A DNA stretch of 64,000 nt from Glaciimonas soli (lineage in GTDB: Bacteria; Pseudomonadota; Gammaproteobacteria; Burkholderiales; Burkholderiaceae_D): NCBI RefSeq assembly GCF_009497155.1, contig NZ_WINI01000001.1:124001-188000 (forward strand), read 5' to 3'. The position numbers were made by a program, and so were the translations under genes. Below the pieces are notes generated by a model. It was not told the DNA's origin, made no database searches, and saw nothing but the letters and a program-made list of their open reading frames with translations. Below, in pieces: positions 1-64,000 of the stretch (the first letter of the stretch is position 1; each line of letters begins with the position of its first letter).

Positions 1-1440
1 CATGAGCATGGTGCTGACGCGATTGCCGCTTTAGGTACGCCGTATTCAACATTAGAAGAACTATCGCTGCTGCAAAAAGTGGTACGCGGCATCGGTTCTG
101 GCAATATCGATTTCCGTACGCGTCAATCTGACTTTACTTTAGACGGCAAAGTCAGTCCTTGGCTCGGTATGTCGATCAACGATTTCGCCGCATTAGATCG
201 CGTTTTCGTGATTGGATCTTTCTTACGCAAAGATCATCCATTGTTGTCTGCACGCCTGCGCTTGAGTGTCAAACGCGGTGCCAAGCTAAGTATTTTGCAT
301 GCGACAGACGATGATTTGTTGATGCCTGTTGCAAACAAAATGATCGTCGCACCATCCGCTTGGTTGGCTGCCTTGGGCGAAATCATTGTTGCAGTGGCAC
401 AAGCCAAAGGAATCGCCGCTCCTGCTGGTTTCGAGAAAGTTACCGCTACCTCCGCAGCGCAAGCAATTGCGGCAAGCCTGTTGTCAGATGATGCAAAAGG
501 CGTGTTGTTGGGTAACGCAGCAGCTCAGCACCCACAAGCCTCGCAATTGCATATGGCAGCACAATGGATTGCCGAGCATACTGGCGCGAAATTTGGATAT
601 ATGACCGAAGCGGGTAATACCGTTGGTGGTTATGTGGCAAATGCGCTGCCAAGCGATGGCGGTGCTAACGCACAGCAAATGTTCGCACAAGCACGTAAAG
701 CGTATGTGTTGCTGAACGCAGAACCTGAATTTGATAGTTTTGATCCGCAAACTGCACGCGCTGCGTTGAATCAGGCTGAGATGGTGGTTGCTTTATCAGC
801 CTACAAACACGGTATGGATTACGCCGATGTGTTGCTGCCAATTGCGCCATTTACTGAAACATCTGGCACTTTCGTTAATTGCGAAGGCCGTGTGCAAAGT
901 TTCAACGGTACGGTTAAACCATTAGGTGATGCTCGTCCAGCTTGGAAAGTTTTACGCGTGCTGGGTAACTTGCTAGGTCTGGCGGAGTTTGATTACGACA
1001 CTTCGGAAGCGATCCGGAACGACGTGCTGAACGCTGGACACGTTGTAGAGCCTGTTTTGCCAACTGTTTTACATACGCGTTTGAACAATATCGCGGATCT
1101 GCCATTGCAAGTATCTACTTCAAATGGTGCGGCAAGCGGAATTGAACGCATTGCGGATGTGCCGATTTATTTTGCAGATGCAGTTGTGCGTCGTGCCGCA
1201 TCTCTGCAAGAAACGACAGATGCTCAAGCGCCACAAGCATGGTTGTCGGCAGCATTGGCAGAGAAATTGGGTATCGCGCATGGCGACAGGGTTCATGTGA
1301 AGCAAGGGCAGGGAAGTACAACCTTGTTTGCGGCAATAGATAAAGCGTTGCCGGACAGCGTAGTGCGTGTTGCAGCAGCACATGCATCGACCGTTGCACT
1401 TGGTGCGATGTTTGGCGCAATCGCAGTGGAGAAAGCATAA
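1..1440 (+). CDS. nuoG: NADH-quinone oxidoreductase subunit G, C-terminal part (5' end outside window)
   Basis: This is the large peripheral-arm subunit of complex I, which carries Fe-S clusters for electron transfer from NADH to ubiquinone. The frame is open from base 1, so the gene enters from the left. Only the C-terminal part of the molybdopterin-oxidoreductase-like domain is seen; the N-terminal Fe-S domains lie upstream. Family-typical text includes [12 protein letters not shown] near the left edge and the stretch around [18 protein letters not shown]. The stop codon overlaps the nuoH start by one base (TAATG), as expected for translational coupling. The GTG at 79 is internal and not a start. 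Identity rests on this text and on nuoH directly downstream. Confidence 0.95.
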
Positions 1441-2507
1441 TGGACCAACTTATTGCTACCCTCAACGCTGCTGGTTCAGAACATCTGGGTATGATTTGGC
1501 CGTTGATCTGGAATTTGCTCAAGATCATTGTGATTGTCGTTCCACTGTTGCTGTGCGTCGCTTACATGACTTACTGGGAACGTAAGCTGATTGGTTGGAT
1601 GCACATTCGCTTAGGCCCGAATCGTGTTGGTCCTTTTGGTTTGTTGCAACCAATTGCTGATGCATTAAAGCTGCTGCTTAAAGAAGTGACTTTGCCGTCA
1701 CGTGCCAACAAGTATCTATTCTTTATTGCACCGATCATGACCATCATGCCTGCTTTGGCAGCATGGGCGGTGATTCCGTTTGGTCCAGAAACTGTATTAG
1801 CCAATGTTAACGCCGGCTTGCTATTTGTTATGGCCATCACTTCAATGGAAGTGTATGGCGTGATCATCGCGGGTTGGGCATCTAACTCCAAATACGCTTT
1901 CCTGGGCGCGATGCGTGCATCGGCACAAATGGTGTCGTACGAAATCGCGATGGGTTTTGCGCTGGTGATTGTCTTGATGGTATCAGGCAGTTTAAATCTG
2001 ACCGACATCGTCATGGCACAAAGCAAAGGTTACTTCTTCGATAAAGGCTTCGGCTTCTTATCGTGGAACTGGTTATCGCTGTTCCCGGTATTCATCATTT
2101 ATTTCATTTCTGGTATCGCTGAGACTAATCGTCATCCATTTGACGTTGTTGAAGGCGAATCTGAAATCGTTGCCGGTCACATGATTGAATATTCAGGCAT
2201 GTCATTTGCCATGTTTTTCTTGGCTGAATACGCCAACATGATCTTGATTTCGGTTTTGGCGACATTAATGTTCCTGGGCGGTTGGGCTTCGCCAGTGCAG
2301 TTCCTGGATTTCATTCCTGGCTGGATTTGGTTAGGTGTTAAAACGTTCTTTCTGCTCTCTGTGTTTATCTGGGTACGTGCTTCATTCCCACGTTATCGCT
2401 ATGACCAGATCATGCGTCTCGGTTGGAAAGTGTTTATCCCATTGACGTTGACCTATTTGGTGATCGTCGCGGCATGGATACAAAGTCCGTGGAATATCTG
2501 GAAGTAA
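1440..2507 (+). CDS. nuoH: NADH-quinone oxidoreductase subunit H
   Basis: NuoH is a membrane subunit at the junction of the two arms of complex I and helps form the quinone chamber. The 355-residue protein has the usual length and about eight hydrophobic helices. Hallmarks are the segment [20 protein letters not shown] near residue 45, the conserved loop [20 protein letters not shown], and [15 protein letters not shown] near the C-terminus. The start overlaps the nuoG stop, and nuoI follows after 18 bases. It is part of the single + strand nuo operon. Confidence 0.98.
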
Positions 2508-2525
2508 TAGGAAGGTTGACAGAAC

Positions 2526-3014
2526 ATGGTTGCGATCAAAGATTTTTTCGGTAGCTTGATGCTATTGGAGTTGTTAAAAGGGCTGAAGCTGACTGGCCGT
2601 TACTTGTTTAAACGCAAAATTACGGTGTTATTTCCAGAGGAAAAAACACCGCAGTCCCCACGTTTTCGTGGTTTGCATGCACTACGTCGTTATCCTAATG
2701 GGGAAGAACGTTGCATCGCTTGTAAGTTATGCGAAGCCGTTTGTCCTGCAATGGCGATTACGATCGAATCAGAGCAACGTGAAGATGGCTCACGCCGTAC
2801 CACACGTTATGACATTGATTTGACGAAATGTATTTTTTGCGGTTTTTGCGAAGAGTCTTGCCCGGTTGATTCCATCGTTGAAACGCATATTTTGGAATAT
2901 CACGGTGAAAAGCGCGGTGATTTGTACTACACCAAAGAAATGTTACTTGCTGTTGGTGATCGTTACGAGCCTGAAATTGCGGCTGCACGTGCAGCCGATG
3001 CGAAATATCGTTAA
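2526..3014 (+). CDS. nuoI: NADH-quinone oxidoreductase subunit I (2x[4Fe-4S])
   Basis: NuoI carries the two tetranuclear clusters (N6a/N6b) that pass electrons toward cluster N2 and quinone. The 162-residue protein contains two ferredoxin motifs. The first, [12 protein letters not shown], has Cys63, 66, 69 and 73. The second, [12 protein letters not shown], has Cys102, 105, 108 and 112. All eight ligands are present. An N-terminal amphipathic segment (about residues 5-35) fits its docking on NuoH. A 105-base gap to nuoJ is the longest in this operon; I see no clear terminator or separate gene in it. Confidence 0.98.
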
Positions 3015-3119
3015 CAGCACCGTTATTTTTTCCTCCTTGCTTGTATGCGTGATGGGATTTTCATTACGCAACAGGTGTGAACATCAAGCTTCACTTTTTA
3101 GCTGACTTTTTGGTCGATT

Positions 3120-3785
3120 ATGGATTTCAAGACATTTTTGTTTTATGCGTTTTCGGTGGTGTTGGTGATCGCCGCGTTACGCGTTATCACCGCCCGCAAT
3201 CCAGTGCATTCCGCGCTGTTTTTGGTGTTGGCTTTCTTTTCTGCCGCCGGCATTTGGATGTTACTCAAAGCCGAATTCCTGGCGATTGTTCTGGTACTGG
3301 TCTACGTCGGTGCCGTGATGGTGCTGTTCCTGTTCGTTGTCATGATGCTGGATATTAATCTCGACAAGTTACGAGAGGGGTTTTGGGGATATTTTCCACT
3401 GGCCGCTACGGTTGGCGTCATTATCGTGCTGGAAATGTCGGGCGTATTACTGCGCGGCTTCTGGGCACCGGAAAGTGAAGTGCCTGCTGTTTCCTCAAAT
3501 ATCGGCAACACCAAAGAACTGGGGAAACTGATCTATACACAATACGTCTACGCTTTTGAAATTGCTGCGGTGGTCTTGTTGGTGGCGATTGTGGCAGCAG
3601 TTGCATTGACTTTACGTCGCCGTAAAGACACTAAGGCAATCTCGCCGTCTGCAGCAGTAAAAGTACAAAGTGGTGATCGTGTTCGTCTGGTGAAAATGGC
3701 AGCAGAAGCAAAACCACATGGCTTATCGGCGGCAGCGGCAGCAGTAGTTGCAACACCGACGTCCGCAACACCAGAAGCTAAATAA
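3120..3785 (+). CDS. nuoJ: NADH-quinone oxidoreductase subunit J
   Basis: NuoJ is a hydrophobic subunit of the complex I membrane arm, next to NuoK and NuoH. The first 165 or so residues hold about five membrane helices, with the family-typical [19 protein letters not shown] in helix 3, which contains the pi-bulge region. The C-terminal 50 residues are an Ala/Lys-rich, probably disordered tail beyond the core, a common feature of beta-proteobacterial NuoJ. nuoK begins 11 bases downstream behind an AAGAGGAA ribosome-binding site. Confidence 0.96.
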
Positions 3786-3796
3786 GAGGAACGCAA

Positions 3797-4105
3797 ATGA
3801 CTTTATCTCTGTCACATTATTTGGTTCTCGGGGCGATTTTATTTTCGATCGCGATCGTTGGCATATTTTTGAATCGTAAAAACATCATCGTCTTGTTGAT
3901 GGCGATTGAATTGATGCTGTTAGCCGTCAATATAAATTTCATCGCATTCTCCTATTATTTAGGTGATGCAGCAGGTCAGATTTTTGTCTTCTTCATCATG
4001 ACGGTGGCGGCTGCTGAAGCGGCAATCGGATTGGCAATCCTGGTGGCGCTGTTCCGTAATCTGGATACCATCAATGTAGAAGATCTGGATAGCCTAAAAG
4101 GCTAA
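3797..4105 (+). CDS. nuoK: NADH-quinone oxidoreductase subunit K
   Basis: NuoK is the small MrpC-like proton-channel subunit of complex I. It has 102 residues and three membrane helices, as usual. The two conserved membrane glutamates are seen in [10 protein letters not shown] (helix 2) and in [12 protein letters not shown] (helix 3). A short intergenic stretch of 77 bases with no apparent gene separates it from nuoL. Confidence 0.97.
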
Positions 4106-4182
4106 ATAGCGCGCTTGAGTAAAATTAAGCAGCGAACTACGTATTAGCAACGCATTAAGCAAATAAAAAGATAAGGTTGATC

Positions 4183-6237
4183 ATGGCGGGGCAACTTAAC
4201 CCACAATTACTTCTAGCTGTTCCATTAGCCCCACTGGCTGGTGCAGCTATTGCAGGTTTGTTTGGCACACGATTTTTTGGCAATCTGATCGGACGCAAGA
4301 CATCGCATACGGTCACCATCTTGGGTGTGTTGATCGCCTTCATCATTTCGGTGATGACCTTATTGGCTGTTATGGATGGCGCATCTTATAACGGCACGGT
4401 ATACACGTGGATGACGGTTGGTTCACTCAAACTGGAAGTCGGTTTCTTAATCGATAGTTTGACGGCGATGATGATGTGCGTTGTCACTTTCGTTTCGTTG
4501 ATGGTGCATATTTACACCATCGGCTATATGAAAGATGACGAAGGCTACAATCGTTTCTTTGCTTACATTTCCTTATTTACCTTCTCGATGTTGATGCTCG
4601 TTATGAGCAATAACTTCCTGCAACTTTTCTTTGGTTGGGAAGCGGTCGGATTGGTTTCGTATTTGTTGATTGGTTTCTGGTATACCAAACCAACTGCGAT
4701 CGTCGCCAATATGAAAGCGTTCTTGGTTAACCGGGTAGGTGACTTCGGCTTTATCCTCGGGATTGGATTATTGCTGGCCTATGCAGGAACAATGAACTAC
4801 GGCGAAGTTTTCGCACAAAAAACAGCATTGGCACAACTGACGTTGCCAGGTAGTGATTGGGCGTTGTTGACTGTTGCCTGTATCTGCTTGTTCATCGGCG
4901 CGATGGGTAAATCAGCGCAATTTCCATTGCATGTCTGGTTGCCTGATTCGATGGAAGGTCCTACACCAATTTCTGCGTTGATCCATGCTGCGACGATGGT
5001 GACTGCTGGTATTTTCATGGTGGCACGTATGTCACCATTGTTTGAATTGTCGGACACAGCGCTATCGTTCATCCTGATCATCGGATCGATTACCGCGTTG
5101 TTCATGGGCTTCTTGGGCATGATTCAAACGGATATCAAACGCGTGGTAGCTTATTCGACGCTGTCGCAGTTGGGTTATATGACCGTTGCATTGGGCGCGT
5201 CCGCTTACTCAGTGGCCGTGTTCCATTTGATGACACATGCATTCTTTAAAGCCTTGTTGTTCCTTGGTGCCGGTTCGGTCATCATCGGGATGCATCATGA
5301 TCAAGATATGCGCAATATGGGTGGTTTGCGTAAATATATGCCGATTACCTGGATCACTTCGTTGATCGGTTCTTTGGCATTGATAGGTACACCGTTCTTC
5401 TCAGGTTTTTATTCAAAAGACAGCATCATTGAAGCAGTCGAAGCGACGCATTTATATGGTTCCGGCTTTGCTAAGTTCGCTGTGCTGGCAGGCGTTTTTG
5501 TTACGGCGTTCTATTCATTCCGCATGTATTTCATGGTGTTCCATGGAGAAGAGCGTTTTGGTAAAGCGCATGGCCACGGTAATCATCATGACGACCATCA
5601 TGAAGAGGAAGGCGCTGATGATCACGCGCATCATGGTTTGGCGCCAGGACAAAAACCACATGAATCGCCATGGGTTGTGACTATCCCATTGATCTTGTTG
5701 GCAATTCCATCGGTAGTAATAGGATTCTTTGCGATTGAACCGTTGTTGTTTGGCTCATTCTTCAATGGCGTTATTACTGTTAATGACATACATCCTGCTA
5801 TGGAAGAATTACGCGCTAATTTCCATGGTCCTGTTGAAATGGTGATACACGGCTTAACTACTGCACCGTTTTGGTTGATGTTGGCGGGGGTAGCAACAGC
5901 CTATTATTTCTACATGGTCAATCCACGCGTACCGGCAGCGATCAAACAACGTTTCCATGGCATTTACACGCTGTTGGATAACAAGTATTACCTCGACAAA
6001 TTTAATGAAGTGGTATTTGCTGGTGGCGCGCGAATGATTGGGCGCGGTCTGTGGAATGTCGGTGATCGTAGTCTGATCGATGGTTTGATTGTCAATGGCA
6101 GTGCCAAAGCGGTTAACTGGTTCTCGAAAATCACACGTCTCTGGCAGTCTGGCTATATCTATCACTATGCATTTGTGATGATTCTTGGTGTACTGGGCTT
6201 CCTGGTGTATTTCATGCCTTCACCGTTTGCTAAGTGA
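4183..6237 (+). CDS. nuoL: NADH-quinone oxidoreductase subunit L
   Basis: NuoL is the distal antiporter-like proton pump of complex I, with the long lateral helix that ties the pumps together. I chose ATG 4183 over the in-frame TTG at 4177 because an AAGG sits six bases before the ATG. The protein is about 684 residues, with family text such as FFGWEAVGLVSYLLIGFW and SAQFPLHVWLPDSMEGPTP. An unusual His/Asp/Glu-rich loop of about 25 residues (bases 5570-5640) interrupts the C-terminal part before the lateral helix. The loop could bind metal or simply be a tolerated insertion. Confidence 0.98.
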   Translation: MAGQLNPQLLLAVPLAPLAGAAIAGLFGTRFFGNLIGRKTSHTVTILGVLIAFIISVMTLLAVMDGASYNGTVYTWMTVGSLKLEVGFLIDSLTAMMMCVVTFVSLMVHIYTIGYMKDDEGYNRFFAYISLFTFSMLMLVMSNNFLQLFFGWEAVGLVSYLLIGFWYTKPTAIVANMKAFLVNRVGDFGFILGIGLLLAYAGTMNYGEVFAQKTALAQLTLPGSDWALLTVACICLFIGAMGKSAQFPLHVWLPDSMEGPTPISALIHAATMVTAGIFMVARMSPLFELSDTALSFILIIGSITALFMGFLGMIQTDIKRVVAYSTLSQLGYMTVALGASAYSVAVFHLMTHAFFKALLFLGAGSVIIGMHHDQDMRNMGGLRKYMPITWITSLIGSLALIGTPFFSGFYSKDSIIEAVEATHLYGSGFAKFAVLAGVFVTAFYSFRMYFMVFHGEERFGKAHGHGNHHDDHHEEEGADDHAHHGLAPGQKPHESPWVVTIPLILLAIPSVVIGFFAIEPLLFGSFFNGVITVNDIHPAMEELRANFHGPVEMVIHGLTTAPFWLMLAGVATAYYFYMVNPRVPAAIKQRFHGIYTLLDNKYYLDKFNEVVFAGGARMIGRGLWNVGDRSLIDGLIVNGSAKAVNWFSKITRLWQSGYIYHYAFVMILGVLGFLVYFMPSPFAK

Positions 6238-6284
6238 TCTGAGCTCAGCGAAGTTATAAATCGAAGCGAAAATAAATAACAAAC

Positions 6285-7775
6285 ATGATGCAGTCAACTT
6301 TCCCTCTTTTAAGCCTCGCAATTTGGTGTCCGATTGCGTTCGGTCTTCTCGTTCTGGCATTTGGCCGTGACGACAATCCTAGTTTGACGCGCTGGTTGGC
6401 GCTGCTAGGCTCACTGGTCAGTTTTGTGGTGACTTTGCCGTTGGTAATGCATTTCGATAACAGCTTCCACGGCATGCAGTTTGTCGAGAAGATGGCTTGG
6501 ATCGATCGCTTCAACATCAATTATTATCTCGGGATAGATGGTCTGTCATTGTGGTTCATTCCTTTGACAGCTTTCATTACCGTGATGGTAGTGATCTCGG
6601 CATGGGAAGTGATACAAAAGCGCGTGGCTCAATACATGGGAGCATTCCTTATTTTGTCCGGCCTGATGATAGGTGTGTTTTGCGCGCTGGACGGCATGTT
6701 GTTCTATGTGTTCTTTGAAGCTACGCTAGTCCCGATGTTTATCATCGTGGGTGTGTGGGGTGGTGCAAATCGTGTTTATGCTGCGATTAAATTCTTTCTA
6801 TACACATTCTTCGGCTCGCTGTTAATGCTGATTGCTTTGCTGTATCTGTACTTTGTTTCTGGCGGCAGCTTCGATATTCTGACTTGGCATGACCTGCCAT
6901 TGTCGTTGGAAGCCCAGATCTATATTTTCCTGGCATTCCTGATGGCTTTTGCCGTGAAAGTACCAATGTGGCCTGTCCATACATGGTTGCCGGATGCGCA
7001 CGTTGAAGCACCTACCGGCGGCTCGGTTGTGTTGGCTGCGATCATGCTGAAACTGGGTGGTTATGGCTTCTTGCGTTTTTCGCTGCCGATCACGCCAGAT
7101 GCAAGCCATTACCTGTCAGGTTTTATGATCACTCTGTCGCTGATCGCGGTGATTTACATCGGTCTGGTTGCCTTGGTACAGAAAGACATGAAGAAACTGG
7201 TGGCTTACTCATCCATCGCACACATGGGTTTTGTCACGCTAGGCTTCTTCGTATTTAACGAAATGGCAGTGCAGGGCGGTATCGTTCAAATGATTTCGCA
7301 CGGCTTTGTTTCGGGCGCAATGTTCTTGTGTATCGGTGTGATGTATGACCGTTTGCATACACGTGAAATTGATCAATACGGCGGTTTGGTCAACGTGATG
7401 CCGCGCTTCGCAGCATTGTTTGTTCTGTTCTCGCTGGCTAACAGCGGCTTGCCGGGTACCTCAGGCTTCGTCGGTGAGTTCATGGTGATTTTGGGTGCGG
7501 TACAACATAATTTCTGGATCGGTCTGTTGGCAGCAACAGCTTTGATCCTCGGCGCTGCGTATTCGTTGTGGTTGGTCAAGCGTGTGGTATTTGGTGTGAT
7601 CACCAATTCGCATGTAAAAGATATGCTTGACCTCAATAAACGCGAATTCTTCATGCTCGGATTGTTAGCGATTGCGGTAATTGCGATGGGCTTTTATCCA
7701 GCACCATTCACCGATGCGATGCAAGTGTCGGTGGCTGATTTGCTCAAGCATGTCGCCATTTCAAAGCTAAACTAA
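6285..7775 (+). CDS. nuoM: NADH-quinone oxidoreductase subunit M
   Basis: NuoM is the second antiporter-like proton-pumping subunit of complex I. The 496-residue, roughly 14-helix protein contains the Mrp-antiporter motifs, including FFEATLVPMFIIVGVWGG, with its conserved membrane Glu, and VPMWPVHTWLPDAHVEAPT, with the channel Lys just before it. Length and order (L-M-N) are canonical. Two adjacent ATG codons at 6285 and 6288 are possible starts. nuoN follows 17 bases after the stop. Confidence 0.98.
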   Translation: MMQSTFPLLSLAIWCPIAFGLLVLAFGRDDNPSLTRWLALLGSLVSFVVTLPLVMHFDNSFHGMQFVEKMAWIDRFNINYYLGIDGLSLWFIPLTAFITVMVVISAWEVIQKRVAQYMGAFLILSGLMIGVFCALDGMLFYVFFEATLVPMFIIVGVWGGANRVYAAIKFFLYTFFGSLLMLIALLYLYFVSGGSFDILTWHDLPLSLEAQIYIFLAFLMAFAVKVPMWPVHTWLPDAHVEAPTGGSVVLAAIMLKLGGYGFLRFSLPITPDASHYLSGFMITLSLIAVIYIGLVALVQKDMKKLVAYSSIAHMGFVTLGFFVFNEMAVQGGIVQMISHGFVSGAMFLCIGVMYDRLHTREIDQYGGLVNVMPRFAALFVLFSLANSGLPGTSGFVGEFMVILGAVQHNFWIGLLAATALILGAAYSLWLVKRVVFGVITNSHVKDMLDLNKREFFMLGLLAIAVIAMGFYPAPFTDAMQVSVADLLKHVAISKLN

Positions 7776-7792
7776 TAAGAAGCGGCAAATAA

Positions 7793-9304
7793 ATGAACAA
7801 TATGAATCTCATCCCTGTTTATCCAGAAATCTTTCTGCTGATCGCAACGTCTGCTGTGTTGCTGATCGATATGTTTCTCTCGGATGCAAAGCGCCACATT
7901 ACCTATTATTTGACGCTGTTGGTAATCGCTGTTTGTGCGTTAATAACGTTAAGTGATTTCCAATCTGGCGAAACGGTTTACACCTTCCACAATATGTTTG
8001 TGTCAGATCCATTGTCACATCTATTGAAACTGGTTTCTTACGCTGCGGTTGCCATTACGCTAGTCTATTCGCGTCAATATACGAGCGATAGCCAGATGGT
8101 AAATGGTCATCTGGGTGGTGAATTTTATCCGTTAGCATTGTTTGCTTTGCTTGGTCAGATGGTGATGATTTCTGGGAGTAATTTCCTCAGCATTTACCTC
8201 GGTTTGGAATTGATGTCGTTGTCGCTGTATGCGCTGGTTGCATTACGTCGCGATAACGCTGCAGCAATCGAAGCGGCAATGAAGTATTTCATCTTGGGTG
8301 CGATGGCCTCCGGTTTCCTGTTGTACGGTATGTCGATGTTGTACGGCGCGACGGGAACATTGGATCTGATCGAAATGACCAAAATCCTTGGGATTGGCAT
8401 CACCGAAGGACAGCATACAACGTTGGTATTCGGCGTAGTCTTTTTGGTGGCTGGTTTAGCCTTTAAATTGGGCGCAGTACCGTTCCATATGTGGGTGCCG
8501 GATGTGTATCAAGGTGCACCAACGGCCGCCACATTGTTGTTGGGTGCGGCACCAAAATTGGCTGCGTTTGCGATTTGCTTCCGCTTGCTTGTTGAAGGTT
8601 TGTTGTTGTTGGCAGTTGACTGGCAACAGATGTTGATGGTCCTGGCTGTGCTGTCGATGGCGATCGGTAATATCACGGCAATTGCACAAACCAATATAAA
8701 ACGGATGCTGGCATATTCGACCATTTCGCATATGGGCTTTATGCTGTTAGGTTTATTGTCAGGTGTGGTTGGCGGCAATATGTATTCCGCTATCAATGCG
8801 TATAGCGCGGCATTGTTCTATTCCATCACTTACGTACTAACAACACTTGGTACCTTCGGTGTGATCTTGCTGATGACACGCTCTGGTTTCGAAGCAGAAA
8901 ACATCGACGATTTCAAAGGCTTGAATCAACGTAGTCCATGGTTTGCTGCCGTCATGATGGTGTTGATGCTGTCGTTGGCTGGCGTACCGCCGTTAATGGG
9001 TTTTTATGCCAAGTTATCAGTATTGCGTGCAGCAATGGGCACCGGTCAACTCTGGTTACCTATCGTTGCCGTCTTATTCTCGTTGATTGGTGCATTCTAT
9101 TATTTGCGCGTAATCAAAGTGATGTATTTCGATGATGCGCAAGACACGAATAAAATCGTTAGCCATTTTGATGCGCGTGTGGTGTTAAGTCTGAATGGTA
9201 TTGCGGTACTGGCATTGGGCTTGTTCCCAGGATTCTTGATGGATGCTAGCCACGCTGCAATCGTACGGACATTAGCCAGTTTCGTTGGTCGTCTGGCTTC
9301 ATAA
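7793..9304 (+). CDS. nuoN: NADH-quinone oxidoreductase subunit N
   Basis: NuoN is the third antiporter-like proton-pumping subunit of complex I, adjacent to NuoK. The 503-residue protein has the expected 13-14 helices, with [19 protein letters not shown] near residue 140 and [16 protein letters not shown] near 235. Helix text [14 protein letters not shown] near residue 400 is family-typical. It closes the recognisable complex I gene set in the window; DUF2818 follows 25 bases on. Confidence 0.98.
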
Positions 9305-9329
9305 GCCTGAAGTCCCACGGCGCACCGAC

Positions 9330-9629
9330 ATGAATGTTTCTTCTTCCAGTTGGATTGTAATTCTGTTGGCGGTGCTGGCCGCCAATCTGCCTTTTATAAA
9401 TGAGCGCCTGTTCGCGCTCATTCCTCTCAAAGCCAAATCAGTCTGGTTGCGTATAGTTGAATTGTTTGTGCTATACGCGCTAGTCGGTGTCATTGCGAAT
9501 GTGCTTGAATCACGCTTAGGTAATGCATTTACCCAGACGTGGGAATTCTACGCAATCACTGCATGCCTGTTTTTGGTACTCGCTTTCCCTGGCTTTGTGT
9601 ATCGCTATTTGCGCAAAAAGCACTCCTGA
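9330..9629 (+). CDS. DUF2818 family small membrane protein
   Basis: This 99-residue protein has three predicted membrane helices (about residues 8-24, 40-58 and 70-90) and a basic C-terminus (RYLRKKHS). It matches the DUF2818 family, which regularly follows nuoN in beta-proteobacteria; no molecular function is established. The start at ATG 9330 avoids overlap with nuoN; a longer reading from 9285 would extend into nuoN. Position suggests cotranscription with the complex I genes and perhaps a role in assembly or membrane integration of the complex, but that is inference. Confidence 0.85.
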   Translation: MNVSSSSWIVILLAVLAANLPFINERLFALIPLKAKSVWLRIVELFVLYALVGVIANVLESRLGNAFTQTWEFYAITACLFLVLAFPGFVYRYLRKKHS

Positions 9630-9686
9630 TAGCGTTGGTATCGAGTCGCCGGGCGCTTTGAACTTAATAAAAGTAGGAGTTTTTGC

Positions 9687-10241
9687 ATGGACCAGCATCT
9701 GAAAGAAACGCAGGTTGATAGCGCATTAGTCTATGACGGCCACTTTCTTAAGGTTCAGCGCGATACCGTAGCACTGCCAGATGGCAAACATACCGCACGC
9801 GAATATATCAAGCATCCCGGTGCAGTGGTGATTTTGCCGTTGTTCGATGATGGAACTGTGCTACTTGAACGCCAGTTTCGCTATCCACTGAATAATGTTT
9901 TTATCGAATTCCCTGCAGGGAAAATCGATCCCAATGAAGATCATTTAGTCTGTGCCAAGCGCGAACTACAAGAAGAAACTGGTTATACCGCCAATGACTG
10001 GCAATATGTTTGTACGATACATAATGCGATTGCTTATGCCGATGAGCATCTGGAAATTTTCCTGGCCCGTGGCTTGACTGCCGGTGAGCGTAAACTTGAC
10101 GACGGTGAATTTCTGGACGTCTTCAAAGCGCCGGTGACTGAAGTGCTGCAATGGGTGAGAGAAGGAAAGATCACCGATGTCAAAACCATTATTGGAGCGT
10201 TTTGGCTGGAGAAGATAGTTGCAGGGCAGTGGAAGCTGTAA
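9687..10241 (+). CDS. NUDIX hydrolase, ADP-ribose pyrophosphatase-like
   Basis: This is a cytoplasmic hydrolase expected to split nucleoside diphosphates linked to another group, most likely ADP-ribose. The 184-residue protein carries a complete Nudix box at residues 78-100, starting GKIDP and ending RELQEETGY, with the metal-binding REx2EE glutamates present. The preceding strand with ERQFRYPLNN (residues 61-70) is typical of the ADP-ribose subgroup (NudF-like). The start follows AGTAGGAG with good spacing. It lies downstream of the nuo genes and ends at a bidirectional terminator shared with the opposing ETF-QO gene. Confidence 0.9.
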   Translation: MDQHLKETQVDSALVYDGHFLKVQRDTVALPDGKHTAREYIKHPGAVVILPLFDDGTVLLERQFRYPLNNVFIEFPAGKIDPNEDHLVCAKRELQEETGYTANDWQYVCTIHNAIAYADEHLEIFLARGLTAGERKLDDGEFLDVFKAPVTEVLQWVREGKITDVKTIIGAFWLEKIVAGQWKL

Positions 10242-10252
10242 GTTATAAATCA

Positions 10253-10286
10253 AAAAAAAAGCGCCAAATTTTGGCGCTTTTTTTGT
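10253..10286. terminator. Bidirectional intrinsic terminator
   Basis: An eight-base stem GCGCCAAA / TTTGGCGC (10261-10277) is flanked by A9 on the left and T7 on the right. It therefore has a U-tract in both directions. It lies between the converging NUDIX and ETF-QO genes and should end both transcripts. Confidence 0.9.
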
Positions 10287-10298
10287 TTCTACATATTT

Positions 10299-11993
10299 CT
10301 ACATATTCGCGTAGTTTGGCCCGCCACCACCTTCTGGTGTGACCCATACAATATTCTGCGTCGGATCTTTGATATCGCAAGTTTTGCAATGCACACAATT
10401 TTGTGAGTTGATTTGCAAACGTTCGGTATTGTCCGGGTTGGTCACAAATTCATATACGCCTGCCGGGCAATAACGTGCTTCTGGTCCGGCATAACGCGCC
10501 AGATTAATATTCACTGGTACGTTAGGGTCTTTCAACGTCAAGTGAATAGGTTGCTCTTCCGCGTGGTTAGTATTGGAAATGAAAACGGACGAGAGGCGAT
10601 CGAACGTCAATTTTCCATCTGGTCGTGGATAGTTAATCGGTGCGAAGTTGGCTGCCGGTTTTAAGCATTCGTGATCAGCGTGAGAGTGATGTAATGTCCA
10701 CGGTGCTTTGCCACCGAATACAACTTGATCGACGCCGACCATCAATGTGCCGAGATACAAACCTTTGCTCATCCACGGTTTGAAATTACGCGCCTTGTGC
10801 AACTCTTCATGTAACCACGATTGCTCAAATGCGGTGGAATAGGCGCTCAATTCGTCGTGCTGACGATCCTGGCTCAGCGCCTCGAAGGCGGCATTGGCTG
10901 CCAGCATGCCACTCTTAATCGCTGCGTGACTGCCTTTGATGCGGCTGGCATTGAGGAAGCCGGCTTCGCAACCGATCAACGCACCGCCATTGAAGGTTAG
11001 CTTAGGTAATGATTGCAGGCCACCTGCGGTAATTGCGCGCGCGCCATATGAAATGCGTTTGGCGCCGACGAAGAACTTGCTGATTTCAGGATGCGTTTTG
11101 TAGCGCTGGAATTCTTCGTACGGTGAAAGATATGGATTTTCGTAAGCCAAGCCAACTACGTAGCCTATGACGACCTGATTGTTTTCGAGATGATAGAAGA
11201 ATGAACCACCATACGTCTTGGTGTCGAGCGGCCAGCCTGCAGTGTGTATCACCAGCCCGGGTTGATGCAATTTAGGATCAATTTCCCACAATTCCTTGAT
11301 ACCGATGGCATAGGTTTGAGGATCTTTACCTTGATTTAAATCGTACTTGGCGATCAACTGTTTGCCCAAGCTGCCGCGCGCGCCTTCGGCGAACATGGTG
11401 TATTTGGCATGCAGTTCCATTCCTAACTGGAAAGCCTCAGTCGGTTTTCCATCGCGCCCAACGCCCATATTGCCAGTGGCGACACCTTTGACTGAACCAT
11501 CATCGTTATACAGAATTTCTGCTGCCGGGAAACCAGGGAAAATATCCACGCCCAGCGCTTCAGCTTGCTGGCCCAACCAGCGCACTACGTTGGCTAACGA
11601 GATAACGTAATTGCCATGATTTTGAAAGCAAGCAGGCAATAACCAATTAGGCGTTTTATAGGCTTTTTTCTCAGACAAAAATAAGAAGCGATCTTCGGTG
11701 ACCGGCGTGTTGAGAGGGGCTCCCAGCTCTTTCCAGTTTGGAATCAACTCGGTCAATGCTTGCGGATCCATTACAGCGCCCGACAAAATGTGCGCGCCGA
11801 GCTCACTGCCTTTTTCCAGCACACATACCGAGGTTTCTCTGCCTTGTTCTGCCGCCAGCTGTTTCAAACGTATCGCCGCCGATAAACCAGCAGGACCACC
11901 GCCGACGACAACGACGTCATATTCCATCGCCTCGCGTGGGCCGTATTGTTCCAGTATGCTTTGCTGTTGTGATTCGGGTGCAGATAGTGTCAT
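10299..11993 (-). CDS. Electron-transfer flavoprotein:ubiquinone oxidoreductase (ETF-QO)
   Basis: ETF-QO takes electrons from the electron-transfer flavoprotein, reduced by acyl-CoA dehydrogenases, and passes them to ubiquinone at the membrane. The 564-residue length is typical. An N-terminal FAD Rossmann motif VVVVGGGPAGLSAAIRL is seen near residues 27-43. The C-terminus carries the single [4Fe-4S] domain with CVHCKTCDIKDPTQNI and a fourth Cys upstream in ARYCPAGVYE. It fits functionally with the fatty-acid and CoA genes elsewhere in the window. The upstream 167-base region to the divergent thioesterase gene must hold both promoters; I could not assign them. Confidence 0.97.
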   Translation of the reverse strand: MTLSAPESQQQSILEQYGPREAMEYDVVVVGGGPAGLSAAIRLKQLAAEQGRETSVCVLEKGSELGAHILSGAVMDPQALTELIPNWKELGAPLNTPVTEDRFLFLSEKKAYKTPNWLLPACFQNHGNYVISLANVVRWLGQQAEALGVDIFPGFPAAEILYNDDGSVKGVATGNMGVGRDGKPTEAFQLGMELHAKYTMFAEGARGSLGKQLIAKYDLNQGKDPQTYAIGIKELWEIDPKLHQPGLVIHTAGWPLDTKTYGGSFFYHLENNQVVIGYVVGLAYENPYLSPYEEFQRYKTHPEISKFFVGAKRISYGARAITAGGLQSLPKLTFNGGALIGCEAGFLNASRIKGSHAAIKSGMLAANAAFEALSQDRQHDELSAYSTAFEQSWLHEELHKARNFKPWMSKGLYLGTLMVGVDQVVFGGKAPWTLHHSHADHECLKPAANFAPINYPRPDGKLTFDRLSSVFISNTNHAEEQPIHLTLKDPNVPVNINLARYAGPEARYCPAGVYEFVTNPDNTERLQINSQNCVHCKTCDIKDPTQNIVWVTPEGGGGPNYANM

Positions 11994-12160
11994 TGTCTCT
12001 TACCTTTTTTATTGCTAGTTTGTCATTTTTGAATAATTTTCGAACGATCGTGCTAATTGTCCGAGATTTTGCGGCAAAATGCTAGGTTTTGGTGACCTGA
12101 GACAATAGCATTGTTGCTCTAAATTGGGTCTAACATTTTTGCAAAATAGGAATATGTCGC

Positions 12161-12565
12161 ATGGATAACACGCCGCTCGTCGAAAAAAAACTGGTTCATC
12201 GTAGTCGCATGGCGATTCGGTGGGGCGATATGGATGCATTTGGTCATGTTAATAATACGGTCTATTTCCGCTACATAGAACAGGCCAGAATTGAATGGAT
12301 GGAGAGCTTGGGTGGCAATCTGGCGGGGGAGCAGGGACCGGTACTGGTCAATGCACAATGCACATTCCTGAGCCAGCTTACTTATCCGGGGGAAATAGAA
12401 GTGACTTGCTATACCGGGGTATCCGGTCGTTCTAGTATCGAAACCATGTATGAAATCCGCCGCACTGATACGCCTGATATGCTCGTTGCTGAAGGAACTG
12501 CAAAAGTTGTCTGGATCGACTTCAAATTAGGGAAGTCAACACCGTTGCCAGATTTGCTACGTTGA
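12161..12565 (+). CDS. Acyl-CoA thioesterase, single hotdog domain (YbgC/4HBT-like)
   Basis: A 134-residue single hotdog-fold protein expected to hydrolyse acyl-CoA thioesters in the cytoplasm. The catalytic signature WGDMDAFGHVNN lies at residues 21-32, with Asp25 as the likely catalytic residue, as in 4-hydroxybenzoyl-CoA thioesterase relatives. The start is the ATG at 12161; only a weak AATAGG-like ribosome-binding site precedes it. It diverges from the ETF-QO gene. The physiological acyl-CoA is unknown. Confidence 0.88.
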   Translation: MDNTPLVEKKLVHRSRMAIRWGDMDAFGHVNNTVYFRYIEQARIEWMESLGGNLAGEQGPVLVNAQCTFLSQLTYPGEIEVTCYTGVSGRSSIETMYEIRRTDTPDMLVAEGTAKVVWIDFKLGKSTPLPDLLR

Positions 12566-12664
12566 GGAAGCAGACGGGATAAATCTGCAGAGATACATTG
12601 TCGAATCAATTACTTCGGCTTATCCTTACGAACCATTTGCATTCAAGCAGAACTAAGCAGTTAA

Positions 12665-12766
12665 GTAAGGCGGCATAACTGTTTGTAGGCCGTCGCCTCC
12701 GCGTTGCCGTACTTTAAAGTACTCACAGCTGCGGGGCGCCCGGGCTAAACAGTTATACGGCCTTAC
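12665..12766. repeat. 102-bp imperfect palindrome (long hairpin / REP-like element)
   Basis: The left arm (12665-12690, starting GTAAGGCGGCATAACTG) pairs with the right arm (12743-12766, ending CAGTTATACGGCCTTAC). Inside them the segment 12692-12702 pairs roughly with 12731-12740. The core GTACTTTAAAGTAC at 12709-12722 is a perfect palindrome. All pairs are centred on 12715.5, so the element is one symmetrical structure. It occupies most of the 236-base gap between the thioesterase gene and the CoA transferase genes. No second copy was noticed in this window. Confidence 0.75.
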
Positions 12767-12801
12767 ATAGTCGAGTAGGTTTAAACAAAGGAGATAGCGG
12801 C

Positions 12802-13497
12802 ATGAATAAAGTTTATCCTGACGCCAATAGCGCGTTAGCTGGTCTGGTTAAAGATGGGCAAACCATCGCGGTGGGTGGTTTTGGTCTGTGCGGCATTCCA
12901 GAGGCGTTGATTTTGGCTTTACGTGATTCCGGCGTAAAAAATCTGACCGCTATTTCAAACAACGCCGGCGTTGATGGTTTCGGCTTAGGTCAATTATTGA
13001 CGACACGCCAAATCAAAAAAATGATTTCCTCCTATGTCGGTGAAAACAAAGAATTCGAGCGCCAATATTTGGCGGGTGAATTAGAACTTGAATTCACTCC
13101 GCAAGGTACTTTGGCCGAAAAACTGCGCGCCGGAGGCTCTGGCATTCCCGCATTCTTTACTAAAACAGGCGTCGGAACCTTGGTCGCTGAAGGGAAAGAA
13201 ATACGTGAATTCGACGGCGCAAAATACGTAATGGAGCGTTCGCTGACGGCTGATGTATCTTTAGTCAAAGCGTACAAAGCGGACCGTAGCGGCAATTTGA
13301 TCTATAACAAAACTGCGCGTAATTTCAATCCTAACGTGGCAATGGCTGGAAAAATCACGGTCGTTGAGGTTGAGCATCTGGTCGAAGTCGGCGAGCTTGA
13401 TCCTGATGAAATTCATACCCCGGGGATTTTTGTTCACCGCATCGTCGTTAACGCGACACCAGAAAAGCGCATTGAGCAACGCACAGTCAGCGCTTAA
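12802..13497 (+). CDS. scoA: Succinyl-CoA:3-ketoacid CoA transferase, subunit A
   Basis: The A subunit of a heterodimeric CoA transferase moves CoA from succinyl-CoA to acetoacetate or a similar 3-oxoacid, for ketone-body or short-chain acid use. The 231-residue protein has the family-1 signature [18 protein letters not shown] near residue 20 and the [18 protein letters not shown] segment near 75. A strong ribosome-binding site (AAAGGAG) precedes the ATG. Subunit B starts 22 bases downstream. The AtoD/PcaI-type alternative is possible, but sequence style favours SCOT. Confidence 0.93.
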
Positions 13498-13519
13498 TTA
13501 GAACAAACGGAGAAAAGAC

Positions 13520-14173
13520 ATGGCATGGACTCGCGACGAAATGGCCGCACGGGCGGCGCAAGAATTACAAGATGGTTTTTACGTTAATCTCGGCATAGGC
13601 TTGCCGACTTTGGTGGCCAACCATGTTCCAAAAGGCGTAGAAGTGTGGCTGCAATCAGAGAATGGTTTGCTCGGTATTGGCCCGTTTCCTAAAGATGATA
13701 AAGTCGATCCAGATTTGATCAATGCAGGTAAGCAAACCGTCACATCTTTACCAGGTTCGTCATTTTTCAGTTCAGCGGATTCGTTCGCCATGATACGTGG
13801 CGGCAAAATCAACCTGGCGGTGTTGGGCGCGATGCAAGTGTCTGAACATGGCGACCTTGCCAACTGGATGATTCCCGGGAAAATGGTCAAAGGCATGGGC
13901 GGTGCGATGGACTTAGTCGCCGGGGTTGGCCGTGTGGTGGTGTTGATGGAGCACGTTGCTAAAGCTAAAGACGGTTCTACCTCACACAAAATTTTAGAGG
14001 CTTGCAACTTGCCGCTGACAGGTGTCGGCGTGGTCAATCGCATCATCACTGATCTGGGCGTATTGGATGTGACACCTCAAGGGTTGAAAGTGGTAGAACT
14101 GGCTACTGGCGTCAGCAAAGAAGATATGATTGCGAATACAGGCGCGAAACTTGATTTTAGTCAGTTGAATTGA
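13520..14173 (+). CDS. scoB: Succinyl-CoA:3-ketoacid CoA transferase, subunit B
   Basis: This is the catalytic B subunit partner of the preceding gene. The 217-residue protein shows the signature LQSENG, in which Glu47 is the residue that forms the glutamyl-CoA thioester intermediate. A glycine-rich loop [12 protein letters not shown] lies at 23-34. It ends shortly before a strong terminator, so the two subunits form a compact operon. Substrate assignment (acetoacetate) is by family. Confidence 0.93.
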
Positions 14174-14195
14174 CGTTTCTGCAGCACCTCTTCGT

Positions 14196-14230
14196 AAAAC
14201 GCCTGCCTGCCTGAAGCATGCAGGCGTTTT
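14196..14230 (+). terminator. Intrinsic terminator after the CoA transferase operon
   Basis: Eleven-base arms AAAACGCCTGC (14196-14206) and GCAGGCGTTTT (14220-14230) enclose a 13-base loop; the right arm ends in T4. It lies 22 bases after the subunit B stop and before the YeeE gene. Confidence 0.85.
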
Positions 14231-14277
14231 GCATAAGAGGTATAAATACACGATATAGAATATTTTAGGAGTTAAAA

Positions 14278-15486
14278 ATGGCAGATGCGTCTTTTGCGAT
14301 ACCAAATTCTGAGTTGAATAAGCCAAGCGTGAATGGGGTGGTTGCGGGTTTCGCTGTCATGCTGTTGTTGATAGTTGGGCTATGGCTGGCAGAAGTCGTC
14401 TCATGGCGGCTAGCCATGTTATTTGGTGTTGGCGGTCTGATGGGCGTTGTGCTGTATCACGCACAATTTGGCTTTACGTCGGCATTTCGTGTGTTTATCT
14501 CCGAGCGTCGGGGCGCCGGTTTGCGTGCGCAAATGGCAATGCTGGCGTTGGCTTGTCTGTTATTTTTTCCGGCACTTGCTGCCGGATCGCTGTTTGGCAC
14601 GCCGGTCAAGGGAAATGTTGATCCCATCGGCATGTCGGTATTGGTAGGTGCATTCATGTTTGGGATTGGCATGCAGCTAGGGTCGGGTTGTGCCTCGGGT
14701 ACGCTTTATACGGTCGGCGGCGGCAGCATACGCATGATCGTTACTCTCTTCTTTTTTATCGCAGGCTCTGTATTGGGGACGCTGCATATGGGCTGGTGGG
14801 AAGCGACACCGCATCTCAACGGCATTTCACTGTTGAAGCAATTTGGTTTAGTCCCAGCGTTATTGCTGAATCTGGTGATATTTGCTGGTATAGCGGGCCT
14901 CACCGTCCTGCTTGAGCGCCGTCGCCATGGCCGATTGTTGACACCGGTATCGGCTCACGCGAACGGTTGGCGTCGCGTATTGCAGGGTACCTGGCCGCTG
15001 CTGGCAGGTGCGCTTGCTTTGGCAATACTCAATTTCGCGACGCTGGCATTGGCAGGAAAGCCATGGGGAATTACGTCCGCTTTCGCACTATGGGGAGCGA
15101 AACTGCTATCCATAACAGGAGTCGATGTTGCGTCGTGGTCGTATTGGTCGTCACCCGCACGCGAAGCGCAACTCAGTGGCAGTCTTGCTACCGACATTAC
15201 TTCGATGATGGATTTTGGCATTATGCTAGGCGCGTTGCTCGCGGCTGCACTAGCCGGTAAATTTGCGCCAGTTTGGCGCATTCCGTTGCGCTCACTGCTT
15301 GCCGCAATTGTCGGCGGATTATTGATGGGCTACGGCGCTCGACTTGCCTATGGCTGCAATATTGGCGCGTATTTCAGTGGCATTGCTTCCGCTAGCGTGC
15401 ATGGCTGGGTATGGTTTGCGGCTGCGCTGGCAGGTAGCTATTTCGGCGTTTGGGCGCGTCCTCTATTTGGGCTATCGAAAAATTAA
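14278..15486 (+). CDS. YeeE/YedE family membrane transporter (sulfur-compound uptake type)
   Basis: This is an inner-membrane protein of 402 residues with about ten hydrophobic helices. It belongs to the YeeE/YedE family, whose characterised member TsuA imports thiosulfate. Two half-repeat signatures are visible, each with the conserved cysteine: GSGCASGTLYTVGGGS near residue 140 and ARLAYGCNIGAYFSGIAS near 357. No TsuB-like sulfurtransferase partner is adjacent, so the actual sulfur substrate is open. The ATG follows a good TAGGAG site. Confidence 0.88.
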   Translation: MADASFAIPNSELNKPSVNGVVAGFAVMLLLIVGLWLAEVVSWRLAMLFGVGGLMGVVLYHAQFGFTSAFRVFISERRGAGLRAQMAMLALACLLFFPALAAGSLFGTPVKGNVDPIGMSVLVGAFMFGIGMQLGSGCASGTLYTVGGGSIRMIVTLFFFIAGSVLGTLHMGWWEATPHLNGISLLKQFGLVPALLLNLVIFAGIAGLTVLLERRRHGRLLTPVSAHANGWRRVLQGTWPLLAGALALAILNFATLALAGKPWGITSAFALWGAKLLSITGVDVASWSYWSSPAREAQLSGSLATDITSMMDFGIMLGALLAAALAGKFAPVWRIPLRSLLAAIVGGLLMGYGARLAYGCNIGAYFSGIASASVHGWVWFAAALAGSYFGVWARPLFGLSKN

Positions 15487-15510
15487 AGAAGCATTATTAT
15501 GGAGAGATGA

Positions 15511-16392
15511 ATGGCAACGTTGCCTGGCACAACCTATCGCGACCTGCGAGCATCTCTCCAAAGTGAGTTGAAAGATAGGGTGCTGGCGCATCAAGCCCGC
15601 ATTGCCGGTGTCAAGCGCATGCCGATGAAAGCTGGCCAACACCTACCGCTGAACCTGATTGCGCAGGGTGACAGCTGGTTCGATTATCCGCTGCCGGTGC
15701 CTGTCATCAATCAGTCCGATATCGTTGCCCATCTCAAGCGACTGCCCGCGATGGTTCCCGAAGTGCTGTCAGTGGCGCAGTATGGGGAAAGCGCTGAAGA
15801 CATGCTAGGTGTCAAAAAAATCCACGATCTCTTCGATCAGTTCAATGACCCGGCTAACGGTAAGTTCGATGCGATCTTGTTCTCGGGCGGTGGCAACGAT
15901 TTGGTTGGAAATCAGTTCAGGCTCTGGCTCAACGATGCGCTCGCAGCAAATGACGATCCTGCCAACGGCCTCAATGACAGCCGCATCGCTGCCATTTTTG
16001 GCGTGGTCAGAGCTGGATATGAGGATCTGATGTTGGCCCGCGATAAAGTCGATCCAACTATCCCGATATTCGCTCATAGCTATGATTTCGCGATTCCAAG
16101 CGGCATTGGCATCGTCTGCGTCGGTCCGTGGCTGCGCCTAGGACTCGATGATCGGGGTTGGACCAATCAAATATTTGCGCGAACCATCGTCAAAGACTTA
16201 CTGTTGCAATTCAATAGCATGCTCGATGATTTCGCGGCCGATCCAGCCAATAACTTTGTGCATGTGCAGACACAGGGTACTTTGTCGGATACGCAATGGG
16301 CAAACGAGCTCCACCCGACTCCAATAGGATTCGCTGCTATTACCGCTAAATTTGTCGATGCGCTGCGGTCTCGATTTCCTGGGCGCATTTGA
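15511..16392 (+). CDS. SGNH/GDSL-like hydrolase, cytoplasmic
   Basis: A 293-residue putative ester hydrolase of the SGNH fold. Block I is GDSW with Ser55, and block III is GGGND with Asn129. The block V histidine is in NELHPT (His268). The residue three before His, usually Asp, is Asn265, with Glu266 next to it, so the catalytic acid is altered. There is no signal peptide, which is unusual for this fold. A GGAGAGATGA leader precedes the ATG, and the gene sits 24 bases after yeeE. Substrate unknown. Confidence 0.75.
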   Translation: MATLPGTTYRDLRASLQSELKDRVLAHQARIAGVKRMPMKAGQHLPLNLIAQGDSWFDYPLPVPVINQSDIVAHLKRLPAMVPEVLSVAQYGESAEDMLGVKKIHDLFDQFNDPANGKFDAILFSGGGNDLVGNQFRLWLNDALAANDDPANGLNDSRIAAIFGVVRAGYEDLMLARDKVDPTIPIFAHSYDFAIPSGIGIVCVGPWLRLGLDDRGWTNQIFARTIVKDLLLQFNSMLDDFAADPANNFVHVQTQGTLSDTQWANELHPTPIGFAAITAKFVDALRSRFPGRI

Positions 16393-16484
16393 TCAGAGTT
16401 CGCTAATCCAGACGGAGCAGTTGAATATCCGTTGTCCCAAAATTGTATGGTGCTCCTGATCCACTTTTGAAAGCGCACACTAAT

Positions 16485-17459
16485 ATGAAACTGCTGATCA
16501 TCATTGGCGTAATATTTCTTGGCCTGGTCACCGCAATTACCCTTGCCATCACGCTCGGTGGGCCTGGCAATCCTCCGCCAATGTCCAGCATCAACGATCC
16601 TTTCAGCGGTGTCGACTACTCCGATTTGCCGGCGCCACGTCAGTTCACTGCACGCGACGGAGCAAAGTTATCGTTTCGAGAATACCAAGTCGCCAATGGC
16701 TTGCCAAAAGGCAGTGTAGTGCTAATTCATGGGTCATCCGCGAGCGGGAAAAGCATGCACCAGATGGCTAAAGCATTTGCAGCTGCTGGCTACACTGCCT
16801 TCGCACTTGACGTTCGTGGACATGGCGGCTCTGGCACTAAAGGATACATTGACTATGTCGGCCAATTGGAGAATGACCTTGAGGACTTTTCCAGCGCAAT
16901 AAAACCGCAGAAGCCGGCGACGTTAGCGGGATTTTCGTCTGGCGGCGGGTTCGTGCTGCGTTTCGCGGGTAGTGCGAAACAGCAGCTGTTCTCCAATTAT
17001 CTGTTGCTATCTCCATTTATCGGCCTGGATTCGCCTACTTCTCGTCCAAATAGCGGGGGCTGGGTCAGCGTCGGTGTTCCTCGCCTGATAGCAGTTAGTG
17101 CGCTTAATGCCATTGGCGTGCGTACGTTTAATCACCTGCCTGTCATTAAATTCGCACTCAGTGAAGAGGCAAAATCCTTCCTGACGCCTCAATACTCGTA
17201 TGCGTTATTATTGAATTTTGGGCCCGAAAGAGATTGGCGGGCAAACATACGTGCTGTTCGACAACCGCTTTTTTTGGTTGCAGGTCAATCCGATGAGGCG
17301 TTTCATGCCGATCTCTTTTCACAGACTTTCAAAGCTGAGGGTAAGGACATACCTGTCACATTAATTCCCGGCATAGGGCACATCGCCCTCACACTTGATC
17401 CGACAGCGATTCAAGCTGCTATATCCGCTGTGAAATCAATGGATGCATCGCTGAAATAG
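16485..17459 (+). CDS. Membrane-anchored alpha/beta hydrolase
   Basis: A predicted serine hydrolase with an N-terminal membrane anchor (about residues 2-24), so the catalytic domain is probably periplasmic. The fold motifs are seen in order: oxyanion region VLIHGSSASGK, DVRGHGGSG, the nucleophile elbow GFSSGGG, and a late histidine in GIGHIAL. I chose ATG 16485 because it opens directly on the anchor; an earlier TTG at 16443 adds 14 residues without a clear ribosome-binding site. It converges with the LysE gene. Substrate unknown. Confidence 0.8.
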   Translation: MKLLIIIGVIFLGLVTAITLAITLGGPGNPPPMSSINDPFSGVDYSDLPAPRQFTARDGAKLSFREYQVANGLPKGSVVLIHGSSASGKSMHQMAKAFAAAGYTAFALDVRGHGGSGTKGYIDYVGQLENDLEDFSSAIKPQKPATLAGFSSGGGFVLRFAGSAKQQLFSNYLLLSPFIGLDSPTSRPNSGGWVSVGVPRLIAVSALNAIGVRTFNHLPVIKFALSEEAKSFLTPQYSYALLLNFGPERDWRANIRAVRQPLFLVAGQSDEAFHADLFSQTFKAEGKDIPVTLIPGIGHIALTLDPTAIQAAISAVKSMDASLK

Positions 17460-17528
17460 AGAGCCGGAATCCGTTGTTTGAGTTCAAAAGCAAAATGAGA
17501 ATGAAATGGCGAGGCGATGTCCGTGTGC

Positions 17529-18161
17529 TCAACGGCGGCTGGCCAACGCCAATCGGACCGCCAGTCCTGTAAACACAGACCCAAGCAAATATTGCGGCAG
17601 TCGGGACGGCTTTCGGTTTGCTGACAATCTGCGGCTCAACTTGCTCGCTGTCAGAATTACTGCGCCGTTGATGAAAAAGCCAATCAAATTGAGTATAGTC
17701 GCCAGTATTAATATCTGAACTGCGATAGGTCCGGCATGCGGTTGTAAAAACTGGGGAAACAATGCCAACACAAATAAGGCCATTTTAGGATTGAGTAGAT
17801 TTGTAAAAAGCCCTTGTCGAAAAATTTTACCTAATGGATAACAATGCATCGAAGCTGTCGGCGCCAGTATTGTCCCGTTGGCGTGAAAGGTTTTCCAGGC
17901 CAGGTAAAGCAAGTAGGCAGCCCCGGCAAATCGCACCAGATCATAGGCCATCGGTACAGCCAAAAATAACTCGGAGAGACCAAATGCGGCAGCCAGAGCA
18001 TGGCAGTAAGTGCCAGCCAGAATCCCTGCCAATGATGCAAAGCCTGCAGCACGCCCCTGACTGACGCTACGAGAAGCGATTAACAACATATCGGGACCGG
18101 GAGTCAGCGTCAACGCGAGGCACGCACCTGAAAACAGTGCAAGTGTGCTTAGACTAAGCAT
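17529..18161 (-). CDS. LysE/RhtB family amino-acid exporter
   Basis: An inner-membrane exporter of 210 residues and about six helices. The N-terminal signature ALTLTPGPDMLLIASRS (residues 16-32) followed by GRAAG is diagnostic for the LysE/RhtB family, whose members export amino acids such as threonine, homoserine, leucine or lysine. The particular substrate cannot be read from sequence. It is a single-gene unit on the minus strand with roughly 260 bases between its start and cfa. Confidence 0.9.
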   Translation of the reverse strand: MLSLSTLALFSGACLALTLTPGPDMLLIASRSVSQGRAAGFASLAGILAGTYCHALAAAFGLSELFLAVPMAYDLVRFAGAAYLLYLAWKTFHANGTILAPTASMHCYPLGKIFRQGLFTNLLNPKMALFVLALFPQFLQPHAGPIAVQILILATILNLIGFFINGAVILTASKLSRRLSANRKPSRLPQYLLGSVFTGLAVRLALASRR

Positions 18162-18423
18162 GGGAAATACCTTCTATTTTATGAGGTAAGAAAGCAGAAG
18201 TTTATTGGACAGCGGTGACCGGGTCAATCGACGTGGCAGGTCTCAACCAAAGTTGGGCGCTCTCTGATATGGGCAGTTTTATAAGCATATGTAACAGTAA
18301 TATAACTAGCTTTTTCCCATCAACTTGATAATATCTCCGGAACATTTTTTTTCTGAAATTTGATTTATATAATTGTTGATCCCATAGCACTCCACAGCGG
18401 TACATCTAAAGGTGACGTACAAC

Positions 18424-19593
18424 ATGAGTATGGAAATAGACAGTCAGTCAACTACTGCGGCTCTCGATTTGACCGCAGGTGCGCCGAAAATTATCAATCA
18501 GTTGTTTCAACATGCAGGCATCCAATTGAATGGGAATCAGCCATGGGATATGCAAGTTCACGACACTATCTTTTTTCAGAAAATGTTCTCGAAGTGGGAG
18601 CTAGGCATCGGTGAATCGTACATGGATGGCGATTGGGATTGCGACCGGCTCGATGAGTTTTTTTTCAGAATATGCAGTCATGACCTTGAGCAAACGGTGC
18701 ATGGGCCCGCGAAAATCATGTTTGGCCTGGAAATCTTGCGCCAGAAATTCTTCAACCTCCAAAGCCGAAGCCGTGCCTTTCAGGTCGGCGAGCAGCATTA
18801 CGATATCGGGAACGACTTGTTTGAAAAAATGCTCGATTCGAGCATGATGTATTCCTGCGGTTATTGGCCAAACGCCAGTAATATTGAAGAAGCGCAGCAG
18901 CATAAACTCGATTTGATTTGCCGCAAGCTGGAACTGAAACCGGGAGAGCGTCTACTGGATATCGGCTGCGGCTGGGGCGGGTTGGCGCGTTACGCCGCGC
19001 AGAATTATCAGGTTGAAGTAGTCGGCATCACGATTTCAAAAGAGCAGCAAAAACTAGCGCAGGAACGCTGTGCGGGACTGCCGGTAAAGATCGAACTGAC
19101 CGACTATCGCCAACTCACCGGTCAATTCGATAAGGTGGTGTCAGTGGGTATGATCGAACACGTCGGCGCTAAAAATTACCCGGTCTACTTCGATGTGGTG
19201 AGGAAATTGCTTACGCCGGAAGGCTTGTTTCTGTTGCATACCATCGGCAATTACGAGACCGAAATGAAAAGGGATGTCTGGCTGGATACTTACATCTTCC
19301 CGAATGGTCATCTGCCATCCGCGAAGGAGCTTGCGAGCGTCCTGGAAAACCGCTTCCTGATTGAAGATTGGCACAATTTTGGTCGGGACTATGATTTGAC
19401 TCTGATGGCCTGGTGGGAAAATTTCGACCGTGCATGGCCAACATTGAAAGATAAATACGGCGAACGTTTCTATCGGATGTGGAAATATTTCTTACTTTCT
19501 TCTGCTGGATTTTTCCGATCTGGTCAGGGGCAACTCTGGCAAATCGTACTCAGCAAACGAGGTCGCATTCAACCTTATCGTTCCGTACGCTAA
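18424..19593 (+). CDS. cfa: Cyclopropane-fatty-acyl-phospholipid synthase
   Basis: Cfa transfers a methylene group from S-adenosylmethionine to the double bond of unsaturated fatty acyl chains in membrane phospholipids. The protein aligns along its length with E. coli Cfa. Features are an N-terminal lipid-binding domain with GIGESYMDGDWDCDRLD, the SAM-binding motif LDIGCGWGGLARYAA, VGMIEHVG, and EDWHNFGRDYDLTLMAWW near the C-terminus. I chose ATG 18424 over GTG 18412 because AAAGGTG lies nine bases upstream of the ATG. It fits with the desaturase at 29.5-30.6 kb, which would make its substrate. Confidence 0.96.
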   Translation: MSMEIDSQSTTAALDLTAGAPKIINQLFQHAGIQLNGNQPWDMQVHDTIFFQKMFSKWELGIGESYMDGDWDCDRLDEFFFRICSHDLEQTVHGPAKIMFGLEILRQKFFNLQSRSRAFQVGEQHYDIGNDLFEKMLDSSMMYSCGYWPNASNIEEAQQHKLDLICRKLELKPGERLLDIGCGWGGLARYAAQNYQVEVVGITISKEQQKLAQERCAGLPVKIELTDYRQLTGQFDKVVSVGMIEHVGAKNYPVYFDVVRKLLTPEGLFLLHTIGNYETEMKRDVWLDTYIFPNGHLPSAKELASVLENRFLIEDWHNFGRDYDLTLMAWWENFDRAWPTLKDKYGERFYRMWKYFLLSSAGFFRSGQGQLWQIVLSKRGRIQPYRSVR

Positions 19594-19629
19594 TAACTCC
19601 CGCCCCGACTTCACATCATCTGCATCAAA

Positions 19630-19667
19630 TTTTCGGCCTGATAACATCACTGCTATCAGGCCGAAAA
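19630..19667. terminator. Bidirectional terminator between cfa and hutC-like gene
   Basis: Perfect 14-base arms TTTTCGGCCTGATA (19630-19643) and TATCAGGCCGAAAA (19654-19667) with a ten-base loop. The T4/A4 ends serve either direction. It lies in the short convergent gap and abuts the stop codon of the GntR gene. Confidence 0.88.
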
Positions 19668-20372
19668 TCAAAAACTGCCGGTAAATTGATAACGTGAAGC
19701 TGGATGCCATAGCGACGCAACCGATGCTACCTGGCCCTGCGACAAGGTGCGGCGCTTAAGCACCAGACACGGTTCGTGCGCCGTCATTCCTAGCAGCTCT
19801 GCAATATCGGCCGGCGGCAATCGTGCTTCGATCGCAAAATTCACACCCTGTAGTGGTGCCACGCGCATCAGATAGGCATTCGGTGTCTGGCTGGTGAAGT
19901 CCTGTGCCAGATAATCTTGGGCGATTGCCGGATTAACGTAACGGTCTTCGACTTGAATTGGCAGGGCGTTCTCAAAATGCACCACAACCGAATGAAACAG
20001 TATTTGCTGTGTCGGCAATTCAAACTGGCGAGCCAAGGCTTCATCCGCTTTGCAGCGCTCCAATTGTTGTAGCTCGCTGCGATGCACATGGCCGCGCCCC
20101 GCAATTTCTTCGGCAATGTTACGAATATCGACCAGCGTGGACTGATATTTTTGCTGCGCTACAAACGTCCCTGAGCCTTGTACGCGGAGCACGATTTGTT
20201 CGTCGCTAAGTTCGCGGATGGCGCGGTTCACCGTCATCCGGGACACCCCGAATTCACGCGTCAAGGCTTCCTCTGTTGGAATCGCTTCTCCTTCTTTCCA
20301 GATTCCGGCTTGAATCTGATCCAGCACATAGGATTTGATGCGCTGGAAGGCGGGGAGATTATTTGTTGTCAT
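19668..20372 (-). CDS. GntR-family regulator, HutC subfamily
   Basis: A DNA-binding repressor with an N-terminal winged helix (about residues 8-70, with EEALTREFGVSRMTVNRAIREL as its core) and a C-terminal UTRA effector domain. The layout and length (234 residues from ATG 20372) match the histidine-utilisation repressor HutC, which responds to urocanate. No hut enzymes are seen here; instead it diverges from an amino-acid permease, so it probably controls that permease and itself. A longer reading from 20432 adds 20 residues without homology. HutC-like palindromes lie upstream. Confidence 0.88.
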   Translation of the reverse strand: MTTNNLPAFQRIKSYVLDQIQAGIWKEGEAIPTEEALTREFGVSRMTVNRAIRELSDEQIVLRVQGSGTFVAQQKYQSTLVDIRNIAEEIAGRGHVHRSELQQLERCKADEALARQFELPTQQILFHSVVVHFENALPIQVEDRYVNPAIAQDYLAQDFTSQTPNAYLMRVAPLQGVNFAIEARLPPADIAELLGMTAHEPCLVLKRRTLSQGQVASVASLWHPASRYQFTGSF

Positions 20373-20463
20373 GGAATGCCGCTCTGTAAAGGTAGTGATT
20401 ATTATTTTTTTGCCGCCTATCAGCACTCGCAAAACTTAAATTGTCCTGAGGCATAAGTTTAGC

Positions 20464-20499
20464 ATATACATTATATGTATATACATTTACAAGCTTGTA
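20464..20499. promoter_or_regulatory. Putative GntR/HutC operator region
   Basis: TGTATATACA at 20476-20485 is the kind of GT-N(1)-TA-N(1)-AC palindrome that HutC-subfamily regulators bind. It overlaps an inverted repeat ATATACA / TGTATAT (20464-20482). A second perfect 12-bp palindrome, TACAAGCTTGTA, follows at 20488-20499. All lie between the divergent regulator and permease genes. Regulator assignment is inference. Confidence 0.6.
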
Positions 20500-20584
20500 T
20501 GTCATATTTGTATTATCAACCAATTGATGGTTGAAAAAATATAAAAACAAAAGTCACATGTGTCAAATCCATTCAGGAGACAAG

Positions 20585-22048
20585 ATGAAACCATTTTTAA
20601 CGGCACTCATACGTAAAAAAGCAATCAACGATGATACGCGCATAGATCACGGCAGTGGCGAGTTAAAGCGTAGTCTGGGCTTATTTTCTTTGGTAATGCT
20701 CGGTGTAGGGGCCACCATCGGTACTGGTATTTTCTTCGCAATGGCTGAGGCTGTGCCGAAAGCCGGGCCTGCGGTACTCTGGTCTTTTGTCATTGCCAGC
20801 ATTGCGGCTGGCTTAACCGCATTGTGCTATGCCGAATTATCTTCTTTTATTCCGGCGTCTGGCTCGGCTTATTCCTATACCTATGTCAGCGTCGGCGAGT
20901 TTCCGGCATACATCGTAGGCGCTTGTCTGTTGCTGGAATACGCCTTGGCCGCCAGTGCTACCGCCATCGGTTGGTCGGAATATTTAAACAATTTTTTGCA
21001 ACACACCATCGGCTGGTCTATTCCACTGCACTGGCGCAGCCCCTTAATGGTCAGCGGCGCCAACGGGCTGGAAATGCATTGGGGTAATTTTAATTTACCT
21101 CCCATTATTCTGGTGTCTATGTGCTGTCTTCTACTATTACGCGGTGCCAAAGAATCCGCGATGGTGAACGGCATTATGGTGCTCATCAAAATCGCCATTC
21201 TGGTGTTTTTTTCTGTGATTGCTTTCTCGGCATTCAACAGCCATAACTTCGTTCCCTTCAATCCTCATGGCATGCTAGGTCACACAGGCGAGACGGGTAT
21301 GGGGATAGTTCCTGCCGCTGGTACCATTTTCTTTTCATTCATCGGACTTGATACGGTCGCCACTGCCGGTGCTGAAAGCAATAATCCGAAACGCAATGTT
21401 CCCTTAGGTATTATGTTGGCGCTGCTAATTGTAGTTGCAGCTTATATCCTGGTGGCTACGGCCGCGATGGGGGCACAACCGGTGGCCGCTTTTATTGGAC
21501 AGGAGGCTGGCCTTTCCGCCATTCTGGAAAACGTTACCGGTCAAAAATGGCCTGCTATTTTGTTATCCGCCGGTGCCATCATTTCCGTGTTCAGCGTGAC
21601 TCTCGTATTGATTTACGGTCAAACGCGCATCTTGTTCGTCATCGGTCGTGACGGGCTGATTCCCAAAGTTTTCCAAACCGTGCATCCGAAAACGCTGTCG
21701 CCAGTGGCTAACACGCTAATTGTGTCTGTCATGGTGGGATTGATCGCTGGATTTGTGGATTCAAGTTATTTGTGGGATATGGTCAGCATGGGAACCCTCG
21801 TGGCATTTTCGCTGGTCTCTATCGGGGTGACGGTGATGCGGCTAAAGTCCCCTGAATTAGTACGCGGCTTCACTCTTCCTTTCGGCCCTTGGGTTATTCC
21901 GAGTTTGAGTGTGCTTGCCTGTGCCTGGATCGTGGTCGGCTTAAGCAGCATTACCTACACCATATTTGCCGTGTGGATCGGCTTTGCTGTGCTGGGCTAC
22001 GCGATATACGGTATCCAAAACTCTAAACTCGCTTTGAAAGGAACATGA
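20585..22048 (+). CDS. APC-family amino-acid permease
   Basis: A cation-coupled or exchange amino-acid transporter of the APC superfamily, with 487 residues and about 12-14 helices. Helix 1 carries the substrate-binding glycine motif GVGATIGTGIFF; later text includes FSFIGLDTVATAGAESNNPKRNVP, typical of the cationic amino-acid transporter branch (CAT/YfnA). The ATG at 20585 follows TTCAGGAGA with good spacing. It is divergent from the HutC-like regulator and overlaps the universal stress gene by four bases, so the two are translated together. Substrate unknown. Confidence 0.9.
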   Translation: MKPFLTALIRKKAINDDTRIDHGSGELKRSLGLFSLVMLGVGATIGTGIFFAMAEAVPKAGPAVLWSFVIASIAAGLTALCYAELSSFIPASGSAYSYTYVSVGEFPAYIVGACLLLEYALAASATAIGWSEYLNNFLQHTIGWSIPLHWRSPLMVSGANGLEMHWGNFNLPPIILVSMCCLLLLRGAKESAMVNGIMVLIKIAILVFFSVIAFSAFNSHNFVPFNPHGMLGHTGETGMGIVPAAGTIFFSFIGLDTVATAGAESNNPKRNVPLGIMLALLIVVAAYILVATAAMGAQPVAAFIGQEAGLSAILENVTGQKWPAILLSAGAIISVFSVTLVLIYGQTRILFVIGRDGLIPKVFQTVHPKTLSPVANTLIVSVMVGLIAGFVDSSYLWDMVSMGTLVAFSLVSIGVTVMRLKSPELVRGFTLPFGPWVIPSLSVLACAWIVVGLSSITYTIFAVWIGFAVLGYAIYGIQNSKLALKGT

Positions 22049-22935
22049 TCATGCAAACCTGTTTGGTAGGTTATACGCCAGATGCTGCGGGCGAAGAAGC
22101 GTTATCTTTGGCGCGCATCTGGGCGCGTGCCCATGGCTGGACTTTGGTTGTCTGTGTGGTAGCACCGGAGGCCTGGGGCCATCCCTCACTGGCCAAGCTC
22201 GACGTCGAATACGCCAACTTTCTGTCGCAGCATACGCAAGAAAGCATAGACAAGGCGCAAGCTTTTCTGGTGAATACTTCGAACGTGCGCTATATAAGAT
22301 TCGCTTCAACCTCGGTCAGTGCTGGCTTACTGGCGGCCGCAAAACAGGAAAACGCCGATTTGATCGTGTTGGGTTCATCACGCAGCGGCCCTGTGGGAGG
22401 TATCTCAACCGGCGGCATGATCAGCGAAATTATGCACAGTTCCGAGTTCCCGATAGCGATCGCACCGCGCGGTTACAGTGCTGGCGAAAATGCAGTGATT
22501 GAGCGTTTCACCTGCGCCTATTCGGGACTGGAAGCTGCCAGCGGCACGGTGCACAAAGCACATGAGATCGCTACTGCGATGGCGGTGCCGCTGCGCTTGG
22601 TCAGTTTTGCTGTGCGTGATGGACATATGTACCCGCCGCTAGTCGGTTACCAGGCAGAAGAAAGCCTGGCCGATGCATGGCGTGAGCAAGCGCAGGTCTC
22701 GCTAACACGAGTGAAAAAACAGTTGGCGTCTCAACAAACCCCAGTCGAAATCGCCGTGGCGGTGAAAGAAACATGGGAAGAAGCACTCAATAGTTTTGAC
22801 TGGCTGCCCGGTGAAATGCTGATCCTGGGATCAAGTCGAATGGGCGTACTCAAGCGTGTATTTTTAGGTTCCAACGCTAACAAAATTATCCAGGCTTCGC
22901 CTGTGTCTGTGATGGTGCTTCCTCGGGCATCCTAA
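22045..22935 (+). CDS. Tandem-domain universal stress protein
   Basis: A 296-residue cytoplasmic protein made of two UspA domains (about 1-145 and 150-295). The second domain ends in the ATP-binding type motif LGSSRMGVLKRVFLGSNANKI followed by SVMVLP; the first has LGSSRSGPVGG with a similar C-terminus. Its start overlaps the permease stop (ATGATC / TGA) and a second in-frame ATG lies at 22051. Fusion of an APC permease with, or its linkage to, Usp domains is common, which suggests a regulatory subunit role; this is inference. Confidence 0.88.
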   Translation: MIMQTCLVGYTPDAAGEEALSLARIWARAHGWTLVVCVVAPEAWGHPSLAKLDVEYANFLSQHTQESIDKAQAFLVNTSNVRYIRFASTSVSAGLLAAAKQENADLIVLGSSRSGPVGGISTGGMISEIMHSSEFPIAIAPRGYSAGENAVIERFTCAYSGLEAASGTVHKAHEIATAMAVPLRLVSFAVRDGHMYPPLVGYQAEESLADAWREQAQVSLTRVKKQLASQQTPVEIAVAVKETWEEALNSFDWLPGEMLILGSSRMGVLKRVFLGSNANKIIQASPVSVMVLPRAS

Positions 22936-23200
22936 TGTAAACTTTTCGAAATGTGATGGAGTAGGGCGAAACGATGATGTTACTGTCGTACATTTCGCTG
23001 GCTACTTCATCCATAAAACTACGTCACATAATCGAAGAAAAATCGTCGTACTGATTCGCGAAAAAGCCGTCGCGTAATAACTTAGCAATCGCTCATTAAT
23101 AGCACCCAAAACAGCATCCAAAACAGCATCCAAATTTTTTTTGTGGGGAGACGCATGTCGGCAATGTATAGTATTACGCTTATCAACAAAAAACTTTCCC

Positions 23201-24529
23201 ATGGAAAATATTTTATTAGTCGTTGTCGCGTTCTTGTTGGTTGCGCTCAACGGCTTCTTTGTGGCCGCAGAATTTGGCTTGGTCAAACTGCGTCAAACAC
23301 GTATCAGTGCCATTGCTAAAAAACACGGATTACCGGGCCGAATACTCGTAAAAGTCCATACCCAGCTTGATGCTTATTTGTCGGCCTGCCAGCTCGGCAT
23401 TACGCTTGCATCGCTCGGTCTTGGTTGGATCGGTGAACCTGCTTTTTCCCGATTGTTAGAACCCTTGTTTCGCTTTGCGGGCGTTACCTCGCAGGCTGCC
23501 ATTCATAGCATTTCATTCGCATTCGCTTTTTTGATTATTTCGTTCTTGCATATTGTTATCGGTGAGTTGGCACCAAAATCGATGGCGATTCGTAACCCGG
23601 ACAAAATTAGTTTGTGGAGCGCGCTGCCGCTTTATTGTTTTTATTGGATGATGTATCCGGCGATCTGGGTACTCAATGCCAGTGCCAACTGGATATTGCG
23701 GGTGGTCGGCCTGGGAAGTACACACGCGCACGATCATTATTCATCTGAAGAACTCAAACTGATTCTGCGCACCAGCCACCCAGACAATAAATTGAATCGT
23801 GAAGAACGGAACGTATTGGCGCAAACGCTGGCTTTCAATGAGTTGGATGTTGCTGACCTCATGCGCCCGATACATGAAATTGCCGCTTTGCATAGTTCAT
23901 TATCCTTCCAGGAAAACATGCAAACCGTGACTCGTAATCGCTTCAGTCGCTATCCGTATTTTGATGGAACACAAGTGCTGGGTATGATTCACTTGAAGGA
24001 TTTGTTTCTCGCCCAACAGGAAGGAAAATCCATCACCAATTGGAGCGATTATCTACGCCCTGTGCAGCACATTCCTCCAAATATGCCTGCACGAGAATTG
24101 TTCAGACACTTTCGTAAGGGCGCACCACACTTCGTCATCGTCGGCAACAAGGATCAAAAGCCGAGAGGTTTTTTGACGCTGGATAATTTACTGGGCGCAC
24201 TGGTTGGTGAAATTAGCGATGAGTTTCGCCAAAGCGATCATGATTGGAAGCAGCTAGAAGATGGCAGTTTAATTGGCAAAGGCAGCATGCCGATTTTCAC
24301 GTTAGAACGAATTCTGGGCATTGATATTGAGAACGAAGAATTCAATCTGAAAGGCGCCGATTCAGTGGGTGGATTGATTATGGGAAAATTGGGCGATATT
24401 CCAGTAGAGGATCAGAGAATCGCGTTCGAGCAATTTGACGTCGTCGTCAAAAAAATGAACGGGCCGCGTATTGAGCTGGTGCAGGTATTTCCTGCTGAGA
24501 CGATAGTGATTGATAGTTCTCACCAGTAG
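23201..24529 (+). CDS. CNNM/CorC-HlyC family membrane protein with CBS domains
   Basis: An integral membrane protein of 442 residues: DUF21 transmembrane domain (about 1-190), a pair of CBS domains (about 205-340), and a C-terminal CorC/HlyC transporter-associated domain. Relatives act in magnesium or cobalt efflux and resistance; the older name is hemolysin-like. I chose ATG 23201 because it begins directly at the first helix (MENILLVVVAFLLVALNGFF); the open frame reaches 23141 without homology. A 12-base repeat, CCAAAACAGCAT, occurs about 2.4 times in its leader at 23106-23133. Confidence 0.9.
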   Translation: MENILLVVVAFLLVALNGFFVAAEFGLVKLRQTRISAIAKKHGLPGRILVKVHTQLDAYLSACQLGITLASLGLGWIGEPAFSRLLEPLFRFAGVTSQAAIHSISFAFAFLIISFLHIVIGELAPKSMAIRNPDKISLWSALPLYCFYWMMYPAIWVLNASANWILRVVGLGSTHAHDHYSSEELKLILRTSHPDNKLNREERNVLAQTLAFNELDVADLMRPIHEIAALHSSLSFQENMQTVTRNRFSRYPYFDGTQVLGMIHLKDLFLAQQEGKSITNWSDYLRPVQHIPPNMPARELFRHFRKGAPHFVIVGNKDQKPRGFLTLDNLLGALVGEISDEFRQSDHDWKQLEDGSLIGKGSMPIFTLERILGIDIENEEFNLKGADSVGGLIMGKLGDIPVEDQRIAFEQFDVVVKKMNGPRIELVQVFPAETIVIDSSHQ

Positions 24530-24682
24530 CGATTGGGCAATCATGCTCAGATAAGCTATCTTGATTCAGGCGTCACTTCGTGGTGCGGGCGATGTCGGGA
24601 GTAGCCCGACAGTCTTGGTGGCGCTAAAATATTTCTTGTAGCTACTCCGTGCCAGCGATTCTTCATTTAACAGAACGGGAGT

Positions 24683-26524
24683 TCAATCATCGATTGCAGC
24701 CGGAACAAAAAATTGGGCTGGTGCATTCAGTGCTTTTCCGCACGCAGTATCTGTTGCGCAGTTGATAGCTGGTGGTGTAGTTGCTAAGCCTCGTTGATAG
24801 ATCACTTTACCGTCCTTGATCGTCTCATCAACCTTGATGTCGATAATCTTTGCATGATCTACTGTCAGGGGATTGTCCGAGAGTATCACCAGATCTGCGA
24901 TCTTGCCGACTTCGATGGACCCTTTCGTTGCTTCTTCAAAGTGCTGGTAAGCCGGCCAGATCGTCATGGCTTTGAGCGCTACGAGTGGGCTGATACGTTG
25001 CTTGGGACCCAATATATAGCCGCTACGTGTTACGCGATTCACGGCGGTCGAGATGAGCCGCATGGCGTCGGGGAAAACAACCGGTGCGTCGGAATGGATG
25101 CTGAATTTCATGTCGCTTTTTAGCAACCAGCCGGTTGGCGAGATGTTCTCTGCGCGCGCCGGTCCGACTACCGATTCACGGTAGTAATCCCCCCAATAAA
25201 ACGTATGCATAGGAAACTCTGACGGGAAAATCCCCAACTCTTTAATTTGCGGGATTTGGTCTGCGCGTAACAACTGACCGTGAATCATCACGGTGCGCCT
25301 GTCTTTAGGAGGATAGCTTGCAGCAGTGTCTTGCACTATCCGGATCAGTTGGTCAATTGCAGCATCGCCGTTGGTATGTGCCAACAGTTGCCAGTTATTT
25401 TTATAGGCCAGGTTAACCCAATCGTGTAACTTAGCGTCGGTAAACGCCGGGTATCCGGCATAATTTTTGTCCTGACCCGACGGCACTTTGAAATAGGGGT
25501 GAGTGAACCATGCAGTTTTTCCCTGCGGCGAACCGTCCAGTGTCAGTTTGACACCGCCGATGCGGAAATGATTGGTATAGCTACGTGACATCAATGGACC
25601 TTGCAATATGGCTTCGTCACCCGCATCCACCACCGCCACTAAATCGGCATATGAAACCACGTCAATCTTGAATCCGCCCATCCTGGCTATTTCTGGCAGT
25701 ACCTTGAGTGTTGCAACAGAAGTTTTCCCATCTTGCGCCGTAGTGAAGCCATTGGCGATATAGTGTGCTTCACCACCCTGTATTTGCGCTATTAGTTCAT
25801 CAGGCGTGAATGTCGGCATGAGTTTTGGCGCTGCCATGAAAAACGCAGTTTCCTGCAGCACACCATTCGGCGTTTTGCCATCGGCCTCGCGTTCGATCAC
25901 ACCGCCCGGAGGATTCGGCGTTGCCGCGCTGATGCCCGCCATCTCTAAAGCCTTGCTGTTAAGCACCCCGATATGGCCAGACTGATGGCTGATCATGATA
26001 GGTATCTTGGTCGAAACTGCATCAAGTTCCTGTCGAGTCGGATGGCGCTGCTCGACCATCTGGGAGTTATCGTAGTTCATTCCAACCACGATGTGATGCG
26101 CTTTGACGATAGCTGACGTCGCCATAAAATCGCGCAGTGCTTGCTGTAGTTCCGGAATCGCGTTAACTGGTCCATCGGGTGCGGGCAACAGATTCGCTGA
26201 AACCGATTGCGTGCCAACCTCAACAAAATGACTGTGCCCATCAACGAAGCCGGGAATCATCGTCTTGCCGCCGAGATTTATCATCTGGGTGGTCGCGCCC
26301 TTATTTTGCTTCTCGATGTCCGCACGCGTTCCAACCGCAAGAATTTTCCCATCCTTGAGAGCAACAGCTTCGACGTTCGGTTGTGCGTCGTTGACGGTAA
26401 TGATAGTACCGTCGAAGTAAATAACGTCGGCTGTAGATGCCGCGGTGGGTAAGTTTTTTTCGGTTAAGTTACAAGCCCCCAACAATAACAACAAGCTCCC
26501 TGTGATAACTATTACTGCGCGCAT
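24683..26524 (-). CDS. Amidohydrolase family lipoprotein (YtcJ-like)
   Basis: A metal-dependent hydrolase of 613 residues. The N-terminus is a lipoprotein signal: a hydrophobic stretch ending in LLGAC with Cys18 as the lipidation site, so the enzyme is anchored in the envelope. The amidohydrolase-3 features are seen: DGHSHFVEVG (metal-binding HxH), HQSGHIGVLNSKAL, LTLDGSPQGKTAWFTHPY, LAHTNGDAAID and the late IHSDAP motif. Family members hydrolyse amides or formamides; the substrate is not predictable. It lies 96 bases downstream of the antiporter gene on the same strand. Confidence 0.88.
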   Translation of the reverse strand: MRAVIVITGSLLLLLGACNLTEKNLPTAASTADVIYFDGTIITVNDAQPNVEAVALKDGKILAVGTRADIEKQNKGATTQMINLGGKTMIPGFVDGHSHFVEVGTQSVSANLLPAPDGPVNAIPELQQALRDFMATSAIVKAHHIVVGMNYDNSQMVEQRHPTRQELDAVSTKIPIMISHQSGHIGVLNSKALEMAGISAATPNPPGGVIEREADGKTPNGVLQETAFFMAAPKLMPTFTPDELIAQIQGGEAHYIANGFTTAQDGKTSVATLKVLPEIARMGGFKIDVVSYADLVAVVDAGDEAILQGPLMSRSYTNHFRIGGVKLTLDGSPQGKTAWFTHPYFKVPSGQDKNYAGYPAFTDAKLHDWVNLAYKNNWQLLAHTNGDAAIDQLIRIVQDTAASYPPKDRRTVMIHGQLLRADQIPQIKELGIFPSEFPMHTFYWGDYYRESVVGPARAENISPTGWLLKSDMKFSIHSDAPVVFPDAMRLISTAVNRVTRSGYILGPKQRISPLVALKAMTIWPAYQHFEEATKGSIEVGKIADLVILSDNPLTVDHAKIIDIKVDETIKDGKVIYQRGLATTPPAINCATDTACGKALNAPAQFFVPAAIDD

Positions 26525-26620
26525 AGTCTTTCCTTTGAGTCGGCTTCGTTACATAAGGAGATACGTTGCAGCACTGCAAGACTGTATTCAAGGGAAAGCG
26601 GCCATTAGGGTGGCCTCTAT

Positions 26621-27703
26621 TTACGGAACTATCGTTGTGAAAAGATAGACCGCAAAAATCACTAAATGAATGGTCCCTTGCATCACAGTTGTGCGGCCAG
26701 TGCCAAGAGACAAAGTGGCGACAATGAAAGACAGTAACAACAATACCGTCGATTTAATGTCTAATCCGAGCGATAAAGTCCAACCAGTCGTCAGCGAAAC
26801 GATCGCTACCGCCGGAATGGTTAATCCTATGCTTGCCAATGCTGAGCCGAGCGCCAAATTAAGGCTGGTCTGTAACCGGTTAGCACGGGCTGCGCGCACA
26901 GCGGCCAATCCCTCAGGCAAGAGAACCACTGCAGCAATAATAATTCCAACCAGGGATTTTGGTGCACCAGCATTCGCCACCATGGTCTCCAGCGTCGGAG
27001 CCAGTGACTTCGACAGTAGAACTACCGCGCCCAGGCAAACCAGCAAAAGTCCGCCGCTAGTCCAGGCTACTTTGTTTGATGGCGGAGCCGCATGCACTTC
27101 CTCATCATTGGTTGCTTCGTCCGGTAGAAAATAGTCACGATGTCTAACCGTTTGCACCAGAACAAAAGTGCCGTAAAGAACTAAGCATATGACGGCAATA
27201 AAGCCCAGTTGACCGGCGCTATAAACAGGGCCGACTACGCTCGACGTATAGTTAGGTAACACTAGCGTAAGCACCGCAATTGCACCTAAAGTAGCCAGCG
27301 ATGTACTTACACCCAGTAAGCCGAACGTTTGTTCTTTATGGCGACTGGCGCCGGCCAACAGACAAATACCGACGATGCCATTAAGGATAATCATGATGGC
27401 GGCAAATACCGTGTCGCGTGCCAATCCCGTTGTTTCCTCGCCGCCAGCCAGCATTAGCGACACAATCAAAGCCACTTCAATCATCGTCACCGCCAACGCC
27501 AACACCAGCGTTCCATACGGTTCGCCGACGCGATGTGCCACGACTTCCGCATGGTGCACGGCAGCGAGCACGCTGCCCATAAGGCCTGCAACCAGCAATA
27601 ATGAGTAAATGGCGCCGAGATCAAATTTTGCGCCGCCCAGCAAAAGCCAGCCAGCAATCGGGGCAACGATAGTCCATAGTGGGAGAGTGGGATTTTTTTT
27701 CAT
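26621..27703 (-). CDS. chaA: Calcium/proton antiporter, ChaA-like
   Basis: An inner-membrane exchanger of the CaCA family, about 361 residues with some eleven helices. The two half-repeats carry the expected acidic motifs: AVTMIEVALIVSLML near residue 85 and VVLLPEGLAAVRAARANRLQ near 265. This matches ChaA, which exports Ca2+ (and Na+ or K+ at high pH). A GTG at 27718 would add five residues; ATG 27703 is preferred as the first ATG before the conserved text. The symbol is by family resemblance. Confidence 0.85.
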   Translation of the reverse strand: MKKNPTLPLWTIVAPIAGWLLLGGAKFDLGAIYSLLLVAGLMGSVLAAVHHAEVVAHRVGEPYGTLVLALAVTMIEVALIVSLMLAGGEETTGLARDTVFAAIMIILNGIVGICLLAGASRHKEQTFGLLGVSTSLATLGAIAVLTLVLPNYTSSVVGPVYSAGQLGFIAVICLVLYGTFVLVQTVRHRDYFLPDEATNDEEVHAAPPSNKVAWTSGGLLLVCLGAVVLLSKSLAPTLETMVANAGAPKSLVGIIIAAVVLLPEGLAAVRAARANRLQTSLNLALGSALASIGLTIPAVAIVSLTTGWTLSLGLDIKSTVLLLLSFIVATLSLGTGRTTVMQGTIHLVIFAVYLFTTIVP

Positions 27704-27788
27704 GATCTTATTGGACACTACTCTGGCATCTTTGGCAAGCTACGGTATGATCAACTTTTTCAGTTAATTTGGATTATTACGGGGCAAT

Positions 27789-28586
27789 ATGCACATTAAT
27801 GAAATCAGCAGCTCCGTCAAGATGACGGGAAATTCCACATTTACCGCTGAAGTCGGGGACGATTGGACGCAAGGTCGTACGCTGTTCGGTGGTCTACAGG
27901 CCATGCTTGCACTTGAGGCAATGCTTCTGTTGCTACCGGATGCTCCTGCACTTTGGTCGCTGCAAACGACATTTATCGCCCCTGTACCGCCCGGTACGGT
28001 GCATGGTGAGGTAAAAATACTACGCTCTGGACGTTCTGCGACGCAAATGGAAGCGCGTTTGATGGTGAATGGGGAGAGTGCGTGCATCGTTGTTGCGATC
28101 TTCGGCGCTTCGAGAACATCGGCTGTGAAGATAAACCCGCCGCAAGTCGCACCACCTTCTCAGGATATTAACTCCTCGGCTGAGCTACCGTTCGTCCCCA
28201 ATATCACGCCTAACTTTACTCAGCATTACTCCTATCACTGGGCTGTCGGTGGTTTGCCGTTTTCGGGCAGCACAAGTAGCGAAACGCGTATCCACGTTCG
28301 TCAACGTGACGCGGCAATGCTTAGTGCGTTACATGTTGTGGCACTGGGTGACGCGATTCCGTCACCGGCGCTGTCTTTACTCGACCAGCCGGCACCAGCC
28401 AGTTCGCTCTCCTGGTCTTTTGAATTCGTGCGTCATTTACCGCCAGTTGCATCAACTGAATGGTGGCGTATTGATGCACGGATTATTGCGGCTCAGGATG
28501 GCTATGCGAGTCAGGATGCCGGCTTGTACGGACCGGATGGCGGTCTTGTTGCGTTGTCTCGGCAGGTGGTCGCGTTGTTTGGGTGA
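27789..28586 (+). CDS. TesB-like acyl-CoA thioesterase, double hotdog
   Basis: A 265-residue cytoplasmic protein with two hotdog repeats. The first half shows TQGRTLFGGLQAMLALEAM, the CoA-binding helix of this family; the second half has WSFEFVRHLPP and ARIIAAQDGYASQDAGLYGPDG, with the catalytic-region Asp/Gln of TesB-like enzymes. It diverges from the antiporter gene and converges on the FNR gene. The chain-length preference is unknown. Confidence 0.85.
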   Translation: MHINEISSSVKMTGNSTFTAEVGDDWTQGRTLFGGLQAMLALEAMLLLLPDAPALWSLQTTFIAPVPPGTVHGEVKILRSGRSATQMEARLMVNGESACIVVAIFGASRTSAVKINPPQVAPPSQDINSSAELPFVPNITPNFTQHYSYHWAVGGLPFSGSTSSETRIHVRQRDAAMLSALHVVALGDAIPSPALSLLDQPAPASSLSWSFEFVRHLPPVASTEWWRIDARIIAAQDGYASQDAGLYGPDGGLVALSRQVVALFG

Positions 28587-28607
28587 AAAGAGGGTAATAA
28601 CGTCGTA

Positions 28608-29360
28608 TTAGCCACAGACATTAGATCCCGTTGCCAACATCTTCAGTGCCGATAAATCGATTATTTCTATTTCTCGGTTACTGACATTTATCATGCCGTC
28701 TTTTTTTAATTTCGTTAGCAAGCGGCTAATGCTTTCTATCGTCAGGCTGAGATAATTGCCGATGTCTTCACGCGTCATGCGTAATTTGAAATGGGTGCCA
28801 GAGTAGCCGCGAGCTTCATAGCGCGACGATACGTTGACTAAAAACGCAGCAAGTCGCTGTTCTGCTCCCATATTTCCAAGAAGTAAAATAACGCTTTGTT
28901 CGCGCGTGATTTCTTTGCTCATCATGCGATGAAAATGTCGTAACAATGCCGGGATGGTTGCGAATAATTCTTCGAGACGGACAAACGGAATTTTGCAAAC
29001 CTCACTATTTTCCAATGCAACAGCATCACACTGATGAGTTCCGGTGCCGATGGCGTCCATGCCGAGCAATTCGCCGGCCATTTGAAAGCCAGTAATTTGT
29101 TGTGCTCCGTCAGGACTGACTTGGTAGGTTTTAAACTGTCCAGCCCGCACCGCAAACAAAAAGTTGAACTTGTCGCCAATCCGGTAAAGCGTGTCATCAC
29201 GACTGACGCGGCTACGACCAATAATACCGTCCAGGCGTTGCATATCGGATTGCTCCAGTCCCATTGGCAAGCAAAGTTGTCGCATGCTGCAAGATGAGCA
29301 ACTGTTGCGCAGGGCGGGGATGTCAAGCAGCGGTGCTGCAAGGGATGTGGGTGGCTTCAT
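28608..29360 (-). CDS. fnr: FNR-type oxygen-sensing transcription regulator
   Basis: A CRP/FNR-family regulator of about 251 residues that should bind a [4Fe-4S] cluster without oxygen and then dimerise on DNA. The N-terminal ligands are Cys21, 24 and 30 in SCSSCSMRQLC, with the fourth in SEVCKIPF (Cys122). The recognition helix contains IESISRLL, keeping the E-x2-S-R pattern that reads TTGAT half-sites. I start at ATG 29360, which places the cysteines as in E. coli FNR; a TTG at 29408 would extend it. The next gene on the strand has two FNR boxes. Confidence 0.93.
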   Translation of the reverse strand: MKPPTSLAAPLLDIPALRNSCSSCSMRQLCLPMGLEQSDMQRLDGIIGRSRVSRDDTLYRIGDKFNFLFAVRAGQFKTYQVSPDGAQQITGFQMAGELLGMDAIGTGTHQCDAVALENSEVCKIPFVRLEELFATIPALLRHFHRMMSKEITREQSVILLLGNMGAEQRLAAFLVNVSSRYEARGYSGTHFKLRMTREDIGNYLSLTIESISRLLTKLKKDGMINVSNREIEIIDLSALKMLATGSNVCG

Positions 29361-29488
29361 TACGTGGTCTGATAGAGAATAGGGTCCGGCATTGTCGTCA
29401 CTTTGCAACTTGTTACGACGCGCTATTTTACCGCCATGCAGTGCGCAATGGCGGTGTCCCCATCTAGATCAGAGTGCATCAGGAACGA

Positions 29489-30577
29489 TTACAAGCTTAC
29501 TTCAGCCCCGCTTGTCGGTTGACCGGAAAAATCGGTCCAACAACGGCGGCGAAAGTCGTACAGCTTACAGCGACGCGCCGTATCAAAATACCAGCGCCAG
29601 GAAAATTTCTGTATCACTATGCGTAGTGGCAACATGACTTCAAGAATTTTTTGTGCTTCCTGCAAGCGGTATAGCGGAATGCTCATGTCCACGTGGTGGG
29701 CGGTATGTTCCATGATGTTATGCATTAATGCGCCGAAACGATAACGAAATGTCAGGTGAACAGTAGTGGAGACAAAAGGCTGCGCTGCCGCCCACGCTAC
29801 TTTATCGTCATACCAGGCGATGTTGGTATGCGTGTGATGAACGTATACGACAAAGCCGATCATCGCATTCCAAAACAGAAAAGGTAATGCAAAGCCTGCC
29901 AGCAAAGTTATTCCTATTGATTGCTTGGTGATTATTGCGGCGGCGGCCAATCCGGCTACCCAAACCATTGCCGCAGCAGTGACAAGTACGCCATCCCAAG
30001 TAAATACTGGCCGTCGTGTTGGCATTTTTTTCCGACTAGGGAAGTACATCCGTTGCCACCACATTTCAATAAAGTAATACAACCAGGGTGCCCAGCCACT
30101 GCGATATATCCGTTCCAGCAATTGGCGCCAGCGCGGCAGCGCCTGGAACTCATCCAGAGAAAGCGGATGCCAGACAAAGTCGAAACCTTTCAAATTGGTG
30201 TAGCCGTGATGAACCACGTTATGACCGACATCCCACAAACTATAAGGCGTCAGCGAGGGCAGGAAAACCAGGCGGCCTATCCAGCGATTGAGGCGTCTAT
30301 TCGGCGTGAAACTTTGATGACATGCATCGTGACCGAGAATGAACAGGCGTCCGATGACAAAGCCTGCAACAACGCCAAACAGTAGTTTTGCGGCGATATT
30401 CCGAAACCAGATAGTGGCGCCTATGGCCAATAAAAACAGGATCAGATCAAGCAAAACCAGTGTCAGCGCGTGGGCGGAGCTGCGTTGCATTATCGGTAGC
30501 AGCCACGAGCGAATTACTTTGCGATGTGGCATCACCGCCGACGGCAATATCGGGTCGGGGAGTTGGGGAAAAATCAT
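29489..30577 (-). CDS. Membrane fatty acid desaturase
   Basis: A di-iron, oxygen-dependent desaturase that introduces double bonds in acyl chains of lipids at the inner membrane. The three histidine clusters are complete: HDACHQ near residue 87, HNVVHHGYTN near 120, and HTAHHVD near 293. The 362-residue length and four or so helices are typical. ATG 30577 is used; TTG 30583 and ATG 30532 are alternatives, none with a strong ribosome-binding site. Upstream lie tandem FNR boxes, and the fnr gene follows 128 bases downstream of its stop on the same strand. Confidence 0.93.
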   Translation of the reverse strand: MIFPQLPDPILPSAVMPHRKVIRSWLLPIMQRSSAHALTLVLLDLILFLLAIGATIWFRNIAAKLLFGVVAGFVIGRLFILGHDACHQSFTPNRRLNRWIGRLVFLPSLTPYSLWDVGHNVVHHGYTNLKGFDFVWHPLSLDEFQALPRWRQLLERIYRSGWAPWLYYFIEMWWQRMYFPSRKKMPTRRPVFTWDGVLVTAAAMVWVAGLAAAAIITKQSIGITLLAGFALPFLFWNAMIGFVVYVHHTHTNIAWYDDKVAWAAAQPFVSTTVHLTFRYRFGALMHNIMEHTAHHVDMSIPLYRLQEAQKILEVMLPLRIVIQKFSWRWYFDTARRCKLYDFRRRCWTDFSGQPTSGAEVSL

Positions 30578-30609
30578 GTGCAAGTCTTTGACAAAAAGCT
30601 ACGGTGAAA

Positions 30610-30675
30610 TGCAATAATTTTAGGCGGTTTGAAATGACTTGATATTGATCCAAATCAAGTTTTGATGAAAATCAA
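30610..30675 (-). promoter_or_regulatory. FNR-dependent promoter of the desaturase (two FNR boxes and -10)
   Basis: Two perfect FNR boxes are present: TTGATCCAAATCAA (30645-30658) and TTGATGAAAATCAA (30662-30675), 17 bases apart centre to centre. On the minus strand TAAAAT at 30622-30617 can serve as -10, which puts the start site near 30610. Box 1 is then centred at -41.5, the class II activation position, and box 2 at -58.5. The leader to ATG 30577 is about 33 bases. The start site is calculated, not observed. Confidence 0.8.
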
Positions 30676-30785
30676 TGACATTGATCGGATTGATTATTCG
30701 TGCGCCTAATCCCAACAAAATAGCGTCCCCATGTTGACCGCCAATTTACCTGGTGCCGGGTTGAAAAATCTGACTGATTTCGGAT

Positions 30786-31481
30786 CTAGCAGCCATCAAT
30801 TCCGCAAAACGCACCATCTGAGGCGGCTTCCGCATGCGTTTTATCCGCTGTGCGTAGTCGCAAGTGATCGGTCCATTCCGCTGCGCGACCTAGCCATCCG
30901 CTGATATCGAGTCGCTCTAGCGTGCCGTCGGCGCGTTCCAGTACGAGGGTTGGATATCCTTGTCCGCCAGCCTGCGTCAGTCGAATGCGGCTCTCATTGA
31001 AATGCTGCACGGTAGGTGCGCCCGAAAGACGATCAAAGGCTTCGGCAAAGGCGGCAGCGTTAATCTCCAACTCTTTTGCCAGTTCAAACAGGACGGTGGT
31101 CTCTGCAATGCGCCGCCCTTCAACGTAGTGTGCGCGTTGAAGACGATGCAACATGTCCAATCCTTTCCCGGCCAGCTCCTCGGCCGCAAGAATGGCAGTT
31201 GTCGGCGGGGCAGAATCCAGAATGGCGCTGGTGTCGCGCAATAATCCATTGAAGTAACCATCTCCGAACGGCTGCCCGGTCATTTGCGCGATGCGCTTAT
31301 CGTGCCCCATAACGTAATCGCGGAGCTGCGATGTGACGGCATGGCGGTTGGCGCCAGCCATCATCCCACCGCTATGCAAAGCGATCGTCAACCCCGGGAT
31401 GGTGCGTGCGGCAGAAATCAGCGGCTCGGCGCCGTAACACCAGCCGCATAATGGATCGAATATGTAGTGAAGAGTTGTCAT
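30786..31481 (-). CDS. DsbA-family thioredoxin-fold protein (COG3531-like)
   Basis: A 231-residue predicted cytoplasmic thiol oxidoreductase or isomerase. The active-site motif CGWC lies near residue 11 in FDPLCGWCYGAEPLI, and the cis-proline loop is in GQGYPTLVL. The helical insertion is typical of the DsbA/FrnE-like group. ATG 31481 is preferred over the longer frame from 31538 because GGAAACAGC lies just upstream and the fold begins directly after it. No signal peptide is visible. It follows the MBL-fold gene by 44 bases, so the two likely form an operon. Confidence 0.85.
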   Translation of the reverse strand: MTTLHYIFDPLCGWCYGAEPLISAARTIPGLTIALHSGGMMAGANRHAVTSQLRDYVMGHDKRIAQMTGQPFGDGYFNGLLRDTSAILDSAPPTTAILAAEELAGKGLDMLHRLQRAHYVEGRRIAETTVLFELAKELEINAAAFAEAFDRLSGAPTVQHFNESRIRLTQAGGQGYPTLVLERADGTLERLDISGWLGRAAEWTDHLRLRTADKTHAEAASDGAFCGIDGC

Positions 31482-31525
31482 GCTGTTTCCTTTATCGGTT
31501 GTTTCCAAGCTTGCGCGTGAGGTGT

Positions 31526-32410
31526 TTATTGCGGCCATTTCATGTCGCCTTTGAAGACCTTGGCACTCAACTCCAGCGACGCTGGCTGGCCGGCTTGCGG
31601 GAAGCGCGTTTTCATGGCGCTCACGAGAGCGGCGGAGTCTTTGGCTTTGGCCGCTTCTGCGCCAAACGCCTTGATATATTCGCTGGTGTAAGTCACTGCG
31701 CCAAGCCCCTTGGGTGCTTCGCCAAGAAAATGTCCGGGAATGACGATGGCCGGTTTCAACGCAGCTATATTATTCAGCGTAGTTTGCCAATCCTTGCGCG
31801 ACTGCGCCGTTTGCGTATCTGCCATCCAAATGTGAATGCCGCTGGCAACGACCACGCCGCCAGCCACTGTTTTTAGCGAAGGAATCCATAGGTAGCTGCG
31901 ATCCGGGCTTGGCCCTTTCAATCCTTTAATGTCGATGGCCTTGCCTTCCAGCGTCAGGTGATCGACCATCAGTGCGTGCGGCAGTATTAGCTTTTGCGGC
32001 GCATTTTCTTTCAAAATCGGCCCCCAGTAGGCGAGTTTGCCGTTCATGTTGGTCTTGATTGCGGCCACGGTCTGCGGCGTGGCAATGATCTTCGCGTTGG
32101 GGAACGCGGCGTGAATAACATCCAGGCCGAAGTAGTAATCCGGATCGCTATGGCTTATATATACGGTACGCAAGGTTTTGCCACTTTGCTTGATTCGCTG
32201 CACCAGTTGTTCGGCGTCGTTGCGCTGAAATTGGGCATCGATGAGGACCGCGTCGTGCTCGCCGCTGATGATGACGGAGGTCACAGGAAAAATGGCCTTT
32301 TCGCCCGGGTTGTAGACCTGCACCTGCAGCGGCTGAGCTGCATGGGATACCGACACGGCAAGCGTGAGGGAAATGGCAGATAAAGTGGTGATGAGTTGGC
32401 GGCGATTCAT
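31526..32410 (-). CDS. Exported MBL-fold metallo-hydrolase with altered metal motif
   Basis: A 294-residue protein with an N-terminal signal peptide (MNRRQLITTLSAISLTLAVS, cleavage near SHA-AQ), so periplasmic. The metallo-beta-lactamase fold is recognisable, but the canonical HxHxDH reads HSDPDY (in SHSDPDYYFGLD), so two of the usual metal ligands differ. Later ligand-like residues include GHF in VIPGHFLGE. ATG 32410 follows AGAGGAAAA; an earlier in-frame ATG at 32434 is less likely. It diverges from a LysR gene that probably controls it. Substrate unknown. Confidence 0.82.
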   Translation of the reverse strand: MNRRQLITTLSAISLTLAVSVSHAAQPLQVQVYNPGEKAIFPVTSVIISGEHDAVLIDAQFQRNDAEQLVQRIKQSGKTLRTVYISHSDPDYYFGLDVIHAAFPNAKIIATPQTVAAIKTNMNGKLAYWGPILKENAPQKLILPHALMVDHLTLEGKAIDIKGLKGPSPDRSYLWIPSLKTVAGGVVVASGIHIWMADTQTAQSRKDWQTTLNNIAALKPAIVIPGHFLGEAPKGLGAVTYTSEYIKAFGAEAAKAKDSAALVSAMKTRFPQAGQPASLELSAKVFKGDMKWPQ

Positions 32411-32578
32411 GGTGTTTTCCTCTGGATTATTCAATCAAACTGGGTAATTTTCGGTCAATGAGTGAAGATTAGAGGTTTCTTCCTGCTTGATAAACAGTCT
32501 AAAATGCAATTAATTGTTGCGTATAGCGATCAAATCATTAGACGGACACGTGATCGGGCAGACAAATAGGGCATTAAT

Positions 32579-33469
32579 ATGGATCGTATCGTCGCAGCGC
32601 AAGTCTTCGTCACCATTGCCGAGCGGGGCAGCTTGAGCGCCGCCGCCGAGGTGCTCGACATGTCACGTGCCATGGTAACGCGCTATCTGGCAGAGATGGA
32701 AAGTTGGTCCGGTGCGCGCCTATTTCACCGTACTACACGCCGCATCAACCTCACTGCAGCGGGCGACGCTACGTTGATACGCTGCCGTGAGATGCTGGCG
32801 CTGGCCGAGCAAATGCCAGTGGTGGGAGACGCCGGGGCGGAAGAACCGCGTGGCATCCTGCGCATCGCCTGTTCGCAATCACTCGCGCAAGCCTCGCTAG
32901 CGGCAGCGGTGACTGCCTATTTGCGGCGTTACCGACATGCTGCGATTGACCTTCGGATAGATAACAAAGCAGCAAACCTTGTCGAAGAACGTATCGACCT
33001 GGCCATTCGTATCACCAATCAACTCGACCCCGGCGTGATCGCCCGCCCGCTAGGCAGCTGTCCCTCGATAGTTTGCGCCGCACCGGCCTACCTGAAGATG
33101 CATGGAATACCGAAACATGCCGAAGATCTGGCTTTGCACAACTGTCTCACCTATACCTACTTCGGCAAAAGCCTTTGGTATTTCGAACGGGCAGGGGCGA
33201 CCATCAGCGTGCCAGTGGGCGGCAACCTGAGCGCCAACGAATCCGTCGTGTTGCTACAGGCGGCCGTTGAGGGCGCGGGAATTACCATGCAGCCGATATT
33301 TTCTGCAGCGCCACTGATTGCCGATGGCCGGCTGGTGGCTTTGCTTGCGCAGGATAAACCGCAGACGCTGGGCATCCACGGGCTCTACACCTCACGTCGG
33401 CATAAGCCGGCGATTCTGAGCACCATGCTCGACTTTTTGGTTAGCTGGTTCGAGAAGCCGGTCAACTAA
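32579..33469 (+). CDS. LysR-family transcriptional regulator
   Basis: A 296-residue regulator with an N-terminal winged helix-turn-helix (ERGSLSAAAEVLDMSRAMVTRYLAEME, about residues 13-39) followed by a periplasmic-binding-protein-like effector domain (about 90-290). It diverges from the MBL-fold/DsbA-like operon with 168 bases between, the usual arrangement for a LysR regulator and its target. The effector is unknown. Confidence 0.9.
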   Translation: MDRIVAAQVFVTIAERGSLSAAAEVLDMSRAMVTRYLAEMESWSGARLFHRTTRRINLTAAGDATLIRCREMLALAEQMPVVGDAGAEEPRGILRIACSQSLAQASLAAAVTAYLRRYRHAAIDLRIDNKAANLVEERIDLAIRITNQLDPGVIARPLGSCPSIVCAAPAYLKMHGIPKHAEDLALHNCLTYTYFGKSLWYFERAGATISVPVGGNLSANESVVLLQAAVEGAGITMQPIFSAAPLIADGRLVALLAQDKPQTLGIHGLYTSRRHKPAILSTMLDFLVSWFEKPVN

Positions 33470-33539
33470 ACGACTTGCCGACACTAGACGCAGCAAGATT
33501 TTTCGATTCGTATGACAGGGCTGCGCAGCTTTTGGGTAT

Positions 33540-34154
33540 TTATCTGGCAACCTGGTAGTAACCCAAAAACATATCCACGGCGGTCTGCACGACAGTGACC
33601 TGTTCGGCTTCCGGTAGAGGAGCTTGCCCCATTGCCAGTTGTGGCCAGAAAGCAAAGAGTTTCAATTGGCCTTGCAGCAGATGGGATGCGAACTCCGGGG
33701 CGACTGGCTTAAGCCTTCCATCTTGTTGGGCGGCCTGTATCCAGACAGAGACGCCTTCCTCACGTTGCCCCATGCGGGAGATCATTTCTTTTGCACGTTC
33801 GGGTGAATGTATGCCTTCCACAATAGCGACTCTAGCCAAATTCATGAAGCTGGGATCACACAGCATACGCATTTTTTGCTGCATCATTTCCATCAGTTGA
33901 TCACGTAACGGCAAGTCTGTTCGATAGACAGTCTCCGTCACTGCGGCTGAGCAGTCCCAAAGCTGTCCCAGAATGGCGGCGAACAAGTCATCCTTGCTCG
34001 AAAAGTGGTTGTATACGGTGCGTTTGGACACTGCCGCGCTGGCGGCGATTTTGTCCATGCTGGTAGCTTCAAAGCCGTTACTATGAAATTCGGCAATGGC
34101 GGCTTGCAAGATTGCCTCACGTTTACGGTCAGTTAATTTTTGGTTTATTGTCAT
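33540..34154 (-). CDS. TetR-family transcriptional regulator
   Basis: A repressor of about 204 residues. The N-terminal helix-turn-helix is clear: ILQAAIAEFHSNGFEATSMD, then IAASAAVSKRTVYNHFSSKDDLF (about residues 14-58); the rest is the helical ligand domain (TetR_C_7-like). ATG 34154 has AAGG at ten bases upstream, better than ATG 34163, where the spacing is only one base. It diverges from an MBL-fold gene and likely represses it. Confidence 0.9.
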   Translation of the reverse strand: MTINQKLTDRKREAILQAAIAEFHSNGFEATSMDKIAASAAVSKRTVYNHFSSKDDLFAAILGQLWDCSAAVTETVYRTDLPLRDQLMEMMQQKMRMLCDPSFMNLARVAIVEGIHSPERAKEMISRMGQREEGVSVWIQAAQQDGRLKPVAPEFASHLLQGQLKLFAFWPQLAMGQAPLPEAEQVTVVQTAVDMFLGYYQVAR

Positions 34155-34216
34155 GATTCTCATACCTTGGTTACAAAATATTTTACACCATACAGTTTAC
34201 TTTTTTTCGATAAAAA

Positions 34217-34233
34217 ACTACACTGCGTAGTGT
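34217..34233. promoter_or_regulatory. Putative TetR operator
   Basis: Two overlapping inverted repeats lie between the TetR and MBL-fold genes: ACTAC-N5-GTAGT (34217-34231) and ACACT-GCGT-AGTGT (34220-34233). Size and place fit a TetR operator that would cover both promoters. The assignment is inference from position. Confidence 0.45.
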
Positions 34234-34289
34234 TATTTGTTGTTGTAATAAAACCCTCTGCAAATCGGTATTGAAACAAAGGTGATGGT

Positions 34290-35333
34290 ATGACAAGTGA
34301 AACACATGAATTAAGCAATCTGCAAGTTTCTCCACCTTCGTCACAGCGGCGTGATGGTAAATTCAGAAATCTTCATCCCAGGAAAAAACCAGGTTTTTGG
34401 AAAACCATGCAAATCCTGTGGCGTTTCAGTTTTGAAAAGCCTGCCGATACCGTGCCCGCGCAGCCGATTCCCGTGCAAGCGATTCATCGTCAGCAATTGC
34501 TCGACGCGCCAGATCGTTCCTTATTCCGCCTTGGGCATTCCACCATGCTGCTGAAGTTGCGTGGTGATTTCTGGCTGACCGATCCGGTATTTTCCGATCG
34601 TGCGTCACCGTTTCAATGGCTGGGGCCGAAGCGTTTTCATCAGCCGCCAATCAATATTGCCGACCTGCCGCCCATCAAGGGAGTGATTCTGTCGCACGAT
34701 CACTATGATCATTTGGATTTCAACGCCATCCAACAATTAACCGGGAAGGTAGAACATTTCATTACGCCGCTTGGAGTGGGCGATACGCTAATGAAATGGG
34801 GCGTGCCAGCAGAGAAGGTGCAACAACTGGATTGGTGGCAAAGCACCCAGGTTGCTGGGCTACATCTGGTAGCTACACCAGCACAGCATTTTTCGGGACG
34901 CAGTCTTTCTGATGGCAACCGAACCTTGTGGGCTTCCTGGGTAATACAGGATGACGATTTGCGATTGTTTTTCAGTGGCGACAGCGGCTACTTCGATGGC
35001 TTTAAGGAAATCGGCAGACAATATGGCCCGTTTGACTTAACCATGATAGAAACCGGTGCCTACGACCGCGAGTGGCCGGACGTGCATATGCAGCCGGAAC
35101 AAACACTACAAGCGCATCTGGATTTGCGCGGCAAACATCTGTTACCGGTACATAACGGTACCTTCGACCTGGCCATGCATCCATGGCAAGACCCGTTTGA
35201 ACGTATCGTATCGATAGCGGAGGATCAGGGTGTTCCGGTCAGTACACCCCAGATGGGTGAGATGCTCAATTTGAATGCCCCGGACCTGGGCAAACGATGG
35301 TGGCGAAAACTACTACCGACACCGAATGTCTGA
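34290..35333 (+). CDS. MBL-fold hydrolase, UlaG/NAPE-PLD-like
   Basis: A 347-residue metal-dependent hydrolase. The canonical metal motif is intact: SHDHYDHLD near residue 136, with further ligands in TPAQHFSGR, FFSGDSGYFDGF and LPVHNGTFDLAMHPW. The first 60 residues are polar and basic, then the domain begins at RLGHSTMLLKLRGDFWLTDPV, typical of the L-ascorbate-6-phosphate lactonase / N-acyl-phosphatidylethanolamine phospholipase D-like group. No signal peptide. It diverges from the TetR regulator. The substrate is unknown. Confidence 0.87.
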   Translation: MTSETHELSNLQVSPPSSQRRDGKFRNLHPRKKPGFWKTMQILWRFSFEKPADTVPAQPIPVQAIHRQQLLDAPDRSLFRLGHSTMLLKLRGDFWLTDPVFSDRASPFQWLGPKRFHQPPINIADLPPIKGVILSHDHYDHLDFNAIQQLTGKVEHFITPLGVGDTLMKWGVPAEKVQQLDWWQSTQVAGLHLVATPAQHFSGRSLSDGNRTLWASWVIQDDDLRLFFSGDSGYFDGFKEIGRQYGPFDLTMIETGAYDREWPDVHMQPEQTLQAHLDLRGKHLLPVHNGTFDLAMHPWQDPFERIVSIAEDQGVPVSTPQMGEMLNLNAPDLGKRWWRKLLPTPNV

Positions 35334-35592
35334 ACGACATTAACGCCATCGCCGCCATTCTGTTTTGTTTCGATGCCTGCTTGTGACGTGCGGGCAATCG
35401 CTCCATGCGTTCAAAAATGACCATGCCGACTATCGTTGCTACAGTAAAAATGCGTGGTTTACCATTACGCCTGTCGAGCGATGATAGTCCCGGCCCAAAG
35501 CGTAACCATCTTGCTTGTTGCTAGTCTTTGCCATTTTAGATAAGCTTGCCGCTCCCGCGTTCTTCCTAAAGCAAAGAGAAAACCTGTCAACT

Positions 35593-36072
35593 ATGGATAT
35601 GCCGTCTCACCAACTCACCATGACCGTGCTGATGTCGCCCGACATGGCCAATTTTTCCGGTAATGTACACGGAGGCGCGATTCTGAAATTACTTGATCAG
35701 GTAGCCTACGCTTGCGCTAGCCGTTACGCAGCACAATATGTGGTCACGTTGAGTGTCGATCAGGTGACCTTTCGCCAGCCTATCCATGTTGGCGAATTGG
35801 TTAGTTTTCTTGCCAGCGTCAATCATACTGGTACTTCGTCAATGGAAGTTGGCATCAAAGTGGTAGCCGAAGATATCCGGACTCAGGCTGTACGTCATGT
35901 TAACAGTTGCTTTTTCACGATGGTGGCGGTGGACGGCGACCGCCGTCCGGTGGCTGTGCCGCCGCTACGTCCGTTCAGCGCCGAAGAGAAGCGACGTTTC
36001 GAAGGCGCGATCTTACGCAAGCGATTACGCCAGGAATTGGCGAGCCGTTTTGACGATGTTAAAGCCACTTGA
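35593..36072 (+). CDS. Acyl-CoA thioesterase, YciA-like hotdog
   Basis: A 159-residue single hotdog-domain thioesterase. The family signature MANFSGNVHGGAILKLLDQVAY near residues 17-38 is clear, followed by VTLSVDQVTFRQPIHVGELV. It should hydrolyse short to medium acyl-CoAs in the cytoplasm. I chose ATG 35593 (MDMPSHQLTM) because this matches the family N-terminus; the open frame reaches 35515. The second in-frame ATG at 35599 is also possible. It lies in a 260-base spacer after the MBL-fold gene, so it is probably transcribed separately. Confidence 0.9.
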   Translation: MDMPSHQLTMTVLMSPDMANFSGNVHGGAILKLLDQVAYACASRYAAQYVVTLSVDQVTFRQPIHVGELVSFLASVNHTGTSSMEVGIKVVAEDIRTQAVRHVNSCFFTMVAVDGDRRPVAVPPLRPFSAEEKRRFEGAILRKRLRQELASRFDDVKAT

Positions 36073-36188
36073 GGATAGCGGGCTGATGCTGGGCTAGTAC
36101 ACGCTTTTCAACTTTGTTGGCGACAAATTACTGGATGACGAAATAGAGCGAATCTGGATTTTTTGATAGATGTCTTTATGGAGGCGAT

Positions 36189-36572
36189 ATGAAACGTGTT
36201 GTTGGTATCGGCGGCGTGTTTTTTAAAGCAAATAATCCTGAAAAACTACGCGAGTGGTATCGGGATCATCTTGGTTTTAATTTAGAAAAATGGGGTGGGG
36301 CGGTATTTCGATCGAATGGCGACAATGGCCTTATCGACAATGAAAAAACTGCCTGGTCATTATTTCCTGGCGACTCGGATTATTTTGCACCGAGTCTGCA
36401 ACCTTTCATGATCAATTATCGCGTTGATGATTTACATGCTTTGCTCGCACAGTTGCGACTGGAAGGTTGCGCTGTTGATACCAAGATTGATGAGTCGGAA
36501 TTTGGCAAGTTTGGATGGGTGATGGACCCCGAGGGTAATCGGGTCGAGCTTTGGGAACCACCAAAAACTTGA
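36189..36572 (+). CDS. Glyoxalase / VOC-superfamily protein
   Basis: A 127-residue protein of the vicinal oxygen chelate fold. The N-terminal beta-alpha unit reads GIGGVFFKANNPEKLREWYRDHLGF, and the C-terminal strand is WVMDPEGNRVELWEPP, with the metal-ligand Glu of the fold at the expected place. ATG follows GGAGGCGAT. The reaction is unknown; relatives include glyoxalase I-like and antibiotic-resistance proteins. Confidence 0.85.
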   Translation: MKRVVGIGGVFFKANNPEKLREWYRDHLGFNLEKWGGAVFRSNGDNGLIDNEKTAWSLFPGDSDYFAPSLQPFMINYRVDDLHALLAQLRLEGCAVDTKIDESEFGKFGWVMDPEGNRVELWEPPKT

Positions 36573-36906
36573 TTTTTGTTGAGAATGCCAGGCCGATTGT
36601 TGCTGGGCTATTCCAACGTCCGTGATGGCTTATGCAACTGAATAGCGTGGCAATCAAAATTCCGGCTACGTACGACGGCTAGCCATTCCGCGCTGAGTTG
36701 TACATAACCCGTTATGTGCACCAACGAAAATTTTTATCGAGCAGGCTTTCCAGGGCATCTGCGCGCGCTTGCCATCGCTGCGTGATAATTGTCCAGGATG
36801 CGCTGTATTTCTGCGTTCTCCCCGTGTCGATCAATATTCATTGTTCGGACATAGACAGCAAGCCGTCATTGAGACGCGCGCCCTGAAGATTCCACTTAGA
36901 TTCCAT
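36573..36906. other. 334-bp intergenic region without a recognised gene
   Basis: The stretch lies between the VOC gene and the end of the AraC gene. Short open frames exist on both strands, but none has a ribosome-binding site together with protein-like composition. I see no strong terminator or RNA gene in it. Confidence 0.5.
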
Positions 36907-37950
36907 TTAACTAGTAAGGCTGTGATTAATTCGGTAATCACCGGGCGTTTTGCCAGTCCATGATTTGAAGGCGCGGCGAAAACTTCTGACGTCGGTGAAG
37001 CCGAGCTGTTCTGCGATTTCGCTCTGTGTTAAATGGCGGGTTTCGAGCAGGTTTCTGGCTCGACGTTCCTGCATCTGCGCGCGTATTTGCTGAAATGACA
37101 TGCCGCATTGATCGAGGTGGCGCCGCAGTGTTCGCTCCGTAAGGTTGAGGTTTTTTGCGATCTCCGCCATGTTTGGCGGTGATTCCCAGTTGCGGCGAAA
37201 TACACTTTCGATAGATTCAATCAGATCCGGCGTATCGGGATCGCGCATCGCCATGCGTTGCAAGTGTTCGAGAGCCTGACGCTGTGCCAGCGGGTTGTGG
37301 GTGTTGAGCGGCACAGCGAAAAGGGATGCTTCGCAGACTATGCAATTGCGCGGCGCCGAGAATTGCATAGGACAGTTGAATAGTTGCCGGTAGTTAGCGA
37401 CATAGGATGGTGCAGGGTAGTCAAACTCCATACGCTTTAGCAGCGTTCGGGTACCCAGCATCGCTTGCCCTATATTCATCAGGTGTGCCGTGACTTCTTC
37501 GACTAAAAAAGGCGTAATCGCGGCATTGCCCTGGTTACGAAATACTGCCGTGCATTCTTGTTCGGTCGCCATGAACTCTATATCCACCATGGTGCCGCCT
37601 TCCTTGTGATACGTCAGGCAATGCTCAATGGCCTCGCCGAATGTGGAGGAAGTCATCATGGCAAAGCCAACCATGCCGAGCGAGTTGACGTTTTGCTTGC
37701 TGCCGACCAGCAGACCAAGCGGCAATGTCGGCAACAGCATGATCGCCTGCGCGATCATGCCACTGGTCTGGCGGCGTGACAGCCTGAAAGAAGGATCTTC
37801 CAGATCATCGATAGTCAGCCCGAAGCGCGCCAGCATGCGCGCCGGCGCAATGTCATTTTCGGAAAGAACCTGTGTCAGGGTCAGCGCGATGTTGGGAGTA
37901 ATTGACGCTTTGTCATCACTCGTCAGACCGCTTCCTTTGCTGTAACGCAT
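36907..37950 (-). CDS. AraC-family transcriptional regulator
   Basis: A 347-residue regulator with an N-terminal effector domain of the Arabinose_bd/OruR type (about 20-205) and a C-terminal AraC double helix-turn-helix (about 240-340). The latter reads LTERTLRRHLDQCGMSFQQIR, then TQSEIAEQLGFTDVRSFRRAFKSWTGKTPGDYR. The ATG follows GAGGAG at seven bases. It diverges from the oxidase-transporter gene set starting at 38265, which makes it the likely regulator of that eight-gene block. The ligand is unknown. Confidence 0.9.
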   Translation of the reverse strand: MRYSKGSGLTSDDKASITPNIALTLTQVLSENDIAPARMLARFGLTIDDLEDPSFRLSRRQTSGMIAQAIMLLPTLPLGLLVGSKQNVNSLGMVGFAMMTSSTFGEAIEHCLTYHKEGGTMVDIEFMATEQECTAVFRNQGNAAITPFLVEEVTAHLMNIGQAMLGTRTLLKRMEFDYPAPSYVANYRQLFNCPMQFSAPRNCIVCEASLFAVPLNTHNPLAQRQALEHLQRMAMRDPDTPDLIESIESVFRRNWESPPNMAEIAKNLNLTERTLRRHLDQCGMSFQQIRAQMQERRARNLLETRHLTQSEIAEQLGFTDVRSFRRAFKSWTGKTPGDYRINHSLTS

Positions 37951-38264
37951 ACGTCAACTCCTCGTCTCGATTGCCCAGTAATGCTGAGGATAACGTTTTT
38001 TGCAAGGTGCATTTTGGCCGGATATGTTCCCATATTTGCTGTTGCTGTCCTGTCATCCCCAGTACTGAGTACCTATAATTATTTCGAATATATTACATCA
38101 AAAAAATGCCCGTAAGAAATGAACTCGTGCGAATTTGGCGCGTATGTGGCAGGTATTTTGGAGATGATGATAAGACAATAATTTGGATGTTTGCTGTTGC
38201 CCACATAGAGGGAAGCAGCCGATACCCAACCGGAGATGGTGTAGCAGCAATCGAGGAGTGTAGT
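37951..38264. promoter_or_regulatory. Divergent control region of the AraC / oxidase cluster
   Basis: This 314-base region separates the AraC regulator from the probable TTG start of the flavin oxidase. A TATAAT lies at 38074-38079 with a weak -35-like TGTCAT 17 bases upstream (38051-38056). If used, the oxidase leader would be about 180 bases. The frame is open from 38106, but the encoded text there is not conserved-looking. Confidence 0.4.
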
Positions 38265-39587
38265 TTGGATCAAGCAATTTCGGTGCCTCAAGAACGGCGG
38301 ACAGATTGGCGTAACTGGTCCGGATCCGTGCAGTTTTCACCCGCGCAGTATTTCTCACCCGGCTCCATGGACGAATTGAAGACAGTAGTGCGCACTACTG
38401 TCGCCTCCGGGCAATCCTTGCGCGTGGTGGGCAGCGGCCATTCATTTGTGCCGTTGGTAGAAACCGGTGGCTCGCTGCTCTCGCTGCGTAACATGAGCGG
38501 CGTTACCGCAATAGACGCGGGTGTTGCCGAAGTCTGGGCCGGTACCGATCTCAAAACGCTCGGTGAGCAGTTAAGCGCAAGCGGTTGCGCCATGCTGAAT
38601 TTGGGTGACATCAACAAGCAGTCGTTGGCGGGCGCGGTGGGAACCGGTACCCACGGTACCGGGATAGGATTGGGATCAATTTCGACGCAGGTGCGGGCCA
38701 TGACGCTGATAATGCCGAATGGTGAAGCGGTCGACTGTTCGCCGACACAAGAGGCCGATCTTTTTTCCGCGGCGCGCGTAGCGATGGGCAGTCTGGGCGT
38801 CATGGCGAAGATCAAGATCGACGTCGTTCCTGCTTACCGGCTTGAATTGATCAAGCAAACCATGGATCTGGATGTCTGTCTTGACATGGCACCGGCACTG
38901 GCGCAAAAAAATCGTCATTTCGAGTTCTACTGGTTTCCCCACACCCGCAAGACTGTGGCCAAGCTGATGAATCAGACCGATGCGCCGGTTTCCAATCAGG
39001 GTTTGACGAGTGCGATGGAAATGGCGCTGGAAAACGGTGTCTTTGGGTTGCTGTCACGTCTGGTAAGAGCCAAGCCTGCGCGTGCGCCAGGGATTGCGAG
39101 GCTGATCGGCAAACTGGTTGGCGACAAAGCGCCTGTGATGGTAGCCGATTGCCATCGTGCCTTTTCGACCGAGCGCCTGGTGCGCTTCAATGAGATGGAG
39201 TACGAACTCCCGGCCGAACGGGGCCCGGAAGCGCTGCGCGAACTGGCTGCATATATCGAAAAAAATAAAGTGCTGGTACATTTTCCTGTCGAGTACCGTT
39301 ATGTGAAAGGCGATGACATCTGGCTCTCGCCATTCTATGGTCGTGATTCCGCGTCGATTTCGGTGCACCAGTATGTCGGCATGGAACATGATGCTTATTT
39401 TCGTGCTGCCGAAGCGATTTTCCTTAATCATGGCGGCCGCCCGCACTGGGGGAAAATGCATAATCTTAGTGCCAGCCAGCTCGGCAAACTTTATCCGCGC
39501 TGGAACGACTTTATCGCTTTACGCAATCAGATCGATCCTTCAGGCGTTTTCCTCAACCCGTTGCTGAAACGTTTTTTTGAGGGCTAA
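38265..39587 (+). CDS. FAD-dependent aldonolactone-oxidase-like protein
   Basis: A flavoprotein of the D-arabinono-1,4-lactone oxidase / alditol oxidase type, expected to oxidise a sugar lactone or polyol with oxygen or a membrane acceptor. The FAD-binding PCMH domain holds RVVGSGHSFVPL (His59, possible covalent flavin site) and AVGTGTHGTGIGLGSIS; the C-terminus has the family motif RPHWGKMH. I chose TTG 38265 because GAGGAG sits six bases upstream. ATG 38187 and TTG 38106 would extend it by text without homology. It opens the eight-gene block and is followed after seven bases by an MFS gene. Confidence 0.85.
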   Translation: MDQAISVPQERRTDWRNWSGSVQFSPAQYFSPGSMDELKTVVRTTVASGQSLRVVGSGHSFVPLVETGGSLLSLRNMSGVTAIDAGVAEVWAGTDLKTLGEQLSASGCAMLNLGDINKQSLAGAVGTGTHGTGIGLGSISTQVRAMTLIMPNGEAVDCSPTQEADLFSAARVAMGSLGVMAKIKIDVVPAYRLELIKQTMDLDVCLDMAPALAQKNRHFEFYWFPHTRKTVAKLMNQTDAPVSNQGLTSAMEMALENGVFGLLSRLVRAKPARAPGIARLIGKLVGDKAPVMVADCHRAFSTERLVRFNEMEYELPAERGPEALRELAAYIEKNKVLVHFPVEYRYVKGDDIWLSPFYGRDSASISVHQYVGMEHDAYFRAAEAIFLNHGGRPHWGKMHNLSASQLGKLYPRWNDFIALRNQIDPSGVFLNPLLKRFFEG

Positions 39588-39594
39588 GAACAAT

Positions 39595-40806
39595 ATGAAT
39601 AACGTGCATATTTCACCGTGGCAGCGTTGGGGAGTTCTGGCCATTTTTTGCGCAGCACTGATGATGGTGCAGGTGTTCTGGTATGACTTTGCACCGATAT
39701 TGACCTTTGTTTCGGAGCATTACGGCGTCAGCGAATTGTTTGCCAGTCTGCTTATTTTGGTGTTTCCAGTGATGAGCATTCTGGTTTCGGCACCAGCCGG
39801 ACGTTTGATCGATAACCGCGGTTACCGCCTCTCGCTACTTATTGGCACCGGTTTGATGGCTGCCTGCAGCATGTTGCGGGTGATAGATAATTTCTGGGTG
39901 TTGGTGCTGGCACAAACCGGCGTTGCAATCGCCACTCCCTTCATCGTCACGCCGATTACGGTGCTGGCGTCAGACTGGTTCGACGCCCGTGACGAAGCCA
40001 AGATAACCGGCATTTGCGCGATCGCCATCTTTGCAGGTCTGGCGCTGGCGATGACAGTATCGCCGGTGTTGTTCGCGGCTTTCCATCTTGCCGGTTCCAT
40101 GGCAATTCATGCCGCTGCCGCTTTTCTGTTGTTCTTGCTGACGTATTTATTTGTCCATCACCAGCAGCGGCAGTCCGCAACGCCAGCCGCCCAAATCAAA
40201 AAACCAGCACCGCTTAAGGTCAGAGGCAATATCGCATTGCTGGTGATTCTGATTGCCAGTTTCCTGATACAAGGCTGCTTCAATGCCGCGACTACCTGGC
40301 TGGAGGCGGTCTGGAGCGCACGTGGCTTCGGTATCGACGATGCCGGTTTTGCCATGGCTGCGGTGGTGGGAGGAGGGATAGTCGGCGCGATGATCATTCC
40401 GGCCCTGGCTACAAAATCCGGCAGCGTGCTTGGCATGATCACCGCTTGCCTGTTGCCTTCGGCATTACTGATATATCCGCTATTCGCCGCTGGCAGCGTC
40501 ACATGGGGTATCGCTTGCGGTGCGCTGCTCGGATTTTTCTGGCTACCGCTGTTGCCGCTGTCGCTGACCGTGATTGACGAAGCGGTACCAAAGACGCATG
40601 CCGGGATTGCTGCGGGCCTGTTCTGGACGGTGGGGAATGCAGGCGTGCTGGCGATGACCGTTTTGTTCGAACGTATCAAAAACATGCTGGGCTGGCCGCA
40701 AGCGGTGATCATGCTGATCTTGTGCATGCTCGCAGTACTGTGCGTGTTGCTGCGCTTTGCTCCAGCGATGCGGCGTCACCTGCTCGTCCATGTGGGAGAG
40801 GCATGA
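39595..40806 (+). CDS. Major facilitator superfamily transporter
   Basis: A 403-residue inner-membrane transporter with 12 predicted helices. The family features are the loop APAGRLIDNRGYRLSLLIGTG between helices 2 and 3 (the A-like motif) and a central cytoplasmic loop rich in Gln/Lys near residue 195. It starts seven bases after the oxidase stop and overlaps the next gene by four bases, so it is embedded in the operon. It may import the substrate or export a product of the oxidase pathway; substrate unknown. Confidence 0.88.
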   Translation: MNNVHISPWQRWGVLAIFCAALMMVQVFWYDFAPILTFVSEHYGVSELFASLLILVFPVMSILVSAPAGRLIDNRGYRLSLLIGTGLMAACSMLRVIDNFWVLVLAQTGVAIATPFIVTPITVLASDWFDARDEAKITGICAIAIFAGLALAMTVSPVLFAAFHLAGSMAIHAAAAFLLFLLTYLFVHHQQRQSATPAAQIKKPAPLKVRGNIALLVILIASFLIQGCFNAATTWLEAVWSARGFGIDDAGFAMAAVVGGGIVGAMIIPALATKSGSVLGMITACLLPSALLIYPLFAAGSVTWGIACGALLGFFWLPLLPLSLTVIDEAVPKTHAGIAAGLFWTVGNAGVLAMTVLFERIKNMLGWPQAVIMLILCMLAVLCVLLRFAPAMRRHLLVHVGEA

Positions 40807-42086
40807 TGCCGATACGTGTTGACCGCGGCGCACCGCATGATCACTATTTTTCGACGCTCAACGCGGAGTTGCGCAAGCATGGTCCGGCGCACCCTTGTCT
40901 AGTTGTTGATCTTGACCAGCTGGATCACAATCTCGCCATCGTCAGAAAAACGGTTGGTTCAGACGCATCGTTGCGCGTCGTCGCGAAATCACTGCCTTCA
41001 CTTGATTTGCTCGACTATATTCTTAAAGCATCCGGTACCAACCGATTGATGGCGTTTCATCAGCCTTTCCTCAATGAAGAAGCGCAACGGTTTGCCGACG
41101 CTGACATTCTGCTTGGGAAACCGATGCCAGTTCGCGCTGTTGCCGCATTCTATGAACAGTTGCGCGGTGCATTTGACCCCGCACGACAATTGCAGTGGCT
41201 GGTCGATACGCCTGAGCGCCTGGTGCAATATCTGGCGCTTGCTCAGGGGCGCGGGCTTCGTCTGCGTATCAACATCGAACTTGATGTCGGCCTGCATCGT
41301 GGCGGAGTGACGGACAAGCAAGTGCTTTACAACATGCTAAAGCTCATCAAGAGCAATGCCGGACATCTGACATTCGGCGGCTTCATGGGATACGAACCGC
41401 ATATCGCCAAACTGCCACGCGTCTTTGGCACACAAGCGCAATTGCATGCGCAAGTCATGGCTCGGTATCAGGATTTCGTGCAGGTTGCCGAGGCGGTTTT
41501 TCCCGAACTGAGAACGCAGGATTTGATACTGAATGCCGGTGGCAGCATGTCATATCGTCTGTATCAAGGACAGACAATCATCAACGATATATCTGTGGGT
41601 TCCGCGCTGGTTAAACCGACAGATTTCGATTTGCCGCAGTTGACTGAACATCGACCAGCGATGTTTATTGCCACGCCTGTGTTGAAGATGTTGGAAGGAA
41701 CCAAAGTTCCGGGAGCTGATTGGATCGGTCGACTTGGCGTATGGTGGAATCCAAATCGACGCCGCACATACTTTCTTTATGGCGGACATTGGCTGGCGCG
41801 TTACGAATCCCCGCGCGGACTGATCGAACATCCGATGATGGGTTATAGCACCAATCAACAGTTCGTCAATGGTTCTGCGGCGACAGGTTTGTCGCCGGAT
41901 GACTATATCTTTTTGCGACCAACCCAAAGTGAGGCTGTCATGTTGCAATTCGGAGCGCTTGTGATTGTGCGTCAAGGCCGAATTATCGACTACTGGCCTG
42001 TCCTCGGGTCCTCTGATCAAGGGCCACGTCAGGAAAACAGTGCTCCGGTGCAAACTTCGAAATGTGCAGGTGTTCACCATGCTTAA
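40803..42086 (+). CDS. PLP-dependent enzyme, alanine-racemase N-terminal fold (DSD1/D-threonine-aldolase-like)
   Basis: A 427-residue fold-type III PLP enzyme. The N-terminal barrel contains LVVDLDQLDHNLAIVRK and the presumed PLP lysine in RVVAKSLPS (Lys62), followed by INIELDVGLHRGG. The C-terminal part has the late metal/PLP-domain text FLRPTQSEAVMLQFGALVIV. D-threonine aldolase and D-serine dehydratase-like enzymes share this architecture. The start ATG 40803 overlaps the MFS stop by four bases and follows GGAGAGG. Its substrate is probably a D-amino acid or hydroxy amino acid, unproven. Confidence 0.8.
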   Translation: MMPIRVDRGAPHDHYFSTLNAELRKHGPAHPCLVVDLDQLDHNLAIVRKTVGSDASLRVVAKSLPSLDLLDYILKASGTNRLMAFHQPFLNEEAQRFADADILLGKPMPVRAVAAFYEQLRGAFDPARQLQWLVDTPERLVQYLALAQGRGLRLRINIELDVGLHRGGVTDKQVLYNMLKLIKSNAGHLTFGGFMGYEPHIAKLPRVFGTQAQLHAQVMARYQDFVQVAEAVFPELRTQDLILNAGGSMSYRLYQGQTIINDISVGSALVKPTDFDLPQLTEHRPAMFIATPVLKMLEGTKVPGADWIGRLGVWWNPNRRRTYFLYGGHWLARYESPRGLIEHPMMGYSTNQQFVNGSAATGLSPDDYIFLRPTQSEAVMLQFGALVIVRQGRIIDYWPVLGSSDQGPRQENSAPVQTSKCAGVHHA

Positions 42087-43485
42087 TGCCATGCTTAAAA
42101 TCCAAGCTGTTTTTGATGCGATGCATGTCGCCAGTCGCCAAACCCCAATGCCAGACTGGCCTACGCGAGCAGATCGCTTGCGCCGGCTGCGTGCATTGGT
42201 GATGAATAATCGGACTGACATCGCTGCAGCGATTTCGGCCGATTTCGGTAACCGGCCACAGCAGGAGACCGAACTGGCAGAGGTATTTCCCTCGGTCGAA
42301 GGCATAGCGCATGCGCTGCGCCATGGCAAGCGCTGGATGCGCGTGCGGCGGCGCTCCACAGGTCTCTGGTTCAAACCGGCGGCTTCAAAACTGATGCCGC
42401 AACCGTTGGGCGTTGTCGGCATCGTGGTGCCGTGGAATTATCCGTTGATGTTGGCAATAGGTCCTTTGACGGCAGCGTTGGCAGCGGGCAATCGCGTGAT
42501 GCTCAAGCAGTCGGAATACACGCCGCGTTTTGCCGATCTGTTCGCACGGTTGATTGCCGCCAATTTCGCAGCGGACGAGATCGCCGTCGTTAATGGTGAT
42601 GCTGAGGTAGCGCGTGCATTTTCCAATCTACCGTTCGATCACTTGCTGTTCACCGGGTCGACCGCAGTCGGTCGTCACGTGATGCGTGCGGCGAGTGAGC
42701 ATCTCACGCCGGTCACGCTGGAGCTTGGCGGCAAGTCGCCAGCCATTATCGGGCCTGACTGTGATTTCGATAAGGCAGTGGAGCGTATTCTGGTCGGTAA
42801 GCTACTCAATGCCGGGCAGACCTGCATTGCGCCGGATTATGTGTTGGTGCCGGAAGACCAGCTACAGCGCTTTATCGATACCGCAATACGCGTGTTTGGC
42901 ACACTGTATCCAAATCTTGCAAGCAACGCCGACTACACCAGCATCGTTAGCTCACAACATTTCGCGCGGCTGCAATCGTTGATCGATGAAGCCGGGCAGC
43001 GCGGCGCGCAAGTGATCGCGTTGTCGGATGCCGCGCCGGATGTCGCGTCGCGTAGCTTGCCGCCGGTATTGCTGACGCGTGTGAATGACGATATGCGCGT
43101 GATGCAGGAAGAAATTTTCGGACCTATTTTGCCGGTGATGCCTTATGGCTCTCTGGAGCAGGCCATCGCGTATATCAACTCGCATCCGCGCCCACTAGCG
43201 CTGTATTTGTTCGAAAAGAACCATGCAAACATCAATAGGATGATGACCAATACTGTGGCCGGCGGTGTCTCTATCAACGACACCTTGCTGCATATCGCTC
43301 AGGATGATCTGCCGTTCGGTGGTGTTGGTGCCAGCGGTATGGGTGCATATCACGGTGAGTACGGATTCCAGACATTGTCGAAGATGAAGCCGATTTTTCA
43401 TCAGTCTGCGATCAATGGATTGTCGCTGTTCAAGCCGCCATATGGGAGGACATTCAAGATGATGATGAGATTGCTGGTGCGCTGA
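42079..43485 (+). CDS. Aldehyde dehydrogenase, coniferyl-aldehyde-dehydrogenase-like
   Basis: An NAD(P)+-dependent aldehyde dehydrogenase of 468 residues, in the short ALDH3-like branch that includes coniferyl aldehyde dehydrogenase. The catalytic residues are present: Asn120 in VPWNYP, Glu215 in LELGGKS and Cys249 in GQTCIAPDYV. ATG 42079 overlaps the PLP-enzyme gene by eight bases; the open frame reaches back to 41965 inside that gene and is not used. It would oxidise an aldehyde made by the upstream enzymes; the natural aldehyde is unknown. Confidence 0.92.
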   Translation: MLNAMLKIQAVFDAMHVASRQTPMPDWPTRADRLRRLRALVMNNRTDIAAAISADFGNRPQQETELAEVFPSVEGIAHALRHGKRWMRVRRRSTGLWFKPAASKLMPQPLGVVGIVVPWNYPLMLAIGPLTAALAAGNRVMLKQSEYTPRFADLFARLIAANFAADEIAVVNGDAEVARAFSNLPFDHLLFTGSTAVGRHVMRAASEHLTPVTLELGGKSPAIIGPDCDFDKAVERILVGKLLNAGQTCIAPDYVLVPEDQLQRFIDTAIRVFGTLYPNLASNADYTSIVSSQHFARLQSLIDEAGQRGAQVIALSDAAPDVASRSLPPVLLTRVNDDMRVMQEEIFGPILPVMPYGSLEQAIAYINSHPRPLALYLFEKNHANINRMMTNTVAGGVSINDTLLHIAQDDLPFGGVGASGMGAYHGEYGFQTLSKMKPIFHQSAINGLSLFKPPYGRTFKMMMRLLVR

Positions 43486-43595
43486 TAGCGGGCTGGCGTT
43501 TATTGAAATTCGTTGTACCTAATAAATATAAAGACGTAACAAGAAATCGGCATATTTTGACCATTCTGTAATTTGACCTTGCGAGGAGACAATAA

Positions 43596-44972
43596 ATGCA
43601 TCCGATTAAACCTAAAGCATCTGTATTGATGCTATCCGCAGTCTGTGCCTGCTGCCTGCTGACCACACCGTTGTGGGCACAACAAGCCGCAAAACTGGGA
43701 AGTGAATTGACCCCGGTAGGTGCCGAAAAAGCTGGCAACAAAGATGGCACGATTCCAGCCTGGAGTGGTGGTGATGTTACTGCCCCAGCCGGTTACAAGG
43801 CCGGGCAGCCGCGTCCGGATCCATATGCGGCGGACAAGGTCGTGACCACAATCAACGCTGCTAATGTCGATAAATACGCCAGTAAACTGTCGCCGGGCCA
43901 AGTGCAGTTGATCAAGAGTATCAAGGGTTATCGGATGGATGTGTATCCGACTCATCGCTCTTGCGGCTATCCGGATTTCGTGTACCAGCGCACCAAAGAA
44001 AATGTTGGTTTTGCCAAGCTCGCTGCCAATGGCTATGAGCTGGCCGAGGCCAAGACTGCGGGTTATCCGTTCCCGATGCCGACCAGTGGGGTTGAGGCGA
44101 TGTGGAATTTCAAAATGCGCTATCAGGGCGAAGGTTTGACCTGGGCGTATGCGACAGTGGTTCCGCCTAAAGGTGGAAGCGGCATCGGCGAACCGCTGAT
44201 TCAGGAAGACTACATCCTGTTTCCCTTGTCGACTGCGCAGAACAACACGATCACCGGTGCCAAAGGTGTTGAATCCCTGTATCTGAGTCCCTACATCGCG
44301 CCTGCCCAATTTGCCGGTGATGTGACTTTGTCGCACAGTTACATCGGTAAGCCGAATGATATCTGGCTGTACTTCGCCAGTCAGCGTCGGGTGCGGCGCG
44401 CGCCAACTTATTCCTACGATGCACCTATTTTGAATGATGAAAATCTGGAAACCATCGATCAATACACCATGTACAACGGCCCGTTGGATCGTTACGACTA
44501 CAAGCTGGTAGGGAAGAAGGAGATGATCGTTCCCTACAACTGGAACAAGCTTAACTCGGTGACCGCAAAGATTAGCGATGTGGTGCAGCCGACTTTTCTG
44601 AATCGCGATTTGACGCGCTATGAAATTCATCGGGTGTGGGAAGTGGAGGCAACAGTCAAGCAGGGCGCACGTCACACTTTCCCGAAGCGGGTTTTTTATC
44701 TGGACGAGGATTCCTGGCAAGTGCTGGTGCAAGATCTGTATGACGGTCAGGGCAAAGTGCAGCGCGTGATGGAAAGCGGCGTGGTGATGGCGACCGAATT
44801 GCCGGCTTGCGTGCAGGAAGCCTATGCCAGTCATGATCTGTCACTTGGGCGCTACATTGCGGAGCGGATTCCGGCTGGACAAAAACAATCAGACTGGCTG
44901 GCTGGGCGCGATGGACGAGTCAAAGAGTCGATGTTCGAGCCTGACGGCTTGCGCCGTTTTGCTACGCGTTGA
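43596..44972 (+). CDS. DUF1329 exported protein
   Basis: A 458-residue secreted protein with a type I signal peptide (cleavage near LWA-QQ, about residue 28). The mature protein matches DUF1329, described as outer-membrane-lipoprotein-sorting-like because of a resemblance to the LolA/LolB lipid-carrier fold. Typical text includes NKDGTIPAWSGG near the N-terminus and YRMDVYPTHRSCGYPDF. In other proteobacteria DUF1329 occurs with DUF1302 and MMPL genes, as here. A periplasmic carrier of a lipid-like molecule is the likely role, by inference. The ribosome-binding site is GAGGAG. Confidence 0.88.
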   Translation: MHPIKPKASVLMLSAVCACCLLTTPLWAQQAAKLGSELTPVGAEKAGNKDGTIPAWSGGDVTAPAGYKAGQPRPDPYAADKVVTTINAANVDKYASKLSPGQVQLIKSIKGYRMDVYPTHRSCGYPDFVYQRTKENVGFAKLAANGYELAEAKTAGYPFPMPTSGVEAMWNFKMRYQGEGLTWAYATVVPPKGGSGIGEPLIQEDYILFPLSTAQNNTITGAKGVESLYLSPYIAPAQFAGDVTLSHSYIGKPNDIWLYFASQRRVRRAPTYSYDAPILNDENLETIDQYTMYNGPLDRYDYKLVGKKEMIVPYNWNKLNSVTAKISDVVQPTFLNRDLTRYEIHRVWEVEATVKQGARHTFPKRVFYLDEDSWQVLVQDLYDGQGKVQRVMESGVVMATELPACVQEAYASHDLSLGRYIAERIPAGQKQSDWLAGRDGRVKESMFEPDGLRRFATR

Positions 44973-45065
44973 TTGATGTTTGAGGCGGCGACGGCCGGTA
45001 AGTAACGGGTCGTCGCGCATCAACATACTGCGCACAGTTTATTTGCATTCCTGGGGGAGACAACA

Positions 45066-47012
45066 ATGAAAAAAATAGCAAAAAAAATAGCAAAAAAAAG
45101 ACGATCCAGTTTCAAACCGCGCATGATAGTGACACTCGTATTGGGCAGTTCGACGATATTTGGCCATTCAGCGATGGCGGAACAATTCGATCTTGGCAAC
45201 GGTATCAGTGGAAGTTTTGATTCAGCCGTTTCTTTTGGTATGGCAGTGCGTACGTCTAGCCCGAACTGTACCTTCATAGGTCAGGACAATGGTGGTTGTG
45301 CCAGCACCAATCAGGTTGACATTGCGCGCCGCGATCCAACCAACTTTAATCAAACTTATGATCTTGCCAGATTGAATCAGGACAACGGCGATCTCAACTA
45401 TAAAAGCGGGCAATTAACCTCGGCTGCCTTACGCGGTGTACACGATCTGTACATAAAGGGACCGGATGGCTGGAGTGGCCTGTTTCGCGCTGCCTGGTCT
45501 TACGATTTTGCTGTAGATCACACCAGTTATGCGCCTCTGGAACCCGATGCGCGTAGTGCCGCGGTAAGCGACATCCGGATGCTCGATGCCTACGTCAATA
45601 AAGAGTTCGACATAGATGAGCATCCGGTACGGGTGCGGGCTGGTAATCAAGTCATCAGTTGGGGCGAGGATATCTTCATTCCCGGCGGGATTAACTCTAT
45701 CAATGCTATTGATGTGGAGCGTGCGCATAGTCCCGGCGTGCAACTGAAAGAGATTTTTCGCCCGGCGCCTATCTTGTCTCTGAATGCCGAAGTGGCTAAA
45801 GGCTTGAGTGTCGAAGGTTATTATCAGGTTCTTTGGAATGGATATAAATTCGACCCGGTAGGCACCTTTTTCTCGACCAGCGATATTGTCGGACCTGGTT
45901 CCAGCGGCGCTTTCCTGCCGACATCGCTGGTCAATTCCGTTACCGGTCCACTTGGTTTGCCACCGGCACCGCCGGGCACTGTCGGTGATACCGGAACTCG
46001 TATCATCGGCGTTAACCCGGCCACCGGATTGCCGTACAACCAGCGCTTGACAGTCGGCCAACTGGCCGACCCCAGTACCAATCCACTGTACGGCCCATTG
46101 ATCGGAACCGGTAGTGTGATCCCGCGGGGAATGGACCACGATCCCAAAAATAGCGGACAGTTCGGGTTATCGACGCGTTACTCGTTTCCTGACAGCGGCG
46201 ATGAACTGGCGTTTTACTATATTCGCTATAACGACAAGGTGCCGTTTGCCAGCATTCGTGTTGACCGGAACACCACCGCTAATCCGTTCGGCTGGCAGGA
46301 TATCTATCTGGATTACGCGGAAGATCGCAATCTGTTTGGTGTCTCGTACAATACCCGCGCCGGCGATTGGGCGTTTGGCACGGAACTCTCGTTTCGACCA
46401 AAAGAAAGCACGCCAATCGACCCAACCATCGTCATTAATCCGAATGATCCGTACTACTGCAATGCCGATCTGAATCCTGCCAACTATCGTCCTACTGGCT
46501 ACGTCTGTCGCGGTGCTATTGATGAGAAAAAATATCAGTTCCACCTGACCGCGTTGAACATCTTTACCCCGGGTGGCACTTTCGGCGGTTTGCTGCGTGC
46601 CTTGGGTGCGACTGAGGGAACATTTACCGGGGAACTGGCGGCCGCCTTCTATCCCGATCTGAACCTCAATGAAGGCATTCCTTTTTCGGTGACTTCCGAT
46701 TATCGGGTGCCGACCAAATTGTCGACTGGCATGGTGGCGCAGATCGGTGTCAACTATCCAGCGGCATTTGGCGGCCAGGCATCCTACGCGCCAGACCTGG
46801 CATTGTCGTATGGACTCTCGGGCGTTTCTGCCAGCGCTTTGCCTGGCTTCATACAAGGCGCGGGTGCGGTAGTGGTCGGGCTGACGGTGGATTTCAAGAC
46901 CAAGCCAGGGACCAAGATGCGCGTTGATTACACTCACAACTACGGCGGTGGGCAGTCCAACTCGTATCGTGATCGCGACTTTGCCACGTTCAGCTTGACG
47001 ACGTCATTCTGA
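45066..47012 (+). CDS. DUF1302 predicted outer-membrane beta-barrel protein
   Basis: A 648-residue exported protein. The N-terminus has an unusual basic region (KKIAKKIAKKRR), then a hydrophobic core and AMA-EQ cleavage near residue 40. The mature part is rich in alternating beta-strand patterns and ends in LTTSF, the terminal aromatic residue expected of outer-membrane barrels. It matches DUF1302, partner of DUF1329. The first codons contain three A-runs of seven, eight and eight bases within 31 bases. The function may be passage of a hydrophobic molecule across the outer membrane, which is inference. Confidence 0.87.
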   Translation: MKKIAKKIAKKRRSSFKPRMIVTLVLGSSTIFGHSAMAEQFDLGNGISGSFDSAVSFGMAVRTSSPNCTFIGQDNGGCASTNQVDIARRDPTNFNQTYDLARLNQDNGDLNYKSGQLTSAALRGVHDLYIKGPDGWSGLFRAAWSYDFAVDHTSYAPLEPDARSAAVSDIRMLDAYVNKEFDIDEHPVRVRAGNQVISWGEDIFIPGGINSINAIDVERAHSPGVQLKEIFRPAPILSLNAEVAKGLSVEGYYQVLWNGYKFDPVGTFFSTSDIVGPGSSGAFLPTSLVNSVTGPLGLPPAPPGTVGDTGTRIIGVNPATGLPYNQRLTVGQLADPSTNPLYGPLIGTGSVIPRGMDHDPKNSGQFGLSTRYSFPDSGDELAFYYIRYNDKVPFASIRVDRNTTANPFGWQDIYLDYAEDRNLFGVSYNTRAGDWAFGTELSFRPKESTPIDPTIVINPNDPYYCNADLNPANYRPTGYVCRGAIDEKKYQFHLTALNIFTPGGTFGGLLRALGATEGTFTGELAAAFYPDLNLNEGIPFSVTSDYRVPTKLSTGMVAQIGVNYPAAFGGQASYAPDLALSYGLSGVSASALPGFIQGAGAVVVGLTVDFKTKPGTKMRVDYTHNYGGGQSNSYRDRDFATFSLTTSF

Positions 47013-47068
47013 CGCGGATCGAAAGTAGGGCAGAAAGACAGTAGATTAACCAATGATCGGATGCAGGC

Positions 47069-49486
47069 ATGGATGGTTCAACGCAAAATTTTATCAAGGG
47101 TAGCTGGCTGCTGCGTCTGGTGGCAAGGTTGGAATTGACCTTGTTCAAGCGCCGTTTTGCGGTGCTGCTGACGTTCGGCGTATTCACGCTTTGCATGGCA
47201 GTACTGGCGCTAGGTTTACGTATGTCGGCAGGGTTTGAAAAGACGCTGCCGCAGCAACATGAATACATCAAGACGTTTAATCAATACCGGGAAGCACTGT
47301 TCGGCGCCAATCGCCTGATCGTGGTGGTACATGCGCGGCACGGTACGATCTGGAATCCGCCAGTGCTACGGCAATTGCTGGGCGTGACTGAGGCTGTGAA
47401 TTATCTGCAAGGAGTAGATCGCAGCAGCGTTATGTCACTATGGACACCGAATGTTTTTTTTACCGAAATCACGGAGGATGGTTTCAAAGCGATGCCGATT
47501 ACCGGCGGCGACATCATTCCAGAAAAACTGAATCCGCAAGTGATCTCCGACATTCGCGATCGGGTTGCTGCCGGTGGTTATCTCGGCAATCTGGTATCGC
47601 GCGATCAGACCAGTGCGATGGTGTTGGCGGAATTGCAGGATAGCGATCCGCAAACCCGCCAGCCGCTCGATTACCGCGCCTTTAATCAACTGCTGGAAAA
47701 CAAGGTGCGCAAGCATTTCGAAAATGCCGACGTCGAGATCCAGATCATCGGCTTCGCCAAGGCGATTGGCGATATAGGTGAGGAAGCCAGCCGGGTGACG
47801 GCTTTCTTCGGAATCGCCTTGCTGCTGACCGGGCTTTCGGTATATTGGTATTGCCGTTCCTGGCGACTGACACTGCTACCGCTGGTATGTTCCCTCAGTT
47901 CGCTGGTATGGCAGTTCGGCACCTTGAGACTGTTGGGTTTTGGTCTCGATCCGTTAGCGATTCTGGTGCCGTTTCTGGTATTTGCCATCGGCGTTTCGCA
48001 CGGTGTGCAGCAGATTAATTTCATTGTGCGTGAAATCGCCGACGGCAAGAATACCGAACTGGCGGCACGCCATAGTTTCACCGGATTGCTGATACCGGGA
48101 ACGCTGGCGCTGGTGACAGCATTCATCAGCTTCATTACGCTGACCCTGATTCCGATTCCGATGATACGTGAGCTGGCAATTGCGGCCTCGATAGGTGTCG
48201 GCTATAAAATTATTACCAATCTTGTGATGCTGCCGCTTGCCGCTTCGTATTTCAGCTTTTCGCAAGAATACGCGCAACGAGCCATCGGCCGCCGTGAACA
48301 GCACAGCCGCTGGCTCAGCTGGCTGGCACTGGTAGCACGCCCACGCAACGCCTGGATTGTTGTGGGGCTAGGCGTTGCCTTGTTCAGCGTAGCGGTCTGG
48401 CAAAGTCAGGGGCGTCACGTCGGCAGCTTGCAGGCTGGTGCCGACGAGTTGCGTCCCGAGGCACGCTTCAATCGTGACGCCGCCGATATTACGTCGCGGT
48501 TCAATGTCGGGCTGGATTGGCTGACAGTGGTGTTTGAAGTTGCGCCGAATGGCAAGCTGGACGCTTGCGCCCGTCCAGATGCACAGCTTTTCATGGATGA
48601 TTTTGCGCAGCAGATGGGCAGTGTTCCTGGTGTGATGTCGATACGCTCCGTGGCCGATGTACTGAAGGGTATCAATGCCGGACTCAACGAAGGTAATCCG
48701 AAGATGACCACCATCACCCGTGATGCGCGTGGACTGGGATCGCAATTCGGCAGCGCAAATGACCAGCTGCACGGCTTTTCTTCATCGGATTGTCGTGCCC
48801 AAGGTGTCAACCTGTACCTGAGCGATCACAAGGCAACTACCATCAAGGGTGTCGTCGCTGCGGTAGAGAAGTTTCGCCAGGCAAATCATTTGAGCGGAGT
48901 CAATATCCGTCTGGCCAGCGGTAACGCGGGCGTGCTGGCAGCGACCAATGAGGTCCTGGAAAAAAGCGAATTGCCGATGATGCTCTATGTGTACGCCGCC
49001 ATTTTGGTACTGGTGCTGCTGGCTTATCGCGACTGGCGTGCGATGCTGGCGTGTTGTTTGCCGTTGACGGTGGCAACCTGGCTTGGTTATTGGTTCATGA
49101 AAGATCTGAATATTGGCCTGACTGTGGCGACCCTACCGGTCATGGTGCTGGCCACCGGCATCGGCGTCGATTACGCTTTCTATATTTATAACCGCCTGCA
49201 ACTGCATCTGGGAGCGGGCATGAATATCAGCAATGCGGTCGAACGCGCCTTGCATGAAACCGGCGTTGCGACCATATTTACTGCGCTGACTCTGTCGATT
49301 GGCGTCGCCACCTGGTCGTTCTCGCCATTGCAGTTTCAGGCCGACATGGGCAAATTATTAACTTTCATGTTCCTGGTCAATATGGTGATGGCCGTGACCT
49401 TGCTGCCCGCTTTCGCAGTGGTGCTGGAATCCATTTTCCCGCGCCGCGCTGGCGCGGTACACACGTCATCGTTGGTTGCTCATTGA
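47069..49486 (+). CDS. MMPL/RND-family transporter
   Basis: An inner-membrane transporter of 805 residues, with twelve helices and two large periplasmic loops (about 45-230 and 450-630), resembling hopanoid or lipid transporters such as HpnN. The second half has the MMPL motif GIGVDYAFYIYNRL with its membrane aspartate, whereas the matching place in the first half reads IGVSHGVQQIN without an acidic residue. It begins 56 bases after DUF1302; the Ycf48-like gene follows eight bases after its stop. It is likely the energised step of the envelope system. Confidence 0.9.
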   Translation: MDGSTQNFIKGSWLLRLVARLELTLFKRRFAVLLTFGVFTLCMAVLALGLRMSAGFEKTLPQQHEYIKTFNQYREALFGANRLIVVVHARHGTIWNPPVLRQLLGVTEAVNYLQGVDRSSVMSLWTPNVFFTEITEDGFKAMPITGGDIIPEKLNPQVISDIRDRVAAGGYLGNLVSRDQTSAMVLAELQDSDPQTRQPLDYRAFNQLLENKVRKHFENADVEIQIIGFAKAIGDIGEEASRVTAFFGIALLLTGLSVYWYCRSWRLTLLPLVCSLSSLVWQFGTLRLLGFGLDPLAILVPFLVFAIGVSHGVQQINFIVREIADGKNTELAARHSFTGLLIPGTLALVTAFISFITLTLIPIPMIRELAIAASIGVGYKIITNLVMLPLAASYFSFSQEYAQRAIGRREQHSRWLSWLALVARPRNAWIVVGLGVALFSVAVWQSQGRHVGSLQAGADELRPEARFNRDAADITSRFNVGLDWLTVVFEVAPNGKLDACARPDAQLFMDDFAQQMGSVPGVMSIRSVADVLKGINAGLNEGNPKMTTITRDARGLGSQFGSANDQLHGFSSSDCRAQGVNLYLSDHKATTIKGVVAAVEKFRQANHLSGVNIRLASGNAGVLAATNEVLEKSELPMMLYVYAAILVLVLLAYRDWRAMLACCLPLTVATWLGYWFMKDLNIGLTVATLPVMVLATGIGVDYAFYIYNRLQLHLGAGMNISNAVERALHETGVATIFTALTLSIGVATWSFSPLQFQADMGKLLTFMFLVNMVMAVTLLPAFAVVLESIFPRRAGAVHTSSLVAH

Positions 49487-49494
49487 GGAAGCAC

Positions 49495-50541
49495 ATGTCA
49501 TCAATACTCAAAAATTCGCATGGAAATTTTGTTTCGTTTTCTATGGTGTTTTCCGGACTATTTTCCGCATTGATATTCGTTAGTGCAAATGTGGGTGCGG
49601 TCGAGCAGGCGCCATCCGATTGGCCGACTAACCGGCCCGCACAGTTGCAGCAACAAGCTGTCAGTACAGCGTTGCTGGCAGCGACAACCACGGCCAGCGG
49701 CAGGGTGATAGCGGTCGGTGATCATGGCGTGATTTTGCTGTCCGACGACGGCAAAAAATATCGTCAGGCGCACAGCGTACCGACACGTACCATGCTGACC
49801 TCGGTTACTTTTATCGACAATAAAACCGGTTGGGCTGCAGGTCATGACGGCGTAGTGCTTAAAACTGTCGATGGCGGTGAAAACTGGTCATTATTGCGTC
49901 AACAGTACGGCCAGGAACAACCGATATTGTCGATCTGGTTTGCCGATGCCAATCGGGGGCTGGCGGTGGGCTTATTCGGCATGGCCTTGAGCAGCAGCGA
50001 TGGCGGAGTCACATGGAGCGAAATCAAACTGAGCAGCGGCGATGCAGCAGACCGTCATCTGTACCGCATTGTTACTACCGGCACCGGCACCGTATTGATT
50101 ATTGCCGAGGCCGGTACGGTATTTCGATCTGAGGATGGCGGCAAGCATTGGGATGTGATCGATACCGGCGAAAAAGGCTCACTCTGGAGTGCCGTCACGT
50201 TTTCCGATAATGGCGTCAGCACAGTGGTTGCAGTCGGCATGCGCGGCCATATCATCCGCAGCAGCGATGATGGAAAAAGCTGGCAAGCAGTTAGCTCTGG
50301 CACCACCCAATCGCTGACCGATGTGATCCAGCTGTCCGATCATGAACTGGTGGCTGGCGGCATGGGTGGAACCTTGCTGCACAGCGAGGACGGCGGCCGC
50401 CATTTTACGCTGCGGCATAGCGCCGGCGATGAACCCATTACTGCGCTGGCCAAGATTGCAGGTAAAGGAGCAGCAACCCTGATACCGTTTTCGTTGGCTG
50501 GAGTGGTGAGCGTTGATGGCGACACAAAAGCGATCCAATAA
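49495..50541 (+). CDS. Ycf48-like / BNR-repeat exported protein
   Basis: A 348-residue protein with a signal peptide (cleavage near VGA-VEQ, about residue 36) and a seven-bladed beta-propeller made of repeated SxDGGxxW units, for example TVDGGENW, SSDGGVTW, SEDGGKHW and SSDDGKSW. This is the photosynthesis system II assembly factor Ycf48-like family, which in bacteria often follows MMPL genes. ATG 49495 has GAGGA six bases before it. It may assist assembly or act as a periplasmic accessory of the transporter; it closes the eight-gene run. Confidence 0.88.
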   Translation: MSSILKNSHGNFVSFSMVFSGLFSALIFVSANVGAVEQAPSDWPTNRPAQLQQQAVSTALLAATTTASGRVIAVGDHGVILLSDDGKKYRQAHSVPTRTMLTSVTFIDNKTGWAAGHDGVVLKTVDGGENWSLLRQQYGQEQPILSIWFADANRGLAVGLFGMALSSSDGGVTWSEIKLSSGDAADRHLYRIVTTGTGTVLIIAEAGTVFRSEDGGKHWDVIDTGEKGSLWSAVTFSDNGVSTVVAVGMRGHIIRSSDDGKSWQAVSSGTTQSLTDVIQLSDHELVAGGMGGTLLHSEDGGRHFTLRHSAGDEPITALAKIAGKGAATLIPFSLAGVVSVDGDTKAIQ

Positions 50542-50746
50542 ATCATCAGAAGTTGACACGCTAGCGGACGAGTATTGAAAATTATTGAAAATTTGTGAGG
50601 AATAGGGAAGGGAGGAGTACTTAGTTGCGTGACTGAGATAACGGCAATACGGGAACAAAATTAAGTTGAGCGACGATTCTTATTTTCTTTCTTATTTTTT
50701 TGGTGTGGCGTCGCTATACAAATTAGCGGGAGCTTGATGTGAATGG

Positions 50747-50786
50747 CAAAAAAATGAGGGCATGGATCGGTCTGATCCATGCCCTC
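50747..50786 (-). terminator. Intrinsic terminator of the pirin-doxX transcript
   Basis: A perfect 13-base stem GAGGGCATGGATC (50756-50768) / GATCCATGCCCTC (50774-50786) has a five-base loop. On the minus strand it is followed by ATTTTTTT. It therefore ends the minus-strand transcript coming from doxX, 46 bases past its stop. The stem could also brake the + strand transcript, but no T-run lies on that side. Confidence 0.88.
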
Positions 50787-50832
50787 CAGGAAATTGCGGG
50801 TCGGTTTTGCCCGTAGTCCCGTTGTGCCGTGG

Positions 50833-51255
50833 TCAGGTGTGTTGCCCGGCTGGTGCTAAGGCTTGCCTGCCCGACGCACTGTCGAGGCTGACCGGACCGG
50901 CGCCGAAGTAGGCAATGTTGAGCAAACCACCCATCAACATGACGTTCTTGAGGAAGTGGATCATTTGGTTCTGATCCGCAAAGTTGTGATGGAAGAAGAT
51001 AGCGGTCGCCAATGTGAACAAGGCCATCAAGGGGGCAACCAGGTGCGTGCGGTAGCCTAGCAGGAGTAAGGTGCCGCCACCAGCTTCCATCAGCACCGCG
51101 ATGGCAAATCCTAATCCCGCCAGCGGCAAGCCGACGCTGGTAATGTAACCGACGGTAGCAGCATAGGAAGTCAGTTTTCCAATGCCGCTCATGATGAAAG
51201 GTACGCCAATGAGGATACGGCCGATCAAAGGCAGATATTTGTTGGGTGTGTACAT
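50833..51255 (-). CDS. DoxX family membrane protein
   Basis: A 140-residue inner-membrane protein with four helices. DoxX-family signature text: GRILIGVPFIMSGIGKL near the N-terminus and GFAIAVLMEAGGGTLLLLGYRTHLVAPLMALF in the middle. Members are linked with thiosulfate oxidation or oxidative stress complexes; for this one the role is unknown. The start follows AGGAGCACATC. It lies 55 bases after the pirin gene on the same strand, with a short A5T2 repeat in between. Confidence 0.88.
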   Translation of the reverse strand: MYTPNKYLPLIGRILIGVPFIMSGIGKLTSYAATVGYITSVGLPLAGLGFAIAVLMEAGGGTLLLLGYRTHLVAPLMALFTLATAIFFHHNFADQNQMIHFLKNVMLMGGLLNIAYFGAGPVSLDSASGRQALAPAGQHT

Positions 51256-51267
51256 GATGTGCTCCTA

Positions 51268-51288
51268 AAAAATTAAAAATTAAAAATT
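51268..51288. repeat. Three perfect copies of a 7-bp A5T2 repeat
   Basis: AAAAATT is repeated three times in a row, flanked by further A-rich sequence up to 51300. It forms the leader just before the ribosome-binding site of doxX on the minus strand, within the pirin-doxX gap. Slippage could change the leader length. Confidence 0.7.
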
Positions 51289-51310
51289 AAAAAAATAAAA
51301 ACAGCGAAAA

Positions 51311-52009
51311 TCAAACTGCATCGACAAGAACAACTTCCGCATCGCCGATTGCTGCGACGATGATCTTTGAAACATCTTTGACCGCGATGCCGTCGCGTGC
51401 ATCAAGGCGCAATCCGTTGACCAAAACCGTGCCGCGCGCAACCACCAGATAGACGTAGCGAGAACCGCCGATTTGATAGTCCAAAGACTGGCCGCTTGAG
51501 ATCGTCGCGCCAAGCACGCGGGCGTCCGCTTCGATTGCAATGGCTTGCTTATCGTCGGGCATGCCACTCGCCAGCACTATCCAGCGATTAGCCCGTTCGG
51601 CCTTGGGGAACGGCTTCGTCGACCAGCGTGGCGCGATACCGAGGCGACGCGGGCGCAGCCAGATTTGGAAAAGCTTCAGCGGTACGCTACCTGGATTGGT
51701 TTCCGAATGGCGAATGCCGCTGCCTGCAGAAAATGCCTGAACGTTACCTGCTGAAATCTGTCCGCGCCCGCCGGAATTGTCGACGTGTTCGAGCAGACCT
51801 TCCCTGACATAAGTCACGATTTCCATGTCGCGATGGCCATGCATCGGAAACCCTGTGCCAGGTGCCACCTCGTCGTCATTCAAGACGATCAGGCTGCCCA
51901 ACGGCGCGTGTGCCGCGTTGTTGTATCCATCGAGTGCGAAATGATGTTTGGCCTTTAGCCAGGTCAAGTCGCTGCTGGCGAGTGAATCCAAGTTTCGAAT
52001 TTGTAACAT
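51311..52009 (-). CDS. Pirin-family protein (YhaK-like)
   Basis: A 232-residue cupin-fold protein of the pirin family. The N-terminal cupin has the metal ligands HGHRDMEIVTYV (near residues 58-69) and IRHSETNPG (near 99); the second cupin is degenerate. Family members act as quercetin dioxygenases or redox-sensing cofactors. ATG 52009 follows GGAGAACAGC on the minus strand; the ATG at 52021 is not supported by a ribosome-binding site. It diverges from a LysR gene and precedes doxX. Confidence 0.88.
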   Translation of the reverse strand: MLQIRNLDSLASSDLTWLKAKHHFALDGYNNAAHAPLGSLIVLNDDEVAPGTGFPMHGHRDMEIVTYVREGLLEHVDNSGGRGQISAGNVQAFSAGSGIRHSETNPGSVPLKLFQIWLRPRRLGIAPRWSTKPFPKAERANRWIVLASGMPDDKQAIAIEADARVLGATISSGQSLDYQIGGSRYVYLVVARGTVLVNGLRLDARDGIAVKDVSKIIVAAIGDAEVVLVDAV

Positions 52010-52167
52010 GCTGTTCTCCATGAGTCGTCAAGTTGGTGCGCAGTGCACCTTACGAGCTGATGAATACAGCATAATCCAGCAACAAATTAAGATTAATGGC
52101 TTGAAATAGAATTGATATTTGTCGAAAATAGAAAAATAAACGGAAATCGGACGATGGGAGAGTAAGC

Positions 52168-53109
52168 ATGGCACCGATCAATGACCTGAATAATCTTGTC
52201 TTTTTTGTCAAAGTCGTCGATGCAGGCAGCTATTCTGCTGCAGCCGAGGCGCTCGACATGCAGACGTCCAAGCTGAGTCGACGCGTCAGTGCGTTGGAAA
52301 CGGAGTTGGGGGTGCGCTTGCTTAACCGTACTACGCGCAGGCTCTCTCTGACTGAGATCGGCAAGACATTTTATGGCCATTGCGTGGCCTTGATTGCGGA
52401 AGCGCAATCGGCAAAGGATGCCGTACATCAAACGCTTTCTTCGCCACAGGGACTAGTGCGTCTGAGCTGCCCGGTTGGTCTGCTGCAAGGAGGCGTGGCC
52501 GACATCCTCGCCAAATTTCTGGTCGCGGAACCGCAGGTACGCGTCGCGCTCGACGCAACTAATCGTCGCGTTGACGTTGTCGATGAAGGCATCGACATCG
52601 CCATCCGTGTCCGGGTGCCACCTTTTGAAGACTCCGATCTCGCCATGCGCACCTTCGGGCCGTCGAAAATGATCCTCGTCGCCAGCACGCGACTGGTACA
52701 AGAACTAGGCATGCCTGTTCATCTTGCGGACGTGGCGCGCATGCCGATTGTCGCCATGGGCTATGCCGGTGACAAGGTCACATGGCGCTTTCAAGATAAG
52801 GACAACAAAACTCAAGAGCTGGTGCACACACCGCGACTGCACACCGACGACCTGCTCACGCTACGCTCTGCTGCACTACGGGGCATAGGCGTAGCCTGCG
52901 TGCCCGCGCTTGCGGTGATGACGGAATTGAGAGCAGGCATGCTAATCAGACTGCTGCCGCACTTGAGTACACGTTCGGGCATCATCCATGCCATATTTCC
53001 GTCACGGCGCGGGATGATTCCTGCGGTCAGAAGCTTGCTCGATTTTCTGGCTGCCGAACTGGCTGAGAGTTCCTGGCAGTCTTTGATGCAGGAAGACGAG
53101 GACAAGTAG
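52168..53109 (+). CDS. LysR-family regulator, divergent from pirin-doxX
   Basis: A 313-residue LysR regulator: winged helix (AGSYSAAAEALDMQTSKLSRRVSALE, about 17-42) and an effector-binding domain (about 90-300). A GGGAGAG ribosome-binding site precedes the ATG. The 158-base gap to the divergent pirin gene should contain its binding sites, consistent with control of the pirin-doxX pair. The effector may be an electrophile or phenolic compound, as for similar regulators, but this is inference. Confidence 0.9.
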   Translation: MAPINDLNNLVFFVKVVDAGSYSAAAEALDMQTSKLSRRVSALETELGVRLLNRTTRRLSLTEIGKTFYGHCVALIAEAQSAKDAVHQTLSSPQGLVRLSCPVGLLQGGVADILAKFLVAEPQVRVALDATNRRVDVVDEGIDIAIRVRVPPFEDSDLAMRTFGPSKMILVASTRLVQELGMPVHLADVARMPIVAMGYAGDKVTWRFQDKDNKTQELVHTPRLHTDDLLTLRSAALRGIGVACVPALAVMTELRAGMLIRLLPHLSTRSGIIHAIFPSRRGMIPAVRSLLDFLAAELAESSWQSLMQEDEDK

Positions 53110-53200
53110 GCAAACGGCTGGCAATTGGCACGCAATTGTCCATCTGGTAGAAACCGGATATGATCGATTTATCCATCGACTACGACGCTATTCATTTCCC

Positions 53201-54157
53201 ATGCTTGACGGTGTATCGCTTGATCAATTGCGAACCTTTATCACCGCGGCCGATGAGGGCAGCTTCTCTGCTGCGTCGCGCAAACTGTATAGAGCGCAGT
53301 CGGTCATCAGCCAAACCATCAGTAATCTTGAGCAGCAGATAGACGTCGAACTGTTTGACCGATCTGGTCGTTACCCAAAACTGACGCCGGCCGGCGTTGT
53401 GCTGCTTGCCGATGCGCGAAATATCGTGACAAACGTTGATCTGCTGAAGGCGCGCGCGAAAGGCATATCAGCTGGGTTAGAGCCGGAGTTATCCGTCGTC
53501 GTCGATGTCATGTATCCGATTGCTGCGGTGACGCAAGTCGCAAAAGAATTCAGGCTGCAGTATCCCGGTGTCGCGCTGCGCGTCTATGTTGAAGCGTTAG
53601 GGGGCGCCGTGCAGCCTGTCCTCGATGAGCGCTGTAGTGTTGGAATCGTCGGTTCGCTGCCGCATATTCCACCGAAGATTGCTTATGAGCGACTCACCGG
53701 CGTGACTTTTCTCATGCTCTGCGCCAGTGACCATCCGTTAGCTTCGTACAGTGGCAAGATTCCTAAGGATGTCTTGGCGATGCACACGCAAATTGTTTTG
53801 ACGGACCGGTCGGATCTGTCAAAAGGCCGTGAGTTTGGCGTGATGTCGCCTTTGACTTGGCGGCTAGGCGATCTCTTTGCCAAACATCATTTCCTCTTGA
53901 ACGGTCTGGGATGGGGCGGTATGCCGCTGCATATCGTACGCGACGATATTGAAAACGGACGCTTGTCCGTACTGCAGATCGAAGATGTTCCTCCCGAAGG
54001 AACGATTTTGCCAATGTCCGCCATCTGGCAGACTTCGTCGCCCCCGGGGCCCGCCGGGCGCTGGTTCATCGAGCGCTTGAAGCAAATACCCACCCCAGCG
54101 AGCACAATTCCCGCAGCAAAATCACCAGGCAAAAACGCCATCAAATCGAAGTTGTAG
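53201..54157 (+). CDS. LysR-family regulator
   Basis: A 318-residue LysR regulator with the winged helix at about residues 18-45 (EGSFSAASRKLYRAQSVISQTISNLE) and an effector domain to about 290. No good ribosome-binding site precedes ATG 53201. It is tandem to another LysR gene 91 bases upstream; the two are not close copies. It precedes a pirin, an NADP-type reductase and an SDR, so it may control that + strand set. Confidence 0.87.
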   Translation: MLDGVSLDQLRTFITAADEGSFSAASRKLYRAQSVISQTISNLEQQIDVELFDRSGRYPKLTPAGVVLLADARNIVTNVDLLKARAKGISAGLEPELSVVVDVMYPIAAVTQVAKEFRLQYPGVALRVYVEALGGAVQPVLDERCSVGIVGSLPHIPPKIAYERLTGVTFLMLCASDHPLASYSGKIPKDVLAMHTQIVLTDRSDLSKGREFGVMSPLTWRLGDLFAKHHFLLNGLGWGGMPLHIVRDDIENGRLSVLQIEDVPPEGTILPMSAIWQTSSPPGPAGRWFIERLKQIPTPASTIPAAKSPGKNAIKSKL

Positions 54158-54505
54158 TTATCGGTTTCGTACTCATCCTTCGCGCCTTTGATTTCGACAT
54201 TTCCCCCAGAAGATATTCAGACGACAGCGACATTTCATAGTCAGCGAAGTCAGATCGTCAATTCCGCTCATCCCGCTACCGTTCGAAATTAACGAGGATC
54301 GCAGACGCGGCAAAACGGTCGCCGTTATCCATCTGTTAAACCGATGGTTAGCATCCAAATATTTCGTCTATTCAGATGAATTGCGCAGATCTATTCTTTC
54401 ATCAACGCTTCACCTCCAATTCGACATTTAGCTGTATCAAGGTGTGATTATCGAACTGGCAAGAGCTGCGGCAAATCCGATTATGAAACTTATGGCATGG
54501 AGAAA
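54158..54505. other. Intergenic region of about 340 bases, no recognised gene
   Basis: This lies between the LysR gene and the second pirin gene. Open frames here are short, without ribosome-binding sites or protein-like text. No terminator with a U-tract was seen. It must contain the promoter for the pirin-reductase-SDR set unless these are cotranscribed with the LysR gene. Confidence 0.45.
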
Positions 54506-54508
54506 ATG

Positions 54509-55378
54509 ATGACCATACACACAGAATCCACGCAATTTGAGCGTGACAGTCAACGGCAGCGCAAAGTGATACTGCGCACCCGCGGACATGCGCACGGCGC
54601 GATTACCCGACTGGTCAGTCCGGGCGATGTCGGCGAACTGATCAAGCCGTTCGTATTTCTTGATCATTTCGAAGCCGACGCGGCAAATGCCCCCAAGTTC
54701 GGATTCCATCCCCATTCCGGCATCGCGACACTGACGCTGATCATGTCGGGTCAGGCCTTCTACAAGGAAACGACCGGGCGCGAGGGCATTATCGACACGG
54801 GTGGTGTCGAATGGATGCGTGCAAGCAGCGGCGTCTGGCACACCGGCGGATTGTATGGCAAGGAGCGCGGGAAAGGATTTCAGCTTTGGGTCGCGATGCC
54901 GCCGGAATTTGAATTGGCCGAACCGCACAGCCAGTATCTTGACGCTTCCGCCTTTGAGGCAGTTGGCCCCGCTCGAATCATCATGGGCGAATACGAAGGG
55001 CACAAAAGCATCGTTGCAGCACCGGCGGGTATGACCTACCTCGATGTGCGGCTGAAGGCGGGTGAACGCTGGCGCTTCGTTCCGCCCAAAGAGCACGATG
55101 TGGCATGGATCGCCGTTGCTGAAGGAGAAGTGTCGGCAACAGAACACATTACATCAGGTGAACTCGCCGTGTTTGATGAATCCGAAGACGAAATCCATTT
55201 TGAAGCAAATTCCGACACGCGCTTCGTTCTCGGCTCTGCCATCAAGCATCCTTACGATTTGATCACCGGTTTTTACTCTGTTCACACCAATGCGGCCGCA
55301 CTGTCGCAAGGTGAAAGCAACATCACGCAGATAGGCAGGCGGTTGCACGCGCAAGGCGTCTTCGAACAGACACGATAA
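54509..55378 (+). CDS. Pirin-family protein
   Basis: A 289-residue bicupin protein. The first cupin carries the metal-binding HPHSGIATLTLIMSG near residue 71 and WHTGG near 111; the second cupin (about 165-280) is less conserved. This is the classical pirin / YhhW-like type and differs from the smaller pirin at 51-52 kb. ATG 54509 lies six bases after GGAG; ATG 54506 and 54497 are in-frame alternatives. An NADP-type reductase gene follows after 58 bases. Confidence 0.87.
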   Translation: MTIHTESTQFERDSQRQRKVILRTRGHAHGAITRLVSPGDVGELIKPFVFLDHFEADAANAPKFGFHPHSGIATLTLIMSGQAFYKETTGREGIIDTGGVEWMRASSGVWHTGGLYGKERGKGFQLWVAMPPEFELAEPHSQYLDASAFEAVGPARIIMGEYEGHKSIVAAPAGMTYLDVRLKAGERWRFVPPKEHDVAWIAVAEGEVSATEHITSGELAVFDESEDEIHFEANSDTRFVLGSAIKHPYDLITGFYSVHTNAAALSQGESNITQIGRRLHAQGVFEQTR

Positions 55379-55436
55379 AGGCAGATAGAAATGGCCACGG
55401 CGGCCTAAGCCGAATCAATTTATAGAGGAGTAAATC

Positions 55437-56081
55437 ATGAACATTGGCATTATTGGTGCAGGCGCGCTCGGATCCAACATTGCACGGGCATTCGCCAAAG
55501 CAGGCATACCAGCCGTCATCTCCAACAGTCGAGGGCCCGAATCCCTTGCTGAATTGGTCAAAGAGCTGGCTCCCACGATCAAAGCCGGCACGACGGAAGC
55601 CGCCGCGAAGGCTGACATCGTCGTCGTCGCCATTCGCTGGGCAGACGTAAAGCGTGTGCTTGACCAACTACCTGCCTGGAACGGACGCATCGTCGTCGAC
55701 GCCACCAACCCCGTCGAATGGATAGACCCGGATTCCCCAGACGCGAAGGATCCGACCAATCCGCTGGCCACATACGGCATTAAGGCGGTTGATCTCGGCG
55801 GCCGCCATTCGAGTAGCGTGGTCCGTGAGATCGTTCACGGCGCACATCTCGTCAAGGCATTCAATCACCTCGATGCGCGTGCTCTTGCAGAACCGGAAAC
55901 ATCGGGTGGACGCCGAGTGCTTTTCTATTCTGGCGACGACACCGAAGCCAAAACGACTGTCCGCGCCTTATTGGAGAAGATCGGCTTCGTTGGCGTTGAT
56001 CTCGGCACGCTGGATGCAGGCGGACCACTGACATCGTTGCCGTTCGGCGCATTGGGCGGGGCTGGCTTCATCAAAATCTGA
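55437..56081 (+). CDS. NADPH-dependent F420 reductase-like / NAD(P)-binding protein
   Basis: A 214-residue Rossmann-fold protein. The dinucleotide-binding loop NIGIIGAGALGSNIARAFAKAG is at residues 2-23, and SNSRG near 30 is typical of the NADP-reductase (coenzyme F420-dependent) family also found in bacteria that lack F420. Later text VVVVAIRWADV and VVDATNP match the family. A GAGGAG site precedes the ATG. The acceptor is unknown; link with pirin and an SDR suggests quinone or aldehyde chemistry, by inference. Confidence 0.85.
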   Translation: MNIGIIGAGALGSNIARAFAKAGIPAVISNSRGPESLAELVKELAPTIKAGTTEAAAKADIVVVAIRWADVKRVLDQLPAWNGRIVVDATNPVEWIDPDSPDAKDPTNPLATYGIKAVDLGGRHSSSVVREIVHGAHLVKAFNHLDARALAEPETSGGRRVLFYSGDDTEAKTTVRALLEKIGFVGVDLGTLDAGGPLTSLPFGALGGAGFIKI

Positions 56082-56103
56082 GGCGACGAATGGTCGCGAC
56101 TTA

Positions 56104-56148
56104 CCCCGATAGCGTAGCCGTGTTCGTCGTATCGGCTAGCTATTGGGG
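56104..56148. other. Imperfect hairpin after the reductase gene
   Basis: CCCCGATAGCGTAGCCG (56104-56120) pairs with CGGCTAGCTATTGGGG (56133-56148) apart from one bulge and one mismatch. It lies in the short gap before the SDR gene. No U-tract follows, so it may be a weak terminator or an mRNA-stabilising stem. Confidence 0.45.
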
Positions 56149-56188
56149 ATGCGCGGCCTCTAATTAATGTTGATTTAGGAGTGTAGAA

Positions 56189-56932
56189 ATGAACAAGTCG
56201 ATAAAAACCCATGAAGGCAGAGTGGCGCTGGTGACAGGCGCTGGCCAAGGTATCGGTCAGGCGATAGCGCTGGCACTGGCGGAACGCGGAGCGCACGTGA
56301 TTGCGACGGACCTGGCTGCTCCGGAATACACCGCCAGTAGAAACGACTCCGTCGTGCAGGCACTTCAGCTTGACGTCACGAAAGAAGAGGATTGGCAATC
56401 TGTCGCCGCCAAAGCCCGAGATATGGGTGGTGTTGATATCGTTGTCAACAATGCGGGATATTTCCCCAACCGCATTGTTGACGATTTGGACCTGCAGACG
56501 TGGCGAAGGACTATGGTCACAAACCTGGATTCTCATTTCCTGAGCGTCAAATATTTTCTGCCGGCGATGAGACAAAAAAAATGGGGACGCTTCATCGGCA
56601 TATCGTCCAATATCATCGGTCTGGCTGTGCCCGGCATGAGCCACTATATGGCATCGAAGATGGGAATCATCGGCTTCATGCGAGGCTTGGCGAACGACGT
56701 AGCGCAAGACGGTATCACCGCAAATTCCGTGTTGCCCGGCTTGACGAATACGCAGGCTACTGAATCTCAACCCGACGCTCAGAAACGCGCCACTTGGGAA
56801 CAGCAAGCGATCAAGCGGCTCGGCGAGCCGAAAGACATTACGGGTGCGATTCTGTTCTTAACAAGCGATGACGCTGCGTTCATTACCGGACAGGCGATTG
56901 TTGTAGACGGTGGTTCTTACCGGATCGGTTAG
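56189..56932 (+). CDS. Short-chain dehydrogenase/reductase
   Basis: A 247-residue classical SDR. The cofactor loop is TGAGQGIGQ (near 16), the structural NNAG motif follows near 88, and the catalytic Tyr-x3-Lys is seen in SHYMASKMG, with the Ser in GISSN upstream. The C-terminal AFITGQAIVVDGG is typical. The substrate is unknown. The ribosome-binding site is TAGGAGTG. It is the last of the pirin-reductase-SDR set. Confidence 0.92.
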   Translation: MNKSIKTHEGRVALVTGAGQGIGQAIALALAERGAHVIATDLAAPEYTASRNDSVVQALQLDVTKEEDWQSVAAKARDMGGVDIVVNNAGYFPNRIVDDLDLQTWRRTMVTNLDSHFLSVKYFLPAMRQKKWGRFIGISSNIIGLAVPGMSHYMASKMGIIGFMRGLANDVAQDGITANSVLPGLTNTQATESQPDAQKRATWEQQAIKRLGEPKDITGAILFLTSDDAAFITGQAIVVDGGSYRIG

Positions 56933-57136
56933 GCCGCCAATGATTTTCGCCGATTCATTGGCAGCGTTTCCCTCAGTGTAACGGCAGAAATGCGACGTTT
57001 TCAGTGATTCAGGAGCTGCTGTGTTCGACTCGAAATGGATGCCGCCCGTTTCGGCTAACCGCACCAGATGCCCGTTTGTACCAACTCGTGCCTGCGATTA
57101 GAGCAAACCGGTAAAAAGTACCGCATTTTGGACTTC

Positions 57137-57162
57137 ATTATATTTCCATATGGAAATATAAT
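57137..57162. promoter_or_regulatory. Perfect 26-bp palindrome upstream of the DUF2726 gene
   Basis: A symmetrical element centred on CCATATGG, in which every base from 57137 to 57162 pairs with its partner. It ends in TATAAT (57157-57162), which can serve as a -10 box with TTCATT (57134-57139) 17 bases before it. The palindrome therefore fills the promoter spacer 33 bases before the ATG of the DUF2726 gene. A dimeric repressor site is the likely meaning. Confidence 0.6.
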
Positions 57163-57195
57163 TGCCGCTGCGTTCAAATCAGGGGAAACATAATA

Positions 57196-57753
57196 ATGAA
57201 AGCGATCATTGCACTGACGGTGCTAACTCTCGTCATCATGGTGGTTATCACCGTATTAACTCGGGAAAAACAGGCGACCCAGGAAAAGCGTCGTGAGTAC
57301 ATCAAGAAAAAACCTTTATCGAACAACGAGCAAGTCATGTACTGGCGGCTGGTCGGCGCACTTCCGGATTACATGGTGTTGGCGCAAGTCGGCTTGAGCC
57401 GTTGTCTGGGCACTAAAGACAGCGCCGGCCTGGATACCCTGGCGTCGAAGAATCTGGATTTCGTGATTTGCGATAAAGCCAGTGACGTGGTGGCGGTCAT
57501 TGAAATAGATAACAAGACGCATAACAACAAGATTCTCAGCAAAGAGGATGAAAAAAAATACAAGGCGCTGAAAAAAGCAGGCATCGACATCATCAAATGG
57601 CGTGCAAATTCGCTGCCAAGCGAAGCGGATATCAGAGAGCGATTTACCTTATTGGATCCGGGCAGAAAGCCGAGAGTAGTGAAAAGCAAGAGTCTTCAAA
57701 CCAGCATTTTTGGCATTGGGATTGGCAAGTACCGCAATACCGGCGCGGGTTGA
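57196..57753 (+). CDS. DUF2726 protein with N-terminal membrane anchor
   Basis: A 185-residue protein with one membrane helix (about residues 3-22) and a cytoplasmic DUF2726 domain (about 45-160). The domain contains NLDFVICDKASDVVAVIEID, a D-x(n)-ExD pattern like that of PD-(D/E)xK nucleases, and the later IDIIKWRAN strand. Activity on nucleic acid is possible but not shown for this family. It sits alone behind a striking palindromic promoter. The ATG has a GGGGAAA ribosome-binding site. Confidence 0.75.
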   Translation: MKAIIALTVLTLVIMVVITVLTREKQATQEKRREYIKKKPLSNNEQVMYWRLVGALPDYMVLAQVGLSRCLGTKDSAGLDTLASKNLDFVICDKASDVVAVIEIDNKTHNNKILSKEDEKKYKALKKAGIDIIKWRANSLPSEADIRERFTLLDPGRKPRVVKSKSLQTSIFGIGIGKYRNTGAG

Positions 57754-57922
57754 GTTGTCAAAGCCTGGACTTGGCATTGGTCGGTTAATGGAGCCGGCCA
57801 GATTCAATTAAGTGTCGTTGAGTACATCATGCAAAGGTTGAAGCTGGCACTAAGCACGTATCATCTTGGTGGCGTTATTTATTAGTTATATCGAAACCGA
57901 ATTAATAAGGCTTACCTATTCA

Positions 57923-58435
57923 ATGATAATTCTTATTATCGGTGCCTCCGGCGCCGGCACTTCGACCCTTGCAGCAGCGTTAGAAAATGCGGTGGGATTT
58001 AAGCACGTAGAAGCGGACGATTACTATTGGCTACCGACGTTGCCGCCGTTTCAAGCAAAGCGAGATCGTGTGGAGCGATTAAGCGCAATTACCGAAAAAT
58101 TGGCGTCTTTACCAAATGCTGTCGTAGCAGGCTCGATTCTGGAGTGGGGCGAAGAACTTGAAAACTCCTTTGATTTGATAGTGTTTCTTTATCTGCCAGC
58201 TGATATCAGGATGGCGCGGATTATTCAAAGGGAGATTGAGCGATTTGGTAAGGTCGATGCGACCTTTCTTTCTTGGGCAAGCCAGTACGACGAGGGTATT
58301 CAGACTGGACGAAGTTTGGCGCGGCACCAGAATTGGCTGGGCCAGCGCAGCTGTCCGATACTTCATTTAGATGGAGATATTTCTGTTGATGAGCGAGTGC
58401 GTTTGGTCAGGAATGCTCTAGCTGATCTTGCTTAA
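57923..58435 (+). CDS. P-loop NTPase, small nucleotide/metabolite-kinase-like
   Basis: A 170-residue protein with a Walker A loop GASGAGTST at residues 7-15 and a LID-like region; the Walker B-like strand is FDLIVFLYLP. The shape resembles adenylate or shikimate kinases of the AAA_18/FlaR type, so a small-molecule kinase is likely. The ATG at 57923 opens straight into the P-loop strand; the frame is open from 57866. Ribosome-binding signals are weak. Substrate unknown. Confidence 0.75.
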   Translation: MIILIIGASGAGTSTLAAALENAVGFKHVEADDYYWLPTLPPFQAKRDRVERLSAITEKLASLPNAVVAGSILEWGEELENSFDLIVFLYLPADIRMARIIQREIERFGKVDATFLSWASQYDEGIQTGRSLARHQNWLGQRSCPILHLDGDISVDERVRLVRNALADLA

Positions 58436-58528
58436 GATGATGTTTCGGATTGGATTCGATCTTTCGCGTATGACCAAGTCCGGCCAGTATCGGATACCCA
58501 ATTATGCGCACGATTGTTTCCATTCAAT

Positions 58529-59437
58529 CTAGCTCTGAACGCAATTTTCGATTTGCATAAACTGCAATAACTTGTTCCGCAACCAGACATTAGCCTGATC
58601 TCGGTCAGCGCTACGATGCCAGTACAGGTGCGATTCCATGGTCGACAGTTCAAACGGCAATTCTAGTTGTATTGCGTCGTAACCTTGCACCAATCCTAAC
58701 GGCGCTGTCAGTGCCAGATCAGTGCGCATGGCGATGAGTGGGGCCATCATATAGTGTTGAACCCGCATCTGAATTTTGCGCGGTTTGCCTAGTTTGTTGA
58801 GCGCTGCATCAACATGCCCCAGTCCCTCACGGCGACTCGAAATGTGGATATGCCCCAATGCCAGATAATTTTCCAGACTGAGCGGCTGATTGGCTAGTGG
58901 ATGCCCTTTGCGTAACATGCAGACATAACGTTCGCTCATCAACGGACTGTGACATAGCTGGGGATCATTGATCAGCGGGGCGTCAATAGCCAGATCCAGC
59001 GCCCCCGCCGCCAGCTCTCGGGGGACATCGCGCCGGCTGCTAAAGTAGCTCTCAATGCGAATGCCAGGTGCTTGCCGTTGCAGCACTTCGCCCAAAGCCG
59101 GCAATATCAAGGTTTCCGCCAAATCGTTCATACTTACCCGGAATACCTTTTGCGCATTTTCTGGTAAAAACTGATCGGCTTCCTGAACGCTGGCATTGAG
59201 CATTTGCAGAGCCTCGCCGACGCGACCAATAATATTTTCCGCCACCGGTGTCGGTACCATGCCTTGCGGAGTACTGACAAACAATTGATCGTTAAAGGTC
59301 TTACGCATTCGTTGCAGCGCGTTGCTCACCGCTGGCTGGGAAATACACAATACCTCCGCTGCCCGGGTGAGATTACGTTTGGCATAGATCGTCTCGAAAA
59401 TCACAAACAGATTGAGATCAACTTGATTTAATCGCAT
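58529..59437 (-). CDS. LysR-family regulator of the acyl-CoA cluster
   Basis: A 302-residue LysR regulator of the NodD/SyrM-like group: winged helix with RNLTRAAEVLCISQPAVSNALQRM (about 21-44) and an effector domain to about 295. The ATG is preceded by AAGGACC. It diverges from the histidine phosphatase / phosphotransferase / dehydrogenase operon, with a perfect palindrome in the 119-base gap, so it very likely controls that operon and itself. Confidence 0.9.
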   Translation of the reverse strand: MRLNQVDLNLFVIFETIYAKRNLTRAAEVLCISQPAVSNALQRMRKTFNDQLFVSTPQGMVPTPVAENIIGRVGEALQMLNASVQEADQFLPENAQKVFRVSMNDLAETLILPALGEVLQRQAPGIRIESYFSSRRDVPRELAAGALDLAIDAPLINDPQLCHSPLMSERYVCMLRKGHPLANQPLSLENYLALGHIHISSRREGLGHVDAALNKLGKPRKIQMRVQHYMMAPLIAMRTDLALTAPLGLVQGYDAIQLELPFELSTMESHLYWHRSADRDQANVWLRNKLLQFMQIENCVQS

Positions 59438-59459
59438 AACTGGTCCTTCTTTCGCTCAA

Positions 59460-59482
59460 AGCCATAATTAATAATTATGGCT
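59460..59482. promoter_or_regulatory. Perfect 23-bp palindrome, putative LysR operator
   Basis: The segment reads AGCCATAATTA, a single central A, then the exact reverse complement. It contains the T-N11-A core of LysR-type sites. It starts 23 bases before the LysR ATG and 75 bases before the histidine phosphatase ATG, in the divergent gap. This is the best operator candidate for the catabolic cluster. Confidence 0.75.
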
Positions 59483-59556
59483 AGGTATAAATATAATAAA
59501 TTTTAAAAATACTGATGCTATCGCTATTATTTGATTTTGCAAAGCAAAGGTGCGAT

Positions 59557-60228
59557 ATGGCGGAGTTCTATCTGGTACGGCACGGCCAGGCGTCTTTCGG
59601 GACGGATGACTATGATCGACTGTCGTCGTTAGGCAAGCAGCAATCCTTCTGGCTGGGGCAGTATTTTGCCGAGCGGGGAATGCAATTTGATAGTGTCATC
59701 ATTGGCACCCAATTACGCCATCGCCAAACTGCTGAGCAAATTTGCCGCGGCATGGCTTACGCCCCCATTTTTACTGAGCACGCCGGGCTCAATGAATACG
59801 ATTTTCATGCGCTGTATAACGCTCTCGGTGAAGATCATGTGGCATTAAAGCGGTTGGCATCTGGCGACAAGCGTGATTTCTATAAAGGACTGAAGCAGGT
59901 ATTGCAGCTCTGGACTCTTGACCAACTGATGGGAGCCTTGCCTGAAAGCTGGGAGGACTTCACTCAACGGGTTAATGATGCACGTCACTTTATTCAGCAT
60001 TGCGGAGCGCAACGGGTTCTGGTGGTCAGTTCTGGCGGGCCAATAGGCATGATGAGTCGACTAGTGTTGGAGGCTCCCGCGAACATCGCTATCGAATTGA
60101 ATTTACAGATTAAAAATAGTAGCTTTTCGCATTATTTTTTTAATGAGCAGTCAGTCAAGCTCGCGAGTTTCAACAATATCCCGCATCTTGATCAATTGGA
60201 GCGCTTGGACGCGATCACCTATGGATAA
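59557..60228 (+). CDS. Histidine phosphatase family protein
   Basis: A 223-residue phosphatase of the phosphoglycerate-mutase-like superfamily. The phosphohistidine motif is YLVRHGQASFG near residue 5, and the late partner motif is VVSSGGPIGMM near 165, where the usual His is replaced by Gly-Gly-Pro text as in several relatives. ATG 59557 has AAAGG six bases upstream; the frame is open from 59515. It starts the cluster that includes a phosphotransferase, so it might act on a phosphorylated acyl intermediate, which is inference. Confidence 0.87.
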   Translation: MAEFYLVRHGQASFGTDDYDRLSSLGKQQSFWLGQYFAERGMQFDSVIIGTQLRHRQTAEQICRGMAYAPIFTEHAGLNEYDFHALYNALGEDHVALKRLASGDKRDFYKGLKQVLQLWTLDQLMGALPESWEDFTQRVNDARHFIQHCGAQRVLVVSSGGPIGMMSRLVLEAPANIAIELNLQIKNSSFSHYFFNEQSVKLASFNNIPHLDQLERLDAITYG

Positions 60229-60251
60229 TAAAAAATATGGAGATTTTATAA

Positions 60252-61283
60252 ATGACAACTGATGTGAATAGTCTCGATACGGTCAGACTCGCGGCTTATC
60301 TGGAAAGCGTGATAGCTGGTTTTCAAGGACCACTGACTGCCGAGAAGTTTACGGGTGGGCAGTCCAATCCTACTTTTCTTCTAAAAGCCCGTAGCGGTGA
60401 ATATGTATTGCGTCGTCAACCGTCAGGGTCTTTGCTGAAAGGTGCGCATGCCGTTGATCGGGAATACCGCGTACTGGACGCGTTGAGAGATACGGGAGTC
60501 CCGGTAGCTCACGCTTATCACCTGTGCGAGGCCCCTGAGGTGATCGGCAGCATGTTCTATGTCATGAGTTTTGTGCAGGGGAGAATTTTCTGGGATCCGG
60601 CGCTGCCAGAGCTGCCGAGCGAGCAACGAGCGCCGCTTTACAGTGAAATGATACGCGTGTTAGCGACGTTGCACGATGTCGATGTGAATGCAGTCGGGTT
60701 GGGCGATTACGGTCGCCCGGGTAATTATTTCGAACGTCAGGTCGGTATGTGGACCAAACAATATCGCGCGGCTGAAACCGAGACCATCGCTGCAATGGAG
60801 ACGCTGATCGTATGGTTGCAAGCAAATCTGCCGGCGGCGGATGATCAGCTCAGTCTGGTTCATGGTGACTACCGTCTTGATAATCTGATATTTCATCCAG
60901 CAGAAGCGCGGGTGCTGGCAGTGCTGGACTGGGAGCTTTCGACTCTCGGTCACCCGTTGGCTGATCTGGCCTATTTCTGCATGTGTTTGCGCTTGCCCTC
61001 CGTCGGTCACATTTCCGGGCTGGCCAATAAAAATCGCGAGCAATTGGGGATTCCTACCGAAGCCGAACTGGTTGCGCAATATTGCGCACTGCGCGGTATC
61101 GGCACCATAGCCAATTGGCCGTTCTATCTGGCATTTAGCTTTTTTCGACTGGCGGCGATACTTCAGGGTGTACTGAAGCGCTCCGTGGACGGCAATGCTT
61201 CCAGCGACAAGGCTGCACAAGTTGGCAAGATGGCCGGACATCTTGCGCAATTGGCGGTCGCATTGTTTGAGAATGACCGTTAG
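60252..61283 (+). CDS. ACAD10/11-type aminoglycoside-phosphotransferase-fold kinase
   Basis: A 343-residue kinase of the APH/choline-kinase fold. The nucleotide-binding text is FTGGQSNPTFLL (near 33); the catalytic loop is HGDYRLDNLIF (Asp near 207), and the metal motif is LDWELSTLGHPLADLAY. This subgroup equals the kinase domain of mammalian ACAD10/11 and LvaA of Pseudomonas putida, which phosphorylate 4-hydroxyacyl-CoA. An acyl-CoA dehydrogenase gene lies downstream, as the pathway needs. No LvaB-like small partner is seen. Confidence 0.9.
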   Translation: MTTDVNSLDTVRLAAYLESVIAGFQGPLTAEKFTGGQSNPTFLLKARSGEYVLRRQPSGSLLKGAHAVDREYRVLDALRDTGVPVAHAYHLCEAPEVIGSMFYVMSFVQGRIFWDPALPELPSEQRAPLYSEMIRVLATLHDVDVNAVGLGDYGRPGNYFERQVGMWTKQYRAAETETIAAMETLIVWLQANLPAADDQLSLVHGDYRLDNLIFHPAEARVLAVLDWELSTLGHPLADLAYFCMCLRLPSVGHISGLANKNREQLGIPTEAELVAQYCALRGIGTIANWPFYLAFSFFRLAAILQGVLKRSVDGNASSDKAAQVGKMAGHLAQLAVALFENDR

Positions 61284-61334
61284 ATTGAACTGGTATTGAA
61301 TCGCTAAAACAGCCGCAAACTTCCTGAGGAAAAA

Positions 61335-62099
61335 ATGAGCACAAAACTATTTGATTTGACTGGCAAGATCGCTCTTGTGACAGGTGCCAGCCGCGGTATT
61401 GGCGAAGAAATAGCCAAGTTGTTAGCCGAACAGGGCGCTCATGTGATTGTCTCTAGCCGCAAGCTAGACGGTTGCCAACAAGTCGCGGAAGCCATCATTG
61501 CGGCAGGTGGCGGCGCCGAAGCTTTTCCCTGTCATGTCGGTTTGATGGAGGATATCGATGCGGTGTTTGCACACATCAGACAGACTCACGGCAAGCTGGA
61601 TATCCTGGTAAATAATGCGGCCACCAATCCTTACTTTGGCCATATTCTCGACACCAACCTGGCTGTTTATAACAAGACTGTTGACGTCAATATTCGCGGC
61701 TATTTCTTCATGTCGGTTGAAGCCGGTAAGTTAATGAAAGAAAACGGCGGCGGCGCGATTGTGAATACTGCATCGATCAACGCTCTGCAGCCCGGCGATA
61801 TGCAAGGTATCTATTCGATTACCAAGGCTGCGGTGGTCAATATGACCAAGGCCTTTGCCAAGGAATGCGCGCCATTGGGGATTCGTGTCAATGCGCTGCT
61901 GCCCGGCATCACCAAGACCAAATTTGCAGGGGCATTGTTCGAGAGCGAAAAAATCTACCAAAGTGTTATCGCGCATGTGCCCATGGGCCGTCATGCCGAA
62001 CCGCGGGAAATGGCTGGCACCGTGTTGTATTTGGTTTCCGATGCAGCCAGTTACACCACCGGCGAATGCATAGTCGTCGATGGTGGCCTCACCCTTTAA
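61335..62099 (+). CDS. Short-chain dehydrogenase/reductase
   Basis: A 254-residue classical SDR: cofactor loop VTGASRGIGEEIAKLL (near 15), NNAATNPYFG (near 92), catalytic Ser-Tyr-Lys with IVNTASINAL and YSITKAAV. The last residues AASYTTGECIVVDGGLTL are typical. A CTGAGGAAAAA leader precedes the ATG. It lies 51 bases after the kinase and four bases before the next SDR, within one operon. The substrate is likely a hydroxyacyl-CoA or related alcohol, by context. Confidence 0.92.
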   Translation: MSTKLFDLTGKIALVTGASRGIGEEIAKLLAEQGAHVIVSSRKLDGCQQVAEAIIAAGGGAEAFPCHVGLMEDIDAVFAHIRQTHGKLDILVNNAATNPYFGHILDTNLAVYNKTVDVNIRGYFFMSVEAGKLMKENGGGAIVNTASINALQPGDMQGIYSITKAAVVNMTKAFAKECAPLGIRVNALLPGITKTKFAGALFESEKIYQSVIAHVPMGRHAEPREMAGTVLYLVSDAASYTTGECIVVDGGLTL

Positions 62100-62118
62100 A
62101 TGAATGAAAGAGATAACC

Positions 62119-62883
62119 ATGCAAATTGAAAATTTTCATAACAAGGTGATCATGATTACCGGTGCCGCCAGCGGATTTGGAAAATTATTGGCTGAGCAAC
62201 TGGCCGGTCTTGGTGCCCGACTGATACTTGGTGATCGGAACGAAACTGGTTTGGCTGAGGTCGCCGCTTTACTGCGGAAAAGTGGTGCCGAAGTGGTTGC
62301 CATGCGCTGCGACGTCAGTCATGAAGCGGATGTTAAGGCGTTGGTAGATGCGGGTGTAAAAAATTTTGGTCGATTGGATATCGGCGTAAATAACGCTGGT
62401 TTGTCTTCGCCTATGAAATCACTGTTGGACACCGAAGAGAGCGATTTGGATATTAATTTCGCAGTGAACGCGAAAGGTGTTTTCTTCGGCATGAAATACC
62501 AGATTAAACAGATGCTTACGCAAGGTGGCGGTACGGTCTTGAACGTTAGTTCTATGGCCGGACTCGGCGGTGCTCCTAAGCTGGCTGCCTATTGTGCTTC
62601 TAAACACGCCGTCGTCGGTTTAACCAAAACGGCGGCGATCGAGTTCGGGCGCAAAAACATTCGCGTCAATGCTATCTGCCCCTTTTATAGTCTGACGCCG
62701 ATGGTTACCGACAGCTTGGCGGGCGATCTGGAGTCTCAGCAACTGCTTGCCACCGGCTCACCGATGAAGCGTCTCGGTCAGCCTCAGGAGATTGTCAGTG
62801 TGATGTTAATGCTCTGCGCCCCTGAAAACAGTTATATGACCGGTCAGGCAATCGCGGTTGATGGCGGCGTATCGGCTAGCTAA
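62119..62883 (+). CDS. Short-chain dehydrogenase/reductase
   Basis: A second classical SDR of 254 residues. It has TGAASGFGKLLAEQL near residue 14, NNAGLSSPMK near 89, the Ser in LNVSSMAGLGG and the catalytic pair in AAYCASKHAVVGL; the end reads MTGQAIAVDGGVSAS. It differs clearly from the preceding SDR, so two different oxidations or an R/S pair are possible. ATG 62119 has AAAGAGATAA upstream; ATG 62104 is an alternative. A 3-hydroxyacyl-CoA dehydrogenase role would fit the cluster. Confidence 0.92.
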   Translation: MQIENFHNKVIMITGAASGFGKLLAEQLAGLGARLILGDRNETGLAEVAALLRKSGAEVVAMRCDVSHEADVKALVDAGVKNFGRLDIGVNNAGLSSPMKSLLDTEESDLDINFAVNAKGVFFGMKYQIKQMLTQGGGTVLNVSSMAGLGGAPKLAAYCASKHAVVGLTKTAAIEFGRKNIRVNAICPFYSLTPMVTDSLAGDLESQQLLATGSPMKRLGQPQEIVSVMLMLCAPENSYMTGQAIAVDGGVSAS

Positions 62884-62944
62884 TTTCGGCAACGTAAATC
62901 ACCATCAATGATTGCCAACATTGAACGCAATAGAAAGGTCCATC

Positions 62945-64000
62945 ATGGATTTTGGATATACAGCAAAGGTAGAAGGTCTGCGTACCCGCGTGCGCAATTT
63001 TATGGATCAACATATCCTGCCGCGCGTGCGTCAGTATAACGAAGAGGTACATGCTGGCATCTTCCCGGTATCGTTCATGGAAGACCTGAAAGCACTGGCG
63101 AAAGCGGAAGGTTTGTGGAATCTGTTTTTGCCTCATCTGGACGATAGCGAACCCGGCACCGGTTTGAGTAATCTCGAATACGCGCCACTGGCAGAAATCA
63201 TGGGGCGTATCAGCTGGGCGTCAGAAGTATTTAATTGCAATGCGCCGGACACGGGCAATATGGAATTGCTGCATATGTTTGCCACACAGGCGCAACGTAA
63301 ACAATGGCTGCAGCCGTTACTGAATGGCGAGATTCGTTCCGCCTTCGCCATGACAGAACCGGACGTAGCATCCTCCGACGCAACCAACATCACTACCCTG
63401 ATCCAGCGCGATGGTGATGACTATGTGATCAATGGTCGCAAATGGTTTATTACCAACGCCGCGCATCCGAATTGCAAGATTTTTATCCTGATGGGCAAGA
63501 CCGATCCGACTGCCGCATCTCATCAGCAGCAGAGCATGATTCTGGTGCCACGGGATACCGCTGGCGTAGAGATTGTACGGAACATCAATATCATGAATCA
63601 TCACGCCCCCGAAGGACATTGCGAGATAGTGTTTCGCAATGTGCGCGTGCCAGTCAGCAATTTACTAGGCGAGGAGGGCAGTGGCTTTGCGCTAGCTCAG
63701 GCGCGTTTGGGGCCAGGTCGCATTCATCATTGCATGCGCTCGATAGGGGCGGCGGAACTGGCATTAGAGTTGATGATAGCGCGAGCAAAAGAACGCCAAA
63801 GTTTTGGCAAGTATTTGCATCAACATGGCATCATTTCGGAGTGGATTGCACGTTCGCGCATCGAGATCGAGCAGGCACGTTTGCTTGTTTTGAAAACGGC
63901 ATGGATGATCGACAACGTCGGCGCCAAGGACGCGCGCAAGGAGATCGCCATGATCAAAGCATTAGTACCGTCGGTTCACACAGCAGTCTGCGATCGCGCC
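62945..64000 (+). CDS. Acyl-CoA dehydrogenase (3' end outside window)
   Basis: A flavin acyl-CoA dehydrogenase; 352 codons are visible before the window ends without a stop. The ATG follows AGAAAGGTCC. Typical text includes AFAMTEPDVASSDATNI, the FAD/substrate-binding signature, IRSAF before it, INGRKWFITNAAHPNCKI, and GPGRIHHCMRSIGAAELAL. It belongs to the ACAD10/11-like branch by neighbourhood. In the known route this partner removes the phosphate of 4-phosphoacyl-CoA to give an enoyl-CoA. Electrons of ordinary ACADs would go to ETF and ETF-QO, whose gene is at 10.3 kb. Confidence 0.93.
   Translation, partial: MDFGYTAKVEGLRTRVRNFMDQHILPRVRQYNEEVHAGIFPVSFMEDLKALAKAEGLWNLFLPHLDDSEPGTGLSNLEYAPLAEIMGRISWASEVFNCNAPDTGNMELLHMFATQAQRKQWLQPLLNGEIRSAFAMTEPDVASSDATNITTLIQRDGDDYVINGRKWFITNAAHPNCKIFILMGKTDPTAASHQQQSMILVPRDTAGVEIVRNINIMNHHAPEGHCEIVFRNVRVPVSNLLGEEGSGFALAQARLGPGRIHHCMRSIGAAELALELMIARAKERQSFGKYLHQHGIISEWIARSRIEIEQARLLVLKTAWMIDNVGAKDARKEIAMIKALVPSVHTAVCDRA

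Follow-up and report, generated by a model that had tools for sequence, protein, structure and literature searches.

We found that nine genes in the window, the 64,000-nucleotide stretch of Glaciimonas soli DNA that was analysed, probably make up one operon for the utilization of sphingoid bases (sphingosine, sphinganine, or phytosphingosine) under an SphR-type AraC activator. By homology, the block encodes a regulator, an SphC-like oxidase, an SphD-like PLP enzyme, an ALDH3-type enzyme, an MFS carrier, and an AmeABCD-type envelope set; we infer its substrate and the direction of transport. A sequence-only reading had described an AraC gene diverging from eight tightly packed plus-strand genes, and we confirm this: all nine genes lie on the strands given, the AraC gene on the minus strand, and the spacings of the other eight are 7, -4, -8, 110, 93, 56, and 8 bases when computed with the start codons of that reading. 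The Pfam families of the nine genes also agree with its assignments, and its terms "lactone-oxidase-like," "racemase-fold PLP," and "ALDH3-like" fit our Pfam, NCBIfam, and structure matches. The AraC gene (36907-37950) precedes position 38265, where that reading had its block begin.

The order from AraC to Ycf48 is intact in a Collimonas-type locus (L031 in genome G007, labelled Collimonas-type through likeness to the Collimonas contig L057), with 71-91% protein identity. In mechanical ORF coordinates, the three large gaps of this locus are shortened to 69, 65, and 23 bases, and its MMPL and Ycf48 genes overlap. The flanking TetR, lactamase-type, thioesterase, and DoxX genes found no match within the L031 stretch. 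Since the full order is kept there and the flanking genes that we tried are unmatched, the block is more than a chance arrangement, and the notion of a single packed block is borne out. Closer to home, the left-flank gene had no match at E 1e-40 in any of four same-genus genomes and the right-flank pirin had only 38% relatives in such genomes, so these flanks do not define an insertion site relative to congeners.

Judged from sequence, the first and third plus-strand genes correspond to sphC-sphD, the oxidase-aldolase pair of Pseudomonas. The FAD-linked, SphC-like oxidase (38265-39587, plus strand; PF04030 [ALO]/PF01565 [FAD_binding_4]) belongs to the D-arabinono-1,4-lactone oxidase family and matches TIGR01679, a general FAD oxidoreductase subfamily, with 412.8 bits (cut-off 292.25). 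It is 34-42% identical to 12 aligned sphC-type proteins outside Collimonas. Its start is uncertain, as the TTG at 38265 is preceded by GAGGAG and an ATG at 38187 would give a protein of 466 aa resembling the 465-aa Collimonas-type frame. With a simple pattern and reading by eye, we found no twin-arginine motif with a hydrophobic segment in the window or Collimonas-type oxidases, and no Tat signal was seen in the PLP enzyme; this home-made pattern misses some oxidases with visible RRQLL motifs and calls the L031 PLP protein "Tat" via an upstream frame.

The SphD-like PLP enzyme (40803-42086, plus strand; PF01168 [Ala_racemase_N]) is predicted to have a D-threonine aldolase fold. It came closest to the D-threonine and D-3-hydroxyaspartate aldolases 6qkb, 7yqa, and 4v15 in a profile search, and its model fits these three with Z scores of 33.6-34.7, the best being 4v15 (Z 34.7), at 18-21% sequence identity. 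D-hydroxyaspartate and D-serine dehydratases fit nearly as well (Z 32.9 and 32.6), and thus fold alone cannot decide for cleavage. The lysine that lines up with the one in 6qkb, which we take to be the PLP-binding lysine, is invariant in 16 of 16 and 22 of 22 aligned sequences. On the other hand, the usual metal-ligand positions hold Gln-x-Glu in place of the His-x-Asp/Cys of the three aldolases (His347/Asp349 in AxDTA), positions that we assigned from structural end offsets, assuming no gap, and from H351A/C353A in structure titles. Among 105 aldolase loci, the motif is QxE in 94, IxE in 7, VxE in 2, LxL in 1, and absent in 1.

SphR is a sphingosine-binding activator of sphBCD (PMC3900636). 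The AraC-family regulator of the block (36907-37950, minus strand; PF12625 Arabinose_bd and PF12833 HTH_18) is probably a homologue of this sphingosine-responsive activator, as its top match in each of six family f55 genomes (a family treated here as Pseudomonadaceae) was the AraC gene adjoining the oxidase-aldolase pair (174.1-198.7 bits, next-best at most 150.3). It is 84-85% identical to the Collimonas-type copy. No NCBIfam model exceeded its cut-off, the nearest being QhpR (150.6), GliR, and CypR.

The divergent intergenic region (37951-38264, plus strand) may hold an operator. It carries a box, TGGCCGGATATGTTC, that it shares with the two Collimonas-type loci in an alignment with L031 and L057, and a promoter-like site (38050-38079) with a -10-like TATAAT; a promoter scan of the region gave 10 sites against 10.9 expected by shuffling. 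The published SphR operator consists of two TGNCCSNNRNNSNCC half-sites 6-8 bp apart, and scores of at least 15 of 18 occur upstream in 39 of 59 cytochrome-bearing loci. The best such site here scores 14/18, which 3% of 300 mononucleotide shuffles equalled. With a matrix built from those upstream sites of cytochrome-bearing loci, all of which reach at least 17.8 bits, the intergenic site comes third in the window with 8.9 bits, and those of the Collimonas-type loci come 42nd and 154th. We dropped the operator match as evidence since it is weak and the two scoring schemes pick different sites.

Of the 105 aldolase loci, 96 have the oxidase and PLP genes within a single stretch, and of 80 named loci (the best 80 of 560 relatives), 59 have an adjoining CxxCH protein. 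These domains are the ones given for sphBCD in PMC5150637, with SphC in the D-arabinono-lactone-oxidase family and SphD an Ala_racemase_N PLP enzyme. P. aeruginosa is not among these best 80 of 560, a sample that carries no weight about this species, and we make the tie to sphBCD through named Pseudomonas species other than P. aeruginosa, through the AraC neighbour, and through the domains described in print. According to the accessible part of PMC11893366, sphBC deletion leads to sphingosine accumulation, SphB and SphC are needed for sphingosine breakdown to a product that is unknown, SphC has not been proven to act on sphingosine directly, and SphD is dispensable in P. aeruginosa.

As in P. 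aeruginosa, an AraC-type regulator, a lactone-oxidase-like flavoenzyme, and an Ala_racemase_N/threonine-aldolase-like PLP enzyme are encoded together in the window. However, the cytochrome c SphB is missing, with no cytochrome domain in any of the nine proteins by Pfam and no CxxCH protein beside the pair in L031 or L057, and the oxidase and PLP enzyme are without Tat signals, whereas Pseudomonas SphC is Tat-exported and periplasmic. The window also has an inserted inner-membrane MFS carrier (39595-40806, plus strand; PF07690 [MFS_1]), relatives of which we found, with this carrier as query, in L031 and L057 only among the 105 aldolase loci. Finally, its run adds an ALDH3-like enzyme and the DUF1302/DUF1329/MMPL/Ycf48 genes; P. 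aeruginosa instead has the porin SphA. Since cytochrome c and Tat signals are both lacking, the block is not SphBCD as known, and the missing Tat signals suggest that its enzymes are cytosolic. Separately, a search for neutral ceramidase (PF04734) found none in the window's genome or in seven others including G007, but no control genome gave a match either, so the result does not establish absence; for G007 it is at odds with PMC5150637, which describes SphR plus ceramidase in two Collimonas species and to that extent speaks for the sphingosine reading.

The ALDH3-like enzyme (42079-43485, plus strand; PF00171 [Aldedh]) is predicted to be a long-chain (fatty) aldehyde dehydrogenase, its top solved relatives being the steroid aldehyde dehydrogenase 9nxl, 6k0z, and human FALDH (4qgk). 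Its best NCBIfam equivalog, MdlD, falls below the cut-off, and we therefore leave the substrate unnamed. A close relative lies directly behind the pair in two of three Variovorax loci (L092 and L109), and in 26 of the 80 named loci (best 80 of 560 relatives; one checked) the CxxCH gene has a divergent ALDH gene of another class beside it.

The remaining four genes encode a predicted trans-envelope set. They specify an AmeB-like, LolA-like DUF1329 protein, predicted to be periplasmic (43596-44972; PF07044, PF17131), an AmeA-like DUF1302 protein with a C-terminal Phe, predicted to be an outer-membrane barrel (45066-47012; PF06980), an AmeD-like MMPL/RND inner-membrane pump (47069-49486; PF03176), and an AmeC-like, Ycf48-like beta-propeller, predicted to be periplasmic (49495-50541; PF14870 [PSII_BNR]), all on the plus strand. 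The AlphaFold model of the DUF1302 protein is strand-rich and of low confidence (pLDDT 52.6), too poor for a structure search, so we base the barrel call on the protein family and on AmeA. AmeABCD is a tetrapartite RND exporter of Castellaniella defragrans that acts in monoterpene tolerance, in which AmeA is a DUF1302 protein, AmeB belongs to the DUF1329/LolA superfamily, and AmeC is a COG4447 protein related to PSII stability/assembly factors (PMC6394551). All four component families (DUF1302, DUF1329, COG4447/Ycf48-like, and RND) are encoded together in the window, but the order is DUF1329-DUF1302-MMPL-Ycf48 rather than ameABC upstream of ameD, the pump's nearest NCBIfam model, TIGR00921 HAE3, scores below its cut-off (173.3 vs 351.9 bits), and the neighbours are sphCD-type genes rather than monoterpene genes. 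In Pseudomonas putida, PP_0765/PP_0766 (DUF1302/DUF1329) and PP_2018/PP_2019 are all needed on Tween20, according to the accessible part of PMC10866462. There, on a long-chain amphiphile, the phenotype of a DUF1302/DUF1329 couple goes along with that of a transporter and a periplasmic protein; judged by locus numbers, however, the two gene pairs lie at two places, and the same part of the source reports no link to an oxidase-aldolase pair. The earlier statement that no function was established for this gene combination does not hold: it overlooked the work on SphR/SphBCD (PMC3900636, PMC5150637, and PMC11893366) and on AmeABCD, as well as the P. putida genes.

For the proposal that the two halves form one module, which the sequence-only reading would have given up if they were rarely neighbours, the outcome was mixed. 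Only a minority of genomes have them side by side: DUF1302 and DUF1329 lie nearby in 15 of 105 aldolase loci, and in an independent search the pair was within about 10 kb in none of four DUF1302 relatives outside the family. Yet they are neighbours in more than one lineage, adjoining each other in Nevskiaceae and one Pseudomonas too, besides the same gene order in the Collimonas-type genome; loci with an envelope set beside the pair include L086 and L113, and in L112 the set is cut by the contig end. We consider it unlikely that the block comprises two adjacent modules, on one transcript or two, an SphCD-type catabolic unit and a recruited general Ame-type exporter without substrate specificity that would protect the membrane against any hydrophobic compound. 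The low count of 15 in 105 fits this account, as do the second envelope set elsewhere in the window's own genome (L035), the abundance of DUF1302 genes in f55 (6-16 per genome in six genomes), an out-of-family DUF1302 relative (L137) that adjoins another oxidative module, an amine dehydrogenase, instead of the pair, and the role of AmeABCD in monoterpene tolerance. On the other hand, all nine genes are conserved in the Collimonas-type genome with shorter gaps and unmatched flanks, and in three trees the nearest envelope sets after Collimonas are pair-side Nevskiaceae sets, a grouping that is not starred and is subject to biased sampling since these Nevskiaceae loci were found via the aldolase.

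We consider it equally unlikely that the same chemistry serves another long-chain amino alcohol or amphiphile, such as an amino lipid of bacterial or plant origin. The regulator shares only 32-35% identity with the pair-side AraC genes of f55, the oxidase only 40-42% with the f55 pair oxidases, the SphR operator has no convincing match, and PMC11893366 cautions that orthologues in such families are difficult to judge. Sphingoid bases are favoured over such substrates by the 52-57% identity of the PLP enzyme to Pseudomonas-type proteins and by the presence of regulator, oxidase, and PLP enzyme together, an arrangement shared with the SphR regulon. That the first four genes instead make a lipid-like product for export would suit the HAE3-like pump and the description of AmeABCD as an exporter (PMC6394551), but seems very improbable, as the nine proteins contain no synthase, acyltransferase, or glycosyltransferase domain and P. 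putida requires its genes of these families to use Tween20. Sugar-lactone (ascorbate-like) or amino-acid metabolism, with an aldonolactone oxidase and an amino-acid racemase, aldolase, or dehydratase, follows from the Pfam and NCBIfam names taken literally and is highly doubtful, given that TIGR01679 is general, that the sugar-lactone NCBIfam model falls short of its cut-off (251 vs 396.8), that aldolases and dehydratases outrank named alanine racemases in the fold comparison, and that the neighbours are lipid-type envelope genes and an FALDH-like enzyme.

Sphingosine-type lipids serve as backbone lipids in the membranes of fungi, plants, and animals. In the sphingoid-base operon that we favour, the DUF1302 protein in the outer membrane, the DUF1329 and Ycf48-like proteins in the periplasm, and the MMPL protein in the inner membrane would carry the amphiphile across the envelope, as an uptake channel and/or as efflux relief. 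The MFS carrier would then help the base to enter the cytosol, the oxidase would convert its C1 alcohol to the acid, and the ALDH3-like enzyme would yield a fatty acid for beta-oxidation. Compared with the Tat-exported SphC and cytochrome c SphB of Pseudomonas, the enzymes would have shifted from the periplasm to the cytosol. The general idea first suggested from the sequence, that a lipophilic compound is taken up and oxidized, was right. Both halves resemble described systems, and their union in one run, with apparently intracellular enzymes, looks like a new variant. The joining of an ALDH to SphC- and SphD-like enzymes points to a long-chain aldehyde as a product of sphingosine breakdown, and the operon also ties these enzymes to a DUF1302/DUF1329 envelope system, a kind whose cargo range is poorly known. 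Since both lie in one operon and the cytosolic, Tat-free enzymes may be easier to express and assay than periplasmic ones, the sphingosine product and the envelope cargo could be tested together.

Collimonas feeds on fungi. More tentatively, we hypothesized that the block is a self-contained cytosolic sphingoid-base pathway with a dedicated tetrapartite MMPL/DUF1302/DUF1329/Ycf48 importer, used by Collimonas relatives to feed on fungal sphingolipids. The SphCD chemistry would have moved to the cytosol through loss of the Tat signal and cytochrome c and gain of the MFS carrier, and C1 oxidation would make the sphingoid base a D-3-hydroxy-amino acid that a D-aldolase step could exploit. A Tat-free, cytochrome-free, MFS-adjoined pattern recurs in family f91, of another class, where a distantly related, different MFS gene precedes the signal-free pair in seven of seven genomes.

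In Glaciimonas soli, the sequence-only reading had placed a divergent AraC gene beside a packed block of eight forward-strand genes for an oxidase, an MFS carrier, a PLP enzyme, an ALDH, DUF1329, DUF1302, MMPL and a Ycf48-like protein. We confirm this layout: Pfam agrees with every domain call, and the gaps of 7, -4, -8, 110, 93, 56 and 8 bases hold with the gene starts of that reading. The AraC gene spans 36907-37950, and the PLP gene begins at 40803, sharing an ATGA with the end of the MFS gene. All nine genes recur in unchanged order in a Collimonas-type genome (locus L031; protein identity 71-91%), where ORF coordinates give gaps of 69, 65 and 23 bases and overlapping MMPL and Ycf48 genes, and the order is kept in the Collimonas fungivorans MAG RYN_544 (L057) as far as the contig end, which falls within the DUF1302 gene. 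Since the flanking genes differ between the window (glyoxalase, thioesterase and lactamase-type genes upstream, DoxX downstream) and L031 (GH129-like, phosphodiesterase and hydrolase genes upstream, a SnoaL_2 gene downstream), the conserved unit is the block. The window's lactamase-type gene has a relative in the Collimonas-type genome, at a distance of ~2.3 Mb from the block. The block is also accessory, since none of the four same-genus genomes yielded an oxidase match at E 1e-60. G+C is 0.50-0.55 at window positions 30001-56000 compared to 0.46-0.53 at 1-30000 (2-kb steps), and horizontal gain would suit both this shift and the absence of the oxidase from the four congeners.

We favor, with moderate confidence, the reading that this real and conserved block is a sphingoid-base catabolic operon of new layout; the families are already known, and what looks new is their arrangement and their apparent compartment. 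Among the open-licence PMC papers searched, none that mentions DUF1302 was among those listed for sphingosine. Across 105 PLP-gene loci, comprising 25 loci and the best 80 of 560 relatives (mostly Pseudomonas, with some genomes represented twice), the oxidase gene accompanies the PLP gene in 96, making the two a conserved pair. A short CxxCH protein adjoins the pair in 59 of the best 80 of 560 relatives, and the two that were checked (from L036 and L113) are Cytochrome_CBB3. Such loci have the same gene content as P. aeruginosa sphBCD, described as a cbb3-type cytochrome, a D-arabinono-1,4-lactone oxidase and an alanine racemase N-domain protein (PMC5150637), and deletion of sphBC is reported to cause sphingosine accumulation (PMC11893366). 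The window differs from SphBCD in that neither its oxidase nor its PLP enzyme carries a twin-arginine signal by a simple pattern, there is no cytochrome gene in the window, and the MFS gene lies between the oxidase and PLP genes. Nearly all oxidases and PLP enzymes of cytochrome-bearing loci have such signals. When the 95 loci with both genes were scored by this simple pattern with its known errors, 66 had a CxxCH gene and two signals, 12 had two signals without a CxxCH gene, 10 were free of both, and 7 were mixed. In a family of another class, another MFS gene precedes a signal-free pair in 7/7 genomes (by Pfam in two, by similarity in the others); since the window MFS as query did not match these genes at E 1e-6, a cytosolic version accompanied by a carrier may have more than one origin.

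In a D-erythro sphingoid base, conversion of the C1 alcohol to an acid alters the CIP priorities. The oxidase would carry C1 to the acid, and because of this priority change the product, by stereochemical reasoning rather than computation, would be a D-type 3-hydroxy-amino acid, which would suit a D-aldolase step. The PLP family profile scored 54.9, 52.2 and 43.1 bits against D-3-hydroxyaspartate/D-threonine aldolases and 24.8 bits against dehydratases. The enzyme's model (mean pLDDT 86.6) best fits the D-threonine aldolase 4v15 (Z 34.7), with D-threo-3-hydroxyaspartate dehydratase at Z 32.9, D-serine dehydratase at Z 32.6, an uncharacterised "ala racemase-like" protein at Z 31.6 and entries called alanine racemase at no more than 27.5. 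On fold, the close Z scores indicate an aldolase or a dehydratase; on sequence, the profile bits favor an aldolase. Because the dehydratases fit the model almost equally well, our confidence in a sphingoid-base operon is slightly lowered. The residue aligned to the lysine of the aldolases is an invariant lysine in 16/16 and 22/22 aligned proteins. At the aldolase metal-ligand positions, Gln-x-Glu is present in 94 and Glu in 103 of the 105 loci (25 plus the best 80 of 560), which sets SphD-type PLP enzymes apart as a distinct subgroup, possibly with metal-free catalysis. The window's PLP gene (40803-42086) encodes the motif RPTQSE near the C-terminus, with Gln-x-Glu where D-threonine aldolases bind metal.

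In six genomes of a family taken as Pseudomonadaceae, the best match to the window AraC protein was the AraC gene adjoining the pair (6/6). Of the best 80 of 560 loci, 36 (L057 among them) contain an AraC gene that reaches 150 bits or more against the window AraC. The P. aeruginosa SphR gene is divergent from sphA, and SphR is reported to bind sphingosine and activate sphA, sphBCD and ceramidase (PMC3900636). Collimonas pratensis and C. fungivorans are reported to have both SphR and ceramidase by BLAST (PMC5150637). The box TGGCCGGATATGTTC at 38015-38029, identical in two Collimonas-type loci and followed downstream by a shared TATAAT, may be the operator for the AraC regulator. Directly upstream of the regulator in L031 (150-4888) are the GH129-like glycosidase, type I phosphodiesterase and alpha/beta hydrolase genes, whose products, we speculate, could target glycosylated sphingolipids.

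Among solved structures, the nearest relatives of the window ALDH are 9nxl (steroid aldehyde), 6k0z and 4qgk (human fatty aldehyde dehydrogenase). A close relative follows the pair in the Variovorax loci L092 and L109 (786 and 790 bits) and is absent after the pair in a third, L117. In 26 of the best 80 of 560 loci, an ALDH of another kind is encoded divergently from the CxxCH gene (one checked). A second pair, consisting of an ALDH gene (462 bits against the window ALDH) and a further Ala_racemase_N gene, sits next to a Pseudomonas sphBCD-plus-envelope locus at L113:2502-5229.

The proposal that the metabolic and envelope halves serve one process was upheld in part. The halves adjoin in L031, where the full envelope set is beside the pair; in L086 (Nevskiaceae MAG), as DUF1329-DUF1302-MMPL-Ycf48-oxidase-PLP gene on a single strand; and in L113 (Pseudomonas sp.), where sphBCD-type genes are followed by a short-chain dehydrogenase and then the four envelope genes. 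The set is seen in part in L057 and L112 (Nevskia MAG, opposite strand), where contig ends cut it off, and DUF1302 and DUF1329 are both found in 15 of the 105 PLP-gene loci (25 plus the best 80 of 560). On the other hand, relatives of the window DUF1302 at E ≤1e-40 occur in 6 of 398 genomes sampled across the phylum, its own included, and none of the four out-of-family genomes has the pair within ~10 kb of that gene. In one of these four, a weaker DUF1302 adjoins the pair (L041), and in another, G441, ~43 kb separate the pair from an envelope set. The PLP gene is found in 23/398 genomes of the phylum and 5/300 of the order (own included). DUF1302 neighbors can arise by chance in the Pseudomonadaceae-type family, since DUF1302 genes are common there (6-16 per genome in six genomes).

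In three trees, from a sample biased to aldolase loci, the window proteins are nearest Collimonas and next nearest Nevskiaceae, and the three form one group in the DUF1302 tree only (83/90, not starred). The L113 set shares a separate clade with the window genome's second set, and a third clade contains the DUF1329 proteins from Pseudomonas loci of the L066 and L041 types, so the envelope set looks to have been recruited repeatedly to the pair. The second set, Ycf48-MMPL-DUF1329-DUF1302, is at ~585.8-592.6 kb of contig C28 (L035:3839-10606), with no oxidase or PLP gene matches in the 18 kb around it.

The envelope genes encode counterparts of the four parts of AmeABCD from Castellaniella defragrans: its DUF1302 and DUF1329 proteins, its Ycf48/COG4447-like protein and its RND pump, which is HAE3-like. 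Without ameABCD, that bacterium is reported to grow less on monoterpene hydrocarbons and, when treated with CCCP, to accumulate more Nile Red (PMC6394551). On Tween20, P. putida is described as requiring both a DUF1302/DUF1329 pair and a second pair made up of a periplasmic protein and a transporter, all of which are proposed to form a transport system (PMC10866462). By analogy with these monoterpene and Tween20 results, DUF1302/DUF1329-type sets probably handle amphiphiles and hydrocarbons. In G441, the AmeABCD-like set (L137:6424-17477) adjoins methylamine-dehydrogenase-type light and heavy chain genes, and this locus is another amine-oxidising module paired with an AmeABCD-like envelope set.
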